64,000 bases of DNA from Haloarcula taiwanensis (GTDB lineage: Archaea > Halobacteriota > Halobacteria > Halobacteriales > Haloarculaceae): contig CP019154.1 in assembly GCA_002844335.1 (NCBI GenBank), positions 2,852,001 to 2,916,000 on the forward strand. The letters run 5' to 3'. Below the pieces are notes generated by a model. It saw nothing but the letters and a program-made list of their open reading frames with translations, was not told the origin of the DNA and ran no database searches. Shown here piece after piece: positions 1 to 64,000 of the stretch (position 1 is the stretch's first letter; each line of letters starts with the position of its first letter). Both the position numbers and the translations under genes were made by a program.

Positions 1-49
1 CTCTTATGTAGCTTTCATAATAAACTTCACCGACCAGTTATCAGGTGTG

Positions 50-54
50 AAAAA
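50..54 (-). terminator. T-tract downstream of rfcS
   Basis: Read leftward, a run of five T occurs about 25 bases after the rfcS stop codon. Short T-runs act as intrinsic terminators in archaea. There is no convincing hairpin, so this is a weak call. The rest of positions 1-78 shows no gene. Confidence 0.35.
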
Positions 55-78
55 TTGGGAGTTCTCGGTACGAGGCCC

Positions 79-1056
79 TTACTCGCCCTGCGCAAGCGAG
101 GCCAGCATCGCTTCGAGTTGCACACGCTCGTTCGCCCCACGGGTGATCCGATAATCGGTTTCGCCGATGCGTTCGAGCACCCGGACGGCTGCGTCATCGT
201 CGATATCGAACTCCCAGATAGAACGGTGCAGTTGGTCGATGATGTCGCCGCCCGCGATACCCTCCTCTGTCAGTAGTCTATCGAGCGTTGCCCGCGAGGC
301 GGTGAAGTCCCCGTCCAGCGCCGACTGGACCATCTCCCGGATCTCTTCCGGGCGGGCCGTCGAGGTGATCGCGTACACCGCCGACTCGTCGACCGTGTCG
401 CCGCTGACCGAGGCCGCCTGCAGGCCGTTGATGGCTTTCCGCATATCCCCGTCGGCGGCGTAGACGAGCGCGTCGAGGCCGTCTTCAGTCAGTTCGATGT
501 CCTCTTGCGCGGCGATATTTCGGATTTCCTCAGCCACGGCATCATCGGCCAGCGGTGAGAACCGGAAGACCGCACACCGGGACTGGATAGGGTCGATGAT
601 CTGGCTGGAGTAGTTACACGAAAGGATAAAACGGACGTTGTTCGAGAACTGCTCCATCGTCCGGCGCAGCGCCGACTGTGCGTCGCTCGTGAGGGCGTCG
701 GCCTCGTCGAGGAAGATGATGCGGTACTCGACGCCGCCGAAGCTCGTCCGGGCGAAGTTCTTGATGCGGTCCCGGACCACGTCGATACCGCGCTCGTCGG
801 AGGCGTTCAGTTCGAGGAAGTGCTCGCGCCAGTCGTCACCGTACAGTTCACGGGCGATAGCCGTCGCACACGTCGTCTTTCCCGTCCCTGCCGGCCCGGA
901 AAACAGCATGTGGCTCAGGTCGTTGCGCGAGACGTAGCTCTTGAGCCGCCCGACGATGTTCTCGTGACCCATCACGTCGTCGAGCGTCTGCGGGCGGTAC
1001 TTCTCGATCCAGACCTCCTCGCGTCCCGCCCGCGACTCGGACTCGGCCTCACTCAT
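79..1056 (-). CDS. rfcS: Replication factor C small subunit (clamp loader)
   Basis: This is a 325-aa AAA+ ATPase of the clamp loader that opens and loads the PCNA ring at primer-template junctions. Walker A (GPAGTGKTT) is at residues 54-62, Walker B (IIFLDEAD) near 113-120 and the SRC arginine-finger motif at 159-161. It has the usual length and no intein, although archaeal RFC genes often carry one. I chose the ATG at 1056 because the upstream in-frame extension is arginine/serine-rich and the family starts shortly before the WIEKYRP motif. It is divergent from the SAMP2 gene, with about 80 bases between the two starts. Confidence 0.95.
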
Positions 1057-1135
1057 GGACGATGGGAGGCGTGGGCCGGTCTTAAACCCCGCGAGAGTCG
1101 ACAGTCTCAGGTGCGTCGGCGGAGTACGGCCGGGT

Positions 1136-1336
1136 ATGCACGTCACCGTCGAGATTGCCGGCGAAGACACCCACGAACTGGAGGTGGACGCGGACGCGAC
1201 CTACGGCGACCTGCTCGCACCGGTCGACCTGAACCCCCACGAGGTGTCGGTTCTCGTTGACGGCGAACACGTGCCGACTGACCAGCCCGTCGCGGCCGAC
1301 CGCGTCCGCGTCGTGCGCCTCATCAAGGGCGGATAG
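1136..1336 (+). CDS. samp2: Small archaeal modifier protein SAMP2 (ubiquitin-like)
   Basis: This 66-aa beta-grasp protein ends in LIKGG. The terminal Gly-Gly is what an E1-like UbaA adenylates, either for isopeptide conjugation to target lysines (sampylation) or for thiocarboxylation in tRNA wobble-uridine thiolation. Length and C-terminus match Haloferax SAMP2 as I recall it, and the lysine just before GG is kept. I chose the ATG at 1136 because upstream residues of the longer frame are shadow-like. The GNAT gene follows after 6 bases, so the two are probably co-transcribed. Confidence 0.9.
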
Positions 1337-1342
1337 TCCGCG

Positions 1343-1726
1343 ATGCGCGTTCGCGAGGCGACCGAGGCCGATCTGCCGGCCGTGATGAACGTCCTCGACG
1401 GCGCGGCGCTCGAAATAGACGTGGCGACAGTCCGCGGCGGTATCGAGCGCGACGGCACGCTCGTCGCGGTTTCGGGCGACGGCGAGACGACGAGCGACCG
1501 CGTCCTCGGCGCGCTCGTCCTCGACGGCGACCGCGTCGCGGCCGTGGCGGTCCGTCGCCGCCGCCGCGGCCAGGGCATTGGGACGAGGCTCGTCGAGGCG
1601 GCGCTCGACCGGCGGGACCGGCTCATCGCAGAGTTTGACGCAGACGTGCGGCCGTTCTACGAGCGACTGGGGTTCGACGTAGAGCCCCTCGACAACGAGG
1701 CCGACCGGTTTCGCGGGACTCGCTAA
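1343..1726 (+). CDS. GNAT family N-acetyltransferase
   Basis: This 127-aa protein has the GNAT fold signature. The acetyl-CoA pyrophosphate-binding loop RRRGQGIGTRL near residue 75 fits the R/Q-x-x-G-x-G/A motif, and a late FYERLGF element is typical of the family's C-terminal strand. The substrate is unknown and could be a protein lysine or N-terminus or a small molecule. It starts 6 bases after samp2, in the same probable operon. Its end overlaps the convergent flavin-binding-family gene by 4 bases. Confidence 0.85.
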   Translation: MRVREATEADLPAVMNVLDGAALEIDVATVRGGIERDGTLVAVSGDGETTSDRVLGALVLDGDRVAAVAVRRRRRGQGIGTRLVEAALDRRDRLIAEFDADVRPFYERLGFDVEPLDNEADRFRGTR

Positions 1727-2175
1727 TTCCGCCGGCCGGTCAGCTCCTCGACGGACAGTTCGTACAGCGTCACGTCCATCTCGTCGGTCGGCTCGTCGAA
1801 CACCCGGATGGGCGCGTAGCGCTCGTTAATCTCGACGGCCTCGTAGGCCGGGTCGTCCTCGGGGACGGCGGTTATGGGCCCGCGGGCGACGACGCTCCAG
1901 CCGGTCCACGACTCCGCGTCCGGCGTCGCCGCCGTCTCGGTAACGACATACGTCGCCGTTTCAGTGGCGTCGAGGTACGCCGACTTCTCGCTCTCGCTCG
2001 TCTCGCCCAAGCGGAAGTACAGCGACCCGCCCTCGTAGTGGTGAAACACCGGGAGGGCGTACGCGTCGTCGCCGTCGGCCAACGCGAGCACGCCGCTCTC
2101 GCTCGCGGTAAGACGGTCGCAGACGGCGTCGTCGGGCATCCCCTTTGTGTAGGCGAACGCGATATCGGTGTCCAT
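1723..2175 (-). CDS. Pyridoxamine 5'-phosphate oxidase family protein
   Basis: This 150-aa protein matches the haloarchaeal PPOX-like split-barrel family that binds FMN or F420. Visible features are the N-terminal helix, a VFHHYEGGSLYFRLG strand pair near residue 45 and a central GWSVVARGPI strand. Such proteins bind flavin or act as small oxidoreductases, and the true substrate cannot be told here. The start is the ATG at 2175 (MDTDIAF), because an upstream in-frame Met adds only an arginine-rich stub. The 3' end overlaps the convergent GNAT gene by 4 bases. Confidence 0.75.
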   Translation of the reverse strand: MDTDIAFAYTKGMPDDAVCDRLTASESGVLALADGDDAYALPVFHHYEGGSLYFRLGETSESEKSAYLDATETATYVVTETAATPDAESWTGWSVVARGPITAVPEDDPAYEAVEINERYAPIRVFDEPTDEMDVTLYELSVEELTGRRN

Positions 2176-2199
2176 GGGCCGACGACGCATGCAGTGGGC

Positions 2200-3597
2200 T
2201 TAAACGAGGGGTTCGACCAGATCCCGACCGGCAGCGAGCAGTTCGTCGACGCGGGCGTCGCTGCCGGCCTCAGCGTAGACGCGGAGCTTCGGCTCCGTGC
2301 CCGAGGGGCGGACCAGCACCCACGTCCCGTCTTCGAGTCGAATCTTGAACCCATCGACAGTGTTGATACCGTCGACAGCGACCCCTGCCAGCGCGTCCGG
2401 AAGGGCGGTTTCGAGGTCGGCAAGGACGGCCTCCTTCCGGTCGTCAGGGCAGTCGACGCTGATGCGGTCCTGGTGGATTTCGCCGTGTTCGTCCAGCAGT
2501 CGGTCGACACGAGCATCGAGAGGTTCCTCGCGCTCGGCGGCAGCAGCGACCAGCGCCACCAGCACGCCGTCCTTGTTCCGCAGATGGTCCGGCAGGCCGA
2601 AGCCACCGGACTCCTCGCCACCGAACAGCGCGTCGTGCTCGGCCATCGCCTCGGCGACCCATTTGAAACCGACAGCGACCTCGTGGACGGCCTGCCCGTG
2701 GGCCTCGGCGACGCGGTCGACGATGCTAGAGGTCGAGACCGTTCGGACCACGTCGCCCGTTCCGTCCTCAAGCAGGAAGTCGTACATCGCGGCGAAAAAC
2801 AGGTTCGGGTCCAGATAGCCCCGCTCGGGCGTGACGACGCCGATGCGGTCGGCGTCGCCGTCGTTGATGATTCCCAGCGCGGCGTCGCCGTCGCTGACCT
2901 CCGCGACCAGTCCCTCGGCGTTCTCCGCCGACGGTTCGGGCGACCCGCCGCCAAAGTCGGGGTCCTGTTCGCAGTTGAGCCGGGTCACGTCGGCCCCAGC
3001 CGCTTCGAGCAGGGCGTCGGTAACGCCGCGGCCGCTGCCGTACAGCGCGTCGTAGGCGACTGGAAGGCCATCGAGGTCGGTGTCGACGTAGTCCAGCGCG
3101 TGCTCGTGGAACGGGGTGATGAGGTCGTCCTCCGTTCGTTCGCCCCACTCGTCCTCGGGAAGCGGGTCGAGGACGGCGAGGTTCTCCTCGAAGGCGGCCG
3201 TCCAGTCGGGCAGGGCCGGCGAGCCGTCGCCGGGAATGAACTTCACGCCGTTGTACTCCGGCGGATTGTGGCTGGCCGTGATCTGGAGTGCCCCGGCCAG
3301 ATCGCGGTTTTTCACCGTCCAGGCGAGGATTGGTGTCGGCGTGTCTCGGTCCGGCAAGAGCGCGTCGAACCCGTTGGCGCGCAAGACGTGCGCGAGTTCA
3401 TCGGCGAACCCGGGTGAGGTTTCGCGGGCATCGTACCCGATGGCGACGGTCCCGGTCGCCCCGCGCTCGGCGAGGGTCGTGGCGACGGCCTGGCCGACCA
3501 TCCGGACCCGCGGCTTCGTGAACACGTCCAGCGTCGCCCGCCAGCCGTCCGTCCCGAAGGCGATTGCACCTGCGTCGACATCCGCGTCGTTGTCCAT
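2200..3597 (-). CDS. Phosphoglucomutase/phosphomannomutase family protein
   Basis: This 465-aa alpha-D-phosphohexomutase interconverts hexose 1- and 6-phosphates. All four family sites are visible: FGTDGWR near 14-20, the phosphoserine loop TASHNPPEYNG (Ser about 109), the metal loop DGDADR, the sugar loop GGEESGGFG and the phosphate loop RPSGTEPK. Whether it prefers glucose or mannose phosphate cannot be read from the motifs. The second copy near 6.5 kb looks more GlmM-like. The ATG at 3597 is preferred over an upstream Met that would add an uncharacteristic 14-residue extension. Confidence 0.9.
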   Translation of the reverse strand: MDNDADVDAGAIAFGTDGWRATLDVFTKPRVRMVGQAVATTLAERGATGTVAIGYDARETSPGFADELAHVLRANGFDALLPDRDTPTPILAWTVKNRDLAGALQITASHNPPEYNGVKFIPGDGSPALPDWTAAFEENLAVLDPLPEDEWGERTEDDLITPFHEHALDYVDTDLDGLPVAYDALYGSGRGVTDALLEAAGADVTRLNCEQDPDFGGGSPEPSAENAEGLVAEVSDGDAALGIINDGDADRIGVVTPERGYLDPNLFFAAMYDFLLEDGTGDVVRTVSTSSIVDRVAEAHGQAVHEVAVGFKWVAEAMAEHDALFGGEESGGFGLPDHLRNKDGVLVALVAAAAEREEPLDARVDRLLDEHGEIHQDRISVDCPDDRKEAVLADLETALPDALAGVAVDGINTVDGFKIRLEDGTWVLVRPSGTEPKLRVYAEAGSDARVDELLAAGRDLVEPLV

Positions 3598-3688
3598 AGC
3601 CCGCGGTTCTCGGCCCCCAGACAAAAAGTCACGCATCATCGGTAAGCTGTCATGTTGCCGGTGCCGACAGCCAAAGGCGAGCGGCGGC

Positions 3689-3973
3689 TCAGATATCGAA
3701 ATCCGCTTCGGCGTCGCTGGATTCGACGAGCCGTTCTTTCTCCGCTCTGGAGTACTGCTTGATCTCGTACTCGCGGCTCATCGCGTCGGACTGCGACGCG
3801 AACGACTCGACGTGGATGAGTTCGACCGGGGTTCGGCCGCGCGTGTACTTCGCGCCGTCGCCGGCGTCGTGCTCGCGGACGCGGCGTTCCACATCGGTCG
3901 TGTAGCCGGTGTAAAACGTGTTGTCGCTACAACGGAGGACGTACACGTGGTAAGGGCTCCGCGCGGTAGTCAT
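3689..3973 (-). CDS. GIY-YIG nuclease superfamily protein
   Basis: This 94-aa single-domain GIY-YIG protein resembles the UvrC N-terminal domain and the UPF0213/YhbQ group. The motif reads HVYVLRCSDNTFYTGYT near residues 9-25 and is followed by the catalytic-type arginine in VERRVREH. A lone GIY-YIG domain may cut structured or damaged DNA, but its cellular role is not established. It sits between the phosphohexomutase and a 49-aa zinc protein on the same strand. Confidence 0.85.
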   Translation of the reverse strand: MTTARSPYHVYVLRCSDNTFYTGYTTDVERRVREHDAGDGAKYTRGRTPVELIHVESFASQSDAMSREYEIKQYSRAEKERLVESSDAEADFDI

Positions 3974-4000
3974 CGCACGATGCTGGTGGCCCAGTGGGCC

Positions 4001-4150
4001 TCACACTTGTTGGGCGCGCTCTCTCGATACCTCGGCAATGCCAGCGTTTGCCGAGCAGTTGGGACATGCCCGGATGTGTCCGCGTTCATCCGCGAACACT
4101 CGGGCGAACTGGTCTGAGACGTGCGCGCCGCAATGATCACATTCAGGCAT
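4001..4150 (-). CDS. Small zinc-finger protein, DUF7563-like
   Basis: This 49-aa protein starts MPECDHCGAHVSDQF and has a second knuckle RACPNCSAN. The pair of CxxC motifs implies one bound zinc. It resembles the haloarchaeal DUF7563 family and is a divergent paralog of the gene at 7949-8107, which shares the MPEC(x)2CG start and the ARVF segment. The function is unknown; such mini zinc proteins may bind nucleic acid or proteins. A GTATAC-type TATA candidate lies about 30 bases upstream, and an inverted repeat lies at 4213-4230. Confidence 0.75.
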   Translation of the reverse strand: MPECDHCGAHVSDQFARVFADERGHIRACPNCSANAGIAEVSRERAQQV

Positions 4151-4212
4151 CGTGTTCGTCGGCGACACCACCGCCGACGTATACGCGTACGCGCGTTATT
4201 CTGATAGCTCTT

Positions 4213-4235
4213 TACCCAAATACTTGGGTATACCC
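4213..4235. repeat. Nested inverted repeats upstream of the DUF7563-like gene
   Basis: TACCCAA and TTGGGTA form perfect 7-base arms around ATAC (4213-4230), and GGGTATACCC (4226-4235) is an overlapping 10-base palindrome. It lies between the larB 3' end and the start of the small zinc gene. It could be an operator or a hairpin, but no T-run follows, so a terminator is less likely. Confidence 0.5.
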
Positions 4236-4252
4236 ATGGCCGGAGAGGGTTG

Positions 4253-5026
4253 CTAGTCCCGTGCATCGTCGAGCTGTCTGGCGATTAGGCCGGCTTGCGT
4301 TCCGGCGGTGAAGCCGGCGTCAATGTTCACGACGGAGAGGGCGGTACAGGACTGGAGCAACCCCGAAAGGGCCGCCTCACCCTCGCCGCCGTGGCCGTAG
4401 CCGGTCGAGACGGGCAGGCCGATAATCGGCACGTCGACGAGACCGGCAACGACCGTCGGAAGCGCACCTTCGCGGCCCGCTGCGACGATGAGGACATCCT
4501 GGTCCCGGAGGCCATCGACCGCGTCTATCGTCCGAGCGAGACTCGCAACCCCGACATCGTCGATGCGAGTCACGGTCGCGCCCATCTCCTCGACGATGAG
4601 CGCGGCCTCACCGGCCGGAACAGCGTCAGACGTCCCGGCAGTCACGACACCCACTGACGCGTCCAGCGACGGACGTTCGAACGCCGACGTTGTCGCCACC
4701 AGCCAGTTCGAGCGGTCGTCCCAGCGAACTGTCGCGTCCGGGGCGATCTCGTCCAGTCGCTCCCGGACAGTCGTTGCAGTTGGTGCGTCGAGTCGCGTCA
4801 CGATAGCCCGCTCCGTCGTTTCGATAGCTGTCGCCGCCAGATCCGCCACTTCCGTCGGCGTCTTCCCGTCCGCGAGGACAGCCTCGGGAACGCCGGCACG
4901 GTCCTCCCGGGCGGCGTCGAACCGACCGGCCCCACTGGTCGCGTAGCCCGCAAGCGCCGCTTCGGCTTCCGCCGGGGAGAGGTCGCCCGCCGCAACCGAA
5001 TCGAGTATCTCGCGCATAGGACCCAT
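4253..5026 (-). CDS. larB: Nickel-pincer cofactor biosynthesis protein LarB
   Basis: This 257-aa protein is related to the PurE class of AIR carboxylases. LarB carboxylates and hydrolyses nicotinic acid adenine dinucleotide in the first step of the Ni-pincer cofactor (lactate racemase type). Visible marks are VGVVTAGTSDAVPAGEAA in the middle, an HGGEGEAALSGLLQSC segment and a C-terminal VNIDAGF. No larC or larE lies in this window. Two start codons are possible (5026 or 5017), and the second gives MREILDSV, which looks equally natural. An intergenic stretch of about 280 bases separates it from the histone-fold gene. Confidence 0.85.
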   Translation of the reverse strand: MGPMREILDSVAAGDLSPAEAEAALAGYATSGAGRFDAAREDRAGVPEAVLADGKTPTEVADLAATAIETTERAIVTRLDAPTATTVRERLDEIAPDATVRWDDRSNWLVATTSAFERPSLDASVGVVTAGTSDAVPAGEAALIVEEMGATVTRIDDVGVASLARTIDAVDGLRDQDVLIVAAGREGALPTVVAGLVDVPIIGLPVSTGYGHGGEGEAALSGLLQSCTALSVVNIDAGFTAGTQAGLIARQLDDARD

Positions 5027-5272
5027 TCGGGGATACGACCACTCCTATCCGTCGGTCCAGGTCGGCGTCTCGTCACAATCAGGGCCGAACCTGTGGGAGC
5101 GCGCGTGAGCGACGCTCGGCCGGCGTAACGCGACAATAGCCGTCTGGGGCAGGCCAAAAGACGTATTGTGATGGACTTAATCGGACACAATCGCGGATTT
5201 ATAAGGGGTTATGTGTCGTATAATGCCTCAAACTGCCGGTTATAGGGTCGAGAGCGAACTAATTGGAGAAAG

Positions 5273-5280
5273 TATATAAG
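5273..5280 (+). promoter_or_regulatory. TATA box of the histone-fold gene
   Basis: TATATAAG is centred about 29 bases before the ATG at 5306. That spacing predicts transcription starting at or within a few bases of the start codon, a leaderless mRNA as is common in haloarchaea. It looks like a strong promoter. Confidence 0.65.
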
Positions 5281-5305
5281 TAACCCCCGTCGATACCTCG
5301 TCTGT

Positions 5306-5473
5306 ATGGCAGACCTAATCGTCAAAGCCGCCGTTAAGGAAGAGCTCAACGACATGAACGTAGCGTCCGACTTCTACGACGCACTCGACGAGGAAGTCGA
5401 AGAGCTGCTTCAGGACGCAGCCCGACGAGCTGACGAGAACGACCGGAAGACGGTCCAGCCGCGCGACCTGTAA
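5306..5473 (+). CDS. Short histone-fold (DUF1931-like) protein
   Basis: This 55-aa acidic protein starts MADLIVKAAVKEEL and ends in KTVQPRDL. It reads as helix 1, a short loop, the long central helix (SDFYDALDEEVEELLQDAARRA) and the KTV-type loop 2 of a histone fold, then stops where helix 3 would begin. I recall the family being annotated as DUF1931 or as an archaeal histone-like protein conserved in Halobacteria. It probably dimerises and binds DNA or protein, but its acidity argues against simple DNA wrapping. A strong TATA box and a downstream T-run suggest a monocistronic, well-expressed gene. Confidence 0.8.
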   Translation: MADLIVKAAVKEELNDMNVASDFYDALDEEVEELLQDAARRADENDRKTVQPRDL

Positions 5474-5492
5474 GGTCGTTTCAGGCAGCGTA

Positions 5493-5499
5493 TTTTTTT
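5493..5499 (+). terminator. Oligo-T terminator after the histone-fold gene
   Basis: Seven consecutive T occur 20 bases after the stop codon and just before the convergent rpiA 3' end. This fits an archaeal oligo-T terminator. Confidence 0.6.
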
Positions 5500-5521
5500 G
5501 ACGCAAGCCGACGAGCAGCAG

Positions 5522-6208
5522 CTACTCCGAGAGCGCTCGGACGGTGACGCCGTCAGTGGTGCCAACGTGGATCTCGTCGGCCATATCGACGAACAGTCCG
5601 TGCGCAACGACGCCGGGGAGCGCGGCGAGGTCGGCGGCGAGCCCGGCGGGGTCCTCGATAGCGCCGAAGTCGCAGTCGAACACGAGGTTCCCGTTGTCGG
5701 TGACGACCGGGCCGTCCTTGCGCTCCGCACGGCGGAGCTCGGGGTCGCCGCCCAGGTCCGCGACCGCCGCGGCGACCGTCGAGCGGGCCATCGGGAGGAC
5801 TTCCACGGGGACGGGGTGTTCGAGCACGTCGGCCTCTTTGGTCGGGTCGGCGACGACGAGGAAGCGGTCGGCGCTCGCGTCGACGACCTTCTCCCGGGCG
5901 TGGGCCGCGCCGCCGCCCTTTATCAGGTCGCCGCCGGCCACCTCGTCGGCCCCGTCGATGGCGAGGTCGACCGACGCGTCGTCGAGGTCTGCGAGCGGAA
6001 TCCCGCAGTCGCGGGCCAGTTCGCGCGACTGGAAGGAGGTGGGGACGCCGACCACGTCGAGTCCGGCGTCGACCGCCCGCCCGATGGCCCGGATGGCGTG
6101 GGCCGCCGTCGACCCGGTCCCAAGGCCGACCACCATGCCGTCCTCGACCGCCTCTGCTGCCGATTCCCCCGCTGCTCGTTTCGCCGCGTCGGAGCCGCCC
6201 TGCTTCAT
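5522..6208 (-). CDS. rpiA: Ribose-5-phosphate isomerase A
   Basis: This 228-aa enzyme interconverts ribose 5-phosphate and ribulose 5-phosphate, supplying ribose for PRPP and nucleotides. The phosphate-binding GLGTGSTA is near residues 28-35, the IDGADE motif with the catalytic acid is central, and KGGGAAHAREK follows. Length fits the family. The ATG at 6208 (MKQGGSDAAKR) is chosen because the long upstream in-frame extension lacks family similarity. It is convergent with the histone-fold gene and divergent from the 58-aa zinc protein. Confidence 0.93.
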   Translation of the reverse strand: MKQGGSDAAKRAAGESAAEAVEDGMVVGLGTGSTAAHAIRAIGRAVDAGLDVVGVPTSFQSRELARDCGIPLADLDDASVDLAIDGADEVAGGDLIKGGGAAHAREKVVDASADRFLVVADPTKEADVLEHPVPVEVLPMARSTVAAAVADLGGDPELRRAERKDGPVVTDNGNLVFDCDFGAIEDPAGLAADLAALPGVVAHGLFVDMADEIHVGTTDGVTVRALSE

Positions 6209-6266
6209 GTGCGGTGGGTCGACAGACGCGGACAAAACGTTTGTTCTCCCGACCGCAAGCACCCGT

Positions 6267-6443
6267 ATGACCGACTGCACGTACTGTGGCTGTCCGGTCG
6301 AGGCCCACGACCCCGTGTTCGTCAGCGAGTCGCCCGAGGGAACGCCGACGGGGCAGTTCTGCAACTACGGCTGTCTGGCGGCCCACATCGACGCGGCCGA
6401 CCTGACCACCGGCACGGCCTGCGAGTGGTCGCCGGACCAGTAG
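6267..6443 (+). CDS. Small cysteine-rich (putative zinc) protein
   Basis: This 58-aa protein has CTYCGCPVEAH at the N-terminus and FCNYGCLAAHI in the middle, giving two CxxC/Cx3C pairs and histidines that could hold zinc, somewhat like FCS/MYM-type knuckles. The function is unknown. The ATG lies 58 bases from the divergent rpiA start. It is followed after about 80 bases by glmM, with a TATA-like ATTTTAG in between, so glmM may have its own promoter. Confidence 0.7.
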   Translation: MTDCTYCGCPVEAHDPVFVSESPEGTPTGQFCNYGCLAAHIDAADLTTGTACEWSPDQ

Positions 6444-6524
6444 CGGAACGAGCCGCCACCGGCGGCCCCCGGAGTCCGTCGGATGCCGGATGGATTTTAG
6501 AGGGATGCCGACGCAGGGACGGTA

Positions 6525-7841
6525 ATGACACAGTTCGGAACGAGCGGCATCCGCGGCCCCGTCGGCGAGACGGTGACGGCCGAGTTGGCGCTGTCGGTGG
6601 GGCGGGCGCTGGGCGTCGACTGCGAGCGGGTGGTCGTGGGGCGAGACCCGCGGGCGAGCGGCGAGTACCTGCAGGCGGCGCTGGTGGCCGGTCTCCGGGA
6701 GAGCGGCGTCGATGTGGTCGACCTCGGCACCGCGGCGACGCCGACCATCGGCCGGGCGGTGGCCTGGCAGGACGCCGACGCGGGCGTCGCGGTGACGGCC
6801 AGCCACAACCCGCCGGAGGACAACGGCATCAAGCTCTGGCAGTCTAGCGGGCAGGCTTTCGATGCGGACCTGCGGGCAACCATCGAAGAGCGACTGGCGG
6901 ACGGAGCGTTCGAGCCGGCGGCGTGGGACGAGAGCGGCGGCCACGAGTCCTGGGACGCCGGCCAGCGCCACGTCGACGCGCTAGTCGCCGAAGTCGGCGA
7001 ACGAAACCTCGACAGCCACGTCGTCGTCGACCTCGGCAACGGTGCGGGCCGGGTCAGCGTCGACGCTCTCACAGAACTTGGCTGTGCCGTCGAGACGCTC
7101 AACGGCCAGCCCGACGGCGTGTTCCCCGGCCGTCCCTCAGAGCCGAAGGCCGAGAACTGTGGGTCACTTTCGACACTGGTGGCCGAATCCGACGCCGACC
7201 TCGGGATTGCACACGACGGCGACGCCGACCGGATGCGCGCGGTGGCGGCCGACGGGACCTTCCTCTCGGGCGACGTGTTGCTGGCCGTGTTCGCCCGCGC
7301 CGTGGCGTCGCCGGGCGAGCGGGTCGCCGTCCCCGTGGACACGAGTCTCGCCGTCGAGGACCACCTCAGCAATATCGACGTGAGCGTCGAGTACACCCCG
7401 GTCGGGGACGTGTACGTCGCCGAGGCCGCCAGCGCCGAGGGGGTCGCCTTCGGCGGGGAGCCAAGCGGCGCGTGGATATGGCCCGACCGGACGCTGTGTC
7501 CCGACGGCCCGCTGGCGGCCTGTACCGCCGTGGCGCTGGACAGCGAGCGCCCGCTCGGTGAGCGTGCCGCCGACGTACCGGACTACCCCATCCGCCGGGA
7601 CAGCGTCGAAACTGACGAGAAAGAAGCGGTAATGGACCGCGTTCGTGAGACAGTGACCGATACCTACGACGACGTGACGACGCTCGACGGCGTCCGCGTC
7701 GACCTCGGCGACGCGTGGTTCCTCCTGCGGGCAAGCGGTACACAGCCGCTCGTTCGGCTTACCGCCGAAGCTCGTAGCCCGGACCGTGCTGATGCGGTGT
7801 TCGAGGAAGCACGCACACTCCTCACCGACGCGCTGGTATAG
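6525..7841 (+). CDS. glmM: Phosphohexomutase, probable phosphoglucosamine mutase
   Basis: This 438-aa phosphohexomutase is likely to convert glucosamine 6-phosphate to glucosamine 1-phosphate on the way to UDP-GlcNAc for N-glycans. It starts FGTSGIRGPVG (the GlmM-like GTSGIRG), has the active-site TASHNPPEDNG (Ser about 93), metal loop DGDADRM, sugar loop GGEPSGAW and phosphate loop RASGTQP. The GEPSG and ASGTQP variants set it apart from the paralog at 2200-3597. The substrate assignment is inferred from the motif flavour only. Confidence 0.82.
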   Translation: MTQFGTSGIRGPVGETVTAELALSVGRALGVDCERVVVGRDPRASGEYLQAALVAGLRESGVDVVDLGTAATPTIGRAVAWQDADAGVAVTASHNPPEDNGIKLWQSSGQAFDADLRATIEERLADGAFEPAAWDESGGHESWDAGQRHVDALVAEVGERNLDSHVVVDLGNGAGRVSVDALTELGCAVETLNGQPDGVFPGRPSEPKAENCGSLSTLVAESDADLGIAHDGDADRMRAVAADGTFLSGDVLLAVFARAVASPGERVAVPVDTSLAVEDHLSNIDVSVEYTPVGDVYVAEAASAEGVAFGGEPSGAWIWPDRTLCPDGPLAACTAVALDSERPLGERAADVPDYPIRRDSVETDEKEAVMDRVRETVTDTYDDVTTLDGVRVDLGDAWFLLRASGTQPLVRLTAEARSPDRADAVFEEARTLLTDALV

Positions 7842-7948
7842 AAGGTGAGACGGGAAGATCCGAAAAGCAGCGGTTGGTAGCGAGTGCAGCCGGCGAGGAA
7901 AACGTCCCCGCAACCGTCAGGTCACAGGGCGGCAGTTCCTGACCGGTT

Positions 7949-8107
7949 CTATCCGCGACGTGTGGACCGGGCCTCACGGACGTCTGCCCCGTCGCGAATC
8001 TTGTCTTCGCACTGCGGACAGACCCTGGGCTTTTCGACCCCGTTCGGCGTGAACACACGCGCGTAGTCAGCCGTTACAAAATTACCGCAGTTCTGGCATT
8101 CCGGCAT
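7949..8107 (-). CDS. Small zinc-finger protein, DUF7563 family
   Basis: This 52-aa protein has MPECQNCGNFV, ARVFTPNG, RVCPQCEDK and a VREARSTRRG tail, the classic DUF7563 pattern with two CxxC knuckles for one zinc. It is widespread in haloarchaea and its function is unknown. The basic tail would suit nucleic-acid or ribosome contact, which is inference. A GTATAAC-type TATA box about 23 bases upstream implies a leaderless transcript, and an inverted repeat overlaps the start codon. Confidence 0.85.
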   Translation of the reverse strand: MPECQNCGNFVTADYARVFTPNGVEKPRVCPQCEDKIRDGADVREARSTRRG

Positions 8108-8120
8108 ACAACCCTGTATG
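8105..8120. promoter_or_regulatory. Inverted repeat over the DUF7563 start codon
   Basis: CATACA and TGTATG form perfect 6-base arms around ACCC and cover the start codon at 8105-8107. The position between the TATA box and the coding start suits a repressor site or a start-masking hairpin. This is inference from symmetry only. Confidence 0.45.
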
Positions 8121-8312
8121 TGGGTTATACCCTCTTAATTGTTATTGGTTTGGTAAGAGTTCGCATACGGGGCGTTGGCGTCGCTACCGGGAGAAAACAC
8201 CGTTTGGTTCGAAAGAGGGGAACGCTATCAGGCAACTCGATGGGGCGCTAGTGTCGATTGGCTGCCACAGCGCCCGTCACGGAGCGGTGGATTTGGGGCG
8301 GAGTGTGGCCGG

Positions 8313-8897
8313 TTATTCCTCGAAGGAACTGGTAATGGTTCCGTCCTCGGACAGTTCGATGACACCGTCAAAGAGTTCCCGGAACGCCGCGACCGTCTCC
8401 TCGTCGTGAACCTCGTCGGCAAGGTGGAACATCCCGACAGCGTCGTACTCGTCTAGCAGGTCGAGGATGTCTTCGACAGCCGACAGCGCGCCATCCTCGT
8501 CGGCGTAGTAGATAAGCTCCGTCAGCGAGTCGAAGGTCACGCGGAGTTTCCCGTCGTGGTCCTGCAGGAACGTCTCGGTTTCCGAGACGATGCCGGACAG
8601 ATCATCCGGCGCGGAGACGTACCGAACGCCCTCGGAGCGGCGGCGGGTGTAGCCCCGTTCGACCGACAGCGTATCGAGGATCGTCGCCCTCGACTCGTCG
8701 ACCTCGTAGTACTCCAGTTTCTGCTTGACCTCCCGGGCGGTGGTCCGAGTCGAGATGACGAGCATCGAGTCGGTGTCGGTCGCAAGGAAGTCCGTGTCCA
8801 GTCGGTCCGTCTCGCCGGTACTCGGGTGCAAGAGCAGTATCCCTGTGCCACCCGGAACAGTCTCCGGCGCGTTGTCGATAGCCAGCGTATACTCCAT
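8313..8897 (-). CDS. HTR-like protein (DUF7504/KaiC-like RecA fold, no P-loop)
   Basis: This 194-aa soluble protein resembles haloarchaeal HTR-like proteins, which are degenerate RecA/KaiC-fold domains. It shows alternating strands such as GTGILLLHPS, SMLVISTRTTAREVKQKLEYY and KLRVTFDSLTELIYYAD, the last resembling the Walker B/sensor region. No Walker A lysine motif is seen. A signalling or bacteriorhodopsin-regulon-like role has been suggested for relatives, but none can be assigned here. The start is the ATG at 8897 (MEYTLAI). Confidence 0.65.
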   Translation of the reverse strand: MEYTLAIDNAPETVPGGTGILLLHPSTGETDRLDTDFLATDTDSMLVISTRTTAREVKQKLEYYEVDESRATILDTLSVERGYTRRRSEGVRYVSAPDDLSGIVSETETFLQDHDGKLRVTFDSLTELIYYADEDGALSAVEDILDLLDEYDAVGMFHLADEVHDEETVAAFRELFDGVIELSEDGTITSSFEE

Positions 8898-8943
8898 ATG
8901 CACATCAAGGAGGGTGGCACCCAATTAAGTGTGCGGGTCACGG

Positions 8944-9381
8944 TCAGAATACGCTGTCCGCCGTCGCAGCCCCGACGACGCTGAAAATTGCACCGACAGT
9001 GATGGCCTTGAGGGTCGTCAGGGTGACGGCCATCGGCGTCGGGTCCGGCAGAATCCCACCGTTGACCAAGAACGTGTCCGGCGCAGTAAACGCCACCGCA
9101 AGAATGGCGACGGAGCCAAACGCCACGATCATCAGCGAGACGAACCGGACCGGAATTCCGGCTACCTCCGCCTCGGTGTCCACGTCACGGTCGGCGTCAG
9201 CTTTGTACAGCGCCCCGTACCCGATAGCGAACACGATACCGACAACGAGCACCGCGTGATACCAGGACATATTCTCGGCCAGCACCCACACCTCCTCGGT
9301 CACGACGAACGGTCCCGCGAGCAGGAACCCGCCGACGAGTTGCTGGGCAGTGTCAGCGACCCGGTATCGGCGTCGGCCCAT
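8944..9381 (-). CDS. DUF2391 family integral membrane protein
   Basis: This 145-aa protein has four hydrophobic segments: QQLVGGFLLAGPFVVTEEVW, an AVLVVGIVFAIGYGALY helix, FVSLMIVAFGSVAILAVAF, and a C-terminal helix ending SVVGAATADSVF. The pattern matches the haloarchaeal members of DUF2391 as I recall them. No transport or enzymatic function is established. The start at 9381 (MGRRRYRV) puts a basic cytoplasmic stub before the first helix; the longer frame is not needed. Upstream bases 9382-9644 contain no gene I can support. Confidence 0.75.
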   Translation of the reverse strand: MGRRRYRVADTAQQLVGGFLLAGPFVVTEEVWVLAENMSWYHAVLVVGIVFAIGYGALYKADADRDVDTEAEVAGIPVRFVSLMIVAFGSVAILAVAFTAPDTFLVNGGILPDPTPMAVTLTTLKAITVGAIFSVVGAATADSVF

Positions 9382-9644
9382 ACCGGATTGCTGTCCCGTC
9401 AACAGGAAAGTCTCCCGGTCCACTACTGTCTGACAGGACCGACACCCAGCCGCCGCGGGATGGACCACAGCTGCCGCTCTTGTTTCAACTGGAAGAAAAA
9501 TACGCTATCGTCCACGGGTTTCCAAGTGAAGCAGAGGGGTGGATGGCGGTGAAGGGACGGAAAAATCGCGACATTATCGGCTGATTCAGGCAGCAGATAA
9601 AAGCGTTTCGTCCACAGCCGACGGGTCGAGCGGGCGGCGACGGC

Positions 9645-10322
9645 TTACGTCGTCCGGAAGGCCCGGTCACCGGCGTCGCCGAGCCCCGGGACGATGAACC
9701 CGTCCTCGTCGAGTTCATCGTCGATAGCGACGCTGATGATGTCAGCGTCCGGCTGAGCCTCCGAGACGCGGACGATTCCCTCGGGCGCGGAGACTGCGGC
9801 CAGGACGAGCAGGTTCTCTGGCTCCGTCTTCTCCGAGGTGATGTAGTCCAGTACCGTGGCCATCGTCGACCCGGTCGCAAGCATCGGGTCCGCGATGATG
9901 ACAGTGTCGTCTTCGGTGATTTCGGGCAGCTTGACGTATTCGACGGAGATGGGGAACTCGCCGTCGTCGTTCATCCCGGCCTCCTCGTCGCGGCTGGCTG
10001 AGATGACGCCCTGTCTGGCGCGGGGGAACGCTTTGAGCAGTCCCTCGACGAACGGCGTCGCGGCGCGCAGGACGTTGACGATGACCACATCGTCGAGTCC
10101 TTTGACGCGTTCGCCCATCGTCGTGGTCAGCGGCGTCTTGACTTCCGTGTACTCGGTCTCCATCCGACCGTCGATGATCTCGTAGCCACAGATACGGCCG
10201 AGGCGGACCAGTCCCTTCCGGAACGCGACCTGTTCGGTCTCGACGTTTCGTATCCGAGTCAGTTCGTCTCGCGCCAGCGCGTGCGTGACGACAGAGGCGT
10301 CGCCGCGCTGTTCGATTGGCAT
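9645..10322 (-). CDS. upp: Uracil phosphoribosyltransferase
   Basis: This 225-aa salvage enzyme makes UMP from uracil and PRPP. The PRPP-binding loop reads [13 protein letters not shown] near residues 141-153, and the C-terminal uracil-recognition region reads [16 protein letters not shown]. Length and order match the family closely. It stands alone on the minus strand. PRPP would come from the prs gene product encoded near 53.4 kb, fed by RpiA. Confidence 0.95.
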
Positions 10323-10435
10323 ATCGTGCCCGTTGACCCCCGATGGGTTAAACGGTTCTCACTCACACTTCCGGCTGTAACTATTGTAAGATATTCGCGG
10401 TGGCGGAATTCGGTACAGAATTACAGCCGACAGTA

Positions 10436-13237
10436 TCAGGCCGGCTCGGGCGTGCCCGCCTGCGTTGCGGGATCGCCGCCGCGCTGGCGGTTCTTGGCCA
10501 TGAGGAAGAGGAACAGGGCGAGGCCGACGCCGCGGAGTACGATATCGAGTAACACCGTCATCTCACCACCGGCGATGCCGACCAGGCCGAGGATGTCGTA
10601 CGCTCCCGACACCGCGAGTCCGGGGGCCATCAGAAGCAGCGAACTGAATGCGAACGCCCCCCGCTCGCCACGGGAGACCGGTGCGTACGCGAACCCGATG
10701 ACTGTCGCGGCCAGCGCGACGACGCCGAGGAAGACACCGATCACGGGTATCAGTATCTCGGGGATCGCGTAGCCGACATCGAGGAGGTCCGCGGTCCCGA
10801 CGACCCGGTATTTGTCCCCGATGTCGAGGCTGGCAGCGTCAGGGTTGCGACGAAGCAGAATGATGCCCGGCGTGACGATGAACGCGAACGGGACGATTGC
10901 CTTGTTGAGCGACAGCGAGAACGCTTCGATACCGGTTTCGAAAGCGTCGGACTTCGCAACGCCGGAGGCGGCGTAGGCGGCCACCGCGACCGGCGGCGTG
11001 ATGTCGGCGATGACGCCGAAATAGAGGATAAACAGGTGCGCCGCGAGCAGCGGGACGCCGAACTCGGTCAGCGCTGGCGCGAGCAGAGAGACGAGGATGA
11101 TGTAGGTCACCGTCGTCGGCATTCCCATCCCGAGGATAATCGAGGAGAACGCGGTGACGAGCAACAGCAATACCAGCGAGCCGCCGGCGACAGCCGTGAT
11201 GAGCGAGACGAGGTTCGGGCCAAGACCAGAGACGCTGATGACGCCCGGAATGATGCCGGCGGCGGCGACAGCGATGACGACCGGGACCGCGGTTCTGGCC
11301 CCGCTCTCCATCGACTTCCCGACGAAGACACCGAGCCTGTACAGCCCATTCGAGGCCAGGTCCGGGCGGCCGACGGCGTCAGCGGTCGTTTCGGCGGTGT
11401 CGTCGACAGCCCCGTCGAACGACAGCAAGGGCGAGTCGAGTCTGGGACGGGTAATCAGGGTGAGGACGCCAGCGAGAATGATTATCGTGCCGACGTTGCC
11501 GAGGGCCGCCGAAAAGGCGGAGCCAAGCGGCTGTGAGCCGGGCAGTGCAAGCGCACCCTCAGCCGTCAGGTCTGCCGCGACAAGTCCATCAATACGACTG
11601 AACAGCGCCGGGAACGCTGTCGTGGCCTGTACGAGCCGATTGAACAGGTATCCGAAAACACCGACGCCAGTGAGGGACTGCGTGAGCGTTGTCAGTCCGA
11701 AGAGGGATGCAAATGTAATGCCGAGTCGGGCACGCGTCTCGTCGCCGTAGGCCGCGACGAGCGTGATGAGCGCCCCGATTGCGATGAGCGTGAACCACGC
11801 CGAGCGGGCGACAGACAGCCGTTCGATGATGAGGTAGTACAAGAGCAGTCCGAGCGGGACGAGGTAGAACCAGCCGCTACGGAAATGGCTCCGGAGGTCG
11901 ACCAGTTCAGAGGAATCGAGGCCGCCGATATCCTCCTTGACCGCCTCGAAGTGGACCATCACCCAGACGCCGAAGAAGAAGACGATAGCGGGAATCGTCG
12001 CGACGACGATGACATCAGCGAACGGCGTCGCTGTGTACTGGACGATAAGGAATGCGGCGGCCCCCATCACCGGCGGGAGAATCTGCCCGCCCGAGGAGGC
12101 AGAGGCCTCCACGCCGCCGGAGAACTCCGGCGAGTAGCCCGACCGCTTCATCAGCGGGATGGTGAACGCGCCGGTCGTCACCGTGTTCGCAATGGAGGAC
12201 CCGGAGATGGTTCCCATAAATCCGCTTGCGAGAATCGACGCCTTCGCCGGGCCGCCCTTCCGGGTGCCCGTCGCGCCGTACGCGAGGTCGATGAACCACT
12301 GCCCCGCGCCAGACATCTCGAGGAACGCGCCAAAGAGGATGAAGATGTAGATGAACTGCACGGAGACGGTGACCGGAATTCCGAACACCCCGTTTTCCGT
12401 ATTGTACCAGAGGTTCTGGATGATGGAAGGCCAAGACAGCTCCGGGATGGAGAGCACGCCGACGTAGGCGGCGTCCTGTGGAATGAGGACGCCGAAACGA
12501 GCATAAACGATGAACGCGGCGACGATGACCATCAGCCAGAGGCTGATGGCCCGGCGGGTCGCTTCGAGGACGAGCAAGACACCGACCACGCCCAGCACGA
12601 ACGCGTAGGAGGTGTCGGCGAGCGGCCCGAGCAGGCCTGCTATCGGTTCCAGAAAGGTGAATACGTCTTGGATGGGACGGCCACGCTCAAGGCCAAGTGC
12701 GCGCATGCGCTGTATCTCATCGAAGTCAGTGATGAAATACGCAGCCGATAGCGCCGACAGGACCATGAAGACGAAATCCGAGGGCGTCACACGGTCCATC
12801 TCGGCGTCGAGGAACGCCCAGGCAAGGGCGCTCCCGATAGCGTGAACGACGCGAGACATCGGATGCTCCGGGCCGAGTTTCTCGTCGACCAGCGACCCGA
12901 GCGCGATACAGCGCCGGGAGAGCGGTCCGTCGCCGGTGCTGCCGGGATACAGCAAGAACGTCAGAATGAGGCCGAAGGAGACGTGGACAGCGTTGATCTG
13001 GAGCAGTTGCAGTGACGCGAACACGACATCACCGACGCCGGGAAGCGAAATCGAGAGGACGAACCCTTTCGCCGCGAGCCACATCTGAAACACCGAAAAC
13101 GAGATGCCGATGAGCGCGACGAGGACGACCGCCCAGCCAGTGAGCGAGCGTTTCCGCTCGATCTCCTGCAGTACTTCATCGACTTCCTCGTCCGATACGG
13201 CCTCCCCGCCGTCGTCAGATCGTGTGTTGTCAGTCAT
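10436..13237 (-). CDS. TRAP transporter fused permease (DctQM fusion, TAXI type)
   Basis: This 933-aa membrane protein fuses the small 4-helix and large 12-helix TRAP permease subunits. Family segments include GTISGSSIANTVTTGAF, GGVEASASSGGQILPPVMGAAAF and GMGMPTTVTYIIL. TRAP systems are secondary transporters driven by a sodium or proton gradient that use an extracytoplasmic binding protein. TAXI-type systems often carry dicarboxylates or glutamate, but the substrate is unknown here. Its start overlaps the DUF1850 stop by 4 bases (ATGA), so translation is coupled, and the binding protein is encoded just upstream. Confidence 0.92.
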   Translation of the reverse strand: MTDNTRSDDGGEAVSDEEVDEVLQEIERKRSLTGWAVVLVALIGISFSVFQMWLAAKGFVLSISLPGVGDVVFASLQLLQINAVHVSFGLILTFLLYPGSTGDGPLSRRCIALGSLVDEKLGPEHPMSRVVHAIGSALAWAFLDAEMDRVTPSDFVFMVLSALSAAYFITDFDEIQRMRALGLERGRPIQDVFTFLEPIAGLLGPLADTSYAFVLGVVGVLLVLEATRRAISLWLMVIVAAFIVYARFGVLIPQDAAYVGVLSIPELSWPSIIQNLWYNTENGVFGIPVTVSVQFIYIFILFGAFLEMSGAGQWFIDLAYGATGTRKGGPAKASILASGFMGTISGSSIANTVTTGAFTIPLMKRSGYSPEFSGGVEASASSGGQILPPVMGAAAFLIVQYTATPFADVIVVATIPAIVFFFGVWVMVHFEAVKEDIGGLDSSELVDLRSHFRSGWFYLVPLGLLLYYLIIERLSVARSAWFTLIAIGALITLVAAYGDETRARLGITFASLFGLTTLTQSLTGVGVFGYLFNRLVQATTAFPALFSRIDGLVAADLTAEGALALPGSQPLGSAFSAALGNVGTIIILAGVLTLITRPRLDSPLLSFDGAVDDTAETTADAVGRPDLASNGLYRLGVFVGKSMESGARTAVPVVIAVAAAGIIPGVISVSGLGPNLVSLITAVAGGSLVLLLLVTAFSSIILGMGMPTTVTYIILVSLLAPALTEFGVPLLAAHLFILYFGVIADITPPVAVAAYAASGVAKSDAFETGIEAFSLSLNKAIVPFAFIVTPGIILLRRNPDAASLDIGDKYRVVGTADLLDVGYAIPEILIPVIGVFLGVVALAATVIGFAYAPVSRGERGAFAFSSLLLMAPGLAVSGAYDILGLVGIAGGEMTVLLDIVLRGVGLALFLFLMAKNRQRGGDPATQAGTPEPA

Positions 13238-13722
13238 GTGTTGAGCCGGTCTGTCGCGGCACCGAACGACGAGCGCCGGGTCACATAGAGGTGGACCGAG
13301 CGGCCGTTGGTGCGGGCTACCAAGTCGTAGGTTTCGCCTCCGACGTGAAGGTTATGTCCTGCAACATCACCGGGAGAGACTGTCACACGCGTGTAGTTAC
13401 CCGGCGGGTCAAAGACATACATTCCGTCTTGCCACGTGACGTTGGCCCCGCTCGGAAGCCCCCAGCCGAAGGATTCGAACTCCATGCGGGTCATCTCAAG
13501 ATGGTCGCCACGAACTGTGTACTCGTCGTAGACGCGCGTTTTTTCGACGCTGTGCATGTACTCCAGCGCCACCGTCGTGCCGTCCTCGACCGGGACCGTT
13601 AGATACTGCTCACCGGTCTCAGTGTCTTCGACAACCAGTGCACGTCCGCCGGGAAGCGCCGCTACAGCCCCGATGAGGAGGAGGGCAACGAGCACCGTGA
13701 CGGCAACGTATCGTCGTCTCAT
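13234..13722 (-). CDS. DUF1850 protein of the TRAP operon
   Basis: This 162-aa protein has an N-terminal membrane anchor (VAVTVLVALLLIGAVAALPGG) and an extracytoplasmic domain with VEDTETGEQYLTVPV and LEYMHSVEKTRVYDEY, the DUF1850 signature. DUF1850 genes repeatedly sit between TAXI binding proteins and fused TRAP permeases, as here, so it is probably an accessory subunit. Its mechanism is unknown. It lies 59 bases after the binding-protein gene and overlaps the permease start by 4 bases. Confidence 0.85.
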   Translation of the reverse strand: MRRRYVAVTVLVALLLIGAVAALPGGRALVVEDTETGEQYLTVPVEDGTTVALEYMHSVEKTRVYDEYTVRGDHLEMTRMEFESFGWGLPSGANVTWQDGMYVFDPPGNYTRVTVSPGDVAGHNLHVGGETYDLVARTNGRSVHLYVTRRSSFGAATDRLNT

Positions 13723-13781
13723 TGGTTGCTGGATAATAGAAGACGGGTGGTAAACAATACGGGTGGCGTCAGTCAGCGGCG

Positions 13782-14819
13782 TTACGCGTCGAAGTAGGCC
13801 GCTGCGCCGGGGTGGAGTTCGATGGACATTCCGTCCTGTGCGGAGTCCTTACTGATGAAGTCCGTCTTGATGGACAGGTCGTCGACATTGTCGAAGATGG
13901 CTGCGGTGACCGACTCGACCGTCTGTTCGGGCTGTTCAGCGTTCGTTGCGATCATCGCCTGGACGGCAATTGTTTCGACAGCCTCGTCGACGCCGGTGTA
14001 GGTGCCGGCAGGGATAGTGTCGTTGGCGAACCACGATGCATCTTCCTTTGCCGCGTCGCGGTTGTCGCCGGAGATCGGGACGATGACGAGGTCGTTGGTG
14101 TTCGCGAGGTCCTCGATAGCGCCGACCGGCCAGCCACCGACGACGAACGCGGCGTCGATGTCGCCGTTCCGGAGCTGGTCGGCGGCCTGGGAGAACGAGG
14201 CGTTCTGCTCGGTGAAATCGGAGATCCCAACCGACTCCAGAATCTGGAGGGCGTTGACCTGGGTCCCGCTCCCGAGGTCGCCGGTGTTGATCGTCGCCCC
14301 TTCGAGGTCGGAGAGCTGCGTGATACCCGTGTCCGCGAGGGTGACGACTGTAATCGTCTCCGGGTACAGGGTCGCAACACCACGGAGGTTCTCGACGGCG
14401 TTGCCCTGGAACGCATCAATCCCTTCGCCGTTCCTCGCGAACGAGGCGATATCGTTCTGAATGAGCGCGAAGTCGGCGTCGCCGCTGGCGAGGCTGCCGA
14501 CGTTCTCGACGCTCGCACCGGTCGACTGGACGTTCAGCGTGAAGTCCGTGTTCTCCTCTACGACCGTCTTGAACTCGTTCGAGAGCGGGAAGTACGTCCC
14601 ACCAGTGCCGCCAGCGTGCCAGGAGAGGCGGGTCTCCATGTCGCCGCCGTCGCCGTCTGTCTCGGTCATGCCGCCGTCGCCGCCGTCGCCGTCTGTCTCG
14701 GTCATGCCGCCGTCGCCGCCGTCACCGCCATCGCCGCCACCGCCACAACCAGCGAGTGCCGCGACGCCTGCAACGCCTGCTGTCTTGAGGAACCGCCTAC
14801 GCGTGGAGTTGTTAGTCAT
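13782..14819 (-). CDS. TAXI family TRAP transporter solute-binding lipoprotein
   Basis: This 345-aa secreted binding protein has a Tat signal (RRRFLK) at residues 7-12 and lipobox LAGC with the lipid-bearing Cys at 25, so it is exported folded and anchored outside. A Gly/Asp-rich linker with a duplicated 12-residue unit follows (residues 34-57). The domain proper begins with RLSWHAGGTGGTYFPLSNEF, characteristic of TAXI proteins. It delivers its ligand to the fused permease encoded downstream. The ATG at 14819 is chosen because it puts the twin arginines at the right distance. Confidence 0.92.
   Translation of the reverse strand: MTNNSTRRRFLKTAGVAGVAALAGCGGGGDGGDGGDGGMTETDGDGGDGGMTETDGDGGDMETRLSWHAGGTGGTYFPLSNEFKTVVEENTDFTLNVQSTGASVENVGSLASGDADFALIQNDIASFARNGEGIDAFQGNAVENLRGVATLYPETITVVTLADTGITQLSDLEGATINTGDLGSGTQVNALQILESVGISDFTEQNASFSQAADQLRNGDIDAAFVVGGWPVGAIEDLANTNDLVIVPISGDNRDAAKEDASWFANDTIPAGTYTGVDEAVETIAVQAMIATNAEQPEQTVESVTAAIFDNVDDLSIKTDFISKDSAQDGMSIELHPGAAAYFDA
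14649..14720 (-). repeat. Perfect 36-base tandem duplication in the lipoprotein linker
   Basis: Bases 14649-14684 and 14685-14720 are identical, encoding two copies of GGDGGMTETDGD, with a partial third copy (GGDMET) after them. It lengthens the flexible linker between the lipid anchor and the binding domain in frame. Confidence 0.9.
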
Positions 14820-15021
14820 ACGTATGTCTACGTTGCACGGGGTATTCAAGAATGTTAGCTAGTATACAGTCGCTATTTGACTATATCGTGCGATAGCGTG
14901 TGACAGAGTTATTCGCTGGACGGGAGGTGGCTGAGAAAAAGACTGACAGCCGAAATGTCATATTTTCCAATAATTTCAGTGCTACCTATGTTTCAACAGA
15001 AACCTGCCACGTCAGGACTCG

Positions 15022-15714
15022 TTACGCGGACGTCTCGATGCCGAGTTCGTCGAGCAGCGTCCGGGCGGCCTCGCTCGAGGACGGTGGGCCACGAGCTGTG
15101 ATGAGGTCGCCATCGACGGTCACGCTGGTGTCGGCGTCGAGTTCTGCGTCCCAGTCTGCGCCGGCGGCCTTCACCTCGTCTTCGACCCAGTACGGGAGCT
15201 TCCGGCCGTCGGGGAGCAGGTCGTTCTCGTCGACGATGCCCTCCTCCCAGGCGTTCGGGAAGCCGGTGACCGAACGGCCGTCGACGAGGAACTCGCCGTC
15301 GCTGTCGCGAGTAAAGGCCAGAATCCCGACCGTGTGACAGACGACGAGGGCCTTTCCGTCGTCGCCAGCGACGCTCTCACGCAGCAGTTCACGGGCGTGC
15401 GTGTCTTGTGTGATATCCCACTCAGCGCCGTGACCACCGGGGAACACAACAGTGTCGTAGTCGTCGGCATCGGCCTGTGCCAGCGGAATCGGGTTGTTCA
15501 GGCGCTCGTCAGTCTCATGGACCTTACGAACGTGTTCCGAGAGGTCTTCGCCGACTTCGTCGGGATCGACGGAGCGTTCGTCAAGTACCGGCGGCTCGCC
15601 GGTCGGTGTCGCCACCGTGATATCCAGACCGGCCTCTGTGAGGGTCGTCAGTGGCTCGATACATTCTTCGCCCCAGTAGCCGTGTTCGCTTACGACAAAT
15701 AGTGCGGATGGCAT
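15022..15714 (-). CDS. DJ-1/PfpI family protein (Hsp31/glyoxalase III-like)
   Basis: This 230-aa class I glutamine amidotransferase-like protein has the nucleophile elbow VVCHTVG (Cys about 126) and an acidic GYWGEE element near residue 12-17. The GGHGAEWD loop is typical of Hsp31-like glyoxalase III and chaperone members. The likely role is detoxifying methylglyoxal or repairing glycated molecules, though peptidase activity has been claimed for relatives. The start at 15714 (MPSALFVVSEHGYWG) matches the family N-terminus. It is monocistronic. Confidence 0.85.
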   Translation of the reverse strand: MPSALFVVSEHGYWGEECIEPLTTLTEAGLDITVATPTGEPPVLDERSVDPDEVGEDLSEHVRKVHETDERLNNPIPLAQADADDYDTVVFPGGHGAEWDITQDTHARELLRESVAGDDGKALVVCHTVGILAFTRDSDGEFLVDGRSVTGFPNAWEEGIVDENDLLPDGRKLPYWVEDEVKAAGADWDAELDADTSVTVDGDLITARGPPSSSEAARTLLDELGIETSA

Positions 15715-15968
15715 CGGACTACTGTTCGCGTGCAATCCTTATAAGCGGCCGTTCGGTGTTGAGCGAAGCAGAGCGAGCAGGCAGGTCGCTTCGCAGGACC
15801 CGGACACACCGCGTCGCTGTCGAAGGGCGGCAGTGATTTCGCTGGACGAATACCGACGACACCGTTACAGCGGAAACGTTTAACCTCACTGAGCAGCAAC
15901 TCGGCGTGTACAGATGGACAGCCCATTACAGCAGGTTCCGCGGCTGTCATAGACCGATCTATTATACC

Positions 15969-16667
15969 ATGGCAGACATCGAAGAGAGCGTTTCAGGATT
16001 CAAGACGAAAGGCGGCTGGGTCGACATCGTCGAGCACGGCGAGCGCATCACGCAGGCGCTGAAAGATATCGCTTCGGACGAGGATGTCGACAGCGACGCC
16101 CTCAGTGAGTTCGACGAGTGGCGACCGAAAAGCCACGAGCGACTGGACGAGGACGTCAACGAGAAGACCGCTGACCAGGCGAGTGTCGACGAGGGCAAGG
16201 GTGAACAGGCCGGCAAGGGGCCGGACGAGGACCTCCAGACCGCCGGCGAAAAGCTCAGCGAGTCCTACGAGAACCTCGACGAACCCGACGAGGCGATGGA
16301 GCGCTGGAGTGAGTCCGTCGACTACGTGGCGCGCGCGGCTGACTCCGCCAGCCGGAAAGCCCTGCGAAAGGTCGAGGACACCGTCTACCGCAACGTGATG
16401 ACCCAGATCGCACCCTATTACTTCGACAACGACCTCATCAGCGCGAACCTCCGTCGCGTCGGCGACGAGGAACGCCCCGAGTACGTCTTCGAGGTCAACG
16501 TCAACGACGACGACCTGAAGATGCGCGTCTCGAACAAGCTCGCCGACTTCGAACAGGCCGTCGACCGCTGGCACGTCGACACCGAAAAAGTCACCGAGGC
16601 CGTCGAGGCCGCGGAGGGTGTGGACGCGACAGAGCCCGGGGAAGAGACCGATGCGAAGACGAACTGA
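15969..16667 (+). CDS. DUF5828 family haloarchaeal protein
   Basis: This 232-aa very acidic soluble protein starts MADIEESVSGFKTKGGW, followed by long charged helices and a C-terminal beta-containing part (YVFEVNVNDDDLKMRVSNKLADF). I recall this N-terminus as DUF5828, restricted to Halobacteria. No catalytic motif is visible and the role is unknown. The ATG at 15969 is chosen over an upstream Met because the extension is Cys/Arg/His-rich and unlike the rest. Confidence 0.65.
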   Translation: MADIEESVSGFKTKGGWVDIVEHGERITQALKDIASDEDVDSDALSEFDEWRPKSHERLDEDVNEKTADQASVDEGKGEQAGKGPDEDLQTAGEKLSESYENLDEPDEAMERWSESVDYVARAADSASRKALRKVEDTVYRNVMTQIAPYYFDNDLISANLRRVGDEERPEYVFEVNVNDDDLKMRVSNKLADFEQAVDRWHVDTEKVTEAVEAAEGVDATEPGEETDAKTN

Positions 16668-16744
16668 GCACGCCGCCGGGTGAGCGGCATCGATTTTGCG
16701 TCCGAGAGACAGACGGGCAAAGGCGAGCGTCGCCGCACAGACGC

Positions 16745-17026
16745 TTAGATAGCGTCGCCGGGGTCGTGCTGTTCGGCCATCCGAGTCGCTTCGGCCGCGT
16801 ACTGCGCCTGCAGGTCCGGGTCGTCGACAGACCCGAGGTTGTCCGGGTCGGCATCGACGGCGGCCGTCGTCTCCCGCACGTCCGAAAACGAGGTCAGCGC
16901 GCGTTCTTTGCGGAAGTACTGTTCGCCATCAGACGTCGCGTACGTGAGGATGATGAGGTTCTGCTCGTCGTCGGAGTAGGTTCGTTCGACCAGCCAGACG
17001 CGGACAGTCTCTTCAGTGGCGGACAT
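16745..17026 (-). CDS. Conserved haloarchaeal protein of unknown function
   Basis: This 93-aa acidic protein starts MSATEETVRVWLVERTY and has a strand-rich first half (NLIILTYATSDGEQYFRKE) and a helical C-terminus (LQAQYAAEATRMAEQ). It has no cysteines, membrane segment or catalytic motif. The shape looks like a small alpha/beta adaptor. The long in-frame extension upstream is Arg-rich and rejected. It is divergent from the phosphate transporter gene. Confidence 0.65.
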   Translation of the reverse strand: MSATEETVRVWLVERTYSDDEQNLIILTYATSDGEQYFRKERALTSFSDVRETTAAVDADPDNLGSVDDPDLQAQYAAEATRMAEQHDPGDAI

Positions 17027-17152
17027 ACGGGAGCGAACCACGCGCTGCCACCTGAACGTTTGCCCGTGACGCCCGCGCCCAAGTCGATAATCGGCCTCAC
17101 AAGGGCGCGCGAACGGTAGGCTCATTGCAGGGCGGGGCAAACGCCGTGACAG

Positions 17153-18352
17153 ATGGTCGCGACGAGTACGATTGCGACGCTTGTTATCGCGTCAGCCGCG
17201 AGTTTGTTCATGGCCTGGGCCATCGGTGCCGGGTCGTCCGGGTCCACTCCGTTCGCGCCGGCCGTCGGTGCGAACGCGATTTCGGTGATGCGGGCCGGGT
17301 TTTTCGTGGGCATCCTAGGGCTGGCCGGCGCAGTCCTGCAGGGGGCCAACGTCACAGAAGCCGTCGGGAGCGAACTCGTGCTGTTCCCGAGTGGCGGCGG
17401 CCTGTCAGCCATCGCCGCTATCGTCGCACTGCTGACCGCGGCAGTGCTGGTCGCCGTCGGCATCTTCACCGGCTACCCTATCGCAACAGCGTTTACCGTC
17501 ACCGGCGCAGTCGTCGGTGTCGGGCTGGCGATGGGCGGCCAGCCGGCGACAGCTAAGTACATCGAGATCGTCTCGCTGTGGGTCCTGACGCCCTTCGTCG
17601 GCGGGGGCATCGCCTTCGGAACGGCGTGGTCGCTCCGGCACGAGTCCACTACCGAGGAGCGACTCGTGCCGCTGCTTGGCGGGCTGGTCGGTGTGATTCT
17701 GGCGAACATCGAGTTCGTGCTGCTGGCACCGGGTAGCGAGCAGGCGTCGGTCGCCCGTGCCGTCGCGCGAGCGGCCGGGACACCGATGGTCCCGTCGATG
17801 GTCGCCGTCACGCTCCTTATCGGAGTGCTCGCAGGAGGTCTGCTGTATCTAGATATCAGAGCGGATGCAGACGCAGGGCAGCGACACTTTCTGCTGGTGA
17901 TGGGCGGTCTCGTAGCCTTCTCCGCTGGCGGAAGCCAGGTCGGGCTGGCGCTGGGGCCGCTGGTGCCCTTGCTCGGCGAGGGGCCGACGGCGGCTATCCC
18001 TATCACCGGGGTCCTGCTGTTCGGCGGGCTCGGCCTCCTCGTCGGCTCGTGGACTGGCGCGCCACGGATGATAAAGGCGCTTGCACAGGATTACTCCTCG
18101 CTCGGGCCGCGGCGTTCTATCGGCGCGTTGATTCCGAGCTTCATCATCGCACAGGCGGCCGTTTTCTTCGGTATTCCGGTGTCGTTCAACGAGATCATCG
18201 TCTCCGCCATCGTCGGCTCCGGGGCGGCCGCCGGCGGCGGCGAAGTCAGTCGGGAGAAGATGGGGAAAACGGTGCTTGCCTGGGTCGGCTCGCTGGCGCT
18301 AGCGTTCGCGCTGAGCTACGGACTCTTCTGGGTCATCAGCGCGACGCTGTGA
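17153..18352 (+). CDS. PiT family inorganic phosphate transporter
   Basis: This 399-aa membrane protein has about ten hydrophobic helices. The N-terminal half carries AVGANAISVMRAGFF and GAVLQGANVTEAVGSEL, PiT-type phosphate-site segments, and an inverted-repeat counterpart lies in the C-terminal half (GIPVSFNEIIVSAIVGSGAAAGG). It would import phosphate with a cation, probably sodium in a halophile. It has no PhoU-like gene next to it. The ion choice is inference. Confidence 0.85.
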   Translation: MVATSTIATLVIASAASLFMAWAIGAGSSGSTPFAPAVGANAISVMRAGFFVGILGLAGAVLQGANVTEAVGSELVLFPSGGGLSAIAAIVALLTAAVLVAVGIFTGYPIATAFTVTGAVVGVGLAMGGQPATAKYIEIVSLWVLTPFVGGGIAFGTAWSLRHESTTEERLVPLLGGLVGVILANIEFVLLAPGSEQASVARAVARAAGTPMVPSMVAVTLLIGVLAGGLLYLDIRADADAGQRHFLLVMGGLVAFSAGGSQVGLALGPLVPLLGEGPTAAIPITGVLLFGGLGLLVGSWTGAPRMIKALAQDYSSLGPRRSIGALIPSFIIAQAAVFFGIPVSFNEIIVSAIVGSGAAAGGGEVSREKMGKTVLAWVGSLALAFALSYGLFWVISATL

Positions 18353-18357
18353 CTCGG

Positions 18358-18573
18358 TTAGCGACCCCAGACGTAGCGACTCACAGCTTCGTTGATGCGG
18401 GTCGAGAGCCGCCCCATCCAAGCCTCTGGTGAGACGCGCTCAATGTCTCGCTGGTCGACCTCAATTCGGTCGTCACCGAAGGGGTCGTGGGGTTTCTCGC
18501 CCCCAGTTTCGTCGACAGCGTCAACGACGACGGTCATTGAGCAGCGACCGCAGGCTTCGGTATCTTTACCCAT
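18358..18573 (-). CDS. Small haloarchaeal protein with an N-terminal CxxC
   Basis: This 71-aa protein starts MGKDTEACGRCSMTVVV and ends ESPEAWMGRL-like with STRINEAVSRYVWGR. One CxxC is present, so zinc binding would need dimerisation or histidine help. The C-terminal half looks like an amphipathic helix. Function is unknown. It is convergent with the phosphate transporter, 5 bases apart. Bases 18574-18693 between its start and the next rightward genes hold only promoter-like sequence. Confidence 0.6.
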   Translation of the reverse strand: MGKDTEACGRCSMTVVVDAVDETGGEKPHDPFGDDRIEVDQRDIERVSPEAWMGRLSTRINEAVSRYVWGR

Positions 18574-18693
18574 TATTGTTAGTGATTAATTGAGGCGCCA
18601 GCATCAAAAACCTGCCGAGGCGGTCGTGTACGACCCATGAACGACCGGCGGCTGACCGACGGGCTTAAGCGTCCGACACGGTATCGGCATGGT

Positions 18694-18753
18694 ATGAGCT
18701 ACCGCGGCATGGGACCGGTACGAACTGAACGCCCGCCCGACTCGGCACGATGA
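18694..18753 (+). CDS. Possible 19-aa leader ORF upstream of a haloarchaeal gene
   Basis: ATG at 18694 opens a 19-codon frame (MSYRGMGPVRTERPPDSAR) whose TGA overlaps the next gene's ATG (ATGA). A CTTAAGC TATA-like element at 18664-18670 sits about 27 bases before this ATG, so a leaderless transcript would begin right at this small ORF. Coupled translation of the downstream gene is then plausible. There is no homology support. Confidence 0.4.
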   Translation: MSYRGMGPVRTERPPDSAR

Positions 18754-19433
18754 GCGAGAAATCCGACTCCGGGTCGGTCGGCGAATCGCCGGAGTACGGT
18801 GCGGACGACTGGGAAGACCCCGTCACCGGTGCGGTCCCGAAGTCGGAGCTGCCCGACGAAATCGTCGAGGAGGTCCCACACTGGACGGACGATCCGTATT
18901 TCGACCGGGTGAGCGACCGTCTGATGTACAACTACACGCTGGAGCGGGACCACCGGCTCCGGGGCGAGCGCTGGGACCTCTACGGCGAGATGCGGGTCCT
19001 CAATCAGAAGCAGTTCTTCCACCCGGCGCTGTCCTACGGCGACCACGAGTCCGAGGAGTACCTCTACGCCCGCCGCGTCAACCGGCCGTCGGTCGGCGAG
19101 CTAAAGCGACTGGTCGAACTCGGCCACGACCTGGCCGACGAGCGCGTGAACGCCAACGAGGAGCACTACCGCACCGACTTCACCTTCGTCCTCGTCGCCG
19201 ACGAACTGCCAGAGGACGTCCGGTCGTTCGTCGAGGGCCAGCGCGAGCGCACGCTGTTGAAGTACGGGTACTACGGCCATTACGAGGTCAATCTGGGCGT
19301 CGTCGTGCCGGACGAACAGACGGCCGTCGCCGGCGAAGCCGCCGACGTGGTCGAGGCCTTCGTCCTCTGGGAGGACGTGACCCAGCCCGAGGAAGGAGTG
19401 CTGTCGCGGCTCGCCAAGCGGTTCTGGAAATGA
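18750..19433 (+). CDS. Conserved haloarchaeal protein of unknown function
   Basis: This 227-aa soluble protein is rich in aromatic and acidic residues. Its middle reads DHRLRGERWDLYGEMRVLNQKQFFHPALSYGDHESEEY in two adjoining stretches, and the second half has a strand-helix-strand pattern (FTFVLVADELPEDVRSFVEG, HYEVNLGVVVP). No catalytic motif or membrane helix is visible. The first 35 residues are low-complexity and may be disordered. Its stop overlaps the start of the following lipoprotein gene by 4 bases, so the two are an operon and probably work together. Confidence 0.65.
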   Translation: MSEKSDSGSVGESPEYGADDWEDPVTGAVPKSELPDEIVEEVPHWTDDPYFDRVSDRLMYNYTLERDHRLRGERWDLYGEMRVLNQKQFFHPALSYGDHESEEYLYARRVNRPSVGELKRLVELGHDLADERVNANEEHYRTDFTFVLVADELPEDVRSFVEGQRERTLLKYGYYGHYEVNLGVVVPDEQTAVAGEAADVVEAFVLWEDVTQPEEGVLSRLAKRFWK

Positions 19434-20029
19434 CGCTCCCGACCCGGCGTGGCTTCGTCGTCGGCTGTGCGGCGACGCTGGCCGGCTGTAGCGTCCTGCC
19501 GGAGGAGCGCGAGCCCATCGAAGCCAGCGCGGCCGCGCCGGCAGTGCTCCCCGAGTCCAGCGGCTACTCGGTCGTTGCCGAAGATAGCCGCACCATCGAG
19601 ACGACGGTGACCGTCGACTTCTCCGGCGACGTCCAGTTGACCTCGCGTCGGGACGTGATTGCGACGGTGTTCCGGCGCGTGTACGAGTCGACGGGCGGGG
19701 CGCTGTTTGGCCTCCTGACTGCCCCGGCGGTGCGGGTCGTCGACCAGCCCGAGGTCGTCCGTGACCCGCTGAGGGCGCTGGACGACGCCCGGGTGGTGTC
19801 GCTTGCGCTGGATGCCGATGTCAACGATGTTTCGGAGTGGCACGAACGCGGCTCAGAGACGCTTCTCGGGACCGAAACGACGCGGACGACAGCGACGACG
19901 ACGGCCGACGGCAGCGAGCGGAAGCTCGTTCGGGTCCGGGTCCGTGCTGGCGAAGACGCGGTGACCGGGATAGCGACTGCCCCAGACGGCGATGAGGTAC
20001 CGTTCGGCGCGGTCACGCGGGACGCGTAG
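19430..20029 (+). CDS. DUF6517 family Tat lipoprotein
   Basis: This 199-aa protein has a twin-arginine signal (RRGFVVGC) and lipobox LAGC near residue 20, so it should be exported by Tat and lipid-anchored on the cell surface. The mature part is strand-rich (TIETTVTVDFSGDVQL, KLVRVRVRAGEDAVTGIA), as in DUF6517 lipoproteins of haloarchaea. Function is unknown. It is translationally coupled (ATGA) to the cytosolic protein upstream. Confidence 0.75.
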   Translation: MTLPTRRGFVVGCAATLAGCSVLPEEREPIEASAAAPAVLPESSGYSVVAEDSRTIETTVTVDFSGDVQLTSRRDVIATVFRRVYESTGGALFGLLTAPAVRVVDQPEVVRDPLRALDDARVVSLALDADVNDVSEWHERGSETLLGTETTRTTATTTADGSERKLVRVRVRAGEDAVTGIATAPDGDEVPFGAVTRDA

Positions 20030-20071
20030 CTGTCGCTGTCTGTGCGGGAAAACGGAAAAGCGGTCGCCGTG

Positions 20072-21967
20072 TCAGTCGTCGCCTGGTTCGACCGCGCCGG
20101 CGGGACCACGGTCACGGACCGTGCTGATGTTGTCGTACCCTTTCTTCACGAGGGCCAGCGCGAGGCCGATGAGGACCAGCGCCAGTACCATCTGGACGGT
20201 CGAAGAGGCGATTGCCGCAGTCCCCTCAGCACCGCCCTGAATGAGGTTCTGGTAGAGGTTGCTGTAGAACGCCAGCCAAGACAGCCCCAGAATAGTGATA
20301 GTCGTCATGATGGCCATCGGCACGCCCGTGGAGTACAGCTGCTTGTTGTCGTCCCAGTTCGCGAGCCAGACGGTCGCAGTCAGCAGCGCCAGCGCGGCCA
20401 GCAGCTGGTTCGCGCCGCCGAACAGTGCCCACAGCGTGAGCCACTCGCCGGAGATGACCATCAGGTAGGCCGGGATAGCCTGGACGAGCGGGTTCGTGTA
20501 GCGGCCGCGGCCGATCTCGCCGAGCGTCGAACGGATGCCGCCGCCGACATTGAAGCCGGAGGCCGTCTCGCCCGCTCGAAGCCCGACGATTTCTTCCATC
20601 ATGTACCGGCCGAGTCGGACGGCCGTGTCTGTCGAGGTCAGCAGGAAGCTCACCAGGACGAGCGCCATGAACGGCGCGCCAAAGGTCTGGGGGATACCGA
20701 GGCTGGTGAAGATGATGCCGCCACCCGTCGCGAAGTTCGGCAGCGCAGCACCGATACCACCGGCGGGGTCGGCGAAACCGGCCACGGCGAGCGTCGACAG
20801 CGCGACGGCGGCCAGCAGCCCCTCACCGAGCATCCCACCGTATCCGATGAGGCGGGCGTCGGTCTCCTTGTTCAACTGTTTCGCCGTCGTTCCGGAGGAC
20901 ACCAGCGAGTGGAAGCCACTGATGGTCCCGCAGGCGATGGTGATAAACAGCAGCGGGAACAGCGGCGCGAGGCCCGCGCCCTCGACGCCCCAGAAGCCAT
21001 TGAACGCGCTCATCGAGTCCGCGATGACCAGTGAGCCGCTCTCGGTGGCGGCCGTGCCGAACACCGTGCCGACAATGACGGCCAGCAGCGCGCCGCCGAC
21101 GCCGGCGTACAGCAGGAACGACGACAGGTAGTCACGCGGCTGGAGCAGCACCCACACTGGGAGCGCACTCGCAATGCCCGCGTACACCATGATTATCGGC
21201 ACCCACGCCGCACGGTTGGGGTTCATCGCCGTCGCAGAGGAGCCAGGAATCCACTGTCCACTGCCGAGGTTCAACACGTCCGCGAGCACGATCGTGCCTG
21301 CGGGGTAGCTCGCGTCACCGACAGCCGGAAACAGCGCAACGGGGTTCAGAATCCCCACGTACACGCCGGCGAACACGCCAGCGACGAACAGCACTGTTCC
21401 CGGGAGGAACGGTCCATTCAGTTGATACAGGTACACGCCGAACACCAGCGCCAGCGCGATGTAGACGAAGCTCGCCGTCGTCACCTGCGGGAACGCATCG
21501 AACACGATGGCGACCACCAGCGCGAACACCGCGACAACGAGGATGATAGTGAGGAAGGCGAACCACAGCAGCATGTTCTTGCCGCCTTCTCCGATGTACT
21601 CACCGATGATGTAGCCGATGGACTTCCCCTCGTGTCTGAGCGAGCCAGACAGCGAGACGAAGTCGTGGACGCTGCCCATCAATGGGTTGCCGATGGCTAT
21701 CCACAGGAGTGCGGGAACCCACCCCCACACAGCGCCTGCTGTAATCGGTCCGACAATCGGTGCCCCACCCGCGATGCTGGAGTAGTGGTGACCCAGCAAC
21801 ACCGGTTTCTTCGACGGGACGTACTCCTGCCCGTCTTCGTACTTGTGTGCCGGTGTCTCGTTGTCGTCGTCGAGTTCGAGGAACCGCGCGAGGTACTTCG
21901 AATACCCCAGATACCCCACGCTGAACGTCAGCAGTACTGCCAGAACGATCCAGATTACCTGTGTCAT
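20072..21967 (-). CDS. cstA: Carbon starvation protein CstA family transporter
   Basis: This 631-aa membrane protein of the CstA family imports peptides or pyruvate in bacteria; the archaeal substrate is unproven. Characteristic segments are YLGYSKYLARFLELDDDNETPAHKYEDG in two pieces at the N-terminus, GHHYSSIAGGAPIVGP near residue 60, and CGTISGFHSLVSSGTT in the middle. It has about 15 hydrophobic helices. It stands alone with an AT-rich promoter upstream and is not followed by a small YjiX-like gene. Confidence 0.9.
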   Translation of the reverse strand: MTQVIWIVLAVLLTFSVGYLGYSKYLARFLELDDDNETPAHKYEDGQEYVPSKKPVLLGHHYSSIAGGAPIVGPITAGAVWGWVPALLWIAIGNPLMGSVHDFVSLSGSLRHEGKSIGYIIGEYIGEGGKNMLLWFAFLTIILVVAVFALVVAIVFDAFPQVTTASFVYIALALVFGVYLYQLNGPFLPGTVLFVAGVFAGVYVGILNPVALFPAVGDASYPAGTIVLADVLNLGSGQWIPGSSATAMNPNRAAWVPIIMVYAGIASALPVWVLLQPRDYLSSFLLYAGVGGALLAVIVGTVFGTAATESGSLVIADSMSAFNGFWGVEGAGLAPLFPLLFITIACGTISGFHSLVSSGTTAKQLNKETDARLIGYGGMLGEGLLAAVALSTLAVAGFADPAGGIGAALPNFATGGGIIFTSLGIPQTFGAPFMALVLVSFLLTSTDTAVRLGRYMMEEIVGLRAGETASGFNVGGGIRSTLGEIGRGRYTNPLVQAIPAYLMVISGEWLTLWALFGGANQLLAALALLTATVWLANWDDNKQLYSTGVPMAIMTTITILGLSWLAFYSNLYQNLIQGGAEGTAAIASSTVQMVLALVLIGLALALVKKGYDNISTVRDRGPAGAVEPGDD

Positions 21968-22008
21968 GTGTGTGCATGAATGGTAACCAACATCACGCTA
22001 TTAATAGT

Positions 22009-22018
22009 TATTATATAT
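22009..22018 (-). promoter_or_regulatory. TATA region of cstA
   Basis: An A/T-only stretch reading ATATATAATA leftward is centred about 46 bases before the cstA ATG, predicting a leader of about 20 bases. The remaining bases up to 22139 hold no gene I can support. Confidence 0.5.
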
Positions 22019-22139
22019 TTCTTATACTTCTCAAGTCCGTCAGAAGCCGCTCGGCCGCACTATATCAACCCGTAGACAAAACCTGTATCCGATTACTTAT
22101 CGGTCATGCGCGGACCGTACACGAGCGGCGGCCGGTCGC

Positions 22140-23114
22140 TCAAACGAACGACGGTGCCTCGGCGTTCGTCTCGACATCGAGTTCGGCGGCGACATCGTCG
22201 AGCAGGTCGCCTTTCACTTCCGCTGTGCGGGTCGTGATTTCCGCGACCAGCGGCGGGTCGAGCGTCTCTCGGACCTCCTGCAGTCGCTCGTTTTCAGTCG
22301 CGACGCGGTCCCGGAGGTATCGGGCCCCGCGGCCGTTCTCGTCGGGGTCCGGTTCGGGCGTGAGTTTGTTCGCGACGAGGCCGCGAACCGAGAGGTCGCG
22401 CTCTCGCATCTCGGAGATCGCGCGCCTCGTCTCGTTGACTGAGAGCTGGTCGGGGTTGAGCACGAGGAAGAAGGCGGCGTCGGCCTGGAGCGCGCCGCCG
22501 GCGAACTCGAAGAACTCCTTGCGGTCCTGCAGGCGCGCAAGCACCGGATCGCCGTCCATCACGCGGCGGGGCTCGTTGTTGCCGATAGCGGCCTTCTCGA
22601 AGAGGTCGATGCTCTTCTCGCGTTTGTGCATCAGCCGGTCTATCCACCCTTCGAGGAACTCCGGCAGACCGAGCAGGCGGAGCGTGCTGCCGGTCGGCGA
22701 GGTGTCGAAGACCACCCGGTCGTACGGGTCGGCGTTGCGCATCACGTCGACGAAGCGGTCGAACAGCGCCGACTCGTAGGCCCCGGGCGTCTGGTGGGCC
22801 ATCTCCAGTTGCTGGTTTATCTCATTGACCATCGCCGCCGACACCTGCTCGGAGAGGTCGTTGCGGATGCTGTCGAGGTGGCGCTGGCTCTCGGTCTCGG
22901 GGTCGATTTCCATCGCGTCGAGGCCGTCGACGCCCGCGACGGGGGCCGGCTCGTCGCCGAACTCCTGGTCGAACACGTCGGTGACGGAGTGGGCCGGATC
23001 CGTCGAGACGACGAGCGTGTCCAGGCCCGCCCGCGCGGACTTGACGCCGTAGGCACAGGAGACGGTGGTCTTGCCGACCCCGCCCTTGCCGCCGAAGAAG
23101 ACGAACGGCTCCAT
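22140..23114 (-). CDS. arsA: ArsA/Get3 (TRC40) family ATPase
   Basis: This 324-aa SIMIBI ATPase has a deviant P-loop GGKGGVGKTT at residues 8-17, switch-like DTSPTGSTLRLL and a helical insert. Length fits the single-domain Get3 form rather than the duplicated bacterial ArsA. It has only one cysteine (VSCAYG), so neither the metalloid-binding cysteines of ArsA nor the zinc CxxC of Get3 is present. Targeting or chaperoning of tail-anchored proteins is possible, and arsenite efflux is unlikely. Its ATG overlaps the stop of a 98-aa gene (TGATG). Confidence 0.85.
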   Translation of the reverse strand: MEPFVFFGGKGGVGKTTVSCAYGVKSARAGLDTLVVSTDPAHSVTDVFDQEFGDEPAPVAGVDGLDAMEIDPETESQRHLDSIRNDLSEQVSAAMVNEINQQLEMAHQTPGAYESALFDRFVDVMRNADPYDRVVFDTSPTGSTLRLLGLPEFLEGWIDRLMHKREKSIDLFEKAAIGNNEPRRVMDGDPVLARLQDRKEFFEFAGGALQADAAFFLVLNPDQLSVNETRRAISEMRERDLSVRGLVANKLTPEPDPDENGRGARYLRDRVATENERLQEVRETLDPPLVAEITTRTAEVKGDLLDDVAAELDVETNAEAPSFV

Positions 23115-23410
23115 CAGAAGTGGTACTGCTGGCCCTTGCGTTCGATGTACGACCCGCGGTCCCACAGCCGCCGCTCCCAGGCCTCGAAGGTGTCTTCGAG
23201 ATAGGGCAGCAGTTCGGCGGTGTAGTACGACACCGGCGACGGAATGCCGAAGGCGTCGGGGAAACAGGCCAGCATGAACGCGTCCTCGATGTCCTCGGCC
23301 TCCTTCTCGATTTTCTCGTAGGCCGGGTGCGTTATCATGCCGTGGTACAGCCCGCGCGCCCACTCCCGTAACGTCCGGCGGAAGCGCTCGATTCGGTCGG
23401 CCAGTTCCAT
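23114..23410 (-). CDS. 98-aa protein translationally coupled to the ArsA/Get3-like ATPase
   Basis: The protein starts MELADRIERFRRTLREWARG and is mostly helical, with a proline/aromatic middle (DAFGIPSPVSYYTAELLPYL) and a basic aromatic end. There is no membrane helix or metal motif. It is unknown to me beyond being haloarchaeal in style. The TGATG overlap with the ATPase start implies fixed stoichiometry, so it may be a co-factor or client adaptor of that ATPase; this is inference. I chose the ATG at 23410 because the longer upstream frame is Arg-rich shadow. Confidence 0.7.
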   Translation of the reverse strand: MELADRIERFRRTLREWARGLYHGMITHPAYEKIEKEAEDIEDAFMLACFPDAFGIPSPVSYYTAELLPYLEDTFEAWERRLWDRGSYIERKGQQYHF

Positions 23411-23548
23411 CGTGGGTGGTGTGTGCGAGAGGCACGGAGTAAAACCTGTCGCAGTTCCCCGTCGACAGCGCCCACGCGCCGGGAGCGGTCGTGTCCGGCC
23501 GCCGGAAGCGAGGCGCGATTTGAAGGGAGCCGGTCCACAACGGAGGGT

Positions 23549-24817
23549 ATGCGCGACACCATCCCCGTCACGATTCTCTCCGGCAGCCTCGGAGCCGGGA
23601 AGACGACACTGCTGAACCACCTGCTGACAGAAGCCGGCGACCGCGACATCGCCGTCCTCGTCAACGACATGGGGACGGTCAACGTCGACGCCGAACTCAT
23701 CGCCGAGGGGTCCGAACTCGACGTGGACGACGGCGTCGCCGAACTGTCGAACGGCTGTATCTGCTGTGAGCTACAGGACGACCTCGAAACGGCGGTGGTC
23801 CGGCTGGCGAACGACCGGGACTTCGACGCGCTGGTCGTCGAGTCGTCGGGCATCTCCGAGCCGGCACCCGTCGCGCGGCTGTTCACCACCGAGTCGCGAG
23901 TAGCGGCGCTCTATCGGGTCGACACGCTCGTGACGGTGCTCGACACCAGGCTGTTCCTCGACGCCTTCGCCGGCGAGACGCCGGAGCGGCGGGGGGCCGG
24001 CACAACGGACGGGGATGCAGACGAGGCCGACGCGGGCGGCGGCGACCCGGCGGCCGCCGACGGCGACCGTCCGCTCTCGGATTTGATGGTCGAGCAGGTC
24101 GAACTCTCGAACCTCGTCGTGTTGAACAAGGCGGACCTCTGTTCCGACGCGGAACTCGACGAGGCCGAAGAACTTGTGGGGGCGCTCCAGCCCGACGCCG
24201 AGACGGTCCGGACGACCTTCTCACAGGTCGACCCCGACCGGCTGTTCGACCGTGGGCTGTTCAACCCCGACAAGATTGCCGACCTGCCGGGCTGGAAGCG
24301 GGCGCTGGCCGAGGACGGGCACAGCCACGGCAACGCCACACACGAGGAGGACGGCCACGACCACCACCACCCTGAGGAGGTGTACGGCGTCACCTCCTTC
24401 ACCTACCGCCGCCGCCGGCCGTTCCACCCCGAGCGGCTCGCCGAGGCGCTGCGGGACCTGCCGGCGAGCGTCGTCCGCTCGAAGGGGACCGTCTGGCTGG
24501 CGGGCACCGACTGCCGCGTCGTCGTCGGGCAGGCCGGCCCGTCGATACGGGCCGAGGCCCAGGGTCCCTGGATTGCGAGCCTCCCCGACATCGAGCGGGA
24601 CATGTACCGCTCGAACCGGCCGGACCTCGACTGGCACGACGAACACGGGGACCGTCGGACGGAACTGGTGTTCATCGGGACGGACTACGACGAAGACGGC
24701 CTCCGGTCGGCGCTCGACGACGCGCTCGTCACTGACGAGGAGTGGGGTGACGGCGACCCGTCTACGGGGCCGTTCCCGGCGGAACAGGGCGAGGAGACGG
24801 TGATTCGGAGCCCCTAA
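23549..24817 (+). CDS. CobW/COG0523 family GTP-binding metallochaperone
   Basis: This 422-aa G3E GTPase has a P-loop GSLGAGKTT (residues 12-20), the metal-binding CICC motif (Cys 70, 72, 73), GTP-specificity NKAD, and a His-rich loop (HSHGNATHEEDGHDHHH) before the CobW C-terminal domain. Such proteins insert zinc or cobalt into client enzymes. The His-rich loop plus CICC favours zinc handling, which is inference. An acidic low-complexity insert lies near residue 150-175. Its 3' end overlaps the convergent zinc-ribbon gene by 4 bases. Confidence 0.9.
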   Translation: MRDTIPVTILSGSLGAGKTTLLNHLLTEAGDRDIAVLVNDMGTVNVDAELIAEGSELDVDDGVAELSNGCICCELQDDLETAVVRLANDRDFDALVVESSGISEPAPVARLFTTESRVAALYRVDTLVTVLDTRLFLDAFAGETPERRGAGTTDGDADEADAGGGDPAAADGDRPLSDLMVEQVELSNLVVLNKADLCSDAELDEAEELVGALQPDAETVRTTFSQVDPDRLFDRGLFNPDKIADLPGWKRALAEDGHSHGNATHEEDGHDHHHPEEVYGVTSFTYRRRRPFHPERLAEALRDLPASVVRSKGTVWLAGTDCRVVVGQAGPSIRAEAQGPWIASLPDIERDMYRSNRPDLDWHDEHGDRRTELVFIGTDYDEDGLRSALDDALVTDEEWGDGDPSTGPFPAEQGEETVIRSP

Positions 24818-25020
24818 CAGGCACAGTCACGACCAGCCGACCGCTCGAAGCGCATCTCTTCGCCACAGTCCGGACAGACGGCCTCGCCCTCCAGTTCGAC
24901 ATCTCTGATGCGGACGCCGCAGTCGTCACACCAGTACGCGCCCTGTGAGCCGTCGTCGGGGCGAGACTTCGCCTCGGGCTGTGACGTGAGTGCCTCCTTG
25001 ACGCTGTCGAGGATGCTCAT
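24814..25020 (-). CDS. Small zinc-ribbon protein with a CAC tail
   Basis: This 68-aa protein has an N-terminal acidic/basic stub, then WCDDCGVRI and VCPDCGEEM as a four-cysteine zinc ribbon, and ends in RDCAC. The extra terminal Cys pair is unusual for a ribbon and could be a second metal or thiol site. Function is unknown. It is convergent with, and overlaps by 4 bases, the CobW metallochaperone gene, which is suggestive but not evidence of a link. Confidence 0.75.
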   Translation of the reverse strand: MSILDSVKEALTSQPEAKSRPDDGSQGAYWCDDCGVRIRDVELEGEAVCPDCGEEMRFERSAGRDCAC

Positions 25021-25120
25021 GATCGTACATTGAGATTACAGCTACTAAACGTATCGTGGTTGTGCACAGTCGTCTCACGGACACCAATGGCCCGGCCGGA
25101 CAGTGACGCTATCGATGCCT

Positions 25121-25534
25121 TCAGCCCCCGGGCACGTCGGCCGCCAGTTCGTCGAGCGCTCGTTCCAGTTCGTTGCCGCGCTTCCAGGCGGCGATGCGGT
25201 CGGCGAAGGGGAGCAGCAGGTTCAGCGAGACGGTCGAGCGCATCGTGAGCCGGGACCCGTTCTCTTCCGGCGTGACCGTGAGTTCTGTCTCCAGGTGGTC
25301 GAACGGGCCGACCTCGCCCTCGACGGTGTACCGGAGCCCGTCGTCCCGGGTCTCAAACCGGAGCGGCACCGACATCCCCGGGCCGGCGGCGGTGACCACC
25401 GTGCCCATGTCGGCCTCCTCGACGGCCGACACCGTGAACGTCCCCTCGGCCGCGACAACTGCCTCCGGGGAGAGCGTGCGGTGGACAGCCGGCGGCCGCG
25501 CCATCACGAACCGAGAGCGTTCGACCTCGCGCAT
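25121..25534 (-). CDS. SRPBCC (START/polyketide-cyclase-like) family protein
   Basis: This 137-aa protein has a helix-grip pattern: MREVERSRFVMARPPAVH, then strands FTVSAVEEADMGTVVTAA, FETRDDGLRYTVEGEVGPF and LTVTPEENGSRLTMRSTV, and a C-terminal helix ending in a GNELERALDELAADV run. Such domains bind hydrophobic ligands; the ligand is unknown. The ATG at 25534 gives the typical start. Bases 25021-25120 upstream of the zinc-ribbon gene hold nothing I can name. Confidence 0.7.
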   Translation of the reverse strand: MREVERSRFVMARPPAVHRTLSPEAVVAAEGTFTVSAVEEADMGTVVTAAGPGMSVPLRFETRDDGLRYTVEGEVGPFDHLETELTVTPEENGSRLTMRSTVSLNLLLPFADRIAAWKRGNELERALDELAADVPGG

Positions 25535-25564
25535 ACCAGTCCACATGCACACCGGGGTGGTAAA

Positions 25565-25879
25565 TCACAGGGCAAGCGGGACGGAGACGGCGAGCAACAG
25601 GACGGCGAAGCCGACGCCGATGTAGACCAGCCGCTGAAACCGGAGTTCCGGCGCTATCTGTACCCAGGGCGGCGTGGCAGTCCAGACCAGCCGGTGGTAC
25701 GCGACGGCGGCGACGGCGACGGAGCCGACTGTCGCGACCGCCAGGCCGGCCCACACCGGGAGCCCGTAGGCGAGGCCGTACAGCGGGCCGACCGAAAACA
25801 GCAGCATCACCGCCATCGCGGTGCAGACGAGAAACGGGACCGGGTCGACCGGGTCCCCGTCGCGGTTCCGAACGTCCAT
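25565..25879 (-). CDS. Small integral membrane protein
   Basis: This 104-aa protein starts MDVRNRDGDPVDPVPF and has three hydrophobic helices (LVCTAMAVMLLFSVGPLYGL, LAVATVGSVAVAAVAYHRL, LVYIGVGFAVLLLAVSVPL). No functional motif is seen. The start at 25879 is chosen because the upstream in-frame extension is Arg/Pro-rich. It lies head-to-head with the two-helix protein gene at 25939, 59 bases apart, so the two may share a promoter region. Confidence 0.65.
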   Translation of the reverse strand: MDVRNRDGDPVDPVPFLVCTAMAVMLLFSVGPLYGLAYGLPVWAGLAVATVGSVAVAAVAYHRLVWTATPPWVQIAPELRFQRLVYIGVGFAVLLLAVSVPLAL

Positions 25880-25938
25880 ACGACGTCTTCGGCCCCCGTG
25901 CCAAAGAGCTAAGGGGCGTCCAGTCCGTGTTCGTGGGC

Positions 25939-26151
25939 ATGAGCGACGCGAACGGGTTCGAGGAGGGGGCAAGCGGGTCACAGGGCGACCCGCGGGTACT
26001 CATCGCGATGAACGTCGTGCTCTCGACGGTGTTTGCGGCCACTATCGTCTGGGGGCTGAGCGTCATCGGCGCGGCGGAGCTGACGGCCATCAACGTCGCC
26101 ACGGGCGCGATACTGCTGTTCGCGCTGACCTACGCCATCACGCTGCAGTAG
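25939..26151 (+). CDS. Small two-helix membrane protein
   Basis: This 70-aa protein has a hydrophilic N-terminus (MSDANGFEEGASGSQGDPRV) and two hydrophobic helices (AMNVVLSTVFAATIVWGLSV and INVATGAILLFALTYAITL). Function is unknown. The ATG at 25939 gives a haloarchaeal-style acidic start; an ATG four codons upstream is possible. It is divergent from another small membrane protein and convergent with the cupin gene. Confidence 0.65.
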   Translation: MSDANGFEEGASGSQGDPRVLIAMNVVLSTVFAATIVWGLSVIGAAELTAINVATGAILLFALTYAITLQ

Positions 26152-26167
26152 CTCCCCCGGGGCGGGC

Positions 26168-26539
26168 TCACTCCTGCTCGTAGGGGTGGACGTCGTCCAC
26201 CGCGGGCGCGCCGACGGCGAGGGTCCGCACCGGGTCGGTCGCGGACTCGGGGTTGTGTGCCCGCTGGGGGCTGTCCGGTTCGACGACGAACACCTCGTCT
26301 TCGCCGACCTCGTAGGTCCCCTCCGGTGTCTCGACGGCCAGCGTGCCCGAGAGGACGTAGAACAGTTCTTCCTGGTCGTCGTGGTAATGGTACGCGAGCG
26401 GGATGTCCTCGCCGGGGGCGACCTCGTAGAGGTTCACGGCCGCGTTTTCAAGGTCTGCGGCGTCGCTGAGCGAGCGCTGGGTGCTCGGCCGGTCCGGTGT
26501 CGGTTCGATGTCGTCGACCGCGAAATGGTGATAGCCCAT
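26168..26539 (-). CDS. Cupin domain protein
   Basis: This 123-aa single cupin barrel has a metal site HYHDDQEELFYVLSG near residues 50-64, matching cupin motif 1 (two His and a Glu), and a motif 2-like segment PDSPQRAHNPE. A bound divalent metal is expected. The substrate is unknown; many such haloarchaeal cupins are sugar isomerase-like or sensory. It follows the CNNM gene on the same strand after 50 bases, so it may be read with it. Confidence 0.8.
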   Translation of the reverse strand: MGYHHFAVDDIEPTPDRPSTQRSLSDAADLENAAVNLYEVAPGEDIPLAYHYHDDQEELFYVLSGTLAVETPEGTYEVGEDEVFVVEPDSPQRAHNPESATDPVRTLAVGAPAVDDVHPYEQE

Positions 26540-26589
26540 GTCAGCCCTGTCGACGGCGACCGACGTAAAACGACTGCTGCCGAGAGGGA

Positions 26590-28017
26590 TCAGTCCGAGG
26601 CTTCTTCGGCGTCGACCGGCTCCGTCGCGTCGGTTTCGAGGCGGACGACACGAGCTTTCATGATGCGCGTGTTCTCGACCTGTTCGACGCGGATCTCGAC
26701 GCCGTCGTAGGTGATGGTCTCGCCCTCCTCGACCAGTCGACCCGCCCGGTTGAAGATGAAGCCGGCGATGGTCTCGAACTCCTCGCCTTCGGGCAGGTCC
26801 AGATCCAGCGCCTCGTTGACCTCCTCGATGTTGACCTCGCCTTTGACCGTCACGGTGTCGTCGTCAACGTACTCTATCGGCTCTTCCTCCTCGCCTTCGA
26901 GTATCTCGCCGACGATTTCTTCGGTCAGGTCCTCCATCGTCACCAGTCCCTCGGTAGTCCCGAACTCGTCGATGACGATGACCATGTGCAGGCGTTCGGC
27001 CCGCATCTCGGTCAGCAGGTCGTCGACGTTCTTCGACTCGGGGACGTGCAGCGTCGGCTCGATTAAGTCCTCCAGTTCCATGTCGCGGGCCAGCGCCTCG
27101 CCGTAGTTGAGGTCCCGAACGAGGTCACGGATGTGGATGACACCGATGACGTTGTCCAGGCTCCCCTCGTAGACGGGGATGCGGGCGTGGCCGCTCTGGA
27201 TACAGGTCTCCAGCGCTTCCTCGACGGAGGCCTCCTTGGCGACAGCGGTCATGTCCAGCCGCGGGGTCATCACCTCCTTGGCGATGGTGTCGTTGAATCG
27301 GAGGGTGCGCTGAAGCATCTCACGTTCGTCCTCGTCGAGGACGCCTTCGCGCTCACCCGTCTCGATGATGTCCTGTATCTCCTCGCGGGTGACGTAGGAG
27401 GTCTCGATGGCGGAGCGCCCCCCGGTGATTTTGTTGACGACGCGCGTGAGGTAGTCGAACAGCAGGATGAGCGGGAGCAGCACCTTCTCGGCAGCCTTGA
27501 GCGGCTTGGAGATGCGCAGCGCCCACGACTCAGTGTTCTCGACGGCGTAGCTCTTCGGCGCGCTCTCACCGAACAGGAGCACGATGGCGGTAATGCCGAA
27601 CGTCGCGATGGCGACGGCTTGCCCCTGAGAGAGATAGAGTGCAAGCAGCCCGGTCGCGATGGAGGACATCGCAATGTTGACGAGGTTGTTCCCGACGAGA
27701 ATCGTCACGAGCAGGCGGTGCGGGTCCGCCTTGAGTTGCTTGAGCGTCCTCGCGCCCGGGACGCCGTCCTCAACGAGAGCCTCTGTCCGGTGTGCGGGCA
27801 GCGAGAACATAGCGATCTCCGAGGATGAGAAGAACGCCGACAGGACGATGAGGAAGACGATAACGGCGGTGCCACCGACCAGCACCACGGTTTGGGGTAT
27901 CGTGACGCCGGCGTATTCGATAGCCTGCAACATCGCTGTAGGCAGCTCAAACGGCGCAGGTGGATCCAGGGCCATCAACGGTCGAAGTTGTAATGGGCAG
28001 GGATTAAGGCTTGTCAT
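26590..28017 (-). CDS. CNNM/CorC (hemolysin C-like) transporter with CBS pair
   Basis: This protein of up to 475 aa is in the UPF0053/CNNM family of magnesium or cobalt efflux transporters. It has four N-terminal helices (SAFFSSSEIAMFSLPAHR marks the domain), a CBS pair (VMTPRLDM, HARIPVYEGSLDNVIGVIHIRDL, HMVIVIDEFGTTEGLVTMEDL) and a C-terminal CorC/HlyC domain (FNRAGRLVEEGETITYDG). Three starts are possible (28017, 27975, 27933), and 27975 (MALDPPAP) or 27933 seem likeliest. The ion is probably magnesium. Confidence 0.88.
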   Translation of the reverse strand: MTSLNPCPLQLRPLMALDPPAPFELPTAMLQAIEYAGVTIPQTVVLVGGTAVIVFLIVLSAFFSSSEIAMFSLPAHRTEALVEDGVPGARTLKQLKADPHRLLVTILVGNNLVNIAMSSIATGLLALYLSQGQAVAIATFGITAIVLLFGESAPKSYAVENTESWALRISKPLKAAEKVLLPLILLFDYLTRVVNKITGGRSAIETSYVTREEIQDIIETGEREGVLDEDEREMLQRTLRFNDTIAKEVMTPRLDMTAVAKEASVEEALETCIQSGHARIPVYEGSLDNVIGVIHIRDLVRDLNYGEALARDMELEDLIEPTLHVPESKNVDDLLTEMRAERLHMVIVIDEFGTTEGLVTMEDLTEEIVGEILEGEEEEPIEYVDDDTVTVKGEVNIEEVNEALDLDLPEGEEFETIAGFIFNRAGRLVEEGETITYDGVEIRVEQVENTRIMKARVVRLETDATEPVDAEEASD

Positions 28018-28073
28018 GAAGGGGTCGCCAGCGAAGCCCTTACCCGGCTTTCACGCGTACCGTCCCACAGAGT

Positions 28074-28352
28074 ATGAGCGAGTCCGACATCACACTGTAC
28101 CGGTTGCAGGCGTGTCCGTTCTGTGAGCGCGTCGTCCGGAAGCTGCACGAATACGGTCTCGACTACCAGTCGCGGTTCGTCGAGCCGATGCACTCCGACC
28201 GCGACGTAGTCAAGCGGCTGTCCGGCAAGCGGACCGTGCCCGCTATCGTCGACGAGAACACCGGGGTTACGATGTCCGAGAGCGCGAACATCGTCGCGTA
28301 TCTGGAGCGGACCTACGGCGAGGGCGATGAGACCGCAGGGGGTGTAGCCTGA
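28074..28352 (+). CDS. Glutaredoxin/GST N-terminal-like thioredoxin-fold protein
   Basis: This 92-aa protein has a redox motif CPFC at about residues 15-18 and a cis-proline segment RTVPAIVDENTG, as in glutaredoxin-like GST N-terminal domains. It is a likely thiol-disulfide reductant. Halophiles use gamma-Glu-Cys rather than glutathione, so the physiological thiol may differ. Its stop overlaps the next gene's start (TGATG), which encodes a redoxin without a peroxidatic cysteine, and Sua5 follows in the same run. Confidence 0.85.
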   Translation: MSESDITLYRLQACPFCERVVRKLHEYGLDYQSRFVEPMHSDRDVVKRLSGKRTVPAIVDENTGVTMSESANIVAYLERTYGEGDETAGGVA

Positions 28353-28861
28353 TGGACCTCGACTTCGATGTCGTCGACCTCGACCCGGTCGACCACCCCG
28401 AAGAAGGCGACACTGCGCCGGATTTCACGCGCCCGCTGGTCAACGACGAGTTCTGGGAGGACGAGTCGCTCGCGTCTGTGTGTGCCGACAGCGACCGGGT
28501 CGTGCTCGTGTTCCACGCGATGGACGGGGCGTTCCCGGCGACGTACATCTGGAACGAGATCCGCGACCGCGCGTGGCACGAGCAGGCCACCGTCGTCGGC
28601 GTCTCCATCTCGACGCCCTACGAGCACAAGCAGTTGCTCGAAGAGCGGGAAATAGAGGGGGACTACCGGCTGTTCTCGGACCCGGCCAACGGCGTCGCAC
28701 AGCAGTACGGTATCGACATGGACCTCGACGGGATGGCCGGTATCGAGGAGCCGCGCCCGTCCGTGTTCGTCCTCGATAGCGACCGGACCGTCGAGTACGC
28801 GTGGGTGGCCGAGAGCTGGCCCGACTTCCCGGACTACGACGACGTCGAAGCGCAACTCTGA
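28352..28861 (+). CDS. Redoxin (AhpC/TSA-like) protein lacking the peroxidatic cysteine
   Basis: This 169-aa thioredoxin-fold protein has the peroxiredoxin start GDTAPDF (about 19-25), VVLVFHAMDGAFPATYIWNEI (50-70) and GVSISTPYEHKQ. In peroxiredoxins the FTPVCT loop carries the peroxidatic Cys. Here it reads FPATYIW (61-67), with no cysteine. The only Cys is at about 44, before this strand. It may be a redox-inactive partner or scaffold for the glutaredoxin encoded immediately upstream. It sits between the glutaredoxin gene and sua5, 2 bases before the latter. Confidence 0.8.
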   Translation: MDLDFDVVDLDPVDHPEEGDTAPDFTRPLVNDEFWEDESLASVCADSDRVVLVFHAMDGAFPATYIWNEIRDRAWHEQATVVGVSISTPYEHKQLLEEREIEGDYRLFSDPANGVAQQYGIDMDLDGMAGIEEPRPSVFVLDSDRTVEYAWVAESWPDFPDYDDVEAQL

Positions 28862-28863
28862 CG

Positions 28864-29448
28864 ATGACGACAGTCGACGACGCCGCGGCAGCGGTTCGCG
28901 ACGGAGAGCTTGTCATCTATCCCACAGAGACAGTGTACGGTCTCGGCGCAGACGCCCTCGATGCTGCTGCTGTCGAGCGGGTGTTCGAGGCGAAGGGACG
29001 GGAGCGCGACAAGCCAGTGTCGATGGCCGTCCCCGACATCGAGTCCGCACGCGAGTACACCGACCTGAGTGAGCGTGAACTGGCGTTCATGCGCGAGTTC
29101 CTTCCCGGCCCGGTCACCGTCGTCGTCAAGCGCCGCGACGCAGTGCCGGACGTGCTGGTCGCCGGCCGGGACTGCGTCGGGGTCCGCATCCCCGACCACG
29201 ACCTCGCGCTCGAACTCCTCGCCGAAACCGGGCCGCTCACGGCAACGAGCGCTAACATCTCCGGGAACCCGAGCGCCCGCACCGTCGGCGACCTCGACGC
29301 TATCCGCGAGCGTGCCGCCGTCGTACTCGACGCCGGCGAGACCGACGGCGGGACCGGGTCAACGGTCGTAAACGTCGCCAGCAGGACGATTCATCGCCGC
29401 GGCGCACGCGCCGACGCTGTCGAGTCGTGGCTCGATGACCGAGACTGA
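28864..29448 (+). CDS. sua5: Threonylcarbamoyl-AMP synthase (Sua5/YrdC)
   Basis: This 194-aa YrdC-fold enzyme makes threonylcarbamoyl-AMP from threonine, bicarbonate and ATP for the t6A37 modification of ANN-decoding tRNAs. Visible motifs are VIYPTETVYGLGADA, FEAKGRERDKPVS and TATSANISGNPS. It lacks the extra Sua5 C-terminal domain, so it is the short YrdC form. The ATG at 28864 begins 2 bases after the redoxin stop, giving a three-gene run with the two thioredoxin-fold genes. Confidence 0.92.
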   Translation: MTTVDDAAAAVRDGELVIYPTETVYGLGADALDAAAVERVFEAKGRERDKPVSMAVPDIESAREYTDLSERELAFMREFLPGPVTVVVKRRDAVPDVLVAGRDCVGVRIPDHDLALELLAETGPLTATSANISGNPSARTVGDLDAIRERAAVVLDAGETDGGTGSTVVNVASRTIHRRGARADAVESWLDDRD

Positions 29449-29478
29449 GACGGGGGACTGTCCGCGCGGTTGCCCTCC

Positions 29479-30141
29479 TTAGCGTAGCATCGACCGCAGG
29501 GACCGCGTCTTCACCCCGCAGTCGTCGCTGAACTCACAGGGCTCGCATTTGGCGTCGTTTCGCACCCGCCCCGGCGGGCCGTCGATGCTGTCGGCAGTTC
29601 TGATTGCCCGGCGATAGACCCCGGCCCGCCGCGCGTTCACCTCGATTCGTCGAATCACGCCGTGCGCCGGATACTCCGCGTAGGCGGTGTCGATGTCACG
29701 CTCGCGCTCCCAGGCGAGCGCCTTCGCGGCGGCGACAAGCCGCACGGTCTGGGGCTCCCAGACACCGTCTTCGGGCGGCCGACCGGCGAACACGAGCGAC
29801 GGCGCGGGACCGTCCTGTCCGGCGATGACCTTATGTGCGATCCCGCGGGCGTCCTTCCCTTCGAGATAGGCCTCGGTCGCTGTCGGGGCGACCAGCGCGT
29901 CCCAGTCAGCAAGCCGCTCTCGAAGCGCTCTGAGCCGGTCGCGATACTCGTCCGGTCCCACTTCGATGGGGGCCGCCAGCAGGCAGGCATCGTCAGTTAG
30001 CAGTCGCTCGTACTCCCGGGCGAGCCGGCGAATCGACTCGATTTTGTCGGGAATCTCGCTCGCTCCGTCGCGGCGGCGGTAATAGAGCTTCCGTGGGCAG
30101 TAGGCGGCCGTTTCCAGTTCCCTGAACGTGTGCGTCGGCAT
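29479..30141 (-). CDS. Solitary Cas4/Dna2-like Fe-S protein, nuclease triad apparently lost
   Basis: This 220-aa protein is of the Cas4/RecB-like family. Iron-sulfur cysteines are in place: AAYCPRKLYYRR (Cys 15) and KCEPCEFSDDC (Cys 199, 202, 208). The PD-(D/E)XK residues are not. Where Cas4 has GxxDxV this reads GIAHKV (His 103), and where it has ExK-x-G it reads LVFAGRPP (116-123). QxxxY is reduced to QTVRLVAAAKAL. No CRISPR array or other cas gene is in the window. A structural or DNA-binding role is more likely than cutting. The start at 30141 is MPTHTFRELE. Confidence 0.75.
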   Translation of the reverse strand: MPTHTFRELETAAYCPRKLYYRRRDGASEIPDKIESIRRLAREYERLLTDDACLLAAPIEVGPDEYRDRLRALRERLADWDALVAPTATEAYLEGKDARGIAHKVIAGQDGPAPSLVFAGRPPEDGVWEPQTVRLVAAAKALAWERERDIDTAYAEYPAHGVIRRIEVNARRAGVYRRAIRTADSIDGPPGRVRNDAKCEPCEFSDDCGVKTRSLRSMLR

Positions 30142-30258
30142 GGAGGTGCGTGGTCGTGCGTTCACACAAGAAGGTTCGGCGCACTGCTGGCCGGTGAAAC
30201 AGCAGCACAGTGAGGCAGCCTACCGCAACGGGAGACACCTACAGAAGATTTCAGGGAG

Positions 30259-30879
30259 TCACATCGACACGTCAGCGCCGGAATCAAGTGAGTCGATATC
30301 CTCGGTGGCCTCGTCAAGGCCGTCCTCGCGGAGGGCGGCGGCGTGCTGTGTCGACAGCCCGGCGTCGGTCAGCACGTCCTCGAACTCACTCTGGAATCGG
30401 TGGGAGACACGGCGGGCAGCATCCTGTGCGGCAACGACGCGCCGATAGTGGGCGGCCCGGGACTCGTCGATATCGAACTCGGTCGCGAGTTCGGCGACCG
30501 AAGGGTCGTCGTTGGCGACGCGACGGCGGAACGCAGGCAGGTCAAACGGTGCCTCTGTGTCCTCCTCGCGGAGGAGATGCAGGTCCAGTCGGCCCTCGAC
30601 AACGTCGGGCTCGTCCGCGTCGATCTCGGCCGCGATAGTCGCGTCGTCGCTCCCCTCGTAGAACAGTCGGACCACTGTCACTAGCTCCTCGTCAACGAGT
30701 TCGGTTCGGAACTCGTACCGCTCGCGCATCCGCGCGATGATGTCACCGAGTCGGTCCGCGACACCGGCCTCGTCAGTGTCGGCCAAGGACCCTCTCGACG
30801 CCTCTTGGGACTCCGTCACAGCCCCCTCATCGGAGACGTCCATGAAGATGTCACGAAGTTCTTCAGTCTTCTCGTCCAT
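30259..30879 (-). CDS. Conditioned-medium-induced protein 4 (CMI4) family
   Basis: This 206-aa acidic protein starts MDEKTEELRDIFMDVSDEG, which I recall as the haloarchaeal family named conditioned-medium-induced protein 4. The middle has repeated helix-turn-helix-like units (YEGSDDATIAAEIDADEPDVV and DPSVAELATEFDIDESRAAHY), suggesting DNA binding. The link to cell-density signals comes from the family name and not from this sequence. The start at 30879 excludes a short extension upstream. It is a single gene. Confidence 0.75.
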   Translation of the reverse strand: MDEKTEELRDIFMDVSDEGAVTESQEASRGSLADTDEAGVADRLGDIIARMRERYEFRTELVDEELVTVVRLFYEGSDDATIAAEIDADEPDVVEGRLDLHLLREEDTEAPFDLPAFRRRVANDDPSVAELATEFDIDESRAAHYRRVVAAQDAARRVSHRFQSEFEDVLTDAGLSTQHAAALREDGLDEATEDIDSLDSGADVSM

Positions 30880-31022
30880 CGAACATGATACTACCTCTCG
30901 GGAGTCATATATCTGTCGGACGGGCAACGTAACGCGGTGAAACTTTCAACAGTTTCCAAATTCTCGCAGGACTGCGACGGGGCGTGGCAAGATTTAAGCG
31001 GACACGAAGCACGTGTTAGCGT

Positions 31023-33107
31023 ATGTCATCTATACTCCAGACGACCACGCGCCCGACGTTCTGGCGTATCGGCGACGTGGGGAAGGCGCTGTTCTACTAT
31101 CTGGCAGCGCTCGCCATCATCGTCTTTCTGTACGGTGTGTACAATCGCGTCACCCGCTATGCGCAGGGCAGCGAGGACCCCTTCGAGCGACTGGACGACT
31201 TGCCCCAGCGGACGGTTGCAGCGGCGCAGTTAGCGCTGTCAAATCGGAAGCAACTGGACCGCGACACCGTCGCTGGCGTGATGCACGCGTTCATCGTCTG
31301 GGGCTTTCTGACGCTACTCATCGGGACGACGATTCTGGGTATCGACATGGACCTCTACCGGCCGCTGACCGGCGAGTCCTTCTTTGTCGGCCAGTTCTAT
31401 CTCTCTTACTCGTTCGTCATGGATGCGATGGGGCTACTGTTCGTCGTCGGCGTCGGTGTCGCGCTGTGGCGACGCTACGGCCGCAAACTCGACCGCCTCC
31501 ACGACCGCCACACCTCCCGCGAGGACGACCTGTTTCTGGGCGCGCTGTTCGTGCTGGGCGTCGGCGGCTACCTCACTGAAGGCGTCCGGATTCTCGGGAC
31601 CTCGACAGTCCGTGACGTCTCCTTCGAGACGGTGAGCTTCGTTGGCTGGTCGGTCAAGGAAGTGCTCGTCATGGCCGGGATGACGCCGGAGCTGGCAGCG
31701 GGCGCATACCCCTTTGTCTGGTGGAGCCACTCGCTGGTCGCGCTGTGGTTCGTCGCCTGGATCCCCTACGCGAAGCCGTTCCACATGCTCTCGTCGTTTG
31801 CCAACCTTGTCGCGCGAGACGAAAAGGCCGGGGTGCGACTTCCGGGCGTGCCGAGCGACGCGAGTCCGGACGAAATCGGCCCCAGCGACATCGACGACTT
31901 CTCCTGGAAACAGCTGCTCGACCACGACGCCTGCACCAAGTGTGGCCGGTGTTCGTCCGTCTGCCCGGCAAAGGCTTCTGGGCGGCCGCTTGACCCGCGG
32001 AATGTCATCCTCGACCTGAAACGCTACCGCGAGGAGCGCGACGCCGGTGGTGAGGACGTGCCCATCATCGCCGACGGCGGGACTTCAGTCATCGATGCTC
32101 ACACGATGGAGTCCTGCATGTCCTGTATGGCCTGCATGGACGCCTGCCCGGTCGACATCGAGCACGTCACCCAGTTCACCGAGATGAACCGCCGGCTGAC
32201 CGAGGCCGGCGAGATGGACGAACACGTCCAGGACGCGATGATGAACGTGTTCCAGCACGGCAACACCTTCGGCGACCCCGAGCGCGCCCGGCCGGACTGG
32301 ACCGAGGACCTCGACTTCGAGGTGCCCGACGCCCGCGACGAACCGGTCGAATACCTCTGGTACGTCGGTGACTACCCCAGCTACGACGAGCGCAACCAGA
32401 AGATAGCACGCGCGCTGGCTCGCGTCTTCGAGGCCGCCGACGTGGACTACGGCATCCTCTACGAGGCCGAGCAGACCGACGGCAACGACGTTCGCCGCGT
32501 CGGCGAGGAGGGGCTCTACGAGATGCTCGTCGAGGACAACGCCGAGGCGATTCTGGACTGTGAGTTCGAGTCTATCGTCACGACGGACCCCCACGCCTAC
32601 AACACGTTCATGAACGAGTACCCCGAGTTCGAGGCCTGTGAGTGGGGCGAAGACGACGTGTTCCACTACACGCAGGTCGTCGCCGACCTCGCCAGCGCCG
32701 GCGCGCTTGGCCTCTCCGGGACCGAACTGGACTACACTGTCACCTATCACGACCCCTGTCACCTCGGGCGGTACAACGGCGAGTTCGAAGCCCCGCGGGA
32801 CCTCATCCGAGCCACCGGGGCCGACCTCCACGAGATGCCCCGCAACAGGGACGACTCATTCTGTTGTGGCGGTGGCGGCGGCGGTCTCTGGATGGACCTC
32901 GAAGAAGAGAGCAAACCCAGCGAGGAACGCCTGCGCGAGGCCCTCGAAGACACCGAGGCGGGCGCGGCCATCGAGAAGTTCGTCGTCGCCTGTCCGATGT
33001 GCATGACGATGTACGAAGACGGGCGCAAAACCGGCGGCTACGAGGACGACATCGAAATCGTCGGCGTCACTGAACTCCTTGCCGAAGCAGTCGATACGGC
33101 GGTCTAA
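31023..33107 (+). CDS. Membrane heterodisulfide reductase-like Fe-S oxidoreductase (cytochrome b fused to HdrD-like)
   Basis: This 694-aa fusion has five N-terminal helices like the NarI/DsrM haem b subunit, two ferredoxin-type clusters (CTKCGRCSSVCP, CMSCMACMDACP), then two CCG-type domains. The second CCG domain is intact (HDPCHLGRYNG, CCGGGGGG, ACPMCM). The first has lost its cysteines (YVGDYPSYDERN, QTDGNDVRRVG). It probably moves electrons between the quinone pool and a soluble donor such as an electron-transfer flavoprotein. The donor is not encoded nearby, so that is inference. A TATA-like TTTAAG lies just upstream. Confidence 0.85.
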   Translation: MSSILQTTTRPTFWRIGDVGKALFYYLAALAIIVFLYGVYNRVTRYAQGSEDPFERLDDLPQRTVAAAQLALSNRKQLDRDTVAGVMHAFIVWGFLTLLIGTTILGIDMDLYRPLTGESFFVGQFYLSYSFVMDAMGLLFVVGVGVALWRRYGRKLDRLHDRHTSREDDLFLGALFVLGVGGYLTEGVRILGTSTVRDVSFETVSFVGWSVKEVLVMAGMTPELAAGAYPFVWWSHSLVALWFVAWIPYAKPFHMLSSFANLVARDEKAGVRLPGVPSDASPDEIGPSDIDDFSWKQLLDHDACTKCGRCSSVCPAKASGRPLDPRNVILDLKRYREERDAGGEDVPIIADGGTSVIDAHTMESCMSCMACMDACPVDIEHVTQFTEMNRRLTEAGEMDEHVQDAMMNVFQHGNTFGDPERARPDWTEDLDFEVPDARDEPVEYLWYVGDYPSYDERNQKIARALARVFEAADVDYGILYEAEQTDGNDVRRVGEEGLYEMLVEDNAEAILDCEFESIVTTDPHAYNTFMNEYPEFEACEWGEDDVFHYTQVVADLASAGALGLSGTELDYTVTYHDPCHLGRYNGEFEAPRDLIRATGADLHEMPRNRDDSFCCGGGGGGLWMDLEEESKPSEERLREALEDTEAGAAIEKFVVACPMCMTMYEDGRKTGGYEDDIEIVGVTELLAEAVDTAV

Positions 33108-33137
33108 GCCAGCGACAGAGGCGGGTGACACTGACGG

Positions 33138-33887
33138 CTACAGCCGCTCACAGACCTGCTTCCCGCTCACGACCTCAGGGATGATCACCTCGTCCGCTCC
33201 GACGCGGCGGGCCACGGTCTCGTCCTGCTGGTCGCCGGCCCGGACGATGAGCCGGACAGTAGGCGCGAGCTGGCTGGCAAGCACCGCGATCTGAATATTT
33301 GCGTTCGTGTCATCGATTGCACCGATGACGGTGTCGGCTCGCTTGACGCCCGCATCTGTCAGTGCGTCCTCGCGGCTCGCGTCAGCCTCCAGCGCGAGAT
33401 GGCCGTCATCAAGCGCCTGCTCGTACTGTTCTGCCTCCTGTTCGATGACGACCACTCGGGTGTCCGTATCGCCGATCTGCTCCGCGACGGTCCGTCCGAA
33501 CGTCCCGTACCCACAGACGACGACGTGGCCGTTCAGGTCCTTGATTCGCTGTGCGATTTGCATACGTGTGAGTTCCGTCTGAATCTGGCCGCCGAAGGCC
33601 GCCGACAGCGCTGTCTCACCAGTCCACAGCCCGGCGACGACGAGCCCAGTCAGTACGACGATGGCATAGCCTTTGACCAGCCTCGCAGGCCCGTCGTGGC
33701 TCTGAAAGTGGAGTTCGATGCTCGTGGGGTCGAGGAGCCAGAACAGTGCGTTGACGACGCCGACCCCGCCGAACGTGACGAAACCGACCACGCCGGCGAC
33801 GACAAGCCCGACGAACGCGAGAACTGGTTTCGAGAGTTGCCGGAGCAACGACCGGTCCGTGTCTGTACTGCTGTCGCTGAGTTCCAT
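33138..33887 (-). CDS. Two-helix RCK ion channel with an LDPTS pore (CASTOR/POLLUX-like)
   Basis: This 249-aa protein has TM1 at about 20-40, a pore-helix-like segment, TM2 at 70-98 and a RCK/TrkA-N domain (VVVCGYGTFGR, 123-132; VVVIEQEAE). Potassium channels have T-x-G-Y-G after the pore helix. This one has ALFWLLDPTS (47-56), resembling the LDPGT segment I recall in bacterial CASTOR/POLLUX-type channels. Selectivity therefore need not be for potassium. The RCK domain is short and lacks an obvious RCK-C half. The start at 33887 (MELSDSS) is preferred. Confidence 0.75.
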   Translation of the reverse strand: MELSDSSTDTDRSLLRQLSKPVLAFVGLVVAGVVGFVTFGGVGVVNALFWLLDPTSIELHFQSHDGPARLVKGYAIVVLTGLVVAGLWTGETALSAAFGGQIQTELTRMQIAQRIKDLNGHVVVCGYGTFGRTVAEQIGDTDTRVVVIEQEAEQYEQALDDGHLALEADASREDALTDAGVKRADTVIGAIDDTNANIQIAVLASQLAPTVRLIVRAGDQQDETVARRVGADEVIIPEVVSGKQVCERL

Positions 33888-33955
33888 TGCTGTAGCTATC
33901 GAAGGGAGCGACACAGCGCCGCCACAACCGGCGCTGGCGTAGTTCGCCGCTGAGT

Positions 33956-34093
33956 TCAGTCTGTCAGTGTCTCGGCAAGGGGTGTGTGCGGCTCCTCGAC
34001 GGGCGCGTCGTCGCCGCGGTCCATGCTCGGCGCGCGGCTCCGGTCCGGGTAGACCCGTTTGACACAGTCAGTACAATTGGTGACAAGTACCAT
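33956..34093 (-). CDS. Putative 45-aa protein with a CxxC motif
   Basis: A small frame reads MVLVTNCTDCVKRVYPDRSR followed by an acidic, proline-rich tail ending ETLTD. A CATATGTAT element about 25 bases upstream would give a leaderless mRNA. The acidic tail and CxxC fit the many tiny zinc-type proteins of this genome, but there is only one cysteine pair and I cannot name a family. It ends 68 bases before the channel gene's start on the same strand. Confidence 0.5.
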   Translation of the reverse strand: MVLVTNCTDCVKRVYPDRSRAPSMDRGDDAPVEEPHTPLAETLTD

Positions 34094-34149
34094 ACACCGT
34101 GGTCAGGAGAGCTTGCATATGTATGTTGCCGAAATATGGCTAGACGAAA

Positions 34150-34174
34150 ATTAATGACATAATATACCATTAAT
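34150..34174. repeat. AT-rich inverted repeat in a divergent intergenic region
   Basis: ATTAATG (34150-34156) and CATTAAT (34168-34174) are perfect 7-base arms around an 11-base A/T-rich spacer. They lie between the leftward 45-aa gene and the rightward CinA-like gene. The geometry suits a dimeric regulator, but AT-rich symmetry also arises by chance. Confidence 0.45.
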
Positions 34175-34271
34175 ACGTGTTCAGACCGGGACCGGCAGGC
34201 GGGTCGGTTACCCGATCTATCGCTACTTGCCAGCCAAACGCTTAACGCCGGCAGACACCCACAGCGAGATA

Positions 34272-35009
34272 ATGGAGGTCGCACTGGTCACTGTCGGTGA
34301 CGAACTGCTCGCTGGCGACACGGAGAACACGAACGCGTCGTGGCTAGGGCGCCAGCTCACGGCTGCCGGTGCGAGCGTCGCCCGCGTCCTGACTGTGCCC
34401 GACGACGAGGCAGTCGTCGCCGACACTGTGGCGCGATATCACGACGCCTTCGACGCGGTCATCGTCACCGGTGGCATCGGCGGGACGCCCGACGACATAA
34501 CGAAGGCCGCCGTGGCGAGGGCGTTCGACCGCGACCTCGTTGTTCCCGACGACGTGCGGGCACACCTCGAAGCGAAGGCCGAGCGCTTCGCCGAGGACAA
34601 CCCCGAGCTGGTGGACCGCTACGACATGGACCTGGACCTCGATGCGTGGGCGTCGGTCCCCGAGGGCGGCCAGCCGCTACTGACCGACGAGAGCTTCGCC
34701 GCCGGCTGTGTCGTCGACAGCGTGTACGTCATGCCGGGCATCCCCGAGGAACTGCGGGCGATGTACGAGACCGTCGCCGACGAGTTCGACGGCGACCGGA
34801 CGACGGAGACGCTACACACGCCCGCTCCCGAGGGGGCGCTGGTCAGCCGCGTCACCGAGGCCCGCGAGCGGTTCGGCGTCGCTGTCGGGAGCTACCCCCG
34901 CAAAGACGACGCGCCCGGCCGAGTGAAGGTGACCGGCGAGGACGCCGCCGCCGTCACCGAAGCCGCGGCGTGGCTCCGCGAGCGAATCGAGACGGTCGAC
35001 GGCGAGTGA
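34272..35009 (+). CDS. CinA-like / molybdopterin-binding domain protein
   Basis: This 245-aa protein has the MoCF (MogA/MoaB-like) domain of CinA: LVTVGDELLAGDTENTNASWL near the start, VIVTGGIGGTPDDITKAAVA near residue 70 and VYVMPGIPEEL. CinA-type proteins act as NMN deamidase or ADP-ribose pyrophosphatase, but the C-terminal deamidase domain is missing here, so only the nucleotide or pterin-binding half is certain. The ATG at 34272 (MEVALVTV) matches the family start. It is convergent with the next gene, 1 base apart. Confidence 0.85.
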   Translation: MEVALVTVGDELLAGDTENTNASWLGRQLTAAGASVARVLTVPDDEAVVADTVARYHDAFDAVIVTGGIGGTPDDITKAAVARAFDRDLVVPDDVRAHLEAKAERFAEDNPELVDRYDMDLDLDAWASVPEGGQPLLTDESFAAGCVVDSVYVMPGIPEELRAMYETVADEFDGDRTTETLHTPAPEGALVSRVTEARERFGVAVGSYPRKDDAPGRVKVTGEDAAAVTEAAAWLRERIETVDGE

Positions 35010-35010
35010 C

Positions 35011-35700
35011 TCACATCCCGCCGCCCGCGCCGCCACAGCCCGCGGCCCCGCCGGCTCCCGCAGCAGCGCCGGTACATGCGGCGGCCGCGCCCGCGCTTGC
35101 GCCGGCGCAGTGAGCTGCGATTGCCGCCTGCCCGCCGCTGTACGCGCCCGTGCCCATCGACTCGGCGTCGAAGGGCTTCCAGTCGACCGGCGGGATCTCG
35201 TCGTCGCCGTTGTCCCCCTCGGCGACGGCCTCCCGGAGTGACTCGATGTCGAAACCCGGTTCGGTCAGGTACCGCTCGACGAGCGGCGGATGGACCGCGA
35301 TGCGGCAGTAGACGACCGCGTCCTCCTCTTCGTGGGCGTAGGCGAACTGGAGGTCGTAGTGACGGACGTGGCAGTCGGCGAACGGCTCCCGCACCGCCTC
35401 CAGCGCCCGGCCGGCGAACGACCAGACGGCGTCGCGGTCCGGTTCGCCGGCGTCCTCGAAGAGGAAGGTAACCACGGGGACGAGTATGTCGTCGCCGTCG
35501 TCGTGGACGTTGACTTTGTTTATTTCGGCGAGGTCCGGGTCCTCAGCGAGTTCCTCGGGCAGCGGGTCGAAGGCGGCGTCGATGGCGTCGTTGGCGGCCT
35601 CGCGCTCCTCGCGGTAGTCCGGCGTCAGGTCCGCGAAGCCGAGGCCGTCGAGGAAGTCGTGCATCTGTTCGGTCAGCGAGTCACTGTCCTCAGAGGGCAT
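35011..35700 (-). CDS. Haloarchaeal protein with an Ala/Gly/Cys-rich tail
   Basis: This 229-aa protein has an acidic globular part (1-182) with strands DDILVPVVTFLFEDAG and VVYCRIAVHPPL, then a 45-residue tail of almost only Ala, Gly, Ser and three Cys (198, 209, 222). The tail resembles silk-like or metal-loading low-complexity sequence rather than a membrane helix. Function is unknown, and I see no enzyme motif. The frame is open through the tail with normal start and stop, so it is not a frameshift artefact. Confidence 0.65.
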   Translation of the reverse strand: MPSEDSDSLTEQMHDFLDGLGFADLTPDYREEREAANDAIDAAFDPLPEELAEDPDLAEINKVNVHDDGDDILVPVVTFLFEDAGEPDRDAVWSFAGRALEAVREPFADCHVRHYDLQFAYAHEEEDAVVYCRIAVHPPLVERYLTEPGFDIESLREAVAEGDNGDDEIPPVDWKPFDAESMGTGAYSGGQAAIAAHCAGASAGAAAACTGAAAGAGGAAGCGGAGGGM

Positions 35701-35839
35701 CGGTCAGGTGTGACGGCGGCGTCGGCATAAATCTCGTGTCTGGACGGGAACGTGTCACACGGTCCCGGGTCCCGTCGCCGAGGACGCAGTCGCCGCCGCA
35801 AGCGGTGGGTTCATGCCGCGGACGGCCGGAACAGTCGGT

Positions 35840-36820
35840 ATGAACCTGACACAGCGCCCGCGCCGCCTGCGGACCGACGGCGTGCGCCCGCTGGTGCGCG
35901 AGACGGACCTCTCGGCGTCGGACCTCATCGCCCCGGTGTTCGTCGACGCGACGACGGACGAACGGGTCCCCATCGAGACGATGCCGGGCCACGAACGTGT
36001 CCCGGTCGACGAAGCGGCCGGCCGCGTTGAGGAGATTCTCGAAACCGGCGTCGAAGCGGTGATGCTGTTTGGCGTCCCCGAGTCGAAAGACGAGCGCGGG
36101 AGCCGCGCTTGGGCCGAAGACGGCGTCGTTCAGGAAGCCACGCGCCGCATCACGAGCGAAACCGACGCCTACGTCATCACGGACGTCTGTCTCTGTGAGT
36201 ACACCGACCACGGCCACTGCGGCGTCCTCGAAGACGACGCCGCCGAGGACCCGCGGCTGACGGTGTGCAACGACGAGACGCTCGACCTGCTACAGCGGAT
36301 TGCGACGAGCCACGCGGCCGCCGGGGCCGACATGGTCGCGCCATCGGGCATGATAGACGGGATGGTGGGCGCGATTCGGGAGGCGCTGGACGCCCAAGGC
36401 GACACCGACGTGCCCGTCATGAGCTACGCCGCGAAGTACGAGTCGGCCTTCTACGGGCCGTTCCGGGACGCCGCCGATGGCGCGCCGGCCTTCGGCGACC
36501 GCCGCCACTATCAGATGGACCCCGCGAACGCACGCGAAGCCCGCCGCGAGGTCGACCTCGACGTCAAGCAGGGCGCAGACGTGCTGATGGTCAAGCCCGC
36601 CCTGCCGTATCTGGACATCGTCAAGGAGATCCGGGAGTCTTACGACCACCCCGTCGCCGCCTACAACGTCTCCGGCGAGTACGCGATGCTCCACGCCGCC
36701 GCCGAGAAGGGCTGGCTCGACCTCGAATCAGTTGCTTACGAGTCGCTGCTGTCTATCAAACGCGCCGGTGCGGACCTGATTCTGACCTACTTCGCGGAGG
36801 ACCTCGCAGACGAACTCTGA
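35840..36820 (+). CDS. hemB: Porphobilinogen synthase (delta-aminolevulinate dehydratase)
   Basis: This 326-aa enzyme condenses two 5-aminolevulinate molecules to porphobilinogen in haem, sirohaem and cobamide synthesis. The metal-site cysteines CLCEYTDHGHCG near residue 117, the first active lysine SYAAKYESAFYGPF and the Schiff-base lysine MVKPALPYLDIV are all visible. The start at 35840 (MNLTQRPRRLR) matches the family. It stands apart from hemL (51.2 kb), but both feed sirohaem to NirA. Length is normal. Confidence 0.96.
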   Translation: MNLTQRPRRLRTDGVRPLVRETDLSASDLIAPVFVDATTDERVPIETMPGHERVPVDEAAGRVEEILETGVEAVMLFGVPESKDERGSRAWAEDGVVQEATRRITSETDAYVITDVCLCEYTDHGHCGVLEDDAAEDPRLTVCNDETLDLLQRIATSHAAAGADMVAPSGMIDGMVGAIREALDAQGDTDVPVMSYAAKYESAFYGPFRDAADGAPAFGDRRHYQMDPANAREARREVDLDVKQGADVLMVKPALPYLDIVKEIRESYDHPVAAYNVSGEYAMLHAAAEKGWLDLESVAYESLLSIKRAGADLILTYFAEDLADEL

Positions 36821-36922
36821 GCGGGACCGGTCGCGGCGTGTCCCCGTTCGAACCGCGCCCGTGAGCGTTCCACCGAAGGGCAGGTCCCTAACCTATTCAT
36901 GTACCAGGGGCGGAGTGGCTGT

Positions 36923-37636
36923 ATGCAGCGACAGTCCCTCCTCGTGGCGGTTGTCGCCGCGATTGCGCTGCTGTCGTTCAGCGTCGGCGCTGCGAGCCTC
37001 GACGCCGCCACCGGATCCGACCAGGCGGAGATGACCCGGGACGACAGCCAGATTGACAACCCCGACGGACAGGGCCTCAGTGACCCGCCCGGTAGCATCG
37101 ACCCGCCGGAAAGCGAGAACGGTGCCCGCGCGCTGCTGCCGAGTGTCCCCGCCCCGGCAGTCGGTGCGCTCGCCGTTGGCCTCGCAGTCGGGCTCGTGGT
37201 TCTCTGGCGACTGGCCGGCCAGAGCCGGACAATCGACGAGACGGGCGGCGAAACGCCAGCCGTCGGAACCGCGGAATCCGCGGAGACCCCCTCGCATAGC
37301 GCGGCTGCAATCGACGTGCCCCTGACCAACGACGTGTACCGCGCGTGGGCCGCCCTCGAAGATGCGGTGACCGTGGACGACGATGCATCGTCCCCGCAGG
37401 ACATCGAGGCGGACGCGACGGCGGCCGGGGCCGACCCAGACGCCGTCGCCTCGCTCCGGTCAGTGTTCGAACGGGTTCGCTACGGCCGGGAGCGGCCGGA
37501 CGCTGACCTGGAGTCCCAAGCCCGTGCGGCGCTGGAACGAGCCGCCGACAACGCGGACGATATCGCGGCGAGCCCCGACGAGATGCCTTCTGCGGACAAA
37601 GACGCCGACGGGTCCGCGGGGGAGGGCAAGGCGTGA
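36923..37636 (+). CDS. DUF4129 domain membrane protein
   Basis: This 237-aa protein has a signal or first helix (LLVAVVAAIALLSFSVGA), an extracytoplasmic Ser/Pro/Asp-rich stretch, a second helix (AVGALAVGLAVGLVVLWRL) and a cytoplasmic DUF4129 domain (TNDVYRAWAALEDAV, SLRSVFERVRYG). DUF4129 proteins sit with DUF58 and MoxR ATPases in putative envelope-maturation operons. The start at 36923 (MQRQSLL) is best for the helix. It overlaps the next gene by 4 bases, which begins with GTG inside GTGA. Confidence 0.8.
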   Translation: MQRQSLLVAVVAAIALLSFSVGAASLDAATGSDQAEMTRDDSQIDNPDGQGLSDPPGSIDPPESENGARALLPSVPAPAVGALAVGLAVGLVVLWRLAGQSRTIDETGGETPAVGTAESAETPSHSAAAIDVPLTNDVYRAWAALEDAVTVDDDASSPQDIEADATAAGADPDAVASLRSVFERVRYGRERPDADLESQARAALERAADNADDIAASPDEMPSADKDADGSAGEGKA

Positions 37637-38160
37637 CACTGCGCCGGCTTCCGCTGGCGCTCGGCCTCGTCGCGACAGCCATCGGCCTCGGCCTCGCCGC
37701 GCTCGGCGCGCCGCTGTTGCCCTCGGGCGCTGTCTCGGACCTCCCGATCCTCGCGGTGGCCGTCTTCGCCGGAGGCGTCGCGCTCCTCGCACTCCTCGTT
37801 CGTTCCCTCGACAGCGAACGCGGCGTGGCGCTGCCCGACACCGATAGCCAGTACGTCACGGTCCCCGGTGACGATATCGACGAGGCGCTTGCTGGTGGAG
37901 CCGGACAGGAAGCCATCCGGCAGCGCGTCGAGGGAGTTGCTGTCACCGTCCTCCAGCGCGACGGGCTCTCTCCCGACGAGGCAGCGGACGCGCTCCGGTC
38001 CGGCGCGTGGACGGACAGGGAGCCGGCTCAGAAACTGTTCGACGGGACACCGATATCGCTCCGGGCGCGGCTGTCCGGGTGGCTCTCGGGTATCCGTCCG
38101 TTCCAGCGGCGCGTCGCCCACGCGACGGCCGAACTCCGGCGGCGCGACGAGGAGCGATGA
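37633..38160 (+). CDS. DUF7269 family membrane protein
   Basis: This 175-aa protein has two N-terminal helices (LALGLVATAIGLGLAALGAPLL and LPILAVAVFAGGVALLALLV) and a cytoplasmic domain including LQRDGLSPDEAADALRSGAW and FQRRVAHATAELRRR. It is coupled on both sides: a GTG start overlapping the upstream stop, and a stop overlapping the DUF58 ATG. Families in this position are probably subunits of one membrane complex; the activity is unknown. The DUF7269 name is from memory. Confidence 0.7.
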   Translation: MTLRRLPLALGLVATAIGLGLAALGAPLLPSGAVSDLPILAVAVFAGGVALLALLVRSLDSERGVALPDTDSQYVTVPGDDIDEALAGGAGQEAIRQRVEGVAVTVLQRDGLSPDEAADALRSGAWTDREPAQKLFDGTPISLRARLSGWLSGIRPFQRRVAHATAELRRRDEER

Positions 38161-39413
38161 GCGAGGTCCACCGCACCGGCCGCTGGTTCGGGCTGGCCGG
38201 GGCCGCGCTGGTCGCCGTCGGCGTCGGGCTGGTGGGGCAGGTCCCCGCGCTCGTGTTGCTGGGCGGGCTCGGCGTCACGCTGAGCGCGTACGACCGGGTC
38301 GCCGTCCCGCCCGCCGCGAACGTGTCGATACAGCGGTCCATCACACCGACAGAACCCGCACTCGGCGAGCGGGTCACCGTGGCGCTCACGGTCCGTAACG
38401 ACGGGTCGCGGACGATTCCGGACCTCCGGCTCGCCGACGGCGTACCGGATTCTGTCCGCGTGGTCGAAGGGTCGGCGTCGCTGGGAACGGCGCTACGCCC
38501 CGGCGCGTCGACGACCATCACCTACGAGATTACCGGCGGGACCGACCGTTGCGTGTTCGATCCGGCGACGGTCGTCGTCAGGGACGTTGTCGGCGTCGTC
38601 GCCCGGCGAACGTCCGTTACGGCCGAGCCCGACACCGTCACCTGGGAACAGCCGGCCAGTTCGGCGCTGTTGCCGCTGGTCCCGGCGGTGGCCCGCCGAC
38701 CCGGGACAGTGCCCGTCGACGAGGGCGGCGAGGGGGTCTCCTTCTACGCGGTCAGGGAGCACCGCTCGAACGACCCGCTCTCCCGCGTTGACTGGAACCA
38801 GTACGCTCGCACCGGCGACCTTCGGACCGTCGAGTTCCAGCGCGAACAGTCGGCGACGGTCGTGGTCGTCGTCGACGCCAGGTCGGCCGCCGCGCTGGCC
38901 CCGCGACCGGACGCCGAGACGGCTGTCGAGCGGTCGACGATGGCCGCCGTCGCCCTCGTCGAGGGGCTCCCGGAGGACGGCCACGAGGTCGGCGTCGCGG
39001 CGTACTCGCCACACGGCGCGTGGCTCGCACCGGGCACGAGCGCTGCCCATCAGCAGCAGGCCCGGACCCTGCTCAGGACCGACCGCGCGTTCGCCGCGAC
39101 ATCGGTCACCCGAACACCGGATACGACGAAGCTCATCGCACAGTTGCCGACGGCGGCGAACGTCGTCTTCCTCGGCCCACTGTGTGACGACGACAGCGAG
39201 GCCCTGGTCCGCCGACTCGCCGCCAGCGGTCACCCGGTGACGGTCCTGAGTCCCGACCCGACCGCGACGGATACGGCAGGCCACCGGTTAGCCCGACTCG
39301 AACGCCGCGAACGGCTCCGTCGGCTGCGAGCCGCCGGCATCGCCGTCCACGACTGGCCCGCAACGGAGCCGCTGGAGCAGGTCACTGAACGGGCCTTGCG
39401 AGGTGGCCGATGA
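38157..39413 (+). CDS. DUF58 domain protein
   Basis: This 418-aa protein has two N-terminal helices, a beta-sandwich-like segment (VSIQRSITPTEPALGERVTVAL) and the DUF58 core with the hallmark REHRSNDPLSRVDWNQYAR, followed by a von Willebrand A-like fold with a VVVDAR strand (a partial MIDAS). DUF58 proteins act with MoxR-type AAA ATPases. No MoxR gene follows in this operon, which is unusual. The ATG at 38157 overlaps the upstream stop by 4 bases, and the 3' end overlaps the next gene by 4. Confidence 0.88.
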   Translation: MSEVHRTGRWFGLAGAALVAVGVGLVGQVPALVLLGGLGVTLSAYDRVAVPPAANVSIQRSITPTEPALGERVTVALTVRNDGSRTIPDLRLADGVPDSVRVVEGSASLGTALRPGASTTITYEITGGTDRCVFDPATVVVRDVVGVVARRTSVTAEPDTVTWEQPASSALLPLVPAVARRPGTVPVDEGGEGVSFYAVREHRSNDPLSRVDWNQYARTGDLRTVEFQREQSATVVVVVDARSAAALAPRPDAETAVERSTMAAVALVEGLPEDGHEVGVAAYSPHGAWLAPGTSAAHQQQARTLLRTDRAFAATSVTRTPDTTKLIAQLPTAANVVFLGPLCDDDSEALVRRLAASGHPVTVLSPDPTATDTAGHRLARLERRERLRRLRAAGIAVHDWPATEPLEQVTERALRGGR

Positions 39414-39892
39414 CGTACCGAACCGGGCTCGTCTGTGGCGGTGCGGCACTGGCGGCGGGTGTCGTGACGCTATTCGTCGCCGGCATCAGTGCGGTCTCGA
39501 CCGCTGCTGCCCTCGTTGGCGTGGTGCTGCTCGCCGGCGGGCAGCTAATTCAGTCCGGGCGGCTGATCGACCTCGCCAGCGCGTCGCTGTTCCTTGCATT
39601 GTTAGTGGCCGCCCTGCAGGGAGCAACGACGACGACGGTGCTGGTCGCCGGCGGCGCGACGGTGCTGGCCTGGACGTTCGCACACGCGGCAACCGACCTC
39701 TATGCAGACCTCGGGACAGCGCCCGGGACGCCCGTCGAGCTCACACATGTCGCGGGAACGACAGGGCTTGTCGGGGCGAGCGTCGTGGTGACGACGCTGC
39801 TCTTTCAGCTCGACGTGCCGCCGCTGTCGCCGCTGGCGCTGGCAAGCGTCGTGCTGGGCGCAATCGCACTTACCGCGGCGCTCAGGCGATGA
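39410..39892 (+). CDS. DUF7519 family membrane protein
   Basis: This 160-aa, five-helix membrane protein is nearly all hydrophobic, with a short hydrophilic loop TDLYADLGTAPGTPVELTHV in the middle. It is the last gene of the four-gene DUF4129/DUF7269/DUF58 operon and starts inside the DUF58 stop (ATGA). The function is unknown; it is likely a membrane subunit. The DUF number is from memory of haloarchaeal operons of this layout. Confidence 0.65.
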   Translation: MTYRTGLVCGGAALAAGVVTLFVAGISAVSTAAALVGVVLLAGGQLIQSGRLIDLASASLFLALLVAALQGATTTTVLVAGGATVLAWTFAHAATDLYADLGTAPGTPVELTHVAGTTGLVGASVVVTTLLFQLDVPPLSPLALASVVLGAIALTAALRR

Positions 39893-40231
39893 CCGGCCGA
39901 GCAGTGTGTACGGATAGCTGAGAGCGCGCGCAAGCAAAAACGGCCTATTTGGCCCCCTGTGGCCGGAACTGGGGTCGACAAACGTCCAAAATTCCAGTAC
40001 ACATATACGGACTTTCTTTACGGAGAACAACCTTATATCCATAATATCATACCATAATTTGGACGGTCGTCTACCAGATCCCCTCTAATTTCCGTTTTCA
40101 TAAAGGCAAACCTTATGTAGTGTTGTTACCAGAGCCATTCTCGTGAAAGAGTTGAAGAAGTTGAGCCATAATGGGAGAAAGTTGGACATGCAGCCGGCAG
40201 TAGATAACAAAACGAAACAGGTGAACTAGAA
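39893..40231. other. 339-base intergenic region upstream of amt
   Basis: The left part holds a GGCC-TATTT-GGCC hairpin just after the DUF7519 stop. The right part is AT-rich, with two AACCTTAT elements 80 bases apart (40029-40036 and 40109-40116) and a leader of about 90 bases rich in GAAG. I see no gene in it. Confidence 0.6.
40029..40116 (+). promoter_or_regulatory. Two AACCTTAT promoter candidates of amt-glnK
   Basis: AACCTTAT occurs at 40029-40036 and again at 40109-40116. Each could supply a BRE/TATA pair for amt, giving leaders of about 170 or 90 bases. Two promoters would suit nitrogen-responsive and basal expression, but this is inference. Confidence 0.35.
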
Positions 40232-41560
40232 ATGAGCTACACCGCACTACAAGTTGACCCGAACGTACTCGCAGAAGGTGTCAACCTCCTGTGGGTCCTT
40301 ACAGTATCGTTCCTGATCTTCTTCATGCACGCAGGCTTCGCCATGCTCGAGGCGGGCCAGGTGCGTTCGAAGAACGTCGCGAACCAGCTAACGAAGAACC
40401 TCCTGACCTGGTCGGTCGGAGTTGTCGTGTTCTTCCTCATTGGGTCCGGCATCTCGTCGCTCGTCGGGTCCGGATCCTTCGCGCCGGCGTTCGGTGCTGA
40501 GGCCGCAAACGACTACGTCGGGTGGCTGTTCGGTGCCGTCTTCGCGATGACGGCGGCAACCATCGTCTCCGGGGCGGTGGCTGGCCGAGCCAAGCTCCGT
40601 GCGTACATCACGTACACGTTCCTGCTGGCCGCAGTCATCTACCCCGTCGTGACCGGGCTCACGTGGGCCGGGTCCCACATCAGCCTCGGCGGTGTCGTGT
40701 TCAAGGACTTCGCCGGTGGGATGATTGTCCACGGTATGGGCGGTATCGCCGGTCTCACGGCCGCCTACGTGCTGGGTCCGCGCATGGGCCGGTACAACGA
40801 GGACGGCTCTGCGAACGTTATTCCGGGTCACTCGATGACCTTCGCCGTGCTGGGGACGCTTATCCTTGCTTTCGGCTGGTACGGGTTCAACGTCGGGACC
40901 GCAGCGAGTGTTTTTGTCGTTGAAGACGGCGCACTCGCGCTCGGTGCCTTCGCAACGGTCGGTCGCGTTGCGATGACGACGACCGTGGCGATGGCGATGG
41001 GCGCAATCGGTGCCGCACTGGTCGCGTGGCTGAAGACCGGCAAAGTCGACACGCTGTACGTCGCAAACGGGCTGCTCGCCGGGCTGGTCGGTATCACGGC
41101 CATCCCCGACACCACGACCTGGTGGGGCGCACTCATCGTCGGCGTCCTCGCTGGCGGTCAGCTTCCGATTGTGTTCAGCTTCATAGAAAACCGCATGAAG
41201 ATTGACGACGTGTGCGCTGTGTTCCCGGTCCACGGCAGTGCCGGTGTGCTGGGCACGATCATGTACCCACTTGTCGCAACCTCCGGCACCGTTGGCTCTA
41301 TCGGCAGCGCCCTCGCCGTGCAGGTGGTTGGTGTCGCCGTTATCGCCGGCTGGACGATTGTGACCACCGGCCTCATCTGGTACGGCCTCAAGGCAGCCGG
41401 CCAGGCTCGAGTTACGCCCGAACACGAGCAGGAAGGGCTGGACGTCAGCGAACACGGCGTCGAGACCTACCCCGAGTTCGGTGGCGGCGAAAGCGTTGTC
41501 GCCGATGGTGGTAAAGTGAATCCGAGTGTGCGTACTGACGGAGGTTCCAAAGATGACTGA
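40232..41560 (+). CDS. amt: Ammonium transporter
   Basis: This 442-aa Amt/Mep/Rh channel has eleven helices and no signal-peptide-like N-terminus. The family signature reads [16 protein letters not shown] with one pore histidine, and the second pore histidine is in VHGSAGVLG. It imports ammonium and is gated by GlnK, whose gene overlaps its 3' end by 8 bases. The long charged C-terminal tail ([20 protein letters not shown]) is the likely GlnK docking site. An upstream leader of 90 bases or more is unusual for a haloarchaeal gene. Confidence 0.97.
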
Positions 41561-41918
41561 CGAAACCGACGACTCCGAAATCAAGATGGTAGTCGCAATG
41601 GTTCGACCGGACAAACTCGGCGACGTGAAGAAAGCACTCGCCGAGGTCGGCGCGCCCTCGCTGACAGTGACGAACGTCTCCGGCCGCGGCTCACAGCCCG
41701 CGAAGAAGGGGCAGTGGCGCGGTGAGGAGTACGTCGTCGATCTGCACCAGAAGGTCAAAGTTGAGACGGTGGTCGCGGACATCCCCGCAGAGGATGTCGT
41801 CGACGCCATCGCCGACGGTGCCCACACTGGCGAGAAAGGTGACGGCAAGATATTCGTCCTCCCCGTGGACAACGCCTATCAGGTCCGAACCGGCAAAGAA
41901 GGCCCAGAGGCAGTCTGA
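41553..41918 (+). CDS. glnK: PII nitrogen regulator GlnK
   Basis: This 121-aa trimeric PII protein senses ATP/ADP and 2-oxoglutarate and plugs Amt when nitrogen is plentiful. The T-loop reads [15 protein letters not shown] with the conserved tyrosine, and the B-loop reads [16 protein letters not shown] short N-terminal extension (MTDETDDSE) is haloarchaeal. The gene starts inside the amt stop region (ATGACTGA), so the two are translated together. Confidence 0.95.
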
Positions 41919-41927
41919 GCGGACGAG

Positions 41928-42386
41928 ATGGTCGATGATACCGACAGACAGGTAGTAAACGCACTGCTCCAGGACGGCCGTGCGAGCGCCCGTGATGTCG
42001 CCGCTGCGACCGGCATCGCGGCGACCACGGTATCCCGCCGGATGGACGACCTGGAGTCGACCGGTGTGATCGACGAATACACCGTCGACATCGATTACGG
42101 GGCGCTGGGCTACGACGTGACTGCCGTGTTCCAGCTCTCCGTCGAGGGCGACGGGCTCGAACGGGTGGTAGACCGGTTACGTGATCGACGCGAGATGGTG
42201 GCGGTTTACGAAGTGACCGGCGACCACGACATCGTGGCCGTCGGGAAGTTCACCGACACGCAGTCGATGAACGAGCGAATAAAGACGCTGCTCACCGACG
42301 AGGACATCCGCTCCGCCTCGACATCAGTCGTACTGAACACGGTGTGTGAACACGAGCAGTTCCCGGTCGACGGAACTGACGTCTGA
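41928..42386 (+). CDS. Lrp/AsnC family transcriptional regulator
   Basis: This 152-aa regulator has an N-terminal winged helix-turn-helix (DRQVVNALLQDGRASARDVA, then TVSRRMDDLESTGVI) and a C-terminal RAM/ligand-sensing domain (MVAVYEVTGDHDIVAVGKF). It follows glnK after 9 bases, so it is probably in the amt operon and controls nitrogen genes. That makes it a candidate binder of the element shared by the nas promoters, which is inference. Length is typical for an archaeal Lrp. Confidence 0.9.
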   Translation: MVDDTDRQVVNALLQDGRASARDVAAATGIAATTVSRRMDDLESTGVIDEYTVDIDYGALGYDVTAVFQLSVEGDGLERVVDRLRDRREMVAVYEVTGDHDIVAVGKFTDTQSMNERIKTLLTDEDIRSASTSVVLNTVCEHEQFPVDGTDV

Positions 42387-42583
42387 GGCGCCGGCGGTCC
42401 TGTTTTCGCTGCTAGTTCAGTACGGGACGGCACGCTACGAGGTGCAACGGGAATGTGTCCGTAGTGGCTGCATTTCTTGCCCGGTACCCTGTGGGACCGG
42501 CAGCAGATGGCTGTCAGCCCCTATCCGCTGGTGAGCGTGGCTCCCAGCGGTGGCGTTAAGCCGCTCGCGCCGCTCCAGAAGAT

Positions 42584-43228
42584 ATGGGCTTGAAAGTCGA
42601 CGTGCGGAAGCTGGACCTTTTCAATCAGATGGCAAAGGAGGGGTCCGGGACAGTCGCGGATAACCTCGGCCAGTTGACCGGCCTCGACGCGACAGTTCGG
42701 ACCTCACAGATCAATTTTCTCGACATCGAGGACGTCAAAACACACATCGGCGACGACAAGGGCGTCGGCATCTACGTCGAACTGAACGAACCGCCCTACG
42801 GATACGTCCTGTTCCTGCTCGACCCGGCCGACAGCAAGCGGATGGCCAGCGCGATGATGGGTGGAATGGGTGAGCCAAGCGAGGGGGAGGGGTTCTCCGA
42901 CATGGAACGATCAGCGATGCAGGAGATCGGCAACATCATGACCTCCGCGTTCATCGACGGGTGGGCCAACGTGCTGGAGACGACCATCGACATGGGGACG
43001 CCGAACTTCGTGTTCGGACCGGCTGACGGCATCATCGACAAAATGGGCGGCTGGCCGGACTCCGACCTGGTGTTCGTCGTCGACTCGCGTATCACCGTCG
43101 ACGACGGTGACCTCGGGATGACTGTGTACACGTTCCCGGAACTGGAGGACCTCGTCGCGCTGATTCAGGATATCGACCTCGACACCGACGTGGCGGTCGA
43201 CACCGAAGCCAGCGACATTCTCGACTGA
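42584..43228 (+). CDS. cheC: CheC family chemotaxis phosphatase
   Basis: This 214-aa CheC-like protein dephosphorylates CheY-P in archaeal and Bacillus-type chemotaxis. Two helical active sites are expected. The second is intact, MQEIGNIM with Glu 114 and Asn 117. The first reads FNQMAKEGSG, with Gln 15 and Lys 18 where Glu and Asn belong. It is far from other che genes, sitting between nitrogen genes and an orphan binding protein. Bases 42387-42583 upstream contain no other gene I can support. Confidence 0.88.
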   Translation: MGLKVDVRKLDLFNQMAKEGSGTVADNLGQLTGLDATVRTSQINFLDIEDVKTHIGDDKGVGIYVELNEPPYGYVLFLLDPADSKRMASAMMGGMGEPSEGEGFSDMERSAMQEIGNIMTSAFIDGWANVLETTIDMGTPNFVFGPADGIIDKMGGWPDSDLVFVVDSRITVDDGDLGMTVYTFPELEDLVALIQDIDLDTDVAVDTEASDILD

Positions 43229-43370
43229 GAGCGACACGCTATCTCTGCTTCCCCATTTCGTATCGTCTCCAGTGTTGCTGTAACCGCTATAGCGATGCGT
43301 GACCATCTGTTACTTCCTGAGACCAGTCAGCCTGTGCCAATTGGTTACCCTTTTCTACTGAAATAAGTAT

Positions 43371-43378
43371 TATATATA
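43371..43378 (+). promoter_or_regulatory. TATA box of the orphan binding-protein gene
   Basis: TATATATA lies about 26 bases before the ATG at 43400, predicting a leaderless transcript. Flanking bases 43229-43370 contain no gene. Confidence 0.6.
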
Positions 43379-43399
43379 TTTATCATCAAAACAGCTGGT

Positions 43400-44755
43400 A
43401 TGCGATTGGAAAGTGGGGGCGCAGCGGTTGATAGGCGGTCGCTACTACAGCTTGCCGGTGGGGTCGGTACCGCGGGCCTCGCCGGGTTGGCGGGATGCCA
43501 GGGCGGGGGTTCGAGAGCCGAAAGCACACCAGAACACCCACCGCTCGGGAACTATCCGGTCGACGGCGACACGGTGACGTTCGGCTTCAACGTCCCGCAG
43601 TCCGGGACCTACGCCGCCGAAGGACGCGACGAGCTCCGGGGGTACGAACTCGCTGTCGCCCATCTCAACGAGGGCGGCGGCTGGGTCGGGCAACGCTCCT
43701 TTGACGTACTCAGCGGCGACGGCGTGCTCGGAAAGACCGTCGAGTACGTCACTGCAGACACGGAGACGAAACCGGATGTCGCGACGGCTAACGCCGAGGA
43801 GATGATCAAGCAGGACGATGTTATCATGTTCTCCGGCGGCTCGTCCAGTTCCGTCGCCATCGCTCAGCAGAAGGTCGCACAGGCCCGGAAAGTCCCGTAT
43901 ATGTGCTGTCTGACGCACTCGAACGACACGACGGGGAGCGCCTGTGTCCGCTACAGCTTCCGAGAGATGTTCAACGCGTACATGACCGCACAGGCGCTGA
44001 TTCCGGCGCTCAAGGAACGGTTCGGCCGAGACGCCGAGTACGTCCAGATCTACGCGGACTACAACTGGGGGCAAACGATGGAGTCGTCGATTCGCGATTT
44101 CTTCACGTCGAGTGGCTGGGTCGAACTCACGAGCATCCCGACACGTCTCGGGACGACAGACTACGAGGAACCACTCAAACGGGCCCGGGACGCGGGCGCG
44201 GAGGTCGTTTTCCTCGACCACTACGGACTCGACGCCGCGAACTCGCTGACAACAGCTCAGGAAATACTCCCTGACGAGGTGGGGATTGTGGTGCCGCTGT
44301 ACAACCGTATCGTGGCACAGAACGCCTCGGCGGCGCTCGATGGTGTCGTCGGGACGGTCGCGTGGGACACCAGCGTCTCGTCTGACCTCTCCAATGCGTT
44401 CAAAAACGCCTTCACCGCGGAGTACGGGAACGGACAGCGGCCCTCGGGCGTGGCCCATCTGGCCTACGCACAGACGCTCCAGTTCGCCGCGGCCGTCGAG
44501 CGGGCCGGCACGTTCTATCCGCCAGCGGTTATCCGAGAACTGGAAGGCCACGAATACTCGGTCGGGCTGGGAAGCCAGACGATGCGGCGCTGTGACCATC
44601 AGGCCCAGCGTGGCGTCCCGGTGGTCGAGGGGCTGCCCGAGTCTGAGCAGTCCCTCGGTCGGTTCTATGATCTGCTCAGCGTCACGAAAGCGGTCGGATA
44701 CGACTGTGACGGCGGCCCGGCCGCCGAGTGCGAACTCGGCGACTACGGGGACTAG
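43400..44755 (+). CDS. Orphan substrate-binding lipoprotein (amino-acid/urea/amide type)
   Basis: This 451-aa periplasmic-binding-protein type 1 fold has a Tat signal (RRSLLQLAGG) and lipobox LAGC (Cys about 34). It begins VTFGFNVPQSGTYAAEGRD and continues GYELAVAHLNEGGGW, as in the branched-chain amino acid, urea or amide class. The SGGSSSSVAIAQ segment lines the ligand cleft. No ABC permease or ATPase gene is next to it. It may share another transporter or serve a transducer as a sensor. Neighbouring nitrogen genes favour a nitrogenous ligand, which is inference. Confidence 0.85.
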   Translation: MRLESGGAAVDRRSLLQLAGGVGTAGLAGLAGCQGGGSRAESTPEHPPLGNYPVDGDTVTFGFNVPQSGTYAAEGRDELRGYELAVAHLNEGGGWVGQRSFDVLSGDGVLGKTVEYVTADTETKPDVATANAEEMIKQDDVIMFSGGSSSSVAIAQQKVAQARKVPYMCCLTHSNDTTGSACVRYSFREMFNAYMTAQALIPALKERFGRDAEYVQIYADYNWGQTMESSIRDFFTSSGWVELTSIPTRLGTTDYEEPLKRARDAGAEVVFLDHYGLDAANSLTTAQEILPDEVGIVVPLYNRIVAQNASAALDGVVGTVAWDTSVSSDLSNAFKNAFTAEYGNGQRPSGVAHLAYAQTLQFAAAVERAGTFYPPAVIRELEGHEYSVGLGSQTMRRCDHQAQRGVPVVEGLPESEQSLGRFYDLLSVTKAVGYDCDGGPAAECELGDYGD

Positions 44756-44874
44756 AGCCGGAGCGTGACGTTACTGTACACCGGAAAATACGGCAAGCGG
44801 AGAAGCGAGCGGGAACTGGACGCAAGCAGTCCCCAACTGTCAGAGGCAGACGGACGCGCCCTGCAACGGGCAGG

Positions 44875-45015
44875 TCACGTCAGCACATCCGGCTGTTCGG
44901 AGCCGGAGGCTGCGTCACTCCAGTAGCTCCGGTGCCGCGTCGTATCCAACCCCGCAACCGCGGATTCTGGCTGATCGTCGTCGGCGTTGTCGGTCGGACA
45001 GTCTGTCTCAGCCAT
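44875..45015 (-). CDS. Putative 46-aa acidic protein downstream of nirA
   Basis: The frame reads MAETDCPTDNADDDQPESAV and ends SGSEQPDVLT. It starts 2 bases after the nirA stop (TGACCATGG), a layout that favours translational coupling. Its acidity is haloarchaeal, but I know no family and it has only one cysteine. It could be a real small subunit, or an untranslated tail of the nirA transcript. Confidence 0.45.
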   Translation of the reverse strand: MAETDCPTDNADDDQPESAVAGLDTTRHRSYWSDAASGSEQPDVLT

Positions 45016-45017
45016 GG

Positions 45018-46784
45018 TCAGTCGTCCGCCGAAATCGGCTGGCCCTCGGCGTCGGTCGGGGCGGGGCTGTCGCCGTCGTCGAAGGGGTACCACGACTGCT
45101 TGCCGTCGGCCAGGCAGGGGTCTTCGTACCCCTCGACCTCGTGGGGTTCGGCCAGTTCAACGATTGTCTCGTGGCCGGTGGCGTCGACCCACTCGCGGAA
45201 GGTCTGGCCCTCTGAGCGCAACGCGGCGTAGGCCTCGACGATGTTCTTTATCATGCCCGGCGCTTCGTCGGCGGGGACGCGCTGGCGAACCCACTCGATG
45301 AACGCCGGCTCCGAACCGATGCCGCCGCCGACGCCAACGTCGACGGCTTCAACCATCTGGCCGTCCTTGCGGGCGCGCATCCCCTGTAAGCCGATGTCCG
45401 CAGTCATCGCCTGCCCGCAGTCGGCCGTACAGCCCGAGAAGTGCATCTTGATGCGGTCCACGTCGTCGGGCACGTCGACGTTGTCGCCGAGCCAGCGGAG
45501 CAGGCGCGCCATCCGCGCTTTCGTCTCGGTGAGCGCGAGTGAGCAGAACTCCGTGCCGGTACAGGCCATCGCGCCCTGAACAAAGGGGTTCGGCTCGGGG
45601 GTGTGCTTGTCCAGCAGCGGCTCGTTGAGCAGGTTCGAGAGCTTGTCGTCGGGCACGTCCATGACGAGCGGGTTCTGGCGGCGGGTCAGCCGCACCTCGC
45701 CGGAGCCGTAGGCGTCGGCGAGGTCCGCCAGTTCGATGGCGTCCTCGGCGGAGAGCCGACCAACGGGCACCGAGAGCCCGACGTAGTTCTTGCCGTCTTT
45801 CTGGTCGTAGACGCCGACGTGGTCGTGGGCACCGTATTCGGTGGGTTTGCCGGCGTTGTACGTGTACTCCCCGCGGAAGTCGGTTCCGGCGGTCTCGAAC
45901 TCGAAGTCTAGCTGTTCGTCGAGCGCCTCGCGGATGGCGTCGGTGCCGTGCTCGTCGACGAAGAAGCGCGCGCGGTTCTTCGAGCGGTTCTGACGGTTGC
46001 CTTCCTCGTGGTAGTACTCGACGAACGCCCGGACGGTCTCGACGGCGTGTTCGGGCCGGATGAACAGGTCAAGCGGGCGGGCCTCGCGGGGCTCGCGGCC
46101 GCCAAGGCCGCCGCCGACGCGGACGTTGAACCCCTCGACTTCCTCGCCGTCGATGAATTTGTGGGCCGGCTCCAGCCCGATGTCGTTGATGCTGTCCTGG
46201 GCACACCCCTGTTTGCACCCCGTCACCGAGATGTTGAACTTCCGGGGCATGTTGGCCAGGTCGTTGTCGTCGCGGATGGTCTCCTGAATCTCGTCGAGAA
46301 TCGGGCGGGACTCGACGAACTCCTCGGCCTTGCCGGCGACCGGACAGCCGGAGATGTTCCGCATCGTGTCCCCGCCGGCCGAGCGCGAGGAGACGCCGAC
46401 GGCTTCGAGTTTCTCCCATATCTCGGGGACGTCTTCGAGCTTGAGCCAGTGTAGCTGGATAGACTGGCGCGTCGTGAAATCTATCCAGCCGTTGCCGAAC
46501 TCGGGGTTCTCGGCCGGTCCTTTCGCGTAGTCGCGGGCGACTTCGCCGATAGCCCGGAGCTGGTCCGGTTCCAGGACGCCGCCGCAGTTGTTCAGCCGCA
46601 TCATGAAATACGACTCCTGGCCGCCGCGGTGGTGGAACACGCCCCAGAACTTGAACCGCGAGAACCACTTCTCGCGTTCGTCCTCGGGAATGGACGCCCA
46701 GCCCTGCTCGGCGAACTCCTCCAGCTTCTCCCGTACCTCGTCGCCGTACAGCTCCGCTTTGTACTCCTCTTTTTTATGCGCCAT
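45018..46784 (-). CDS. nirA: Ferredoxin-dependent assimilatory nitrite reductase
   Basis: This 588-aa sirohaem and [4Fe-4S] enzyme reduces nitrite to ammonium with six electrons from ferredoxin. Both nitrite/sulfite reductase ferredoxin-like half-domains are seen. The cluster-sirohaem cysteines are CTGTEFC (C-x5-C) and CTADC (C-x3-C). The N-terminal SYFMMRLNNCGG and TTRQSIQLHWLK segments match the family. It lies downstream of narK, with its own AT-rich promoter region 46785-46900. Sulfite reductase is the alternative, but linkage to nasA and narK decides for nitrite. Confidence 0.92.
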   Translation of the reverse strand: MAHKKEEYKAELYGDEVREKLEEFAEQGWASIPEDEREKWFSRFKFWGVFHHRGGQESYFMMRLNNCGGVLEPDQLRAIGEVARDYAKGPAENPEFGNGWIDFTTRQSIQLHWLKLEDVPEIWEKLEAVGVSSRSAGGDTMRNISGCPVAGKAEEFVESRPILDEIQETIRDDNDLANMPRKFNISVTGCKQGCAQDSINDIGLEPAHKFIDGEEVEGFNVRVGGGLGGREPREARPLDLFIRPEHAVETVRAFVEYYHEEGNRQNRSKNRARFFVDEHGTDAIREALDEQLDFEFETAGTDFRGEYTYNAGKPTEYGAHDHVGVYDQKDGKNYVGLSVPVGRLSAEDAIELADLADAYGSGEVRLTRRQNPLVMDVPDDKLSNLLNEPLLDKHTPEPNPFVQGAMACTGTEFCSLALTETKARMARLLRWLGDNVDVPDDVDRIKMHFSGCTADCGQAMTADIGLQGMRARKDGQMVEAVDVGVGGGIGSEPAFIEWVRQRVPADEAPGMIKNIVEAYAALRSEGQTFREWVDATGHETIVELAEPHEVEGYEDPCLADGKQSWYPFDDGDSPAPTDAEGQPISADD

Positions 46785-47209
46785 CTTCTCGCCCCGCTGT
46801 TCTTGCTGTATGTGGTTTTTTATCGCCCATATATATCTGAATGTCCGCTAATCTACGTCTAATTACTCAGCTTGATTGCTTATAACCCTAATCGTTAAAG
46901 AAATAAAGAGTAAAGTGGGCTTCGAAAACAGCCGTCCAGAATTATACCGTCTAGGAGGTGTTTAAAGAGGTTATACACCACACCGCTGGAACGGGAAAAC
47001 CGAGGGACTGCAGGCGGTTGTCCGGTCCGGTACCGGAGTTGTCCTTCGGAGACGCTCGCGGAAAATAGTTCGTCCGAGTCGGCTGGACCCGTAGAACTGG
47101 GGTGTCGGTCGCGCGTGCCGAACCGACGGACTGCGGGACGCAACGCAGTAGGCGTGACACTAGTTAACATGAAAAATGAAAGAATGCAGCAGGGACAGCA
47201 GGCGAGGCG
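46785..47209. other. 425-base gap between narK and nirA
   Basis: The left 120 bases are AT-rich and hold the probable nirA promoter (TTATAAG leftward at about 46880, plus an ATATATAT stretch near 46830). A rightward TAAAGAG-GTTATACA block at 46963-46977 also looks promoter-like. The remaining bases are mixed GC. I find no protein I trust and no tRNA. Confidence 0.6.
46882..46899 (-). promoter_or_regulatory. Weak copy of the nas promoter element upstream of nirA
   Basis: This 18-base stretch matches the nasA/narK element consensus at 12 of 18 positions and likewise ends in the TATA-like TTATAAG read leftward, 98 bases before the nirA ATG. It could be a diverged operator or a chance match around a TATA box. 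Confidence 0.35.
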
Positions 47210-48532
47210 TCAGTCGTCGCCGGAGGCGACAGTAGTGCCTTCTTGCGTGCTCCGGACAAACCCGGCCGTGTTAGCGATTTTCGCGATCTCCGGCCGGAAC
47301 ACCCACGCCGACAGCGCGACGATGGGGAGCATGGTGAGAGCAGTCACAGAGTACCCGATGTGGAGGTTCGATAGCCACGGCGCGGAGTAAAACAGCGGGT
47401 AGACAATGCCGCCGACGGTGCCGACGCCGCCGACGACGCCCGCAACTGAGCCAGAGTCGTTGGGGAACATCGCCGGTACCTGCGCGAAGATGGCGCCTTC
47501 AGCCCAAGCACAGCCCGTGCCCACGAGGAAGCCGACGACGACGGCGTTCATCAGGACCCCGGAGAGGCCGGCCAGCGTCATTGCGAACATCATCACCACG
47601 ATGAAACAGAGCCCGAGGAACGTCCACTGCTCGCGGTACTGTCCCTCGAAGAAGGGCAGGATGTTCTTCTCCTTGCGGGCCAGCAGGTCGCTGCCGTAGC
47701 CGCCGAAGGGCCGGAGCAGGCCCGCGGCAATCGAGAACGTCGCCGCGAAGGTACTGGCGATGACGAGGTTGTCCTGGTTGAATGCCTCGCGGTAGTAGGT
47801 GGCGAGCCACCCGTTCATCGACAGTTCGAGGCCGAAGGACATGATGTACGCGGCGGCGAGGACGACGGTGCCGTAGCGCGTGGCCGTGTGTAGCCAGCCC
47901 TTGAAGTTGGTGTTTTCCTTGGTCGCCTGACGCTTCGCCTCGCTTTTCGCAGCCTCGCCCAGCGTGTAGTAGGCGATTGCGAGGAGGATGGAGACAATGC
48001 CGGTGTAGAAGAACGCGGCCCGCCAGTTGGTCGAGAACAGCGGCCCGCTCCAGTCGGTCCCGAACACGCGAGGGAGGATGAGCGCCCCGCCGGCGGCACC
48101 GGCGTTCCCGACGCCGGCGTAGATGCCCTCCGCCAGGCCGAGGTTCTCCTCTTCGAACCACTCGGCGACGTGCTGGATGCCGATGACGAACGTGATGCCG
48201 GCCGTCGCCACGATGAGCCGGAGCACGAAGAACACGGAGTAGTCCTGTGCGAAGGCGCTCCCTATCGAGAACACGCCGACGTAGGCCAACACGATGGCGA
48301 AGATGGCTGGCGCGCCGAACTTATCGGAGAGCCACCCGGTGAGCATCCGTCCGAACGGTGCCATCCAGATAGCCGAACTGGCGAGGATACCGATTTCCGC
48401 GGTCGTGAGCCCGAACTCTTCGGCCATCGGGCCGGTAAACGGCGCGAACGAGAACCAGATGAGAAACGAGAAATTGAACCCGATGGTCGCCAGCAACAGC
48501 GTCCGGTACTTCGTCATCTTGATCAGTCCCAT
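47210..48532 (-). CDS. narK: Nitrate/nitrite transporter (NarK/NNP family, MFS)
   Basis: This 440-aa, twelve-helix MFS protein has both nitrate signatures, [12 protein letters not shown] and [13 protein letters not shown], and the arginine-bearing MTGWLSD-like loop between helices 2 and 3 ([11 protein letters not shown]). It imports nitrate and may export nitrite. It lies between nasA and nirA on the same strand but is separated by gaps of more than 300 bases, so each gene probably has its own promoter. An alternative start five codons in ([10 protein letters not shown]) is possible. Confidence 0.93.
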
Positions 48533-48852
48533 ACTGACACCCCGATTACGGACTGCGCGCTATTTGGAGTTATTGCCGATTTTTTGTCCACCAATCCGAG
48601 TTTATTTTGGATGTGTGCCCACATCAGTACATGAAGTTCGAAAGTCCCACCATTTAATAACAGTAACCCTTTACAGAACGGCTATTCTCATCCCTCAGAA
48701 TGGATAGACCGCAAATATATCATCGGATATCCCCTGTTTAAGGACATTGAACGCCCAGCACACAGGGGAATAATTGGACATATTTTGATTAATTCGAACA
48801 TCGCTGGAAAAGCGCGTGTCGTCGAGATATCGGAAGTGCGCCTGCTATCGGT
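48533..48852. other. 320-base gap between nasA and narK
   Basis: This AT-rich region contains the narK promoter element at 48657-48678 and further A/T stretches near 48715 and 48780, the latter perhaps the nasA 3' terminator. It contains no open frame longer than a few dozen codons and no RNA gene I recognise. Confidence 0.6.
48657..48678 (-). promoter_or_regulatory. Shared nitrate-assimilation promoter element upstream of narK
   Basis: Eighteen of 22 bases equal those of the element upstream of nasA, in the same orientation. The core on the plus strand is ATAACAGTRACYCTTTAC. Its gene-proximal end merges with TTATTAAAT, a good TATA box, predicting a start near 48631 and a leader of about 100 bases. 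It is a candidate activator or operator site. Confidence 0.6.
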
Positions 48853-50973
48853 TCAATCGGCCGTGGCCGGGGGCAGTTCAGCTTCAGGGGCAGCGAGGCG
48901 GGCGGCACACTGTTTGAAATTCGGTTCGTCAGACTGGGGGTCCCGGTCCGAGAGCGTCAGCCGGTTCGTCGCCGGGTGGTGGATCGGGAGCCACACCATG
49001 CCGCGGGGGACGCCCTCGTCCCGGTCGATGGCGACTGTCGCGGACCCGCGGCGCGTTTCGACGGTCAGTGTCCCGTCGTCGACGAGACTGCTGTGTTCCT
49101 CGACTGTCTCCGGGTGGATGCGGGCCACCAGCGACCCGGCCTCACCCCCGCGGGACCGGACGCCGGTGTTGTACCCGTCGGCCTCGCGGGCGGTGGTCAG
49201 GGTCAGCGGGTAGTCCTCGTCGGTCGGTTCCGGGAGCGACCCCTGGCGGCCCGTCGAGAACTGCGCCAGCCCGGAGGGGGTCGGGAACGACCACAACTCG
49301 CTGTCGTCCGCGTCGCGGTCGTAGTAGCGGTAGCCGCCCGAACTCTCCCCGTCGGGCGCGGGCCAGCGGACGGCGTGGTTCTCGTCGAGACGCTCGTAGG
49401 TGATGCCCGAGCAGTCGGCGACCGTCCCCTCGGTGAGGGCGGTGAACTCGTTGAAAACGGCCGACGGGTCCGGCGACGTGCTCTCGAACAGGCCGGGGAA
49501 CAGCCGCGAGCCGATGGTGGCGATGATGTCGATATCCTGCCGGACGCCGCTTGGCACGTCGGTCGCCGGCCGGACGCGGGAGATGGTCCGCTCCATGTTC
49601 GTCGTCGTCCCGTCGCTTTCCCCCCAGGTCGCGGCGGGCAGGACCACGTCGGCGACCTCGGTCGTCTCCGTGTGGAAGGCGTCCTGCACCACGAGGAAGG
49701 CGTCTTCGAGCGTCTCGCGGACGCTCTCGGCCTCGGGCATCCCGGCGACGGGGTTGGTGGCGACGGCCCAGACGGCCTCTGGCTCGCCTTCGAGCATCCC
49801 GACGGGACCGGGGCCGTTGTCGTCGGGCAGGCGGTCGACGGGCACGTCCCAGTGGTCGGCGACGAGGCGGCGGTGGTCAGGGTCCTCGAAAGCGCGCTGA
49901 CCGGGCCAGGTCCCTTTCGACGAGCAGATGCGGGTCCCCATCGAGTTGGCCTGGCCGGTCAGCGAGAACGGCCCGCCGCCGGGACGGAGGTTCCCCGTCG
50001 CCAGCGTCAGGTCGATGAGCGCCCGGGCGGTCTCGGTCCCTTGGACGTGCTGGTTGATGCCCATGCCCCAGTAGACGAGCGTCCGCTGGTCCATCACGTC
50101 GGCCAGCAGGTCCACGTCTGCCATGTCGACGCCGGCCTCGGCGGCCGCATCCGTGGCGTCGGGCAGGGCCGCGAGCAGGTCCTCGAAGCCCTCCGTCGCC
50201 GCGTCGACGAACGCGCGGTCGACCCGCCCTGTCTCGACGATGCGGGCGAGCACAGCCCTGGCCAGCGCGAGGTCCTTGCCGGGGGCGGGCGCGACGTGGT
50301 GTTCGGAGTTCTCGGCGGTCTCCGAACGGACGGGGTCGACGACGATGATTTCGACGCCGTCCTCGCCGGCGGCCTGTTGAATCCAGCGGAACATCACGGG
50401 GTGGGCGACCGCCGGGTTCGCCCCCCAGATGACGTGGCGGTCGGCGTCACTGATGTCGGCGTACGTACAGGGTGGCGCGTCGCTGCCGAAGGCCTGGTAG
50501 TAGGCGGTGACGGCGCTTGCCATGCACAGGGTCGTGTTGGCGTCGTAGTTGCGCGTCCCGAAGCCGCCGCGGGCGACCTTCCCCAGCGCGTAGGCGGCCT
50601 CGTTGGTCTGTTGGCCGCTGCCCAGTACGGCGACTGAGTCAGGGTCCTGCTGGGAGGCGGCCTGAAGTCCCTCAACCGCGCGAGACAGCGCCACGTCCCA
50701 CTGAGTCTGGCGGAGTTCCCCACCGCTGCGGACCATCGGCCGTGTGAGCCACTCACCGTCAGGGGCCTTGCTCTCCCGGAGACCGCGCGCACAGGCGAGT
50801 CCCTGACTGACCGGGTGGGCGGCGTCGCCGCGGGCGGCGTCAATGCCGTAGCCCTCGTCAGCGCCCTGGTGCATGTGTCCACAGCCAACCGCACACCGCA
50901 TACACGTCGTTGGCACCCAGTCGCTCACAGCCACCCACGCGCCATCCAGACGCCTGTTTGTCCATTTTTCCAT
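48853..50973 (-). CDS. nasA: Assimilatory nitrate reductase (molybdopterin enzyme)
   Basis: This 706-aa Mo-bisMGD enzyme of the DMSO reductase family reduces nitrate to nitrite in the cytoplasm. The N-terminal [4Fe-4S] cysteines are CMRCAVGC (24, 27, 31) and LACARG (about 61), and the molybdenum-ligand cysteine is probably in TTLCMASA. No C-terminal [2Fe-2S] domain or flavin subunit gene is present, so ferredoxin is the likely electron donor, as for NirA. The start at 50973 (MEKWTNRRLDG) is preferred; the longer frame runs into the promoter region. Confidence 0.92.
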   Translation of the reverse strand: MEKWTNRRLDGAWVAVSDWVPTTCMRCAVGCGHMHQGADEGYGIDAARGDAAHPVSQGLACARGLRESKAPDGEWLTRPMVRSGGELRQTQWDVALSRAVEGLQAASQQDPDSVAVLGSGQQTNEAAYALGKVARGGFGTRNYDANTTLCMASAVTAYYQAFGSDAPPCTYADISDADRHVIWGANPAVAHPVMFRWIQQAAGEDGVEIIVVDPVRSETAENSEHHVAPAPGKDLALARAVLARIVETGRVDRAFVDAATEGFEDLLAALPDATDAAAEAGVDMADVDLLADVMDQRTLVYWGMGINQHVQGTETARALIDLTLATGNLRPGGGPFSLTGQANSMGTRICSSKGTWPGQRAFEDPDHRRLVADHWDVPVDRLPDDNGPGPVGMLEGEPEAVWAVATNPVAGMPEAESVRETLEDAFLVVQDAFHTETTEVADVVLPAATWGESDGTTTNMERTISRVRPATDVPSGVRQDIDIIATIGSRLFPGLFESTSPDPSAVFNEFTALTEGTVADCSGITYERLDENHAVRWPAPDGESSGGYRYYDRDADDSELWSFPTPSGLAQFSTGRQGSLPEPTDEDYPLTLTTAREADGYNTGVRSRGGEAGSLVARIHPETVEEHSSLVDDGTLTVETRRGSATVAIDRDEGVPRGMVWLPIHHPATNRLTLSDRDPQSDEPNFKQCAARLAAPEAELPPATAD

Positions 50974-51024
50974 AATATTGCAGTTGTTTCGGATGTCATT
51001 GTCGTATTTGAATAGACGAACACA

Positions 51025-51039
51025 CACTGTATAACAGTG
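51025..51039. promoter_or_regulatory. Inverted repeat in the nasA promoter
   Basis: CACTGT and ACAGTG are perfect 6-base arms around ATA. The symmetry overlaps the probable TATA box (GTTATACA leftward) and the proximal half of the nasA/narK element. It could bind a dimeric regulator that blocks or aids TBP. Confidence 0.5.
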
Positions 51040-51052
51040 ACTCTTTACGAAA
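51031..51052 (-). promoter_or_regulatory. Shared nitrate-assimilation promoter element upstream of nasA
   Basis: This is the partner of the narK element, with 18 of 22 identical bases. It lies 58 bases before the nasA ATG and runs into TTATACA, a probable TATA box giving a leader of about 30 bases. Confidence 0.6.
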
Positions 51053-51150
51053 TACTTATTTCACCAGTGAGTATGTGACATCCGTCCGCTAGATCGATAG
51101 CACCGCCAGGTAACAACAGTTTCTTTCTGACAGCGGCCAAACGCCGAGGT

Positions 51151-52488
51151 ATGAACCACGAGCAGTCACGAGCGCTGTACGACCGCGCCCTGTCGGTGCT
51201 GTCGGGCGGCGTCAACTCCTCCGTGCGAGCGACGCGGCCCTATCCGTTCTTCGTCGAGAAAGGGGACGGCGGACACGTCGTCGACGCCGACGGCAACCGC
51301 TACATCGACTTCGTCATGGGCTATGGCCCGCTCCTGCTGGGCCACAGCCTGCCCGACCAGGTGCAGTCGGCCATCCAGCAACACGCCGCCGAGGGGCCGA
51401 TGTACGGCGCGCCCACCGAGGTCGAGGTCGAACTGGCCGAGTTCGTCACCCGGCACGTCCCCAGCGTCGAGATGCTGCGGTTCGTCAACAGCGGGACCGA
51501 GGCGACGGTCTCGGCGGTCCGACTGGCTCGTGGCTACACCGGACGCGACAAAATCGTCGTGATGCAGAGCGGCTACCACGGCGCACAGGAGTCCACGCTG
51601 GTCGAGGGCGAGGGCGACCACACCGCCCCCTCCAGCCCCGGTATCCCCGAGAGTTTCGCCGAGCACACGCTGACCGTGCCGTTCAACGACGAGGCGGCCG
51701 TCCGCGAGGTGTTCGAGGAACACGGCGACGACATCGCCGCGGTGCTGACCGAACCCATCCTCGGGAACTACGGTATCGTCCACCCGGTCGAGGGCTACCA
51801 CGAGACCCTCCGGGACCTGTGTGACGCCCACGGCTCGCTGCTGATCTTCGACGAGGTCATCACCGGCTTCCGCGTCGGCGGCCTCCAGTGTGCCCAGGGC
51901 GCGTTCGGCATCGACCCCGACATCACGACGTTCGGGAAGATCGTCGGCGGCGGCTTCCCGGTCGGGGCAATCGGCGGCAAAAGCGAGATCATCGAGCAGT
52001 TCACCCCTGCCGGCGACGTGTTCCAGTCGGGCACGTTCTCCGGCCACCCCGTGACGATGGCCGCCGGGCTGGAGACGCTTCGGTATGCGGCTGAACACGA
52101 TGTATACGACCACGTCAACGCGCTGGGCGAGCGCCTCCGGGCGGGCCTGCAGGACATCCTCGAAGACCAGGCCCCCGAGTACACCGTCGTGGGCCGGGAC
52201 TCGATGTTCAAGGTCATCTTCACCCGGGACGGGCCGGACACCTTCGAGGGGCACTGCGAGGCCGGCTGCCAACAGCGGGAGTCCTGCCCTCGCTTCGACT
52301 ACTGCCCGAAGACCGGGGGCGAGGTGACACAGGCCGAGACCGAGCGGTGGGAGCGGCTGTTCTGGCCCGCGATGAAAGACCGGGGCGTGTTCCTCACGGC
52401 GAACCAGTTCGAGTCACAGTTCATCTGTGATGCCCACACAGGTGAAGACATAGAGAATGCGCTCGAAGCATACAAAGAGGCGATATGA
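51151..52488 (+). CDS. hemL: Glutamate-1-semialdehyde 2,1-aminomutase
   Basis: This 445-aa PLP enzyme forms 5-aminolevulinate from glutamate 1-semialdehyde, the substrate of HemB. The PLP lysine lies in [17 protein letters not shown], and [20 protein letters not shown] is the family N-terminus. A cysteine-bearing insert near residue 370 ([17 protein letters not shown]) is common in haloarchaeal forms as far as I recall and could bind metal. It is the first gene of a rightward run followed by an HVO_0234-type gene. Confidence 0.95.
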
Positions 52489-52489
52489 G

Positions 52490-53290
52490 GTGAGCGACGA
52501 CGACATCGCACTCTCCGAGAAGCGGATGTACGGGGAGAAGCGCCCGGAGACCCACGCGTACGTCGCGTCGGGACTGGGCGTCACCCGCGTCGAGACCGCC
52601 GGCGGCCAGATAGGCCGGTTCAGCCTGAGCGAGCGCTGTACCGCTCGCGACGTGGCCGGCGCGAGCGGCGAGGTCGCGGTCGCCACCGACGACGGCGTGC
52701 TCGTGTCGACCGACGACGGCTTCGTCCCGACCGGGTTCGGGCCGGCCACTGCCGTCGGCTACGACGAGACCGGCCTGCTCGCGGCCGGCGACGGCCGCGT
52801 CGCCCGCTACGCCGACGGCGAGTGGACCGACCTCGGGGCCGTCGACGGCGTCCGCGCCATCGACGGCGACCTGCTGGCCGCGGCCGACGGCGTCTACGCC
52901 CTGCCGTCGCTGGACCGGCTGGGACTGGCCGACGCGACCGACGTGGCCGGCGACTACGCCGCGACCGAGAGCGGGCTCTACCGCCGAGACGGCGGCGCGT
53001 GGACCGAGGTCCGGTCTGGGAGCCACCGGGCCGTCGCCGCCGACGGCGAGCGCGTCCACGCCGCCGCGGCGGACGGGCTGTACGAACTGACCGACGGGGG
53101 CTGGGAGCCGTGTGCCCTCCCCGTCGACGAGCGCGTGGTCGACGTGGTTCACGGCGACGACACCTACGCCATCACCGAGAACGGGACCTTCCTCGTGGCG
53201 ACCGTAGCCGAGGCTACGGCCGACGGTCAGGGCGGCTGGCGACAGCGCTCGCTGGGCGTCCCTGACGTCGTCGGCGTCGCCGTGGTCTGA
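52490..53290 (+). CDS. HVO_0234 family beta-propeller protein
   Basis: This 266-aa protein is made of repeated short strands with Asp-Gly turns (VAVATDDGVLVSTDDG, YAATESGLYRRDGGAW, HAAAADGLYELTDGGW), consistent with a small beta-propeller. I recall the family as HVO_0234. It is a likely interaction platform with no catalytic motif. GTG at 52490, 1 base after the hemL stop, is my chosen start (SDDDIALSEKRMYG). An ATG inside hemL at 52457 would add 11 residues and looks less natural. Confidence 0.7.
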   Translation: MSDDDIALSEKRMYGEKRPETHAYVASGLGVTRVETAGGQIGRFSLSERCTARDVAGASGEVAVATDDGVLVSTDDGFVPTGFGPATAVGYDETGLLAAGDGRVARYADGEWTDLGAVDGVRAIDGDLLAAADGVYALPSLDRLGLADATDVAGDYAATESGLYRRDGGAWTEVRSGSHRAVAADGERVHAAAADGLYELTDGGWEPCALPVDERVVDVVHGDDTYAITENGTFLVATVAEATADGQGGWRQRSLGVPDVVGVAVV

Positions 53291-53385
53291 CCCCGACAGC
53301 ACTAATCGGCCGCGTGCCTGTCTGACGCGCCACACCCGCTTACAGAACCGAAACAGGGTTTAGCCCGGGCAGCCACCCACCGCAC

Positions 53386-54240
53386 ATGATTATCCCCGGA
53401 GCTGACACGCAGGCGTTCGCGGCGACTCTCGCCGAGGCGACCGGCGAGCGGCTGGGACGGGTCGAGTACGAGCGGTTCCCCGACGGCGAGCACGTCGTCC
53501 GCGTGCCCGAGGCGGTCTCAGGCGAGCGGGCCGTCGTCGTCGCCTCGACCGTCGACAGCGACGCCCACGTACAGGTGCTCCAGTTGCAGGACGCGGCCCG
53601 CGAGAGCGGGGCCAGCGAGGTCGTCACCGTCCTCCCCTACATGGGCTACGCCCGGCAAGACGAGGCGTTCAAGCCCGGCGAGCCGGTTTCCTCGCGGGCG
53701 ATGGCGAGCGCAATCTCGACCGGAACCGACCGCGTGGTGACGGTGAATCCCCACGAGCCGGCCATCTGTGACTTCTTCGATGTGCCGGCAGCCCACGTCG
53801 ACGCCGCGAGCGTCCTCGCTGACCCGCTGCCGGACGCCCTCGACGACCCGCTCTTTCTCTCGCCCGACGAGGGCGCGATCGGCCTCGCCAGAACGGTCCG
53901 GGACGCCTACGGCAAGGGCGAGACCGACTTCTTCGAGAAGGACCGCGACTACGACACCGGCGACATCGAAATCCGACCGAGCGACGCGCCAGTCGAGGGC
54001 CGGGACGTGGTGCTTGTCGACGACATCATCGCCACCGGGTCGACGATGAGCGAGTCCGTCGGGGTCCTCGACGAGCGGAACGCCCGGCGGGTGTTCGTCA
54101 CCTGCGTCCACCCAATGCTGGCGAGCAACGCCCTGACGAAACTCAACAGCGCCGGCGTCGAGGCCGTCTACGGGACGGACACGCTCGAACGCGCCGTCAG
54201 TGAGGTCAGCGCCGCCCCGGTCGTCGCAGACCAGTTGTAG
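53386..54240 (+). CDS. prs: Ribose-phosphate diphosphokinase (PRPP synthase)
   Basis: This 284-aa enzyme transfers pyrophosphate from ATP to ribose 5-phosphate, making PRPP for nucleotide, histidine and salvage pathways. The PRPP loop VLVDDIIATGSTM near residue 207 and the catalytic-loop region FKPGEPVSSRAMA near 100 are visible. It belongs to the short archaeal class. PRPP feeds the upp product, and ribose 5-phosphate comes from RpiA. It is convergent with ileS, with a small hairpin in the gap. Confidence 0.95.
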   Translation: MIIPGADTQAFAATLAEATGERLGRVEYERFPDGEHVVRVPEAVSGERAVVVASTVDSDAHVQVLQLQDAARESGASEVVTVLPYMGYARQDEAFKPGEPVSSRAMASAISTGTDRVVTVNPHEPAICDFFDVPAAHVDAASVLADPLPDALDDPLFLSPDEGAIGLARTVRDAYGKGETDFFEKDRDYDTGDIEIRPSDAPVEGRDVVLVDDIIATGSTMSESVGVLDERNARRVFVTCVHPMLASNALTKLNSAGVEAVYGTDTLERAVSEVSAAPVVADQL

Positions 54241-54255
54241 TCACACTCTGTTTTA

Positions 54256-54270
54256 GGGGTGCATTACCCC
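54256..54270. terminator. Hairpin between convergent prs and ileS
   Basis: GGGGT and ACCCC pair around GCATT, preceded by TTTTA, in the 114-base gap between two convergent genes. This suits a bidirectional stop, with a T-run only on one side. Confidence 0.35.
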
Positions 54271-54354
54271 GATGCTTCAGCAGCCAGTATGGCTCGCGAC
54301 TGTTCTTACTCGCCGCGCGCCTGCGTCGAGCCTGCCCACTGGTCGCGTGCTGTT

Positions 54355-57300
54355 CTAATCAGACGCTTCGGCAGCCGCGACCGGAGCAATCGCGATCTCC
54401 ATCTCTACGCCCTCAACCGGCCAGGTCTTTCGGTGGCCATCTTCGACGCCGTCTAACTCATCGGCACGAACCTCGTTTTTGATGAAGTCTTCATGTCTCC
54501 GAACCAGTTCGGAGACCCTCTCATCGTCTATGCTGAGGTCCACGACGATGCGCGCCTCGATGTCCAGTTCGAGGTCTTTGCGCATCTCCTGAACCCGGCG
54601 GATGACCTCGCGGGCGTAACCCTCGCTCTCGATGTCCTCGGTGAGCGCGGTGTCGACGTAGACCACGCCGCCGCCGTCGAGGGCGGCGAACTCCGTGCCG
54701 GTGACGCCGTCGGGCGTCTCGCGGCGGAACTCGACCATCGCCTCGGTGAGGTCGATGTCCTCGTCGAGCGTTTCCGAGACTGTGCCTTCGAGGGTATCGA
54801 GGGACTGCTCGGTGACGCGGGCCTCGTTGAGCGCGTTCATCACGCGGCCGGCGTCGTCGCCGAAGGCCGGGCCGAGTTCGCTCATGTCGGCCTCTGCGGA
54901 GTACTGGAGTTCGCCCCACTCGTCGTCAGCGCCGACGACTTCGACGGCGCGGGCGTTGAGTCGGTCGGCGATGATGGCCTCCTGCGCGCGAACGGCGTCG
55001 GCCACGTCGTCGCTGTCGGCGTCGACGACGACGCGCGTGACGGGCCAGCGGAGTTTGCGCTCGGCCTGCTGGCGGGCGTTCGACCCCGCCTCCTCGACCT
55101 CGCGGACGACCTCGATTTCGCGTTCGAGGGCGGGGTCGCGCAGGTCCTCGTCGGCCTCGGGCCAGTCGCACATGTGGACCGTCGGGTGGCCCGATTCCCC
55201 GGTGAGCGCCTCGTATATCTCCTCGGCGACGAAGGGGGTAAACGGCGCGAACAGGGCCGCGACCTCCTCCAGCACGCGATAGAGCGTGGCGTAGGCGGCC
55301 TGCTTGGAGTCGCTGTCTTCCTCCTCCCACATCCGCTCGCGGACGACCTGAATGTAGAACCGGGAGACGTCCTCGACGACGAACTCCAGCAGTTCGTCGA
55401 CCGCCTTGTCGTTCTCGAAGTCGTCCATCGACTCGGTCATCGCCGCCTCGACGCTCTGCAGACGGGAGAGGACCCACTCATCGACGAGTTCGAGGTCGTC
55501 GCGCACGTCCTCGACGGTAGTCTCTTCGGGGCCGAAGTCGTCAGCCCGCATGTACGGCAGCGGGAAGCGGGCGACGTTCCAGAGGATGTTGAGCCGGCGC
55601 TGCATCTCGGCGGTCTCCTCCCACGAGAAGTTCATGTCCTCGCCCTGGGCGGTCACCGACAGCAGGAACAGCCGCATTGGGTCGCGGCCGTGCTTGTCGA
55701 TGACCTCGTGGGGGTCGACCAAGATGCCCTTCGACTTGGACATCCCGCGGCCGTCGGGCATGTTGGCGTAGCCGTGCATCAACACCTGCTTGTACGGGAT
55801 TTCGCCCGTCGCGGCGGTACTCATACCCAGCTGGGACCAGAACCACCCGCGGGTCTGGTCGTGGGCCTCCATGATGAGGTCGGCGGGCCACAGTTCCTCG
55901 AAGTCCTCGGTCCGCTCGGGGTAGTCGACGGTCCCCCACGTCGCGACCGAGGAGTCGAGCCACACGTCGAACACGTCGCCGACGCGGGTGTAGGTCGTGC
56001 CGTCCTCGGTGATGGTGAGGTCGTCGACGGTGCCCTTGTGGAGGTCCACGCTTTCGGGGTCGATGTCTTGGTCGACGCGCTCGGCGAGTTCCTCGCGGTC
56101 GCCGACGACGATTGCGTCGTCCATGTCACCGGACCAGTCCTCAGGCAACCAGATGGGGATGGGGATGCCCCAGTAGCGCTGACGCGAGACGTTCCAGTCG
56201 GGCGCGTCCTCGACGAAGTCCCGGAAGCGGTTGTCGCGGGCCCACTGGGGGTACCACTCGCTGTCCTCGATGTTTTCGAGCAGTTCCTCTTTGATGTCGG
56301 TCACCGTGATGAACCACTGGTCGGTGACGATGCGGACGATGTCGGTGTCACAGCGCCAGCACTGCCCCTCGCGGACGGTGTGGCCCTCCTCGCTGGAGAG
56401 CAGGCGGCCGTTGTCGTCGAGGTCGTCGATGACATCGTCGTTGGCGTCGCGGACGAAGGTCCCGGCGTACTTGCCCGCGTCCTCGGTGTAGACGCCGTCG
56501 GAGCCGACCGGACAGAAGATTTCCAGACCGAGTTCCTGCCCGCGCTCGAAGTCCTCCTCACCGTGGCCGGGCGCGGAGTGGACCAGTCCCGTGCGGTCGG
56601 CCTCGACGTAGTCGGCGGTGTACACCTGCCCGGAGCCCTCGCCCTGGGCGTGGTCCGGCACTTCCTCGGCCAGTGGGTGGTCGTACTCCCAGCCGATCAT
56701 CTCCTCGCCGGTGAGGTCCTCGACGACCTCGTAGTCGTCGTAGCGGCCGGCCTTCAGCACGCCCTCGACGCAGGCCTCGGCGACGTAGAGACGCTCCGTC
56801 TCCCCGTCTTTCGTGGCGTCGACGCCCACGTAGTCGAGGTCGCCGTCCACGGCGACGAAGGTGTTGGCGACGATGGTCCACGGGGTCGTCGTCCAGATGA
56901 CCAGACTGCCCTCGCGGTCCGCGAGGTCGAACTTCACGTAGATGGAGGGCTTGCCCACGTCGTGGTACTCGACCTCGTTGTTGGCGATGCCGGTCTCACA
57001 GCGGGGGCACTGATTGATGGAGCGCTGGCCCTGCTCGACGAGGCCGCGCTCGTGGGCCTGCTGGAAGCCCCACCACGCGGCCTCCATGTACTCGGGGTTG
57101 ACCGTCTTGTAGGGGTCGTCCCAGTCCATCCAGACGCCGAAGTCCTGGAAGTCCGACTGGAGGCCCTCCAGTTGCTCCTCGGCGAAGTCCTTGCACTCCT
57201 CGATGAAGTTCTCCTCGCCGAAGCGCTCGATGTCCTTCTTGTTCTCGAAGTCCAGGCGCTCCTCGACTTTGGTCTCGATGGGGAGGCCGTGCATGTCGTA

Positions 57301-57558
57301 GCCCGGCCGGTCGGTGACGTCGTAGCCCTGCATCCGCAGGTAGCGGATGTAACAGTCCTTCAGGGTCTTGTTCCACGTCGTCCCCATGTGGGCCGCGCCG
57401 GAAGTGTAGGGCGGCCCGTCGACGAAGAAGTAGTCCTCGCCGTCGGCCCGGTGGGCCTTCGTCTGCTCGTAGGCGTCGACGTCGTCCCAGTAGGAGAAGA
57501 CCCCCTCCTCGACGTCCTCGGGGTCGTACTGGTCGTCGACAGCGGCGAAACGTTCCAT
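54355..57558 (-). CDS. ileS: Isoleucine-tRNA ligase
   Basis: This 1067-aa class Ia synthetase charges tRNA-Ile. The HIGH-type motif reads HMGTTWNK near residue 55 and the KMSKS-type motif reads GMSKSKG. The editing domain is present (WTTTPWTIVANTF). Two CxxC knuckles (CPRCETG, CWRCDTD) may bind zinc. The start at 57558 (MERFAAVDDQYDPEDVEEG) matches the archaeal family. A long frame on the opposite strand is an artefact of codon bias. Confidence 0.97.
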   Translation of the reverse strand: MERFAAVDDQYDPEDVEEGVFSYWDDVDAYEQTKAHRADGEDYFFVDGPPYTSGAAHMGTTWNKTLKDCYIRYLRMQGYDVTDRPGYDMHGLPIETKVEERLDFENKKDIERFGEENFIEECKDFAEEQLEGLQSDFQDFGVWMDWDDPYKTVNPEYMEAAWWGFQQAHERGLVEQGQRSINQCPRCETGIANNEVEYHDVGKPSIYVKFDLADREGSLVIWTTTPWTIVANTFVAVDGDLDYVGVDATKDGETERLYVAEACVEGVLKAGRYDDYEVVEDLTGEEMIGWEYDHPLAEEVPDHAQGEGSGQVYTADYVEADRTGLVHSAPGHGEEDFERGQELGLEIFCPVGSDGVYTEDAGKYAGTFVRDANDDVIDDLDDNGRLLSSEEGHTVREGQCWRCDTDIVRIVTDQWFITVTDIKEELLENIEDSEWYPQWARDNRFRDFVEDAPDWNVSRQRYWGIPIPIWLPEDWSGDMDDAIVVGDREELAERVDQDIDPESVDLHKGTVDDLTITEDGTTYTRVGDVFDVWLDSSVATWGTVDYPERTEDFEELWPADLIMEAHDQTRGWFWSQLGMSTAATGEIPYKQVLMHGYANMPDGRGMSKSKGILVDPHEVIDKHGRDPMRLFLLSVTAQGEDMNFSWEETAEMQRRLNILWNVARFPLPYMRADDFGPEETTVEDVRDDLELVDEWVLSRLQSVEAAMTESMDDFENDKAVDELLEFVVEDVSRFYIQVVRERMWEEEDSDSKQAAYATLYRVLEEVAALFAPFTPFVAEEIYEALTGESGHPTVHMCDWPEADEDLRDPALEREIEVVREVEEAGSNARQQAERKLRWPVTRVVVDADSDDVADAVRAQEAIIADRLNARAVEVVGADDEWGELQYSAEADMSELGPAFGDDAGRVMNALNEARVTEQSLDTLEGTVSETLDEDIDLTEAMVEFRRETPDGVTGTEFAALDGGGVVYVDTALTEDIESEGYAREVIRRVQEMRKDLELDIEARIVVDLSIDDERVSELVRRHEDFIKNEVRADELDGVEDGHRKTWPVEGVEMEIAIAPVAAAEASD

Positions 57559-57645
57559 ACCCGTTCCATCCGCCGCCGGCAATAAAGGACAATCGATTGT
57601 GTGTGTGCCGTTCAGACCGCGGGGCCGCCGGCCTCGCGGCGCCGG

Positions 57646-57816
57646 TCAGCGCTCGCGCTGGAGGAGCAACCCGGCGGTCTGGCCGCTGTTTTCCGTTATC
57701 GGCGCGACGACTTCCCAGCCGTCGGCACCGAGGTCGTTCAGTTCGTCGACGGGAACGCTGCTGCCGCCGAACATGCCGGTGTCGACGTCGAGCGTCTTGT
57801 ACTCGTAGGAGGGCAT
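57646..57816 (-). CDS. DUF4177 domain protein
   Basis: This 56-aa protein starts MPSYEYKTLDVDTGM and ends WEVVAPITENSGQTAGLLLQRER, the DUF4177 pattern of a small alpha/beta fold (EYK, LGADGWEVV). Function is unknown. The longer in-frame extension lies antisense to the uracil-DNA glycosylase gene and is rejected. It is divergent from that gene. Confidence 0.8.
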   Translation of the reverse strand: MPSYEYKTLDVDTGMFGGSSVPVDELNDLGADGWEVVAPITENSGQTAGLLLQRER

Positions 57817-57900
57817 ACACGCGCTGTGGCGGCCACCAGCGGCAAACGTCTTGTGGTAGCGACCGCCACCGCTTTGCCGCCGACGGCCCTGGCCTCGCGT

Positions 57901-58524
57901 GTGCCCACGTTCCCCGACGACGAGGCCAGACACGCCCTCGCCGCGGACTGCCAGCGCTGTCCCGAACTCGCCGCGAGCCGGACCTGCATCTCGTGGGGCA
58001 ACGGCCCCCTGGACGCCGCTCTCGTGGTCGTCGGCGAAGCCCCGGCCGAGGGCGACCCGGAGGCCGAACGCTGGCGCGGCGGCAACCTGACGGGGCTGGC
58101 CTACACCTCGCGCCGTTCCGGCCGGAAAATCCGGCAGATACTCGCCGACGCCGGCTACGGCCGCGACGCCTGCTACTTCACGAACGCGGTGAAGTGCCAC
58201 CCGCCGGAGAACCGCGACCCCACCGACGCGGAGCTGGCGAACTGCCGGCCGTACCTCGTCGAGGAGGTCGAGGCAGTGGAGCCGGCGGCGGTCGTGACGA
58301 CCGGGAGACACGCCACGGAGACGGTGCTGTCCCTCGACGACACGTCCCTCGATGGGTTCCTCGATAGCGTGCTCGACCCCCGGCGGAGCGAGGCGCTTGG
58401 CGTCCCCGTCGTCCCGCTGCTCCACCCCTCGTATCAGGAGGTGTGGCTCTCGCGACTGGGCTACGACCGCACGGAGTACGTCGACGCCATCGCCGAGACG
58501 GTGGCCGGTGTCGCCGACACCTAG
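57901..58524 (+). CDS. Uracil-DNA glycosylase, family 4 type
   Basis: This 207-aa DNA repair enzyme removes uracil from deaminated cytosine sites. Fe-S cysteines are CQRC (17, 20) and CYFTNAVKC, with the second pair of the cluster in the family 4 arrangement. Motif A reads GEAPAEGD (GEAPG in most members), and the catalytic-loop histidine is in LLHPSYQ. GTG at 57901 (PTFPDDEARHALAAD) is my chosen start because earlier in-frame residues are antisense to DUF4177. HIT follows 34 bases later. Confidence 0.82.
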   Translation: MPTFPDDEARHALAADCQRCPELAASRTCISWGNGPLDAALVVVGEAPAEGDPEAERWRGGNLTGLAYTSRRSGRKIRQILADAGYGRDACYFTNAVKCHPPENRDPTDAELANCRPYLVEEVEAVEPAAVVTTGRHATETVLSLDDTSLDGFLDSVLDPRRSEALGVPVVPLLHPSYQEVWLSRLGYDRTEYVDAIAETVAGVADT

Positions 58525-58558
58525 AACCTTCATGTGACCGCCGGACGCAGGGACGACC

Positions 58559-58987
58559 ATGAGCGAGGACTGCATCTTCTGTCAGATTGTCGCCGGCGAC
58601 ATCCCCGGACGCACCGTCTACGAGGACGACACCGTGCTGGCGTTTCTGGACGCAAACCCCCTCTCGCCGGGTCACACGCTCGTCATCCCGAAGGCCCACC
58701 ACGAGCGGCTGAACGACACGCCCGCCGACGTAGCGGGTGCGGTCATGTCGACCCTGCACGAACTCGTCCCCGCCGTCGAGGCGGCCGTCGACGCCCCCGC
58801 CAGTACGGTGGCGTTCAACAACGGCGAGGAAGCCGGTCAGGAGGTCCCCCACGTCCACGGCCACATCGTCCCGCGGTTCGAGGATGATGGCGGCCGCCCC
58901 ATCCACGCGCTGGTCACCGACCGGCCCGACCTCTCCGAGGACGAACTGGACGCCATCGAGAGCGACATCGTCGCCCAGCGAGACTAA
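58559..58987 (+). CDS. HIT family nucleotide-binding protein
   Basis: This 142-aa histidine-triad protein has the active site HVHGHIVPR and the N-terminal CIFCQIVAGDIPG, a zinc-type CxxC of HINT-like members. It hydrolyses nucleotide phosphoramidates or adenylated intermediates; the natural substrate is unknown. It follows the glycosylase gene with 34 bases between, perhaps in one transcript. A run of five T occurs 12 bases after the stop. Confidence 0.92.
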   Translation: MSEDCIFCQIVAGDIPGRTVYEDDTVLAFLDANPLSPGHTLVIPKAHHERLNDTPADVAGAVMSTLHELVPAVEAAVDAPASTVAFNNGEEAGQEVPHVHGHIVPRFEDDGGRPIHALVTDRPDLSEDELDAIESDIVAQRD

Positions 58988-58998
58988 AATTCCGTATC

Positions 58999-59003
58999 TT
59001 TTT
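58999..59003 (+). terminator. Short T-run after the HIT gene
   Basis: Five T lie about a dozen bases past the HIT stop codon. This is a plausible but weak oligo-T terminator, and it could also be part of the next gene's promoter. Confidence 0.3.
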
Positions 59004-59029
59004 ACCGAAAGGTAGTCGAACAGCGACGC

Positions 59030-59758
59030 ATGGGGGTTCCGACGCTCGCGTTCGTTGGGTGTACCGGTGGTGCTGGCACGACGAGACTGACAGTCGAGGC
59101 GGCGGCGACGCTGGCCCGGGGCGGGCGGTCCGTTGCCGTCGTCGACGCGGCCTTCGGGACGCAGGGGCTGGCCACGTACGTCGACGGGCGACTCGACGCC
59201 GACGTGACCGCGGTGGCGGTCGGCGACGCGCCGGTCGAGGACGCGCTGTTCGAGTGGGATATCGACGCCGACGGGCGGGTCGCGCTCTGTCCGGCCCACG
59301 CGCCCTTCGAGCGCCTCGCCCGCGCCAAGACCGCCGAGAGCGCACAGGCGCTCGAACGGGCCATCGAGGAGTTGACCGGTCGGTTCGACCACGTCCTGCT
59401 GGACGTGCCCCCGGTCGCGTCGAACCCGGCCGTCGCCGCCGTCACGACCGCACAGCGGCGGGCGCTCGTTGTGCCGGCGAGCCAGCGGGGCAGCGACCTG
59501 CTCCCGAGACAGCGGGGCCGGCTGCGGGACATCGGCGCGCCGGCCACGGCCGTCGTCGCGACCCGTGTGGCCGGCGACGACGCCGAACCAATCGAGGACG
59601 CGGCACACACGGTGGGTCACATCGGAGCGGCCGCGCCCAGGCCGCTCGCGACCGACCCCGATACCGAGGTCGCGCCGGCCGTCGCCGCGATGACCGAGGA
59701 TCTACTCGATACGGACCTCGGCCTGACCTTCGAGGACGACGGGCTGTTCTCTCGCTAG
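59030..59758 (+). CDS. MinD/ParA-like protein with a degenerate P-loop
   Basis: This 242-aa SIMIBI-fold protein starts LAFVGCTGGAGTTRLTVEAAA. In MinD/ParA the loop is KGGxGKT. Here both lysines (positions 12 and 17) are Thr, so ATP binding or hydrolysis is doubtful. The switch strands remain (VVDAAFGTQGLATYV and VLLDVPPVASNPA). It may be a pseudo-ATPase positioning factor, or bind nucleotide by another arrangement. It is convergent with the universal-stress-type gene, overlapping by 4 bases. Confidence 0.75.
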   Translation: MGVPTLAFVGCTGGAGTTRLTVEAAATLARGGRSVAVVDAAFGTQGLATYVDGRLDADVTAVAVGDAPVEDALFEWDIDADGRVALCPAHAPFERLARAKTAESAQALERAIEELTGRFDHVLLDVPPVASNPAVAAVTTAQRRALVVPASQRGSDLLPRQRGRLRDIGAPATAVVATRVAGDDAEPIEDAAHTVGHIGAAAPRPLATDPDTEVAPAVAAMTEDLLDTDLGLTFEDDGLFSR

Positions 59759-60129
59759 GGGAGCGGAACGACGACGACGGGGCGGTCGACCCGGGCGAAC
59801 AGCTCCGCGGCCGTCGAGCCGACGCCGTCGCTGTCGTCGGTCCCGCGGTGGGGGCCGACGACGAGTTCGTCCGGGTCGTGCTCGTCGACGGCCGCCAGTA
59901 GCTCCGCGGCGGGTTCGCCCTCTCGCGTCTCTGTCGTTGGCGCGAACGCCGCGAGCCGCGAGCGGGCGACGTTGACGGCGTCACCGGCGTCGCGGGACGG
60001 CGCGTCGGGGTCGCGGACGGCGACCACGACGATTTCGTCGTCGGCTCCGGGGTCGAGCCGGTCCTGGAGGTAGTCGGCGGCGGCCGCGGTGACGTGGACG
60101 GAGCCGGTGGCGAGCAGAAACGTCGTCAT
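59755..60129 (-). CDS. Universal stress protein (UspA) family
   Basis: This 124-aa UspA-like domain starts FLLATGSVHVTAAAADYL and has a modified ATP-type loop VVGPHRGTDD with GSTAAELF before the final strand RPVVVVPLP. The loop keeps G-x2-G and GS but is spaced differently from the ATP-binding subgroup, so ATP binding is uncertain. Its role is unknown. It lies 43 bases after the start-side end of the membrane protein gene on the same strand. Confidence 0.75.
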   Translation of the reverse strand: MTTFLLATGSVHVTAAAADYLQDRLDPGADDEIVVVAVRDPDAPSRDAGDAVNVARSRLAAFAPTTETREGEPAAELLAAVDEHDPDELVVGPHRGTDDSDGVGSTAAELFARVDRPVVVVPLP

Positions 60130-60172
60130 GGGCTACCGTGGGGACCCGCCCGGCTTCGGGCTTTCGCTCGGC

Positions 60173-61261
60173 TCAGACGGCCGCCAGCAGAAGTTGGAGC
60201 GCCTTCGGTATCATGACGCCGACGACGAGCTGGGTCCACATCGTGAACGTTGCCGGGTACTCCTTGGTCCCGGTGACGAACTCGACCTGCTTGCGGTACC
60301 GGCGGTACTCCGCCGGGGGGCTGAGCGCGTCGAACGACCGGATGTCCCACGGCGCGTCGACGTGGTCCCTGGCCCGCCTGTCGAGGTCGTAGAGGAGTTC
60401 GCGCTTCTGTCGGGCCATGTGCTGGTGGAGGACGCAGATGCCGTAGGCCATGACGCCGACCGACAGGACCCAGACGGCCGTGAACGCGGCGTTGACCGCG
60501 AGGCCGGGCGCGTCCAGCGCGCTGTAACCGAGCGCCCCGCCGAGGATGTGCGGCCCGTACGTCGCGACGGCGTAGGCGACGAGCCCGACCATCAGGTAGT
60601 AGTAAGCCACTTTGACCAGTTCACCGACCGGTCGCATCCCGCCCAGTTGCTCGGGGTCTAAGTAATCGAGCGTCACGTCCGCCGCGGCGATTCGGCGGGG
60701 CAACAGCACCTCGACGGCGACGTAGGTCGCGAGAAACGACGCCAGCACCGGGACGTAGCCGAAGGGCGTCACGACGAGGAAGCGAAACACCCGCGTCGCG
60801 CCGCCGGCGGCGTAGAGCTGTGGCACGGTGAGGATGACGACGGCGACGACGAGCGTGAAGCCGGTCCCCAGGCCGACGAGCAGCCAGACGAGGCGGTCCG
60901 CGACCAGCCCGTCGAACCGCGAGGCGTCGTCGACGCGCGCCTCGATGTTGCTCCGGGCGAGCGCCCGGTCGTAGCGACGGTACAGCGACTCCGTCGCGAG
61001 CGCGGCCCCGAGCAACACCAGCGGTCTGACCAGCCACAGCGGGTTCTGGACGAACGTCAACACCTGCCCGGTGAGGAGGCGATACCCCTGCAGTCCGACC
61101 AGTTCCACGGCGACGACGGCGACGGCAAACCACGTGAGCGGCCCCCAGACCGCCGGCGTCCCGGTCGAGCGGTCGCCGGACGCGCCCAGTCTACCAGCGA
61201 GGCGGGCGAGCAGTGGTCGGCCTGCCCTGGGCCCCTGTCCTGAATTGTCACCGATACCCAT
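60173..61261 (-). CDS. Haloarchaeal polytopic membrane protein of unknown function
   Basis: This 362-aa protein has about seven hydrophobic helices, including WFAVAVVAVELVGLQGY, LVWLLVGLGTGFTLVVAVVI, VAYYYLMVGLVAYAVATYG and VWVLSVGVMAYGICVL. A long cytoplasmic stretch near the C-terminus (MARQKRELLYDLDRRARD and FDALSPPAEYRRYRKQ) contains charged helices. I see no transporter or enzyme signature. It is divergent from the zinc-ribbon gene at 61441. Confidence 0.6.
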   Translation of the reverse strand: MGIGDNSGQGPRAGRPLLARLAGRLGASGDRSTGTPAVWGPLTWFAVAVVAVELVGLQGYRLLTGQVLTFVQNPLWLVRPLVLLGAALATESLYRRYDRALARSNIEARVDDASRFDGLVADRLVWLLVGLGTGFTLVVAVVILTVPQLYAAGGATRVFRFLVVTPFGYVPVLASFLATYVAVEVLLPRRIAAADVTLDYLDPEQLGGMRPVGELVKVAYYYLMVGLVAYAVATYGPHILGGALGYSALDAPGLAVNAAFTAVWVLSVGVMAYGICVLHQHMARQKRELLYDLDRRARDHVDAPWDIRSFDALSPPAEYRRYRKQVEFVTGTKEYPATFTMWTQLVVGVMIPKALQLLLAAV

Positions 61262-61361
61262 ACGCCAACTGTCGACGTGAGCGTGTAATCAAACTGGCGG
61301 CGAGACAGGCCACTCAGCGGTGACGTACCGGCCGGACTCGGCTTCGCTGTCCGAGAAACGC

Positions 61362-61370
61362 TATATAAAT
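61362..61370 (+). promoter_or_regulatory. TATA box upstream of the 54-aa zinc-ribbon gene
   Basis: TATATAAAT predicts a transcript start near 61391. The zinc-ribbon ATG at 61441 would then have a 50-base leader. An ATG at 61394 opens a long frame, but it has shadow-like composition, so I do not call it. Confidence 0.45.
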
Positions 61371-61440
61371 AGTGACGTGACCATGGCCGTCGTATGCACG
61401 TAGCGGACAGACGTTCAGGGACGGGACGCCGCGTACGACC

Positions 61441-61605
61441 ATGTCCGGAACCGACACCGTCGGCGCGTCACGGTTCATCTGTCCGTTCTGCGAGCGGACG
61501 TTCGAGCGGTCGCGGACGGCGTGTTCGAACTGCGGCAGCACGGTCGTGCTCCCGCTCGAGAGCCAGTCCGCGTACGACAGCATCCTCGCGATGTGTGGGA
61601 AGTAG
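61441..61605 (+). CDS. Small zinc-ribbon protein
   Basis: This 54-aa protein has ICPFCERTF and ACSNCGSTV as a four-cysteine ribbon (C-x2-C-x13-C-x2-C), and a short C-terminal helix ending AMCGK. The extra Cys near the end may not be a ligand. Function is unknown. It precedes the RNase H-like gene by about 75 bases on the same strand and may be read with it. Confidence 0.75.
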   Translation: MSGTDTVGASRFICPFCERTFERSRTACSNCGSTVVLPLESQSAYDSILAMCGK

Positions 61606-61679
61606 GTCGGACGCGACCGACCGCCGGCCCGGGGGCGTCACCGACGGGCTTACATACAGCCCAACCTGTACCCGAGAGC

Positions 61680-62417
61680 GTGCGCGTCGAGAACAGTTTC
61701 ATCGGTACCGACGGCGTCGGGGAGAAGACCGAGCGGTCCATCTGGGAGCGGGGCGTCACCCACTGGGACGAGTTCGAACCGTCCGTCGTCGGCGGGCAGC
61801 GCGGCGACCGCATCCAGCAGTTCATTGACGAGGGGCGCGAGCGGGTCGCCGAGACCGACGTGGCCTACTTCGACCGGGCGTTTCCCAGCAGCGAGCGCTG
61901 GCGGCTGTACGAGACCTTCCGCGAGCGGGCCTGTTTCTTCGACATCGAGACGACCGGACTCGACCAGGACCGAAATCAGGTGACGACGGTGAGCCTCCAC
62001 CAGGACGGCGACACAGAGACGCTGATAGCCGGCGACGACCTGACGACCGAGAACCTCCGGGCCGCGTTCGACGGCGCGGATCTGCTGGTGACGTTCAACG
62101 GCAAGCGCTTCGACGTGCCCTTCCTCGAAGCGAACTTCGACGTCGACCTCGACCGGCCGCACCTGGACCTCATGTACACCTGCAAGAAAATCGGGCTCTC
62201 GGGCGGGCTCAAACAGGTCGAGCAGGACATCGGCATCGAGCGCGACCGGCCGGACATCTCGGGCCGGGACGCGGTCCGTCTCTGGCGGGAACACGAGCAG
62301 GGCCGTGACGGTGCACTCGAAACGCTGGTGTCGTACAACCGGGAGGACACAGTGAACCTCAAGACGCTGGCCGAAACCGCGACCGAGCGCCTCGACGAAG
62401 AAGTTTTCGTCGGTTGA
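61680..62417 (+). CDS. RNase H-like (YprB/DnaQ-type) exonuclease domain protein
   Basis: This 245-aa protein has the 3'-5' exonuclease motifs ACFFDIETTGLD (D and E ligands), LVTFNGKRFDVPFLEA, HLDLMYTC and YNREDTVNLKTL, in the order Exo I, Exo II, Exo III for a two-metal nuclease. The start is GTG at 61680 (RVENSFIGTDG). A nucleic-acid processing role fits, but the substrate is unknown. Confidence 0.82.
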   Translation: MRVENSFIGTDGVGEKTERSIWERGVTHWDEFEPSVVGGQRGDRIQQFIDEGRERVAETDVAYFDRAFPSSERWRLYETFRERACFFDIETTGLDQDRNQVTTVSLHQDGDTETLIAGDDLTTENLRAAFDGADLLVTFNGKRFDVPFLEANFDVDLDRPHLDLMYTCKKIGLSGGLKQVEQDIGIERDRPDISGRDAVRLWREHEQGRDGALETLVSYNREDTVNLKTLAETATERLDEEVFVG

Positions 62418-62491
62418 GACCGCGGACGGGAACCGTCACCATACCCCCATCGTTTCAGGTGGAACGGGGAGCCGACGCCCGACTGGGTCGG

Positions 62492-62797
62492 CTATCGGCT
62501 CCAGAAGGGCGTGTGTCCGTGGCCGAGCAGGATAGCCGCGACGTGCCAGGCGACGAGTTCGACGAACAGCCCCGTGTCCTGGCCCGTGCCGACGCCGTAG
62601 AGCGACGGGAGATAGCAAAGCGGCAACACTACCGCGCTCCAGAACGCGACCGGACGGACGCCGGCGAGCGTCACGGTCCAGACGCCCCGAGCCGCGAACG
62701 CGAGCGTATCGAGGTATCGGCCGGCGTCCGTCGCCCCCAGGCTGTCGGTGTCGCTCTGGCGGGGGAGCGAGGGGTTATCGCTGTTCGACGACCCCAC
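62492..62797 (-). CDS. Small membrane protein
   Basis: This 101-aa protein has a polar N-terminus (SNSDNPSLPRQSDTDSLGAT), then two hydrophobic segments (GVWTVTLAGVRPVAFWSAVVLPL in two halves, and FVELVAWHVAAILLGHGHTP). Function is unknown, and composition looks haloarchaeal at the start. It is convergent with the RNase H-like gene. I do not recognise a family. Confidence 0.55.
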   Translation of the reverse strand: MGSSNSDNPSLPRQSDTDSLGATDAGRYLDTLAFAARGVWTVTLAGVRPVAFWSAVVLPLCYLPSLYGVGTGQDTGLFVELVAWHVAAILLGHGHTPFWSR

Positions 62798-62935
62798 CGT
62801 CGCTCACCCTGTCTGGCCTCGGTATCATCGGTCGAAACAACAGTATACCGCACCTAATCGGTGGTTGCTACACATATAAGCGGACGCGTCGGCGCGGCTA
62901 CGTGTATTCACCGTCCCAATCGGTGTCATCGGGTG

Positions 62936-63103
62936 TCACACCGGGTTCACGGCGCCCGCACAGTCCGGGCACTCGGCGAGCATCCGGGGCCAGTCGCCGG
63001 CCGTGTCGTAGGCGATGACGAGGTTCGCCGCCGGAATCGTCACGTCACAGGCCGGGCACTTCCCGAGCGGTGGGTCGGCCGTCTCTATGTCACTGTTCCA
63101 CAT
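62936..63103 (-). CDS. Small zinc-binding protein (DUF7837-like)
   Basis: This 55-aa protein starts MWNSDIETADPPLGKCPAC and continues DVTIPAANLVIAYDTAG, with a second knuckle ECPDCAGAVNPV. Two CxxC pairs imply one zinc. The pattern resembles the haloarchaeal DUF7837 family from memory. The start at 63103 excludes a short upstream stub. Bases 62798-62935 hold no gene. It precedes the DUF3006 operon on the same strand. Confidence 0.7.
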   Translation of the reverse strand: MWNSDIETADPPLGKCPACDVTIPAANLVIAYDTAGDWPRMLAECPDCAGAVNPV

Positions 63104-63155
63104 ACGACGAGCTACACACGCTAAACGTATTGTTACCAACCTCCTACGGCGCGTC

Positions 63156-63434
63156 TCACTCCCCGTCCCGCGGCGGCCGCTTCGAAAGCCGGTCGAACCG
63201 GCGCTGGGCCTCGCTCGCCCGGTCGACGGTTTCGTCGGCCTCGTAGGTCACGTCCGCGAGCGCCGCGTCGGCGACGGTTACTTCGAGGACGGCGTCGGCC
63301 GTCCGCGCCTCGGCCGGCAGTTCGGCCGCCTCGATGTCGAGGGCGTACAGGTCGTCCTCGGCCTCCAGTTCGAGCGTCGCGATTCCATCCTCGATTCGGT
63401 CGACGACGGCGGTGTAGGTTCCATCGGGTACCAT
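63156..63434 (-). CDS. DUF3006 family protein
   Basis: This 92-aa protein starts VPDGTYTAVVDRIEDGIATLELEAEDD, a strand-rich domain typical of DUF3006, followed by a charged helix. The ATG at 63434 overlaps the stop of the upstream metallo-beta-lactamase/lamin-tail gene by one base (TAATG), so they are co-translated. DUF3006 often pairs with ComEC-type hydrolases, which fits here. The longer frame upstream is Arg-rich and rejected. Confidence 0.82.
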   Translation of the reverse strand: MVPDGTYTAVVDRIEDGIATLELEAEDDLYALDIEAAELPAEARTADAVLEVTVADAALADVTYEADETVDRASEAQRRFDRLSKRPPRDGE

Positions 63435-64000
63435 TAGTAACTCCGTTCGAGTACGGTCTCGTTGTCGGCGTCGGTCACGGTCACGGTGTCGCCGCCGTTG
63501 TTCCATACCGGCCGCCCGGCCCCCCAGTAAAGGTCGGTAGCCGTGTCGGTGCCGCTGCCGGTGTGCAGGGTAACAGTCTCGTCGGGGCCGAGGGTGACCC
63601 CCTCGGGGAAGGCGTAGGTGCGGCCAGACTCGTCGGCGACCGTCCAGCCGCCAATCGAAAGCGGGGCCGCGCCCGCGTTCCGGAACACGACGTACTCGTC
63701 GTTGAGGTTGTCCCGGTCGTCGCCGGCGGCGTCGGCGCGAATCCGGTCGACGACCAGGTCCCCGCTCGTGTTTTCGGCGGGCGTTCCACCGTCAGTCACG
63801 ACCGGCGTGTCGGCCCGGACCGACACGCCGGCGCGGTAGGTCGCACGCTCCGAGACGGGGTCGGTCGCGCCGGGGGCAATCGGGTCGCCGGCACGCAGCG
63901 ACAGCGGGTCGGTCGGTGCGGCCCGTTGCGTGCTGACGGTCACGGCGGTCCCGCCGCTTGTCACCACAGTGTCGCCGTGGGTGGCGGTCCAGTACGTCGG
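63434..64000 (-). CDS. Metallo-beta-lactamase (ComEC-like) plus lamin-tail protein, C-terminal part
   Basis: The gene runs off the right edge, and only its C-terminal 188 residues are visible. The frame stays open to base 64000, reading TYWTATHGDTVVTSGGTAV, as at the end of a ComEC/Rec2-like hydrolase domain. A lamin-tail domain follows: DLVVDRIRADAAGDDRDNLN, YVVFRNAGAAPLSIGGWTV and VWNNGGDTVTVTD. Such lamin-tail metallo-hydrolases are secreted or surface nucleases in haloarchaea, by analogy. It is coupled to DUF3006 (TAATG). Confidence 0.78.
   Translation of the reverse strand, partial: PTYWTATHGDTVVTSGGTAVTVSTQRAAPTDPLSLRAGDPIAPGATDPVSERATYRAGVSVRADTPVVTDGGTPAENTSGDLVVDRIRADAAGDDRDNLNDEYVVFRNAGAAPLSIGGWTVADESGRTYAFPEGVTLGPDETVTLHTGSGTDTATDLYWGAGRPVWNNGGDTVTVTDADNETVLERSY

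Follow-up and report, generated by a model that had tools for sequence, protein, structure and literature searches.

A haloarchaeal RCK protein family with a conserved D-P-T-S loop in place of the potassium-channel filter

The window, a 64,000-nucleotide stretch of the 3.72-Mb Haloarcula taiwanensis genome (C1:2852001-2916000), contains a gene for a small membrane protein that, judged by its sequence, follows the plan of the MthK potassium channel with the selectivity segment replaced (Table 1). The loop between its two hydrophobic stretches in the hydropathy profile, FWLLDPTSIELHF, holds no T-x-G-[YF]-G motif and reads LLDPTS, in agreement with the initial annotation, which had reported the potassium filter as missing. 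No description of the family was recognised in searches of an open-access paper library, and the one named and annotated orthologue record, from Haladaptatus, carries only the label NAD(P)-binding protein. Since the K+ filter is lost, a selectivity other than for K+ is plausible, and the protein probably either passes other ions or has turned into a sensor. Our tentative reading, to which we give slightly less than an even chance, is an RCK-gated channel that does not select K+. Prokaryotic RCK channels with two transmembrane helices are taken as K+ channels on account of their filter, and haloarchaeal cells hold molar K+ inside against molar Na+. A widespread family under selection that lacks the filter would show how a K+ pore can be adapted to another ion or given up in favour of a sensor, and it would uncouple RCK gating from K+ selectivity; the small size of the protein (249 residues) suits structure work.

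Table 1. Features of the channel-like gene and its product, in window coordinates
Feature	Position	Strand	Basis
Gene for the 249-aa 2TM-P-RCK protein	33138..33887, stop codon included	minus	ATG-started frame
TM1 helix, residues 6-40	33768..33872	minus	AF2 model, hydropathy, alignment to archaeal K+ channels
Pore helix P1, residues 44-52 (VVNALFWLL)	33732..33758	minus	AF2 model and alignments
D53-P54 turn	33726..33731	minus	Alignment of 108 copies
Predicted second short helix, residues 55-63 (TSIELHFQS), at the K+ filter position	33699..33725	minus	AF2 model
TM2 helix, residues 68-97, with conserved K72, W88, G90 and E91	33597..33686	minus	AF2 model and conservation
RCK N-lobe (TrkA_N), residues 122-237, with GxGxxG at 126-131, E149 and D169	33177..33524	minus	

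Hydropathy, an AF2 model and a TrkA_N match together support the previously proposed plan of two membrane helices plus RCK, in the order TM1, pore helix, TM2 and RCK. The predicted fold includes the pore helix, a point on which the initial annotation had let its proposal depend, and a linker helix (residues 102-116) that lies between TM2 and the RCK domain. The model (single chain, 17 sequences) has a mean pLDDT of 83 and a pTM of 0.58, with pLDDT blocks of 83 and 79 in the region of the second short helix. A second model, calculated from six sequences and limited to the membrane part, is of low confidence (57.7), and because of this poor result the second short helix rests on a single model. 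With an upstream GTG at 33914 as start, the frame would be nine residues longer; the orthologue L009 has only four open residues ahead of its ATG. Among named relatives, four Haloarcula species come closest (91-96% identity).

Replacement of the filter is a property of the whole family. Comparison was made over 108 distinct frames, left after identical ones had been removed from 127 matches (126 loci plus the window; near-duplicates are retained). In none of them does the loop, fully readable in 106, contain GYG or GFG. A filter that is shifted but intact was considered and rejected: the four GFG matches of the family sit in TM1, and the single GYG of the window protein (residues 126-128) is the glycine motif of its RCK domain. 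Best hits to potassium channels with such a shifted filter had been named as the outcome that would speak against the initial annotation; the nearest membrane parts do belong to K+ channels, while the shifted filter is absent. Other channels of the same genome carry K+ filters, TVGYGD twice and TTGYGS once. The latter belongs to L087, a 544-residue channel with two RCK units encoded outside the window (G000:C1:2802470-2802652), which falls under the Pfam Ion_trans_2 cut-off (19.5 and 19.1 versus 22.5 bits). Altered filters also occur in RCK channels from other families in the phylum (L117, L119, L100 and L122), which read TTTGYGE (two), TTTGFGE and TTTGFEE; the last of these, in L122, misses the second filter glycine.

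Several residues of the loop region and of TM2 are strongly conserved among the 108 frames (W50 in 106, S56 in 99, W88 in 108 and E91 in 101). Position 53 is aspartate in 100, threonine or serine in seven and a gap in one; position 55 is T in 93, A in 7, E in 4, S in 3 and a gap in 1, and is never glycine; position 58 is acidic (E or D) in 95. All seven copies with T or S at position 53 carry glycine at position 58 (YWLITPENIGIHF is an example), which means that not every copy could form an acidic ring. These variants (L187, L190-L193, L196 and L210) have loops of the form YW(L/I/V)I(T/S)P and possibly possess another selectivity. Aspartate, serine and threonine are all permitted as helix N-cap residues. 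D53 could either line the pore or cap the second helix, and both roles are compatible with a channel lacking K+ selectivity. Position 72, located at the outer end of TM2, is lysine in 101 and arginine in six of the 108 copies, which is awkward for a cation pore.

We propose that, in a K+-channel scaffold, the conserved D-P-T-S loop, predicted to form a helix, a turn and a further helix, has taken the place of the TVGYG filter and of the last part of the pore helix. Four subunits would assemble into a cation pore without K+ selectivity, which the RCK N-lobe would open or close in response to a nucleotide (for example, NAD(H), ATP or ADP).

The main rival to this proposal, which we regard as possible but the less probable of the two, is a pseudochannel, in which the scaffold is kept, the pore is shut for good and the protein, anchored in the membrane, senses a nucleotide or serves as a platform for signalling. 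Four features would agree with it: the filter is absent from all copies, the bulky W88 of TM2 is present in every one of them, the RCK nucleotide motif is intact, and the seven variants have lost both acidic residues of the loop. In the HMMER alignment, however, the K+ channel L083 has a tyrosine opposite this tryptophan (MAFFT aligns TM2 otherwise), so a plug does not follow from W88 by itself. The pseudochannel also has no widely shared partner gene, and the pattern of divergence is unexpected for a dead pore. Four distant pairs (L022, L027, L030 and L033; 64-70% protein identity) were each divided into four segments, and residues 43-67 have pN values of 0.069, 0.102, 0.146 and 0.068, respectively, against 0.211, 0.198, 0.231 and 0.260 for the RCK domain. 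The loop segment is the least changed in three of the four pairs, the exception being L030, with a smaller value for TM2 (0.115); five close pairs show too few differences for segments to be ranked. This loop does not drift as a useless one should, which argues that it does work. A pseudogene was rejected, as segment dN/dS values are at most 0.37 (three values are not computable owing to saturation), and the family is a real one under selection.

The family is widespread among haloarchaea of the class. Its membrane-part profile (A2) matches 98 of 391 class genomes and 34 of 86 genera, and the whole protein matches 35 of 146 genomes of the taxonomic family (E <= 1e-20). When applied to a sample of 392 genomes from the phylum, A2 gives 20 matches, 18 of which come from the same order or nearer; the other two, L083 and L084, are TTVGYGD channels (E about 1e-3). 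Plasmid records yield one match to the membrane part, from Haladaptatus, and none of 17 pattern matches in viral sequences was confirmed.

Kinship of the membrane part to archaeal K+ channels is real but thin at the sequence level and extends through TM1 and P1 only. When A2 was compared by hhalign with 26 canonical channels from the phylum, TM1 and P1 (residues 16-52) matched with a probability of 76%, and the match ends where the filter would begin. Three MAFFT modes are concordant through P1 and place LLDPTSIE opposite TVTTITTV, HMMER opens a gap near D53-P54, and past that point the alignments diverge: ahead of TM2, MAFFT assigns about six more residues to the family, and fewer in TM2, against a net difference of about one with HMMER. 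The membrane profile scores 18.5 bits on L083, 17.8 on L084 and 6.2 on L098. With the whole-protein profile these archaeal TTVGYGD channels reach 107, 113 and 102 bits, respectively, mostly from the RCK domain. PF07885 matches none of 17 family members (E <= 0.001) and is absent from the Pfam list of the window protein (E <= 10); sequence comparison of the membrane part with solved structures returned nothing meaningful. In a Foldseek search, the top match over both membrane and RCK parts is MthK (E 2.2e-11, TM-score of 0.56 by query). Superposition on MthK (VIA Z of 18.8 and r.m.s.d. of 5.0 over 211 residues) is of a quality that RCK-only chains equal in score, and the two parts superpose together with an r.m.s.d. 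of 5 or more.

The RCK domain had been called unusually short, a description that does not hold. The domain consists of a single, complete N-lobe (TrkA_N profile positions 1-116 of 116, E 1.5e-28) and has no C-lobe, and the same is true of the TVGYGD channels L085 and L086 of the same genome, which end 30 and 27 residues past their own N-lobes. TrkA_C is found in none of the 17 members (E <= 0.001), 104 of the 108 frames stop 7-23 residues past residue 242, and the longest tail beyond that residue in any of the 108 (three of them truncated) is 46 residues. As the C-lobe is missing, formation of the usual gating ring is uncertain. A GxGxxG motif and an acidic residue make up the usual signature of a nucleotide site. 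The motif is intact in 107 of 108 copies and E149 is kept in 106, which makes nucleotide gating a fair inference; by GxGxxG and the acidic residue ending strand 2, the domain would be of the nucleotide-binding KTN type.

The origin of this RCK domain may differ from that of the pore. In a FastTree phylogeny of RCK domains (27 family and 29 other tips), the family groups with L002, L005, L006, L007 and L008 (support 0.989) and away from the K+ channels, its own branch having a support of 0.506. L002 and L007 are exchanger-type proteins with PF00999 (Na_H_Exchanger) and TrkA_N, and L005, L006 and L008 are small TrkA_N-TrkA_C proteins with no membrane family among their strong matches. Grouping with Kef- and Trk-type RCKs makes a mosaic with a K+-channel pore possible, and the protein may be such a mosaic. 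RCK profile scores run opposite to the tree and rank channel RCKs first (L087 with 87 bits and L098 with 80, against 62 for L005 and 59 for L002).

The same grouping bears on another alternative, in which the protein is an auxiliary subunit that joins, and modulates, a partner of the cell, either a canonical RCK channel or a transporter of the Trk/Kef type. It would be served by the 16 further RCK matches of the genome (E <= 1) and by the kinship of the domain to Kef- and KtrA-like RCKs encoded there. Against it, candidate partners share no widespread neighbourhood with the family, and the membrane profile scores only 0.1 and -3.1 bits on L085 and L086. We consider such a regulatory subunit improbable, and less likely than a closed, signalling pseudochannel.

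The genomic surroundings do not decide the function. The gene is flanked downstream by a convergent gene for an Fe-S/CCG protein and upstream by a divergent one for a MoCF-type protein. Neighbouring genes of 92 loci and the window were clustered, and an operon or constant partner was rejected on the 30 largest clusters: outside the family itself and its reverse-strand shadow, a single cluster spans twelve genera and the others six at most. The twelve-genera cluster is a same-strand frame, judged to be a shadow from one example. PADLOC gave no match to an anti-phage system. A 45-residue frame that begins MVLVTNCTDCVKRVYP lies on the minus strand upstream of the channel gene (window 33956-34093); tblastn finds matches to it in the loci of nine genomes, its own included, with 51-100% identity, the weakest being in L013 and L020.

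The initial annotation had suggested a relationship with CASTOR/POLLUX channels, and here the evidence goes the other way, profile scores favouring archaeal K+ channels. PF06241 (Castor_Poll_mid) is not among the 13 Pfam families that make up the complete list of matches of the 17 members (E <= 0.001), and it has no match in the Haloarcula genome at E <= 1; as a positive control, all three bacterial CASTOR-like proteins tested do match. The window protein shows one TrkA_N stretch and no second RCK unit, and neither the CASTOR filter AD(S/A)GNHA nor LD-x-G is present. Six bacterial CASTOR-like records (L088-L093), which come from plasmids, score 1.3-7.7 bits with the whole-protein profile and at most 3.2 bits (L089) with the membrane profile, in which only L083 and L084 stand clear. 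The hhalign probabilities of 0.2-0.3% are a weak test, as CASTOR-like proteins reach about 1% at most even against canonical K+ channels. Membership in CASTOR/POLLUX is rejected on Pfam and the whole-protein profile, and it is very improbable that the family, with its two transmembrane helices, is a true prokaryotic relative of these Ca2+ channels.

What speaks for that kinship is the aspartate right after the pore helix. After this helix, three of the six bacterial proteins read LDSG, LDAG and LDSG, one reads LTPG and two have neither. In L091 and L093, CASTOR-like proteins of Streptomyces plasmids, the pore loop lacks LD-x-G. Plant CASTOR is described in a published study as Ca2+-selective, with the filter AD265S(A)GNHA, and as losing its current in the D265N mutant (PMC6697748). 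The family may still work like CASTOR, by analogy and not by kinship.

Comparison with known systems sets the family among, and apart from, several types of RCK protein and pore. It shares with MthK-type K+ channels (solved structures 1lnq and 6oly; relatives L083, L084 and L098) the order TM1, pore helix, TM2 and RCK N-lobe, but has neither the TVGYG filter nor the RCK C-lobe, and its RCK groups elsewhere in the RCK tree. The RCK N-lobe is also common to Kef-type exchangers (L002 and L007), which differ in their Na_H_Exchanger membrane domain, and to KtrA/TrkA-like proteins (L005, L006 and L008), which differ in having TrkA_C and no membrane family in their strong matches. CASTOR, POLLUX, DMI1 and the bacterial CASTOR-like proteins bear RCK domains and, like the family, show no TVGYG in the loops seen, half of the six bacterial loops sharing the aspartate; unlike the family, they have further RCK stretches and, in the three tested (634-660 residues), PF06241. 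Pores of the Nav/Cav type are built as P1, filter and P2. The predicted helix, short acidic turn and helix of the family would be analogous to this arrangement, although the family has no voltage sensor; no Nav/Cav chain is among the best 50 Foldseek matches listed, which proves nothing. It is conceivable, if rather unlikely, that a P-loop with two pore helices and a D-P-T-S turn arose independently on a K+ scaffold, possibly with a Kef/Trk-type RCK. The family would then be a new class of RCK-gated channel that selects another ion in place of K+, such as Ca2+, Mg2+ or Na+, converging on the logic of CASTOR or of Nav/Cav channels.
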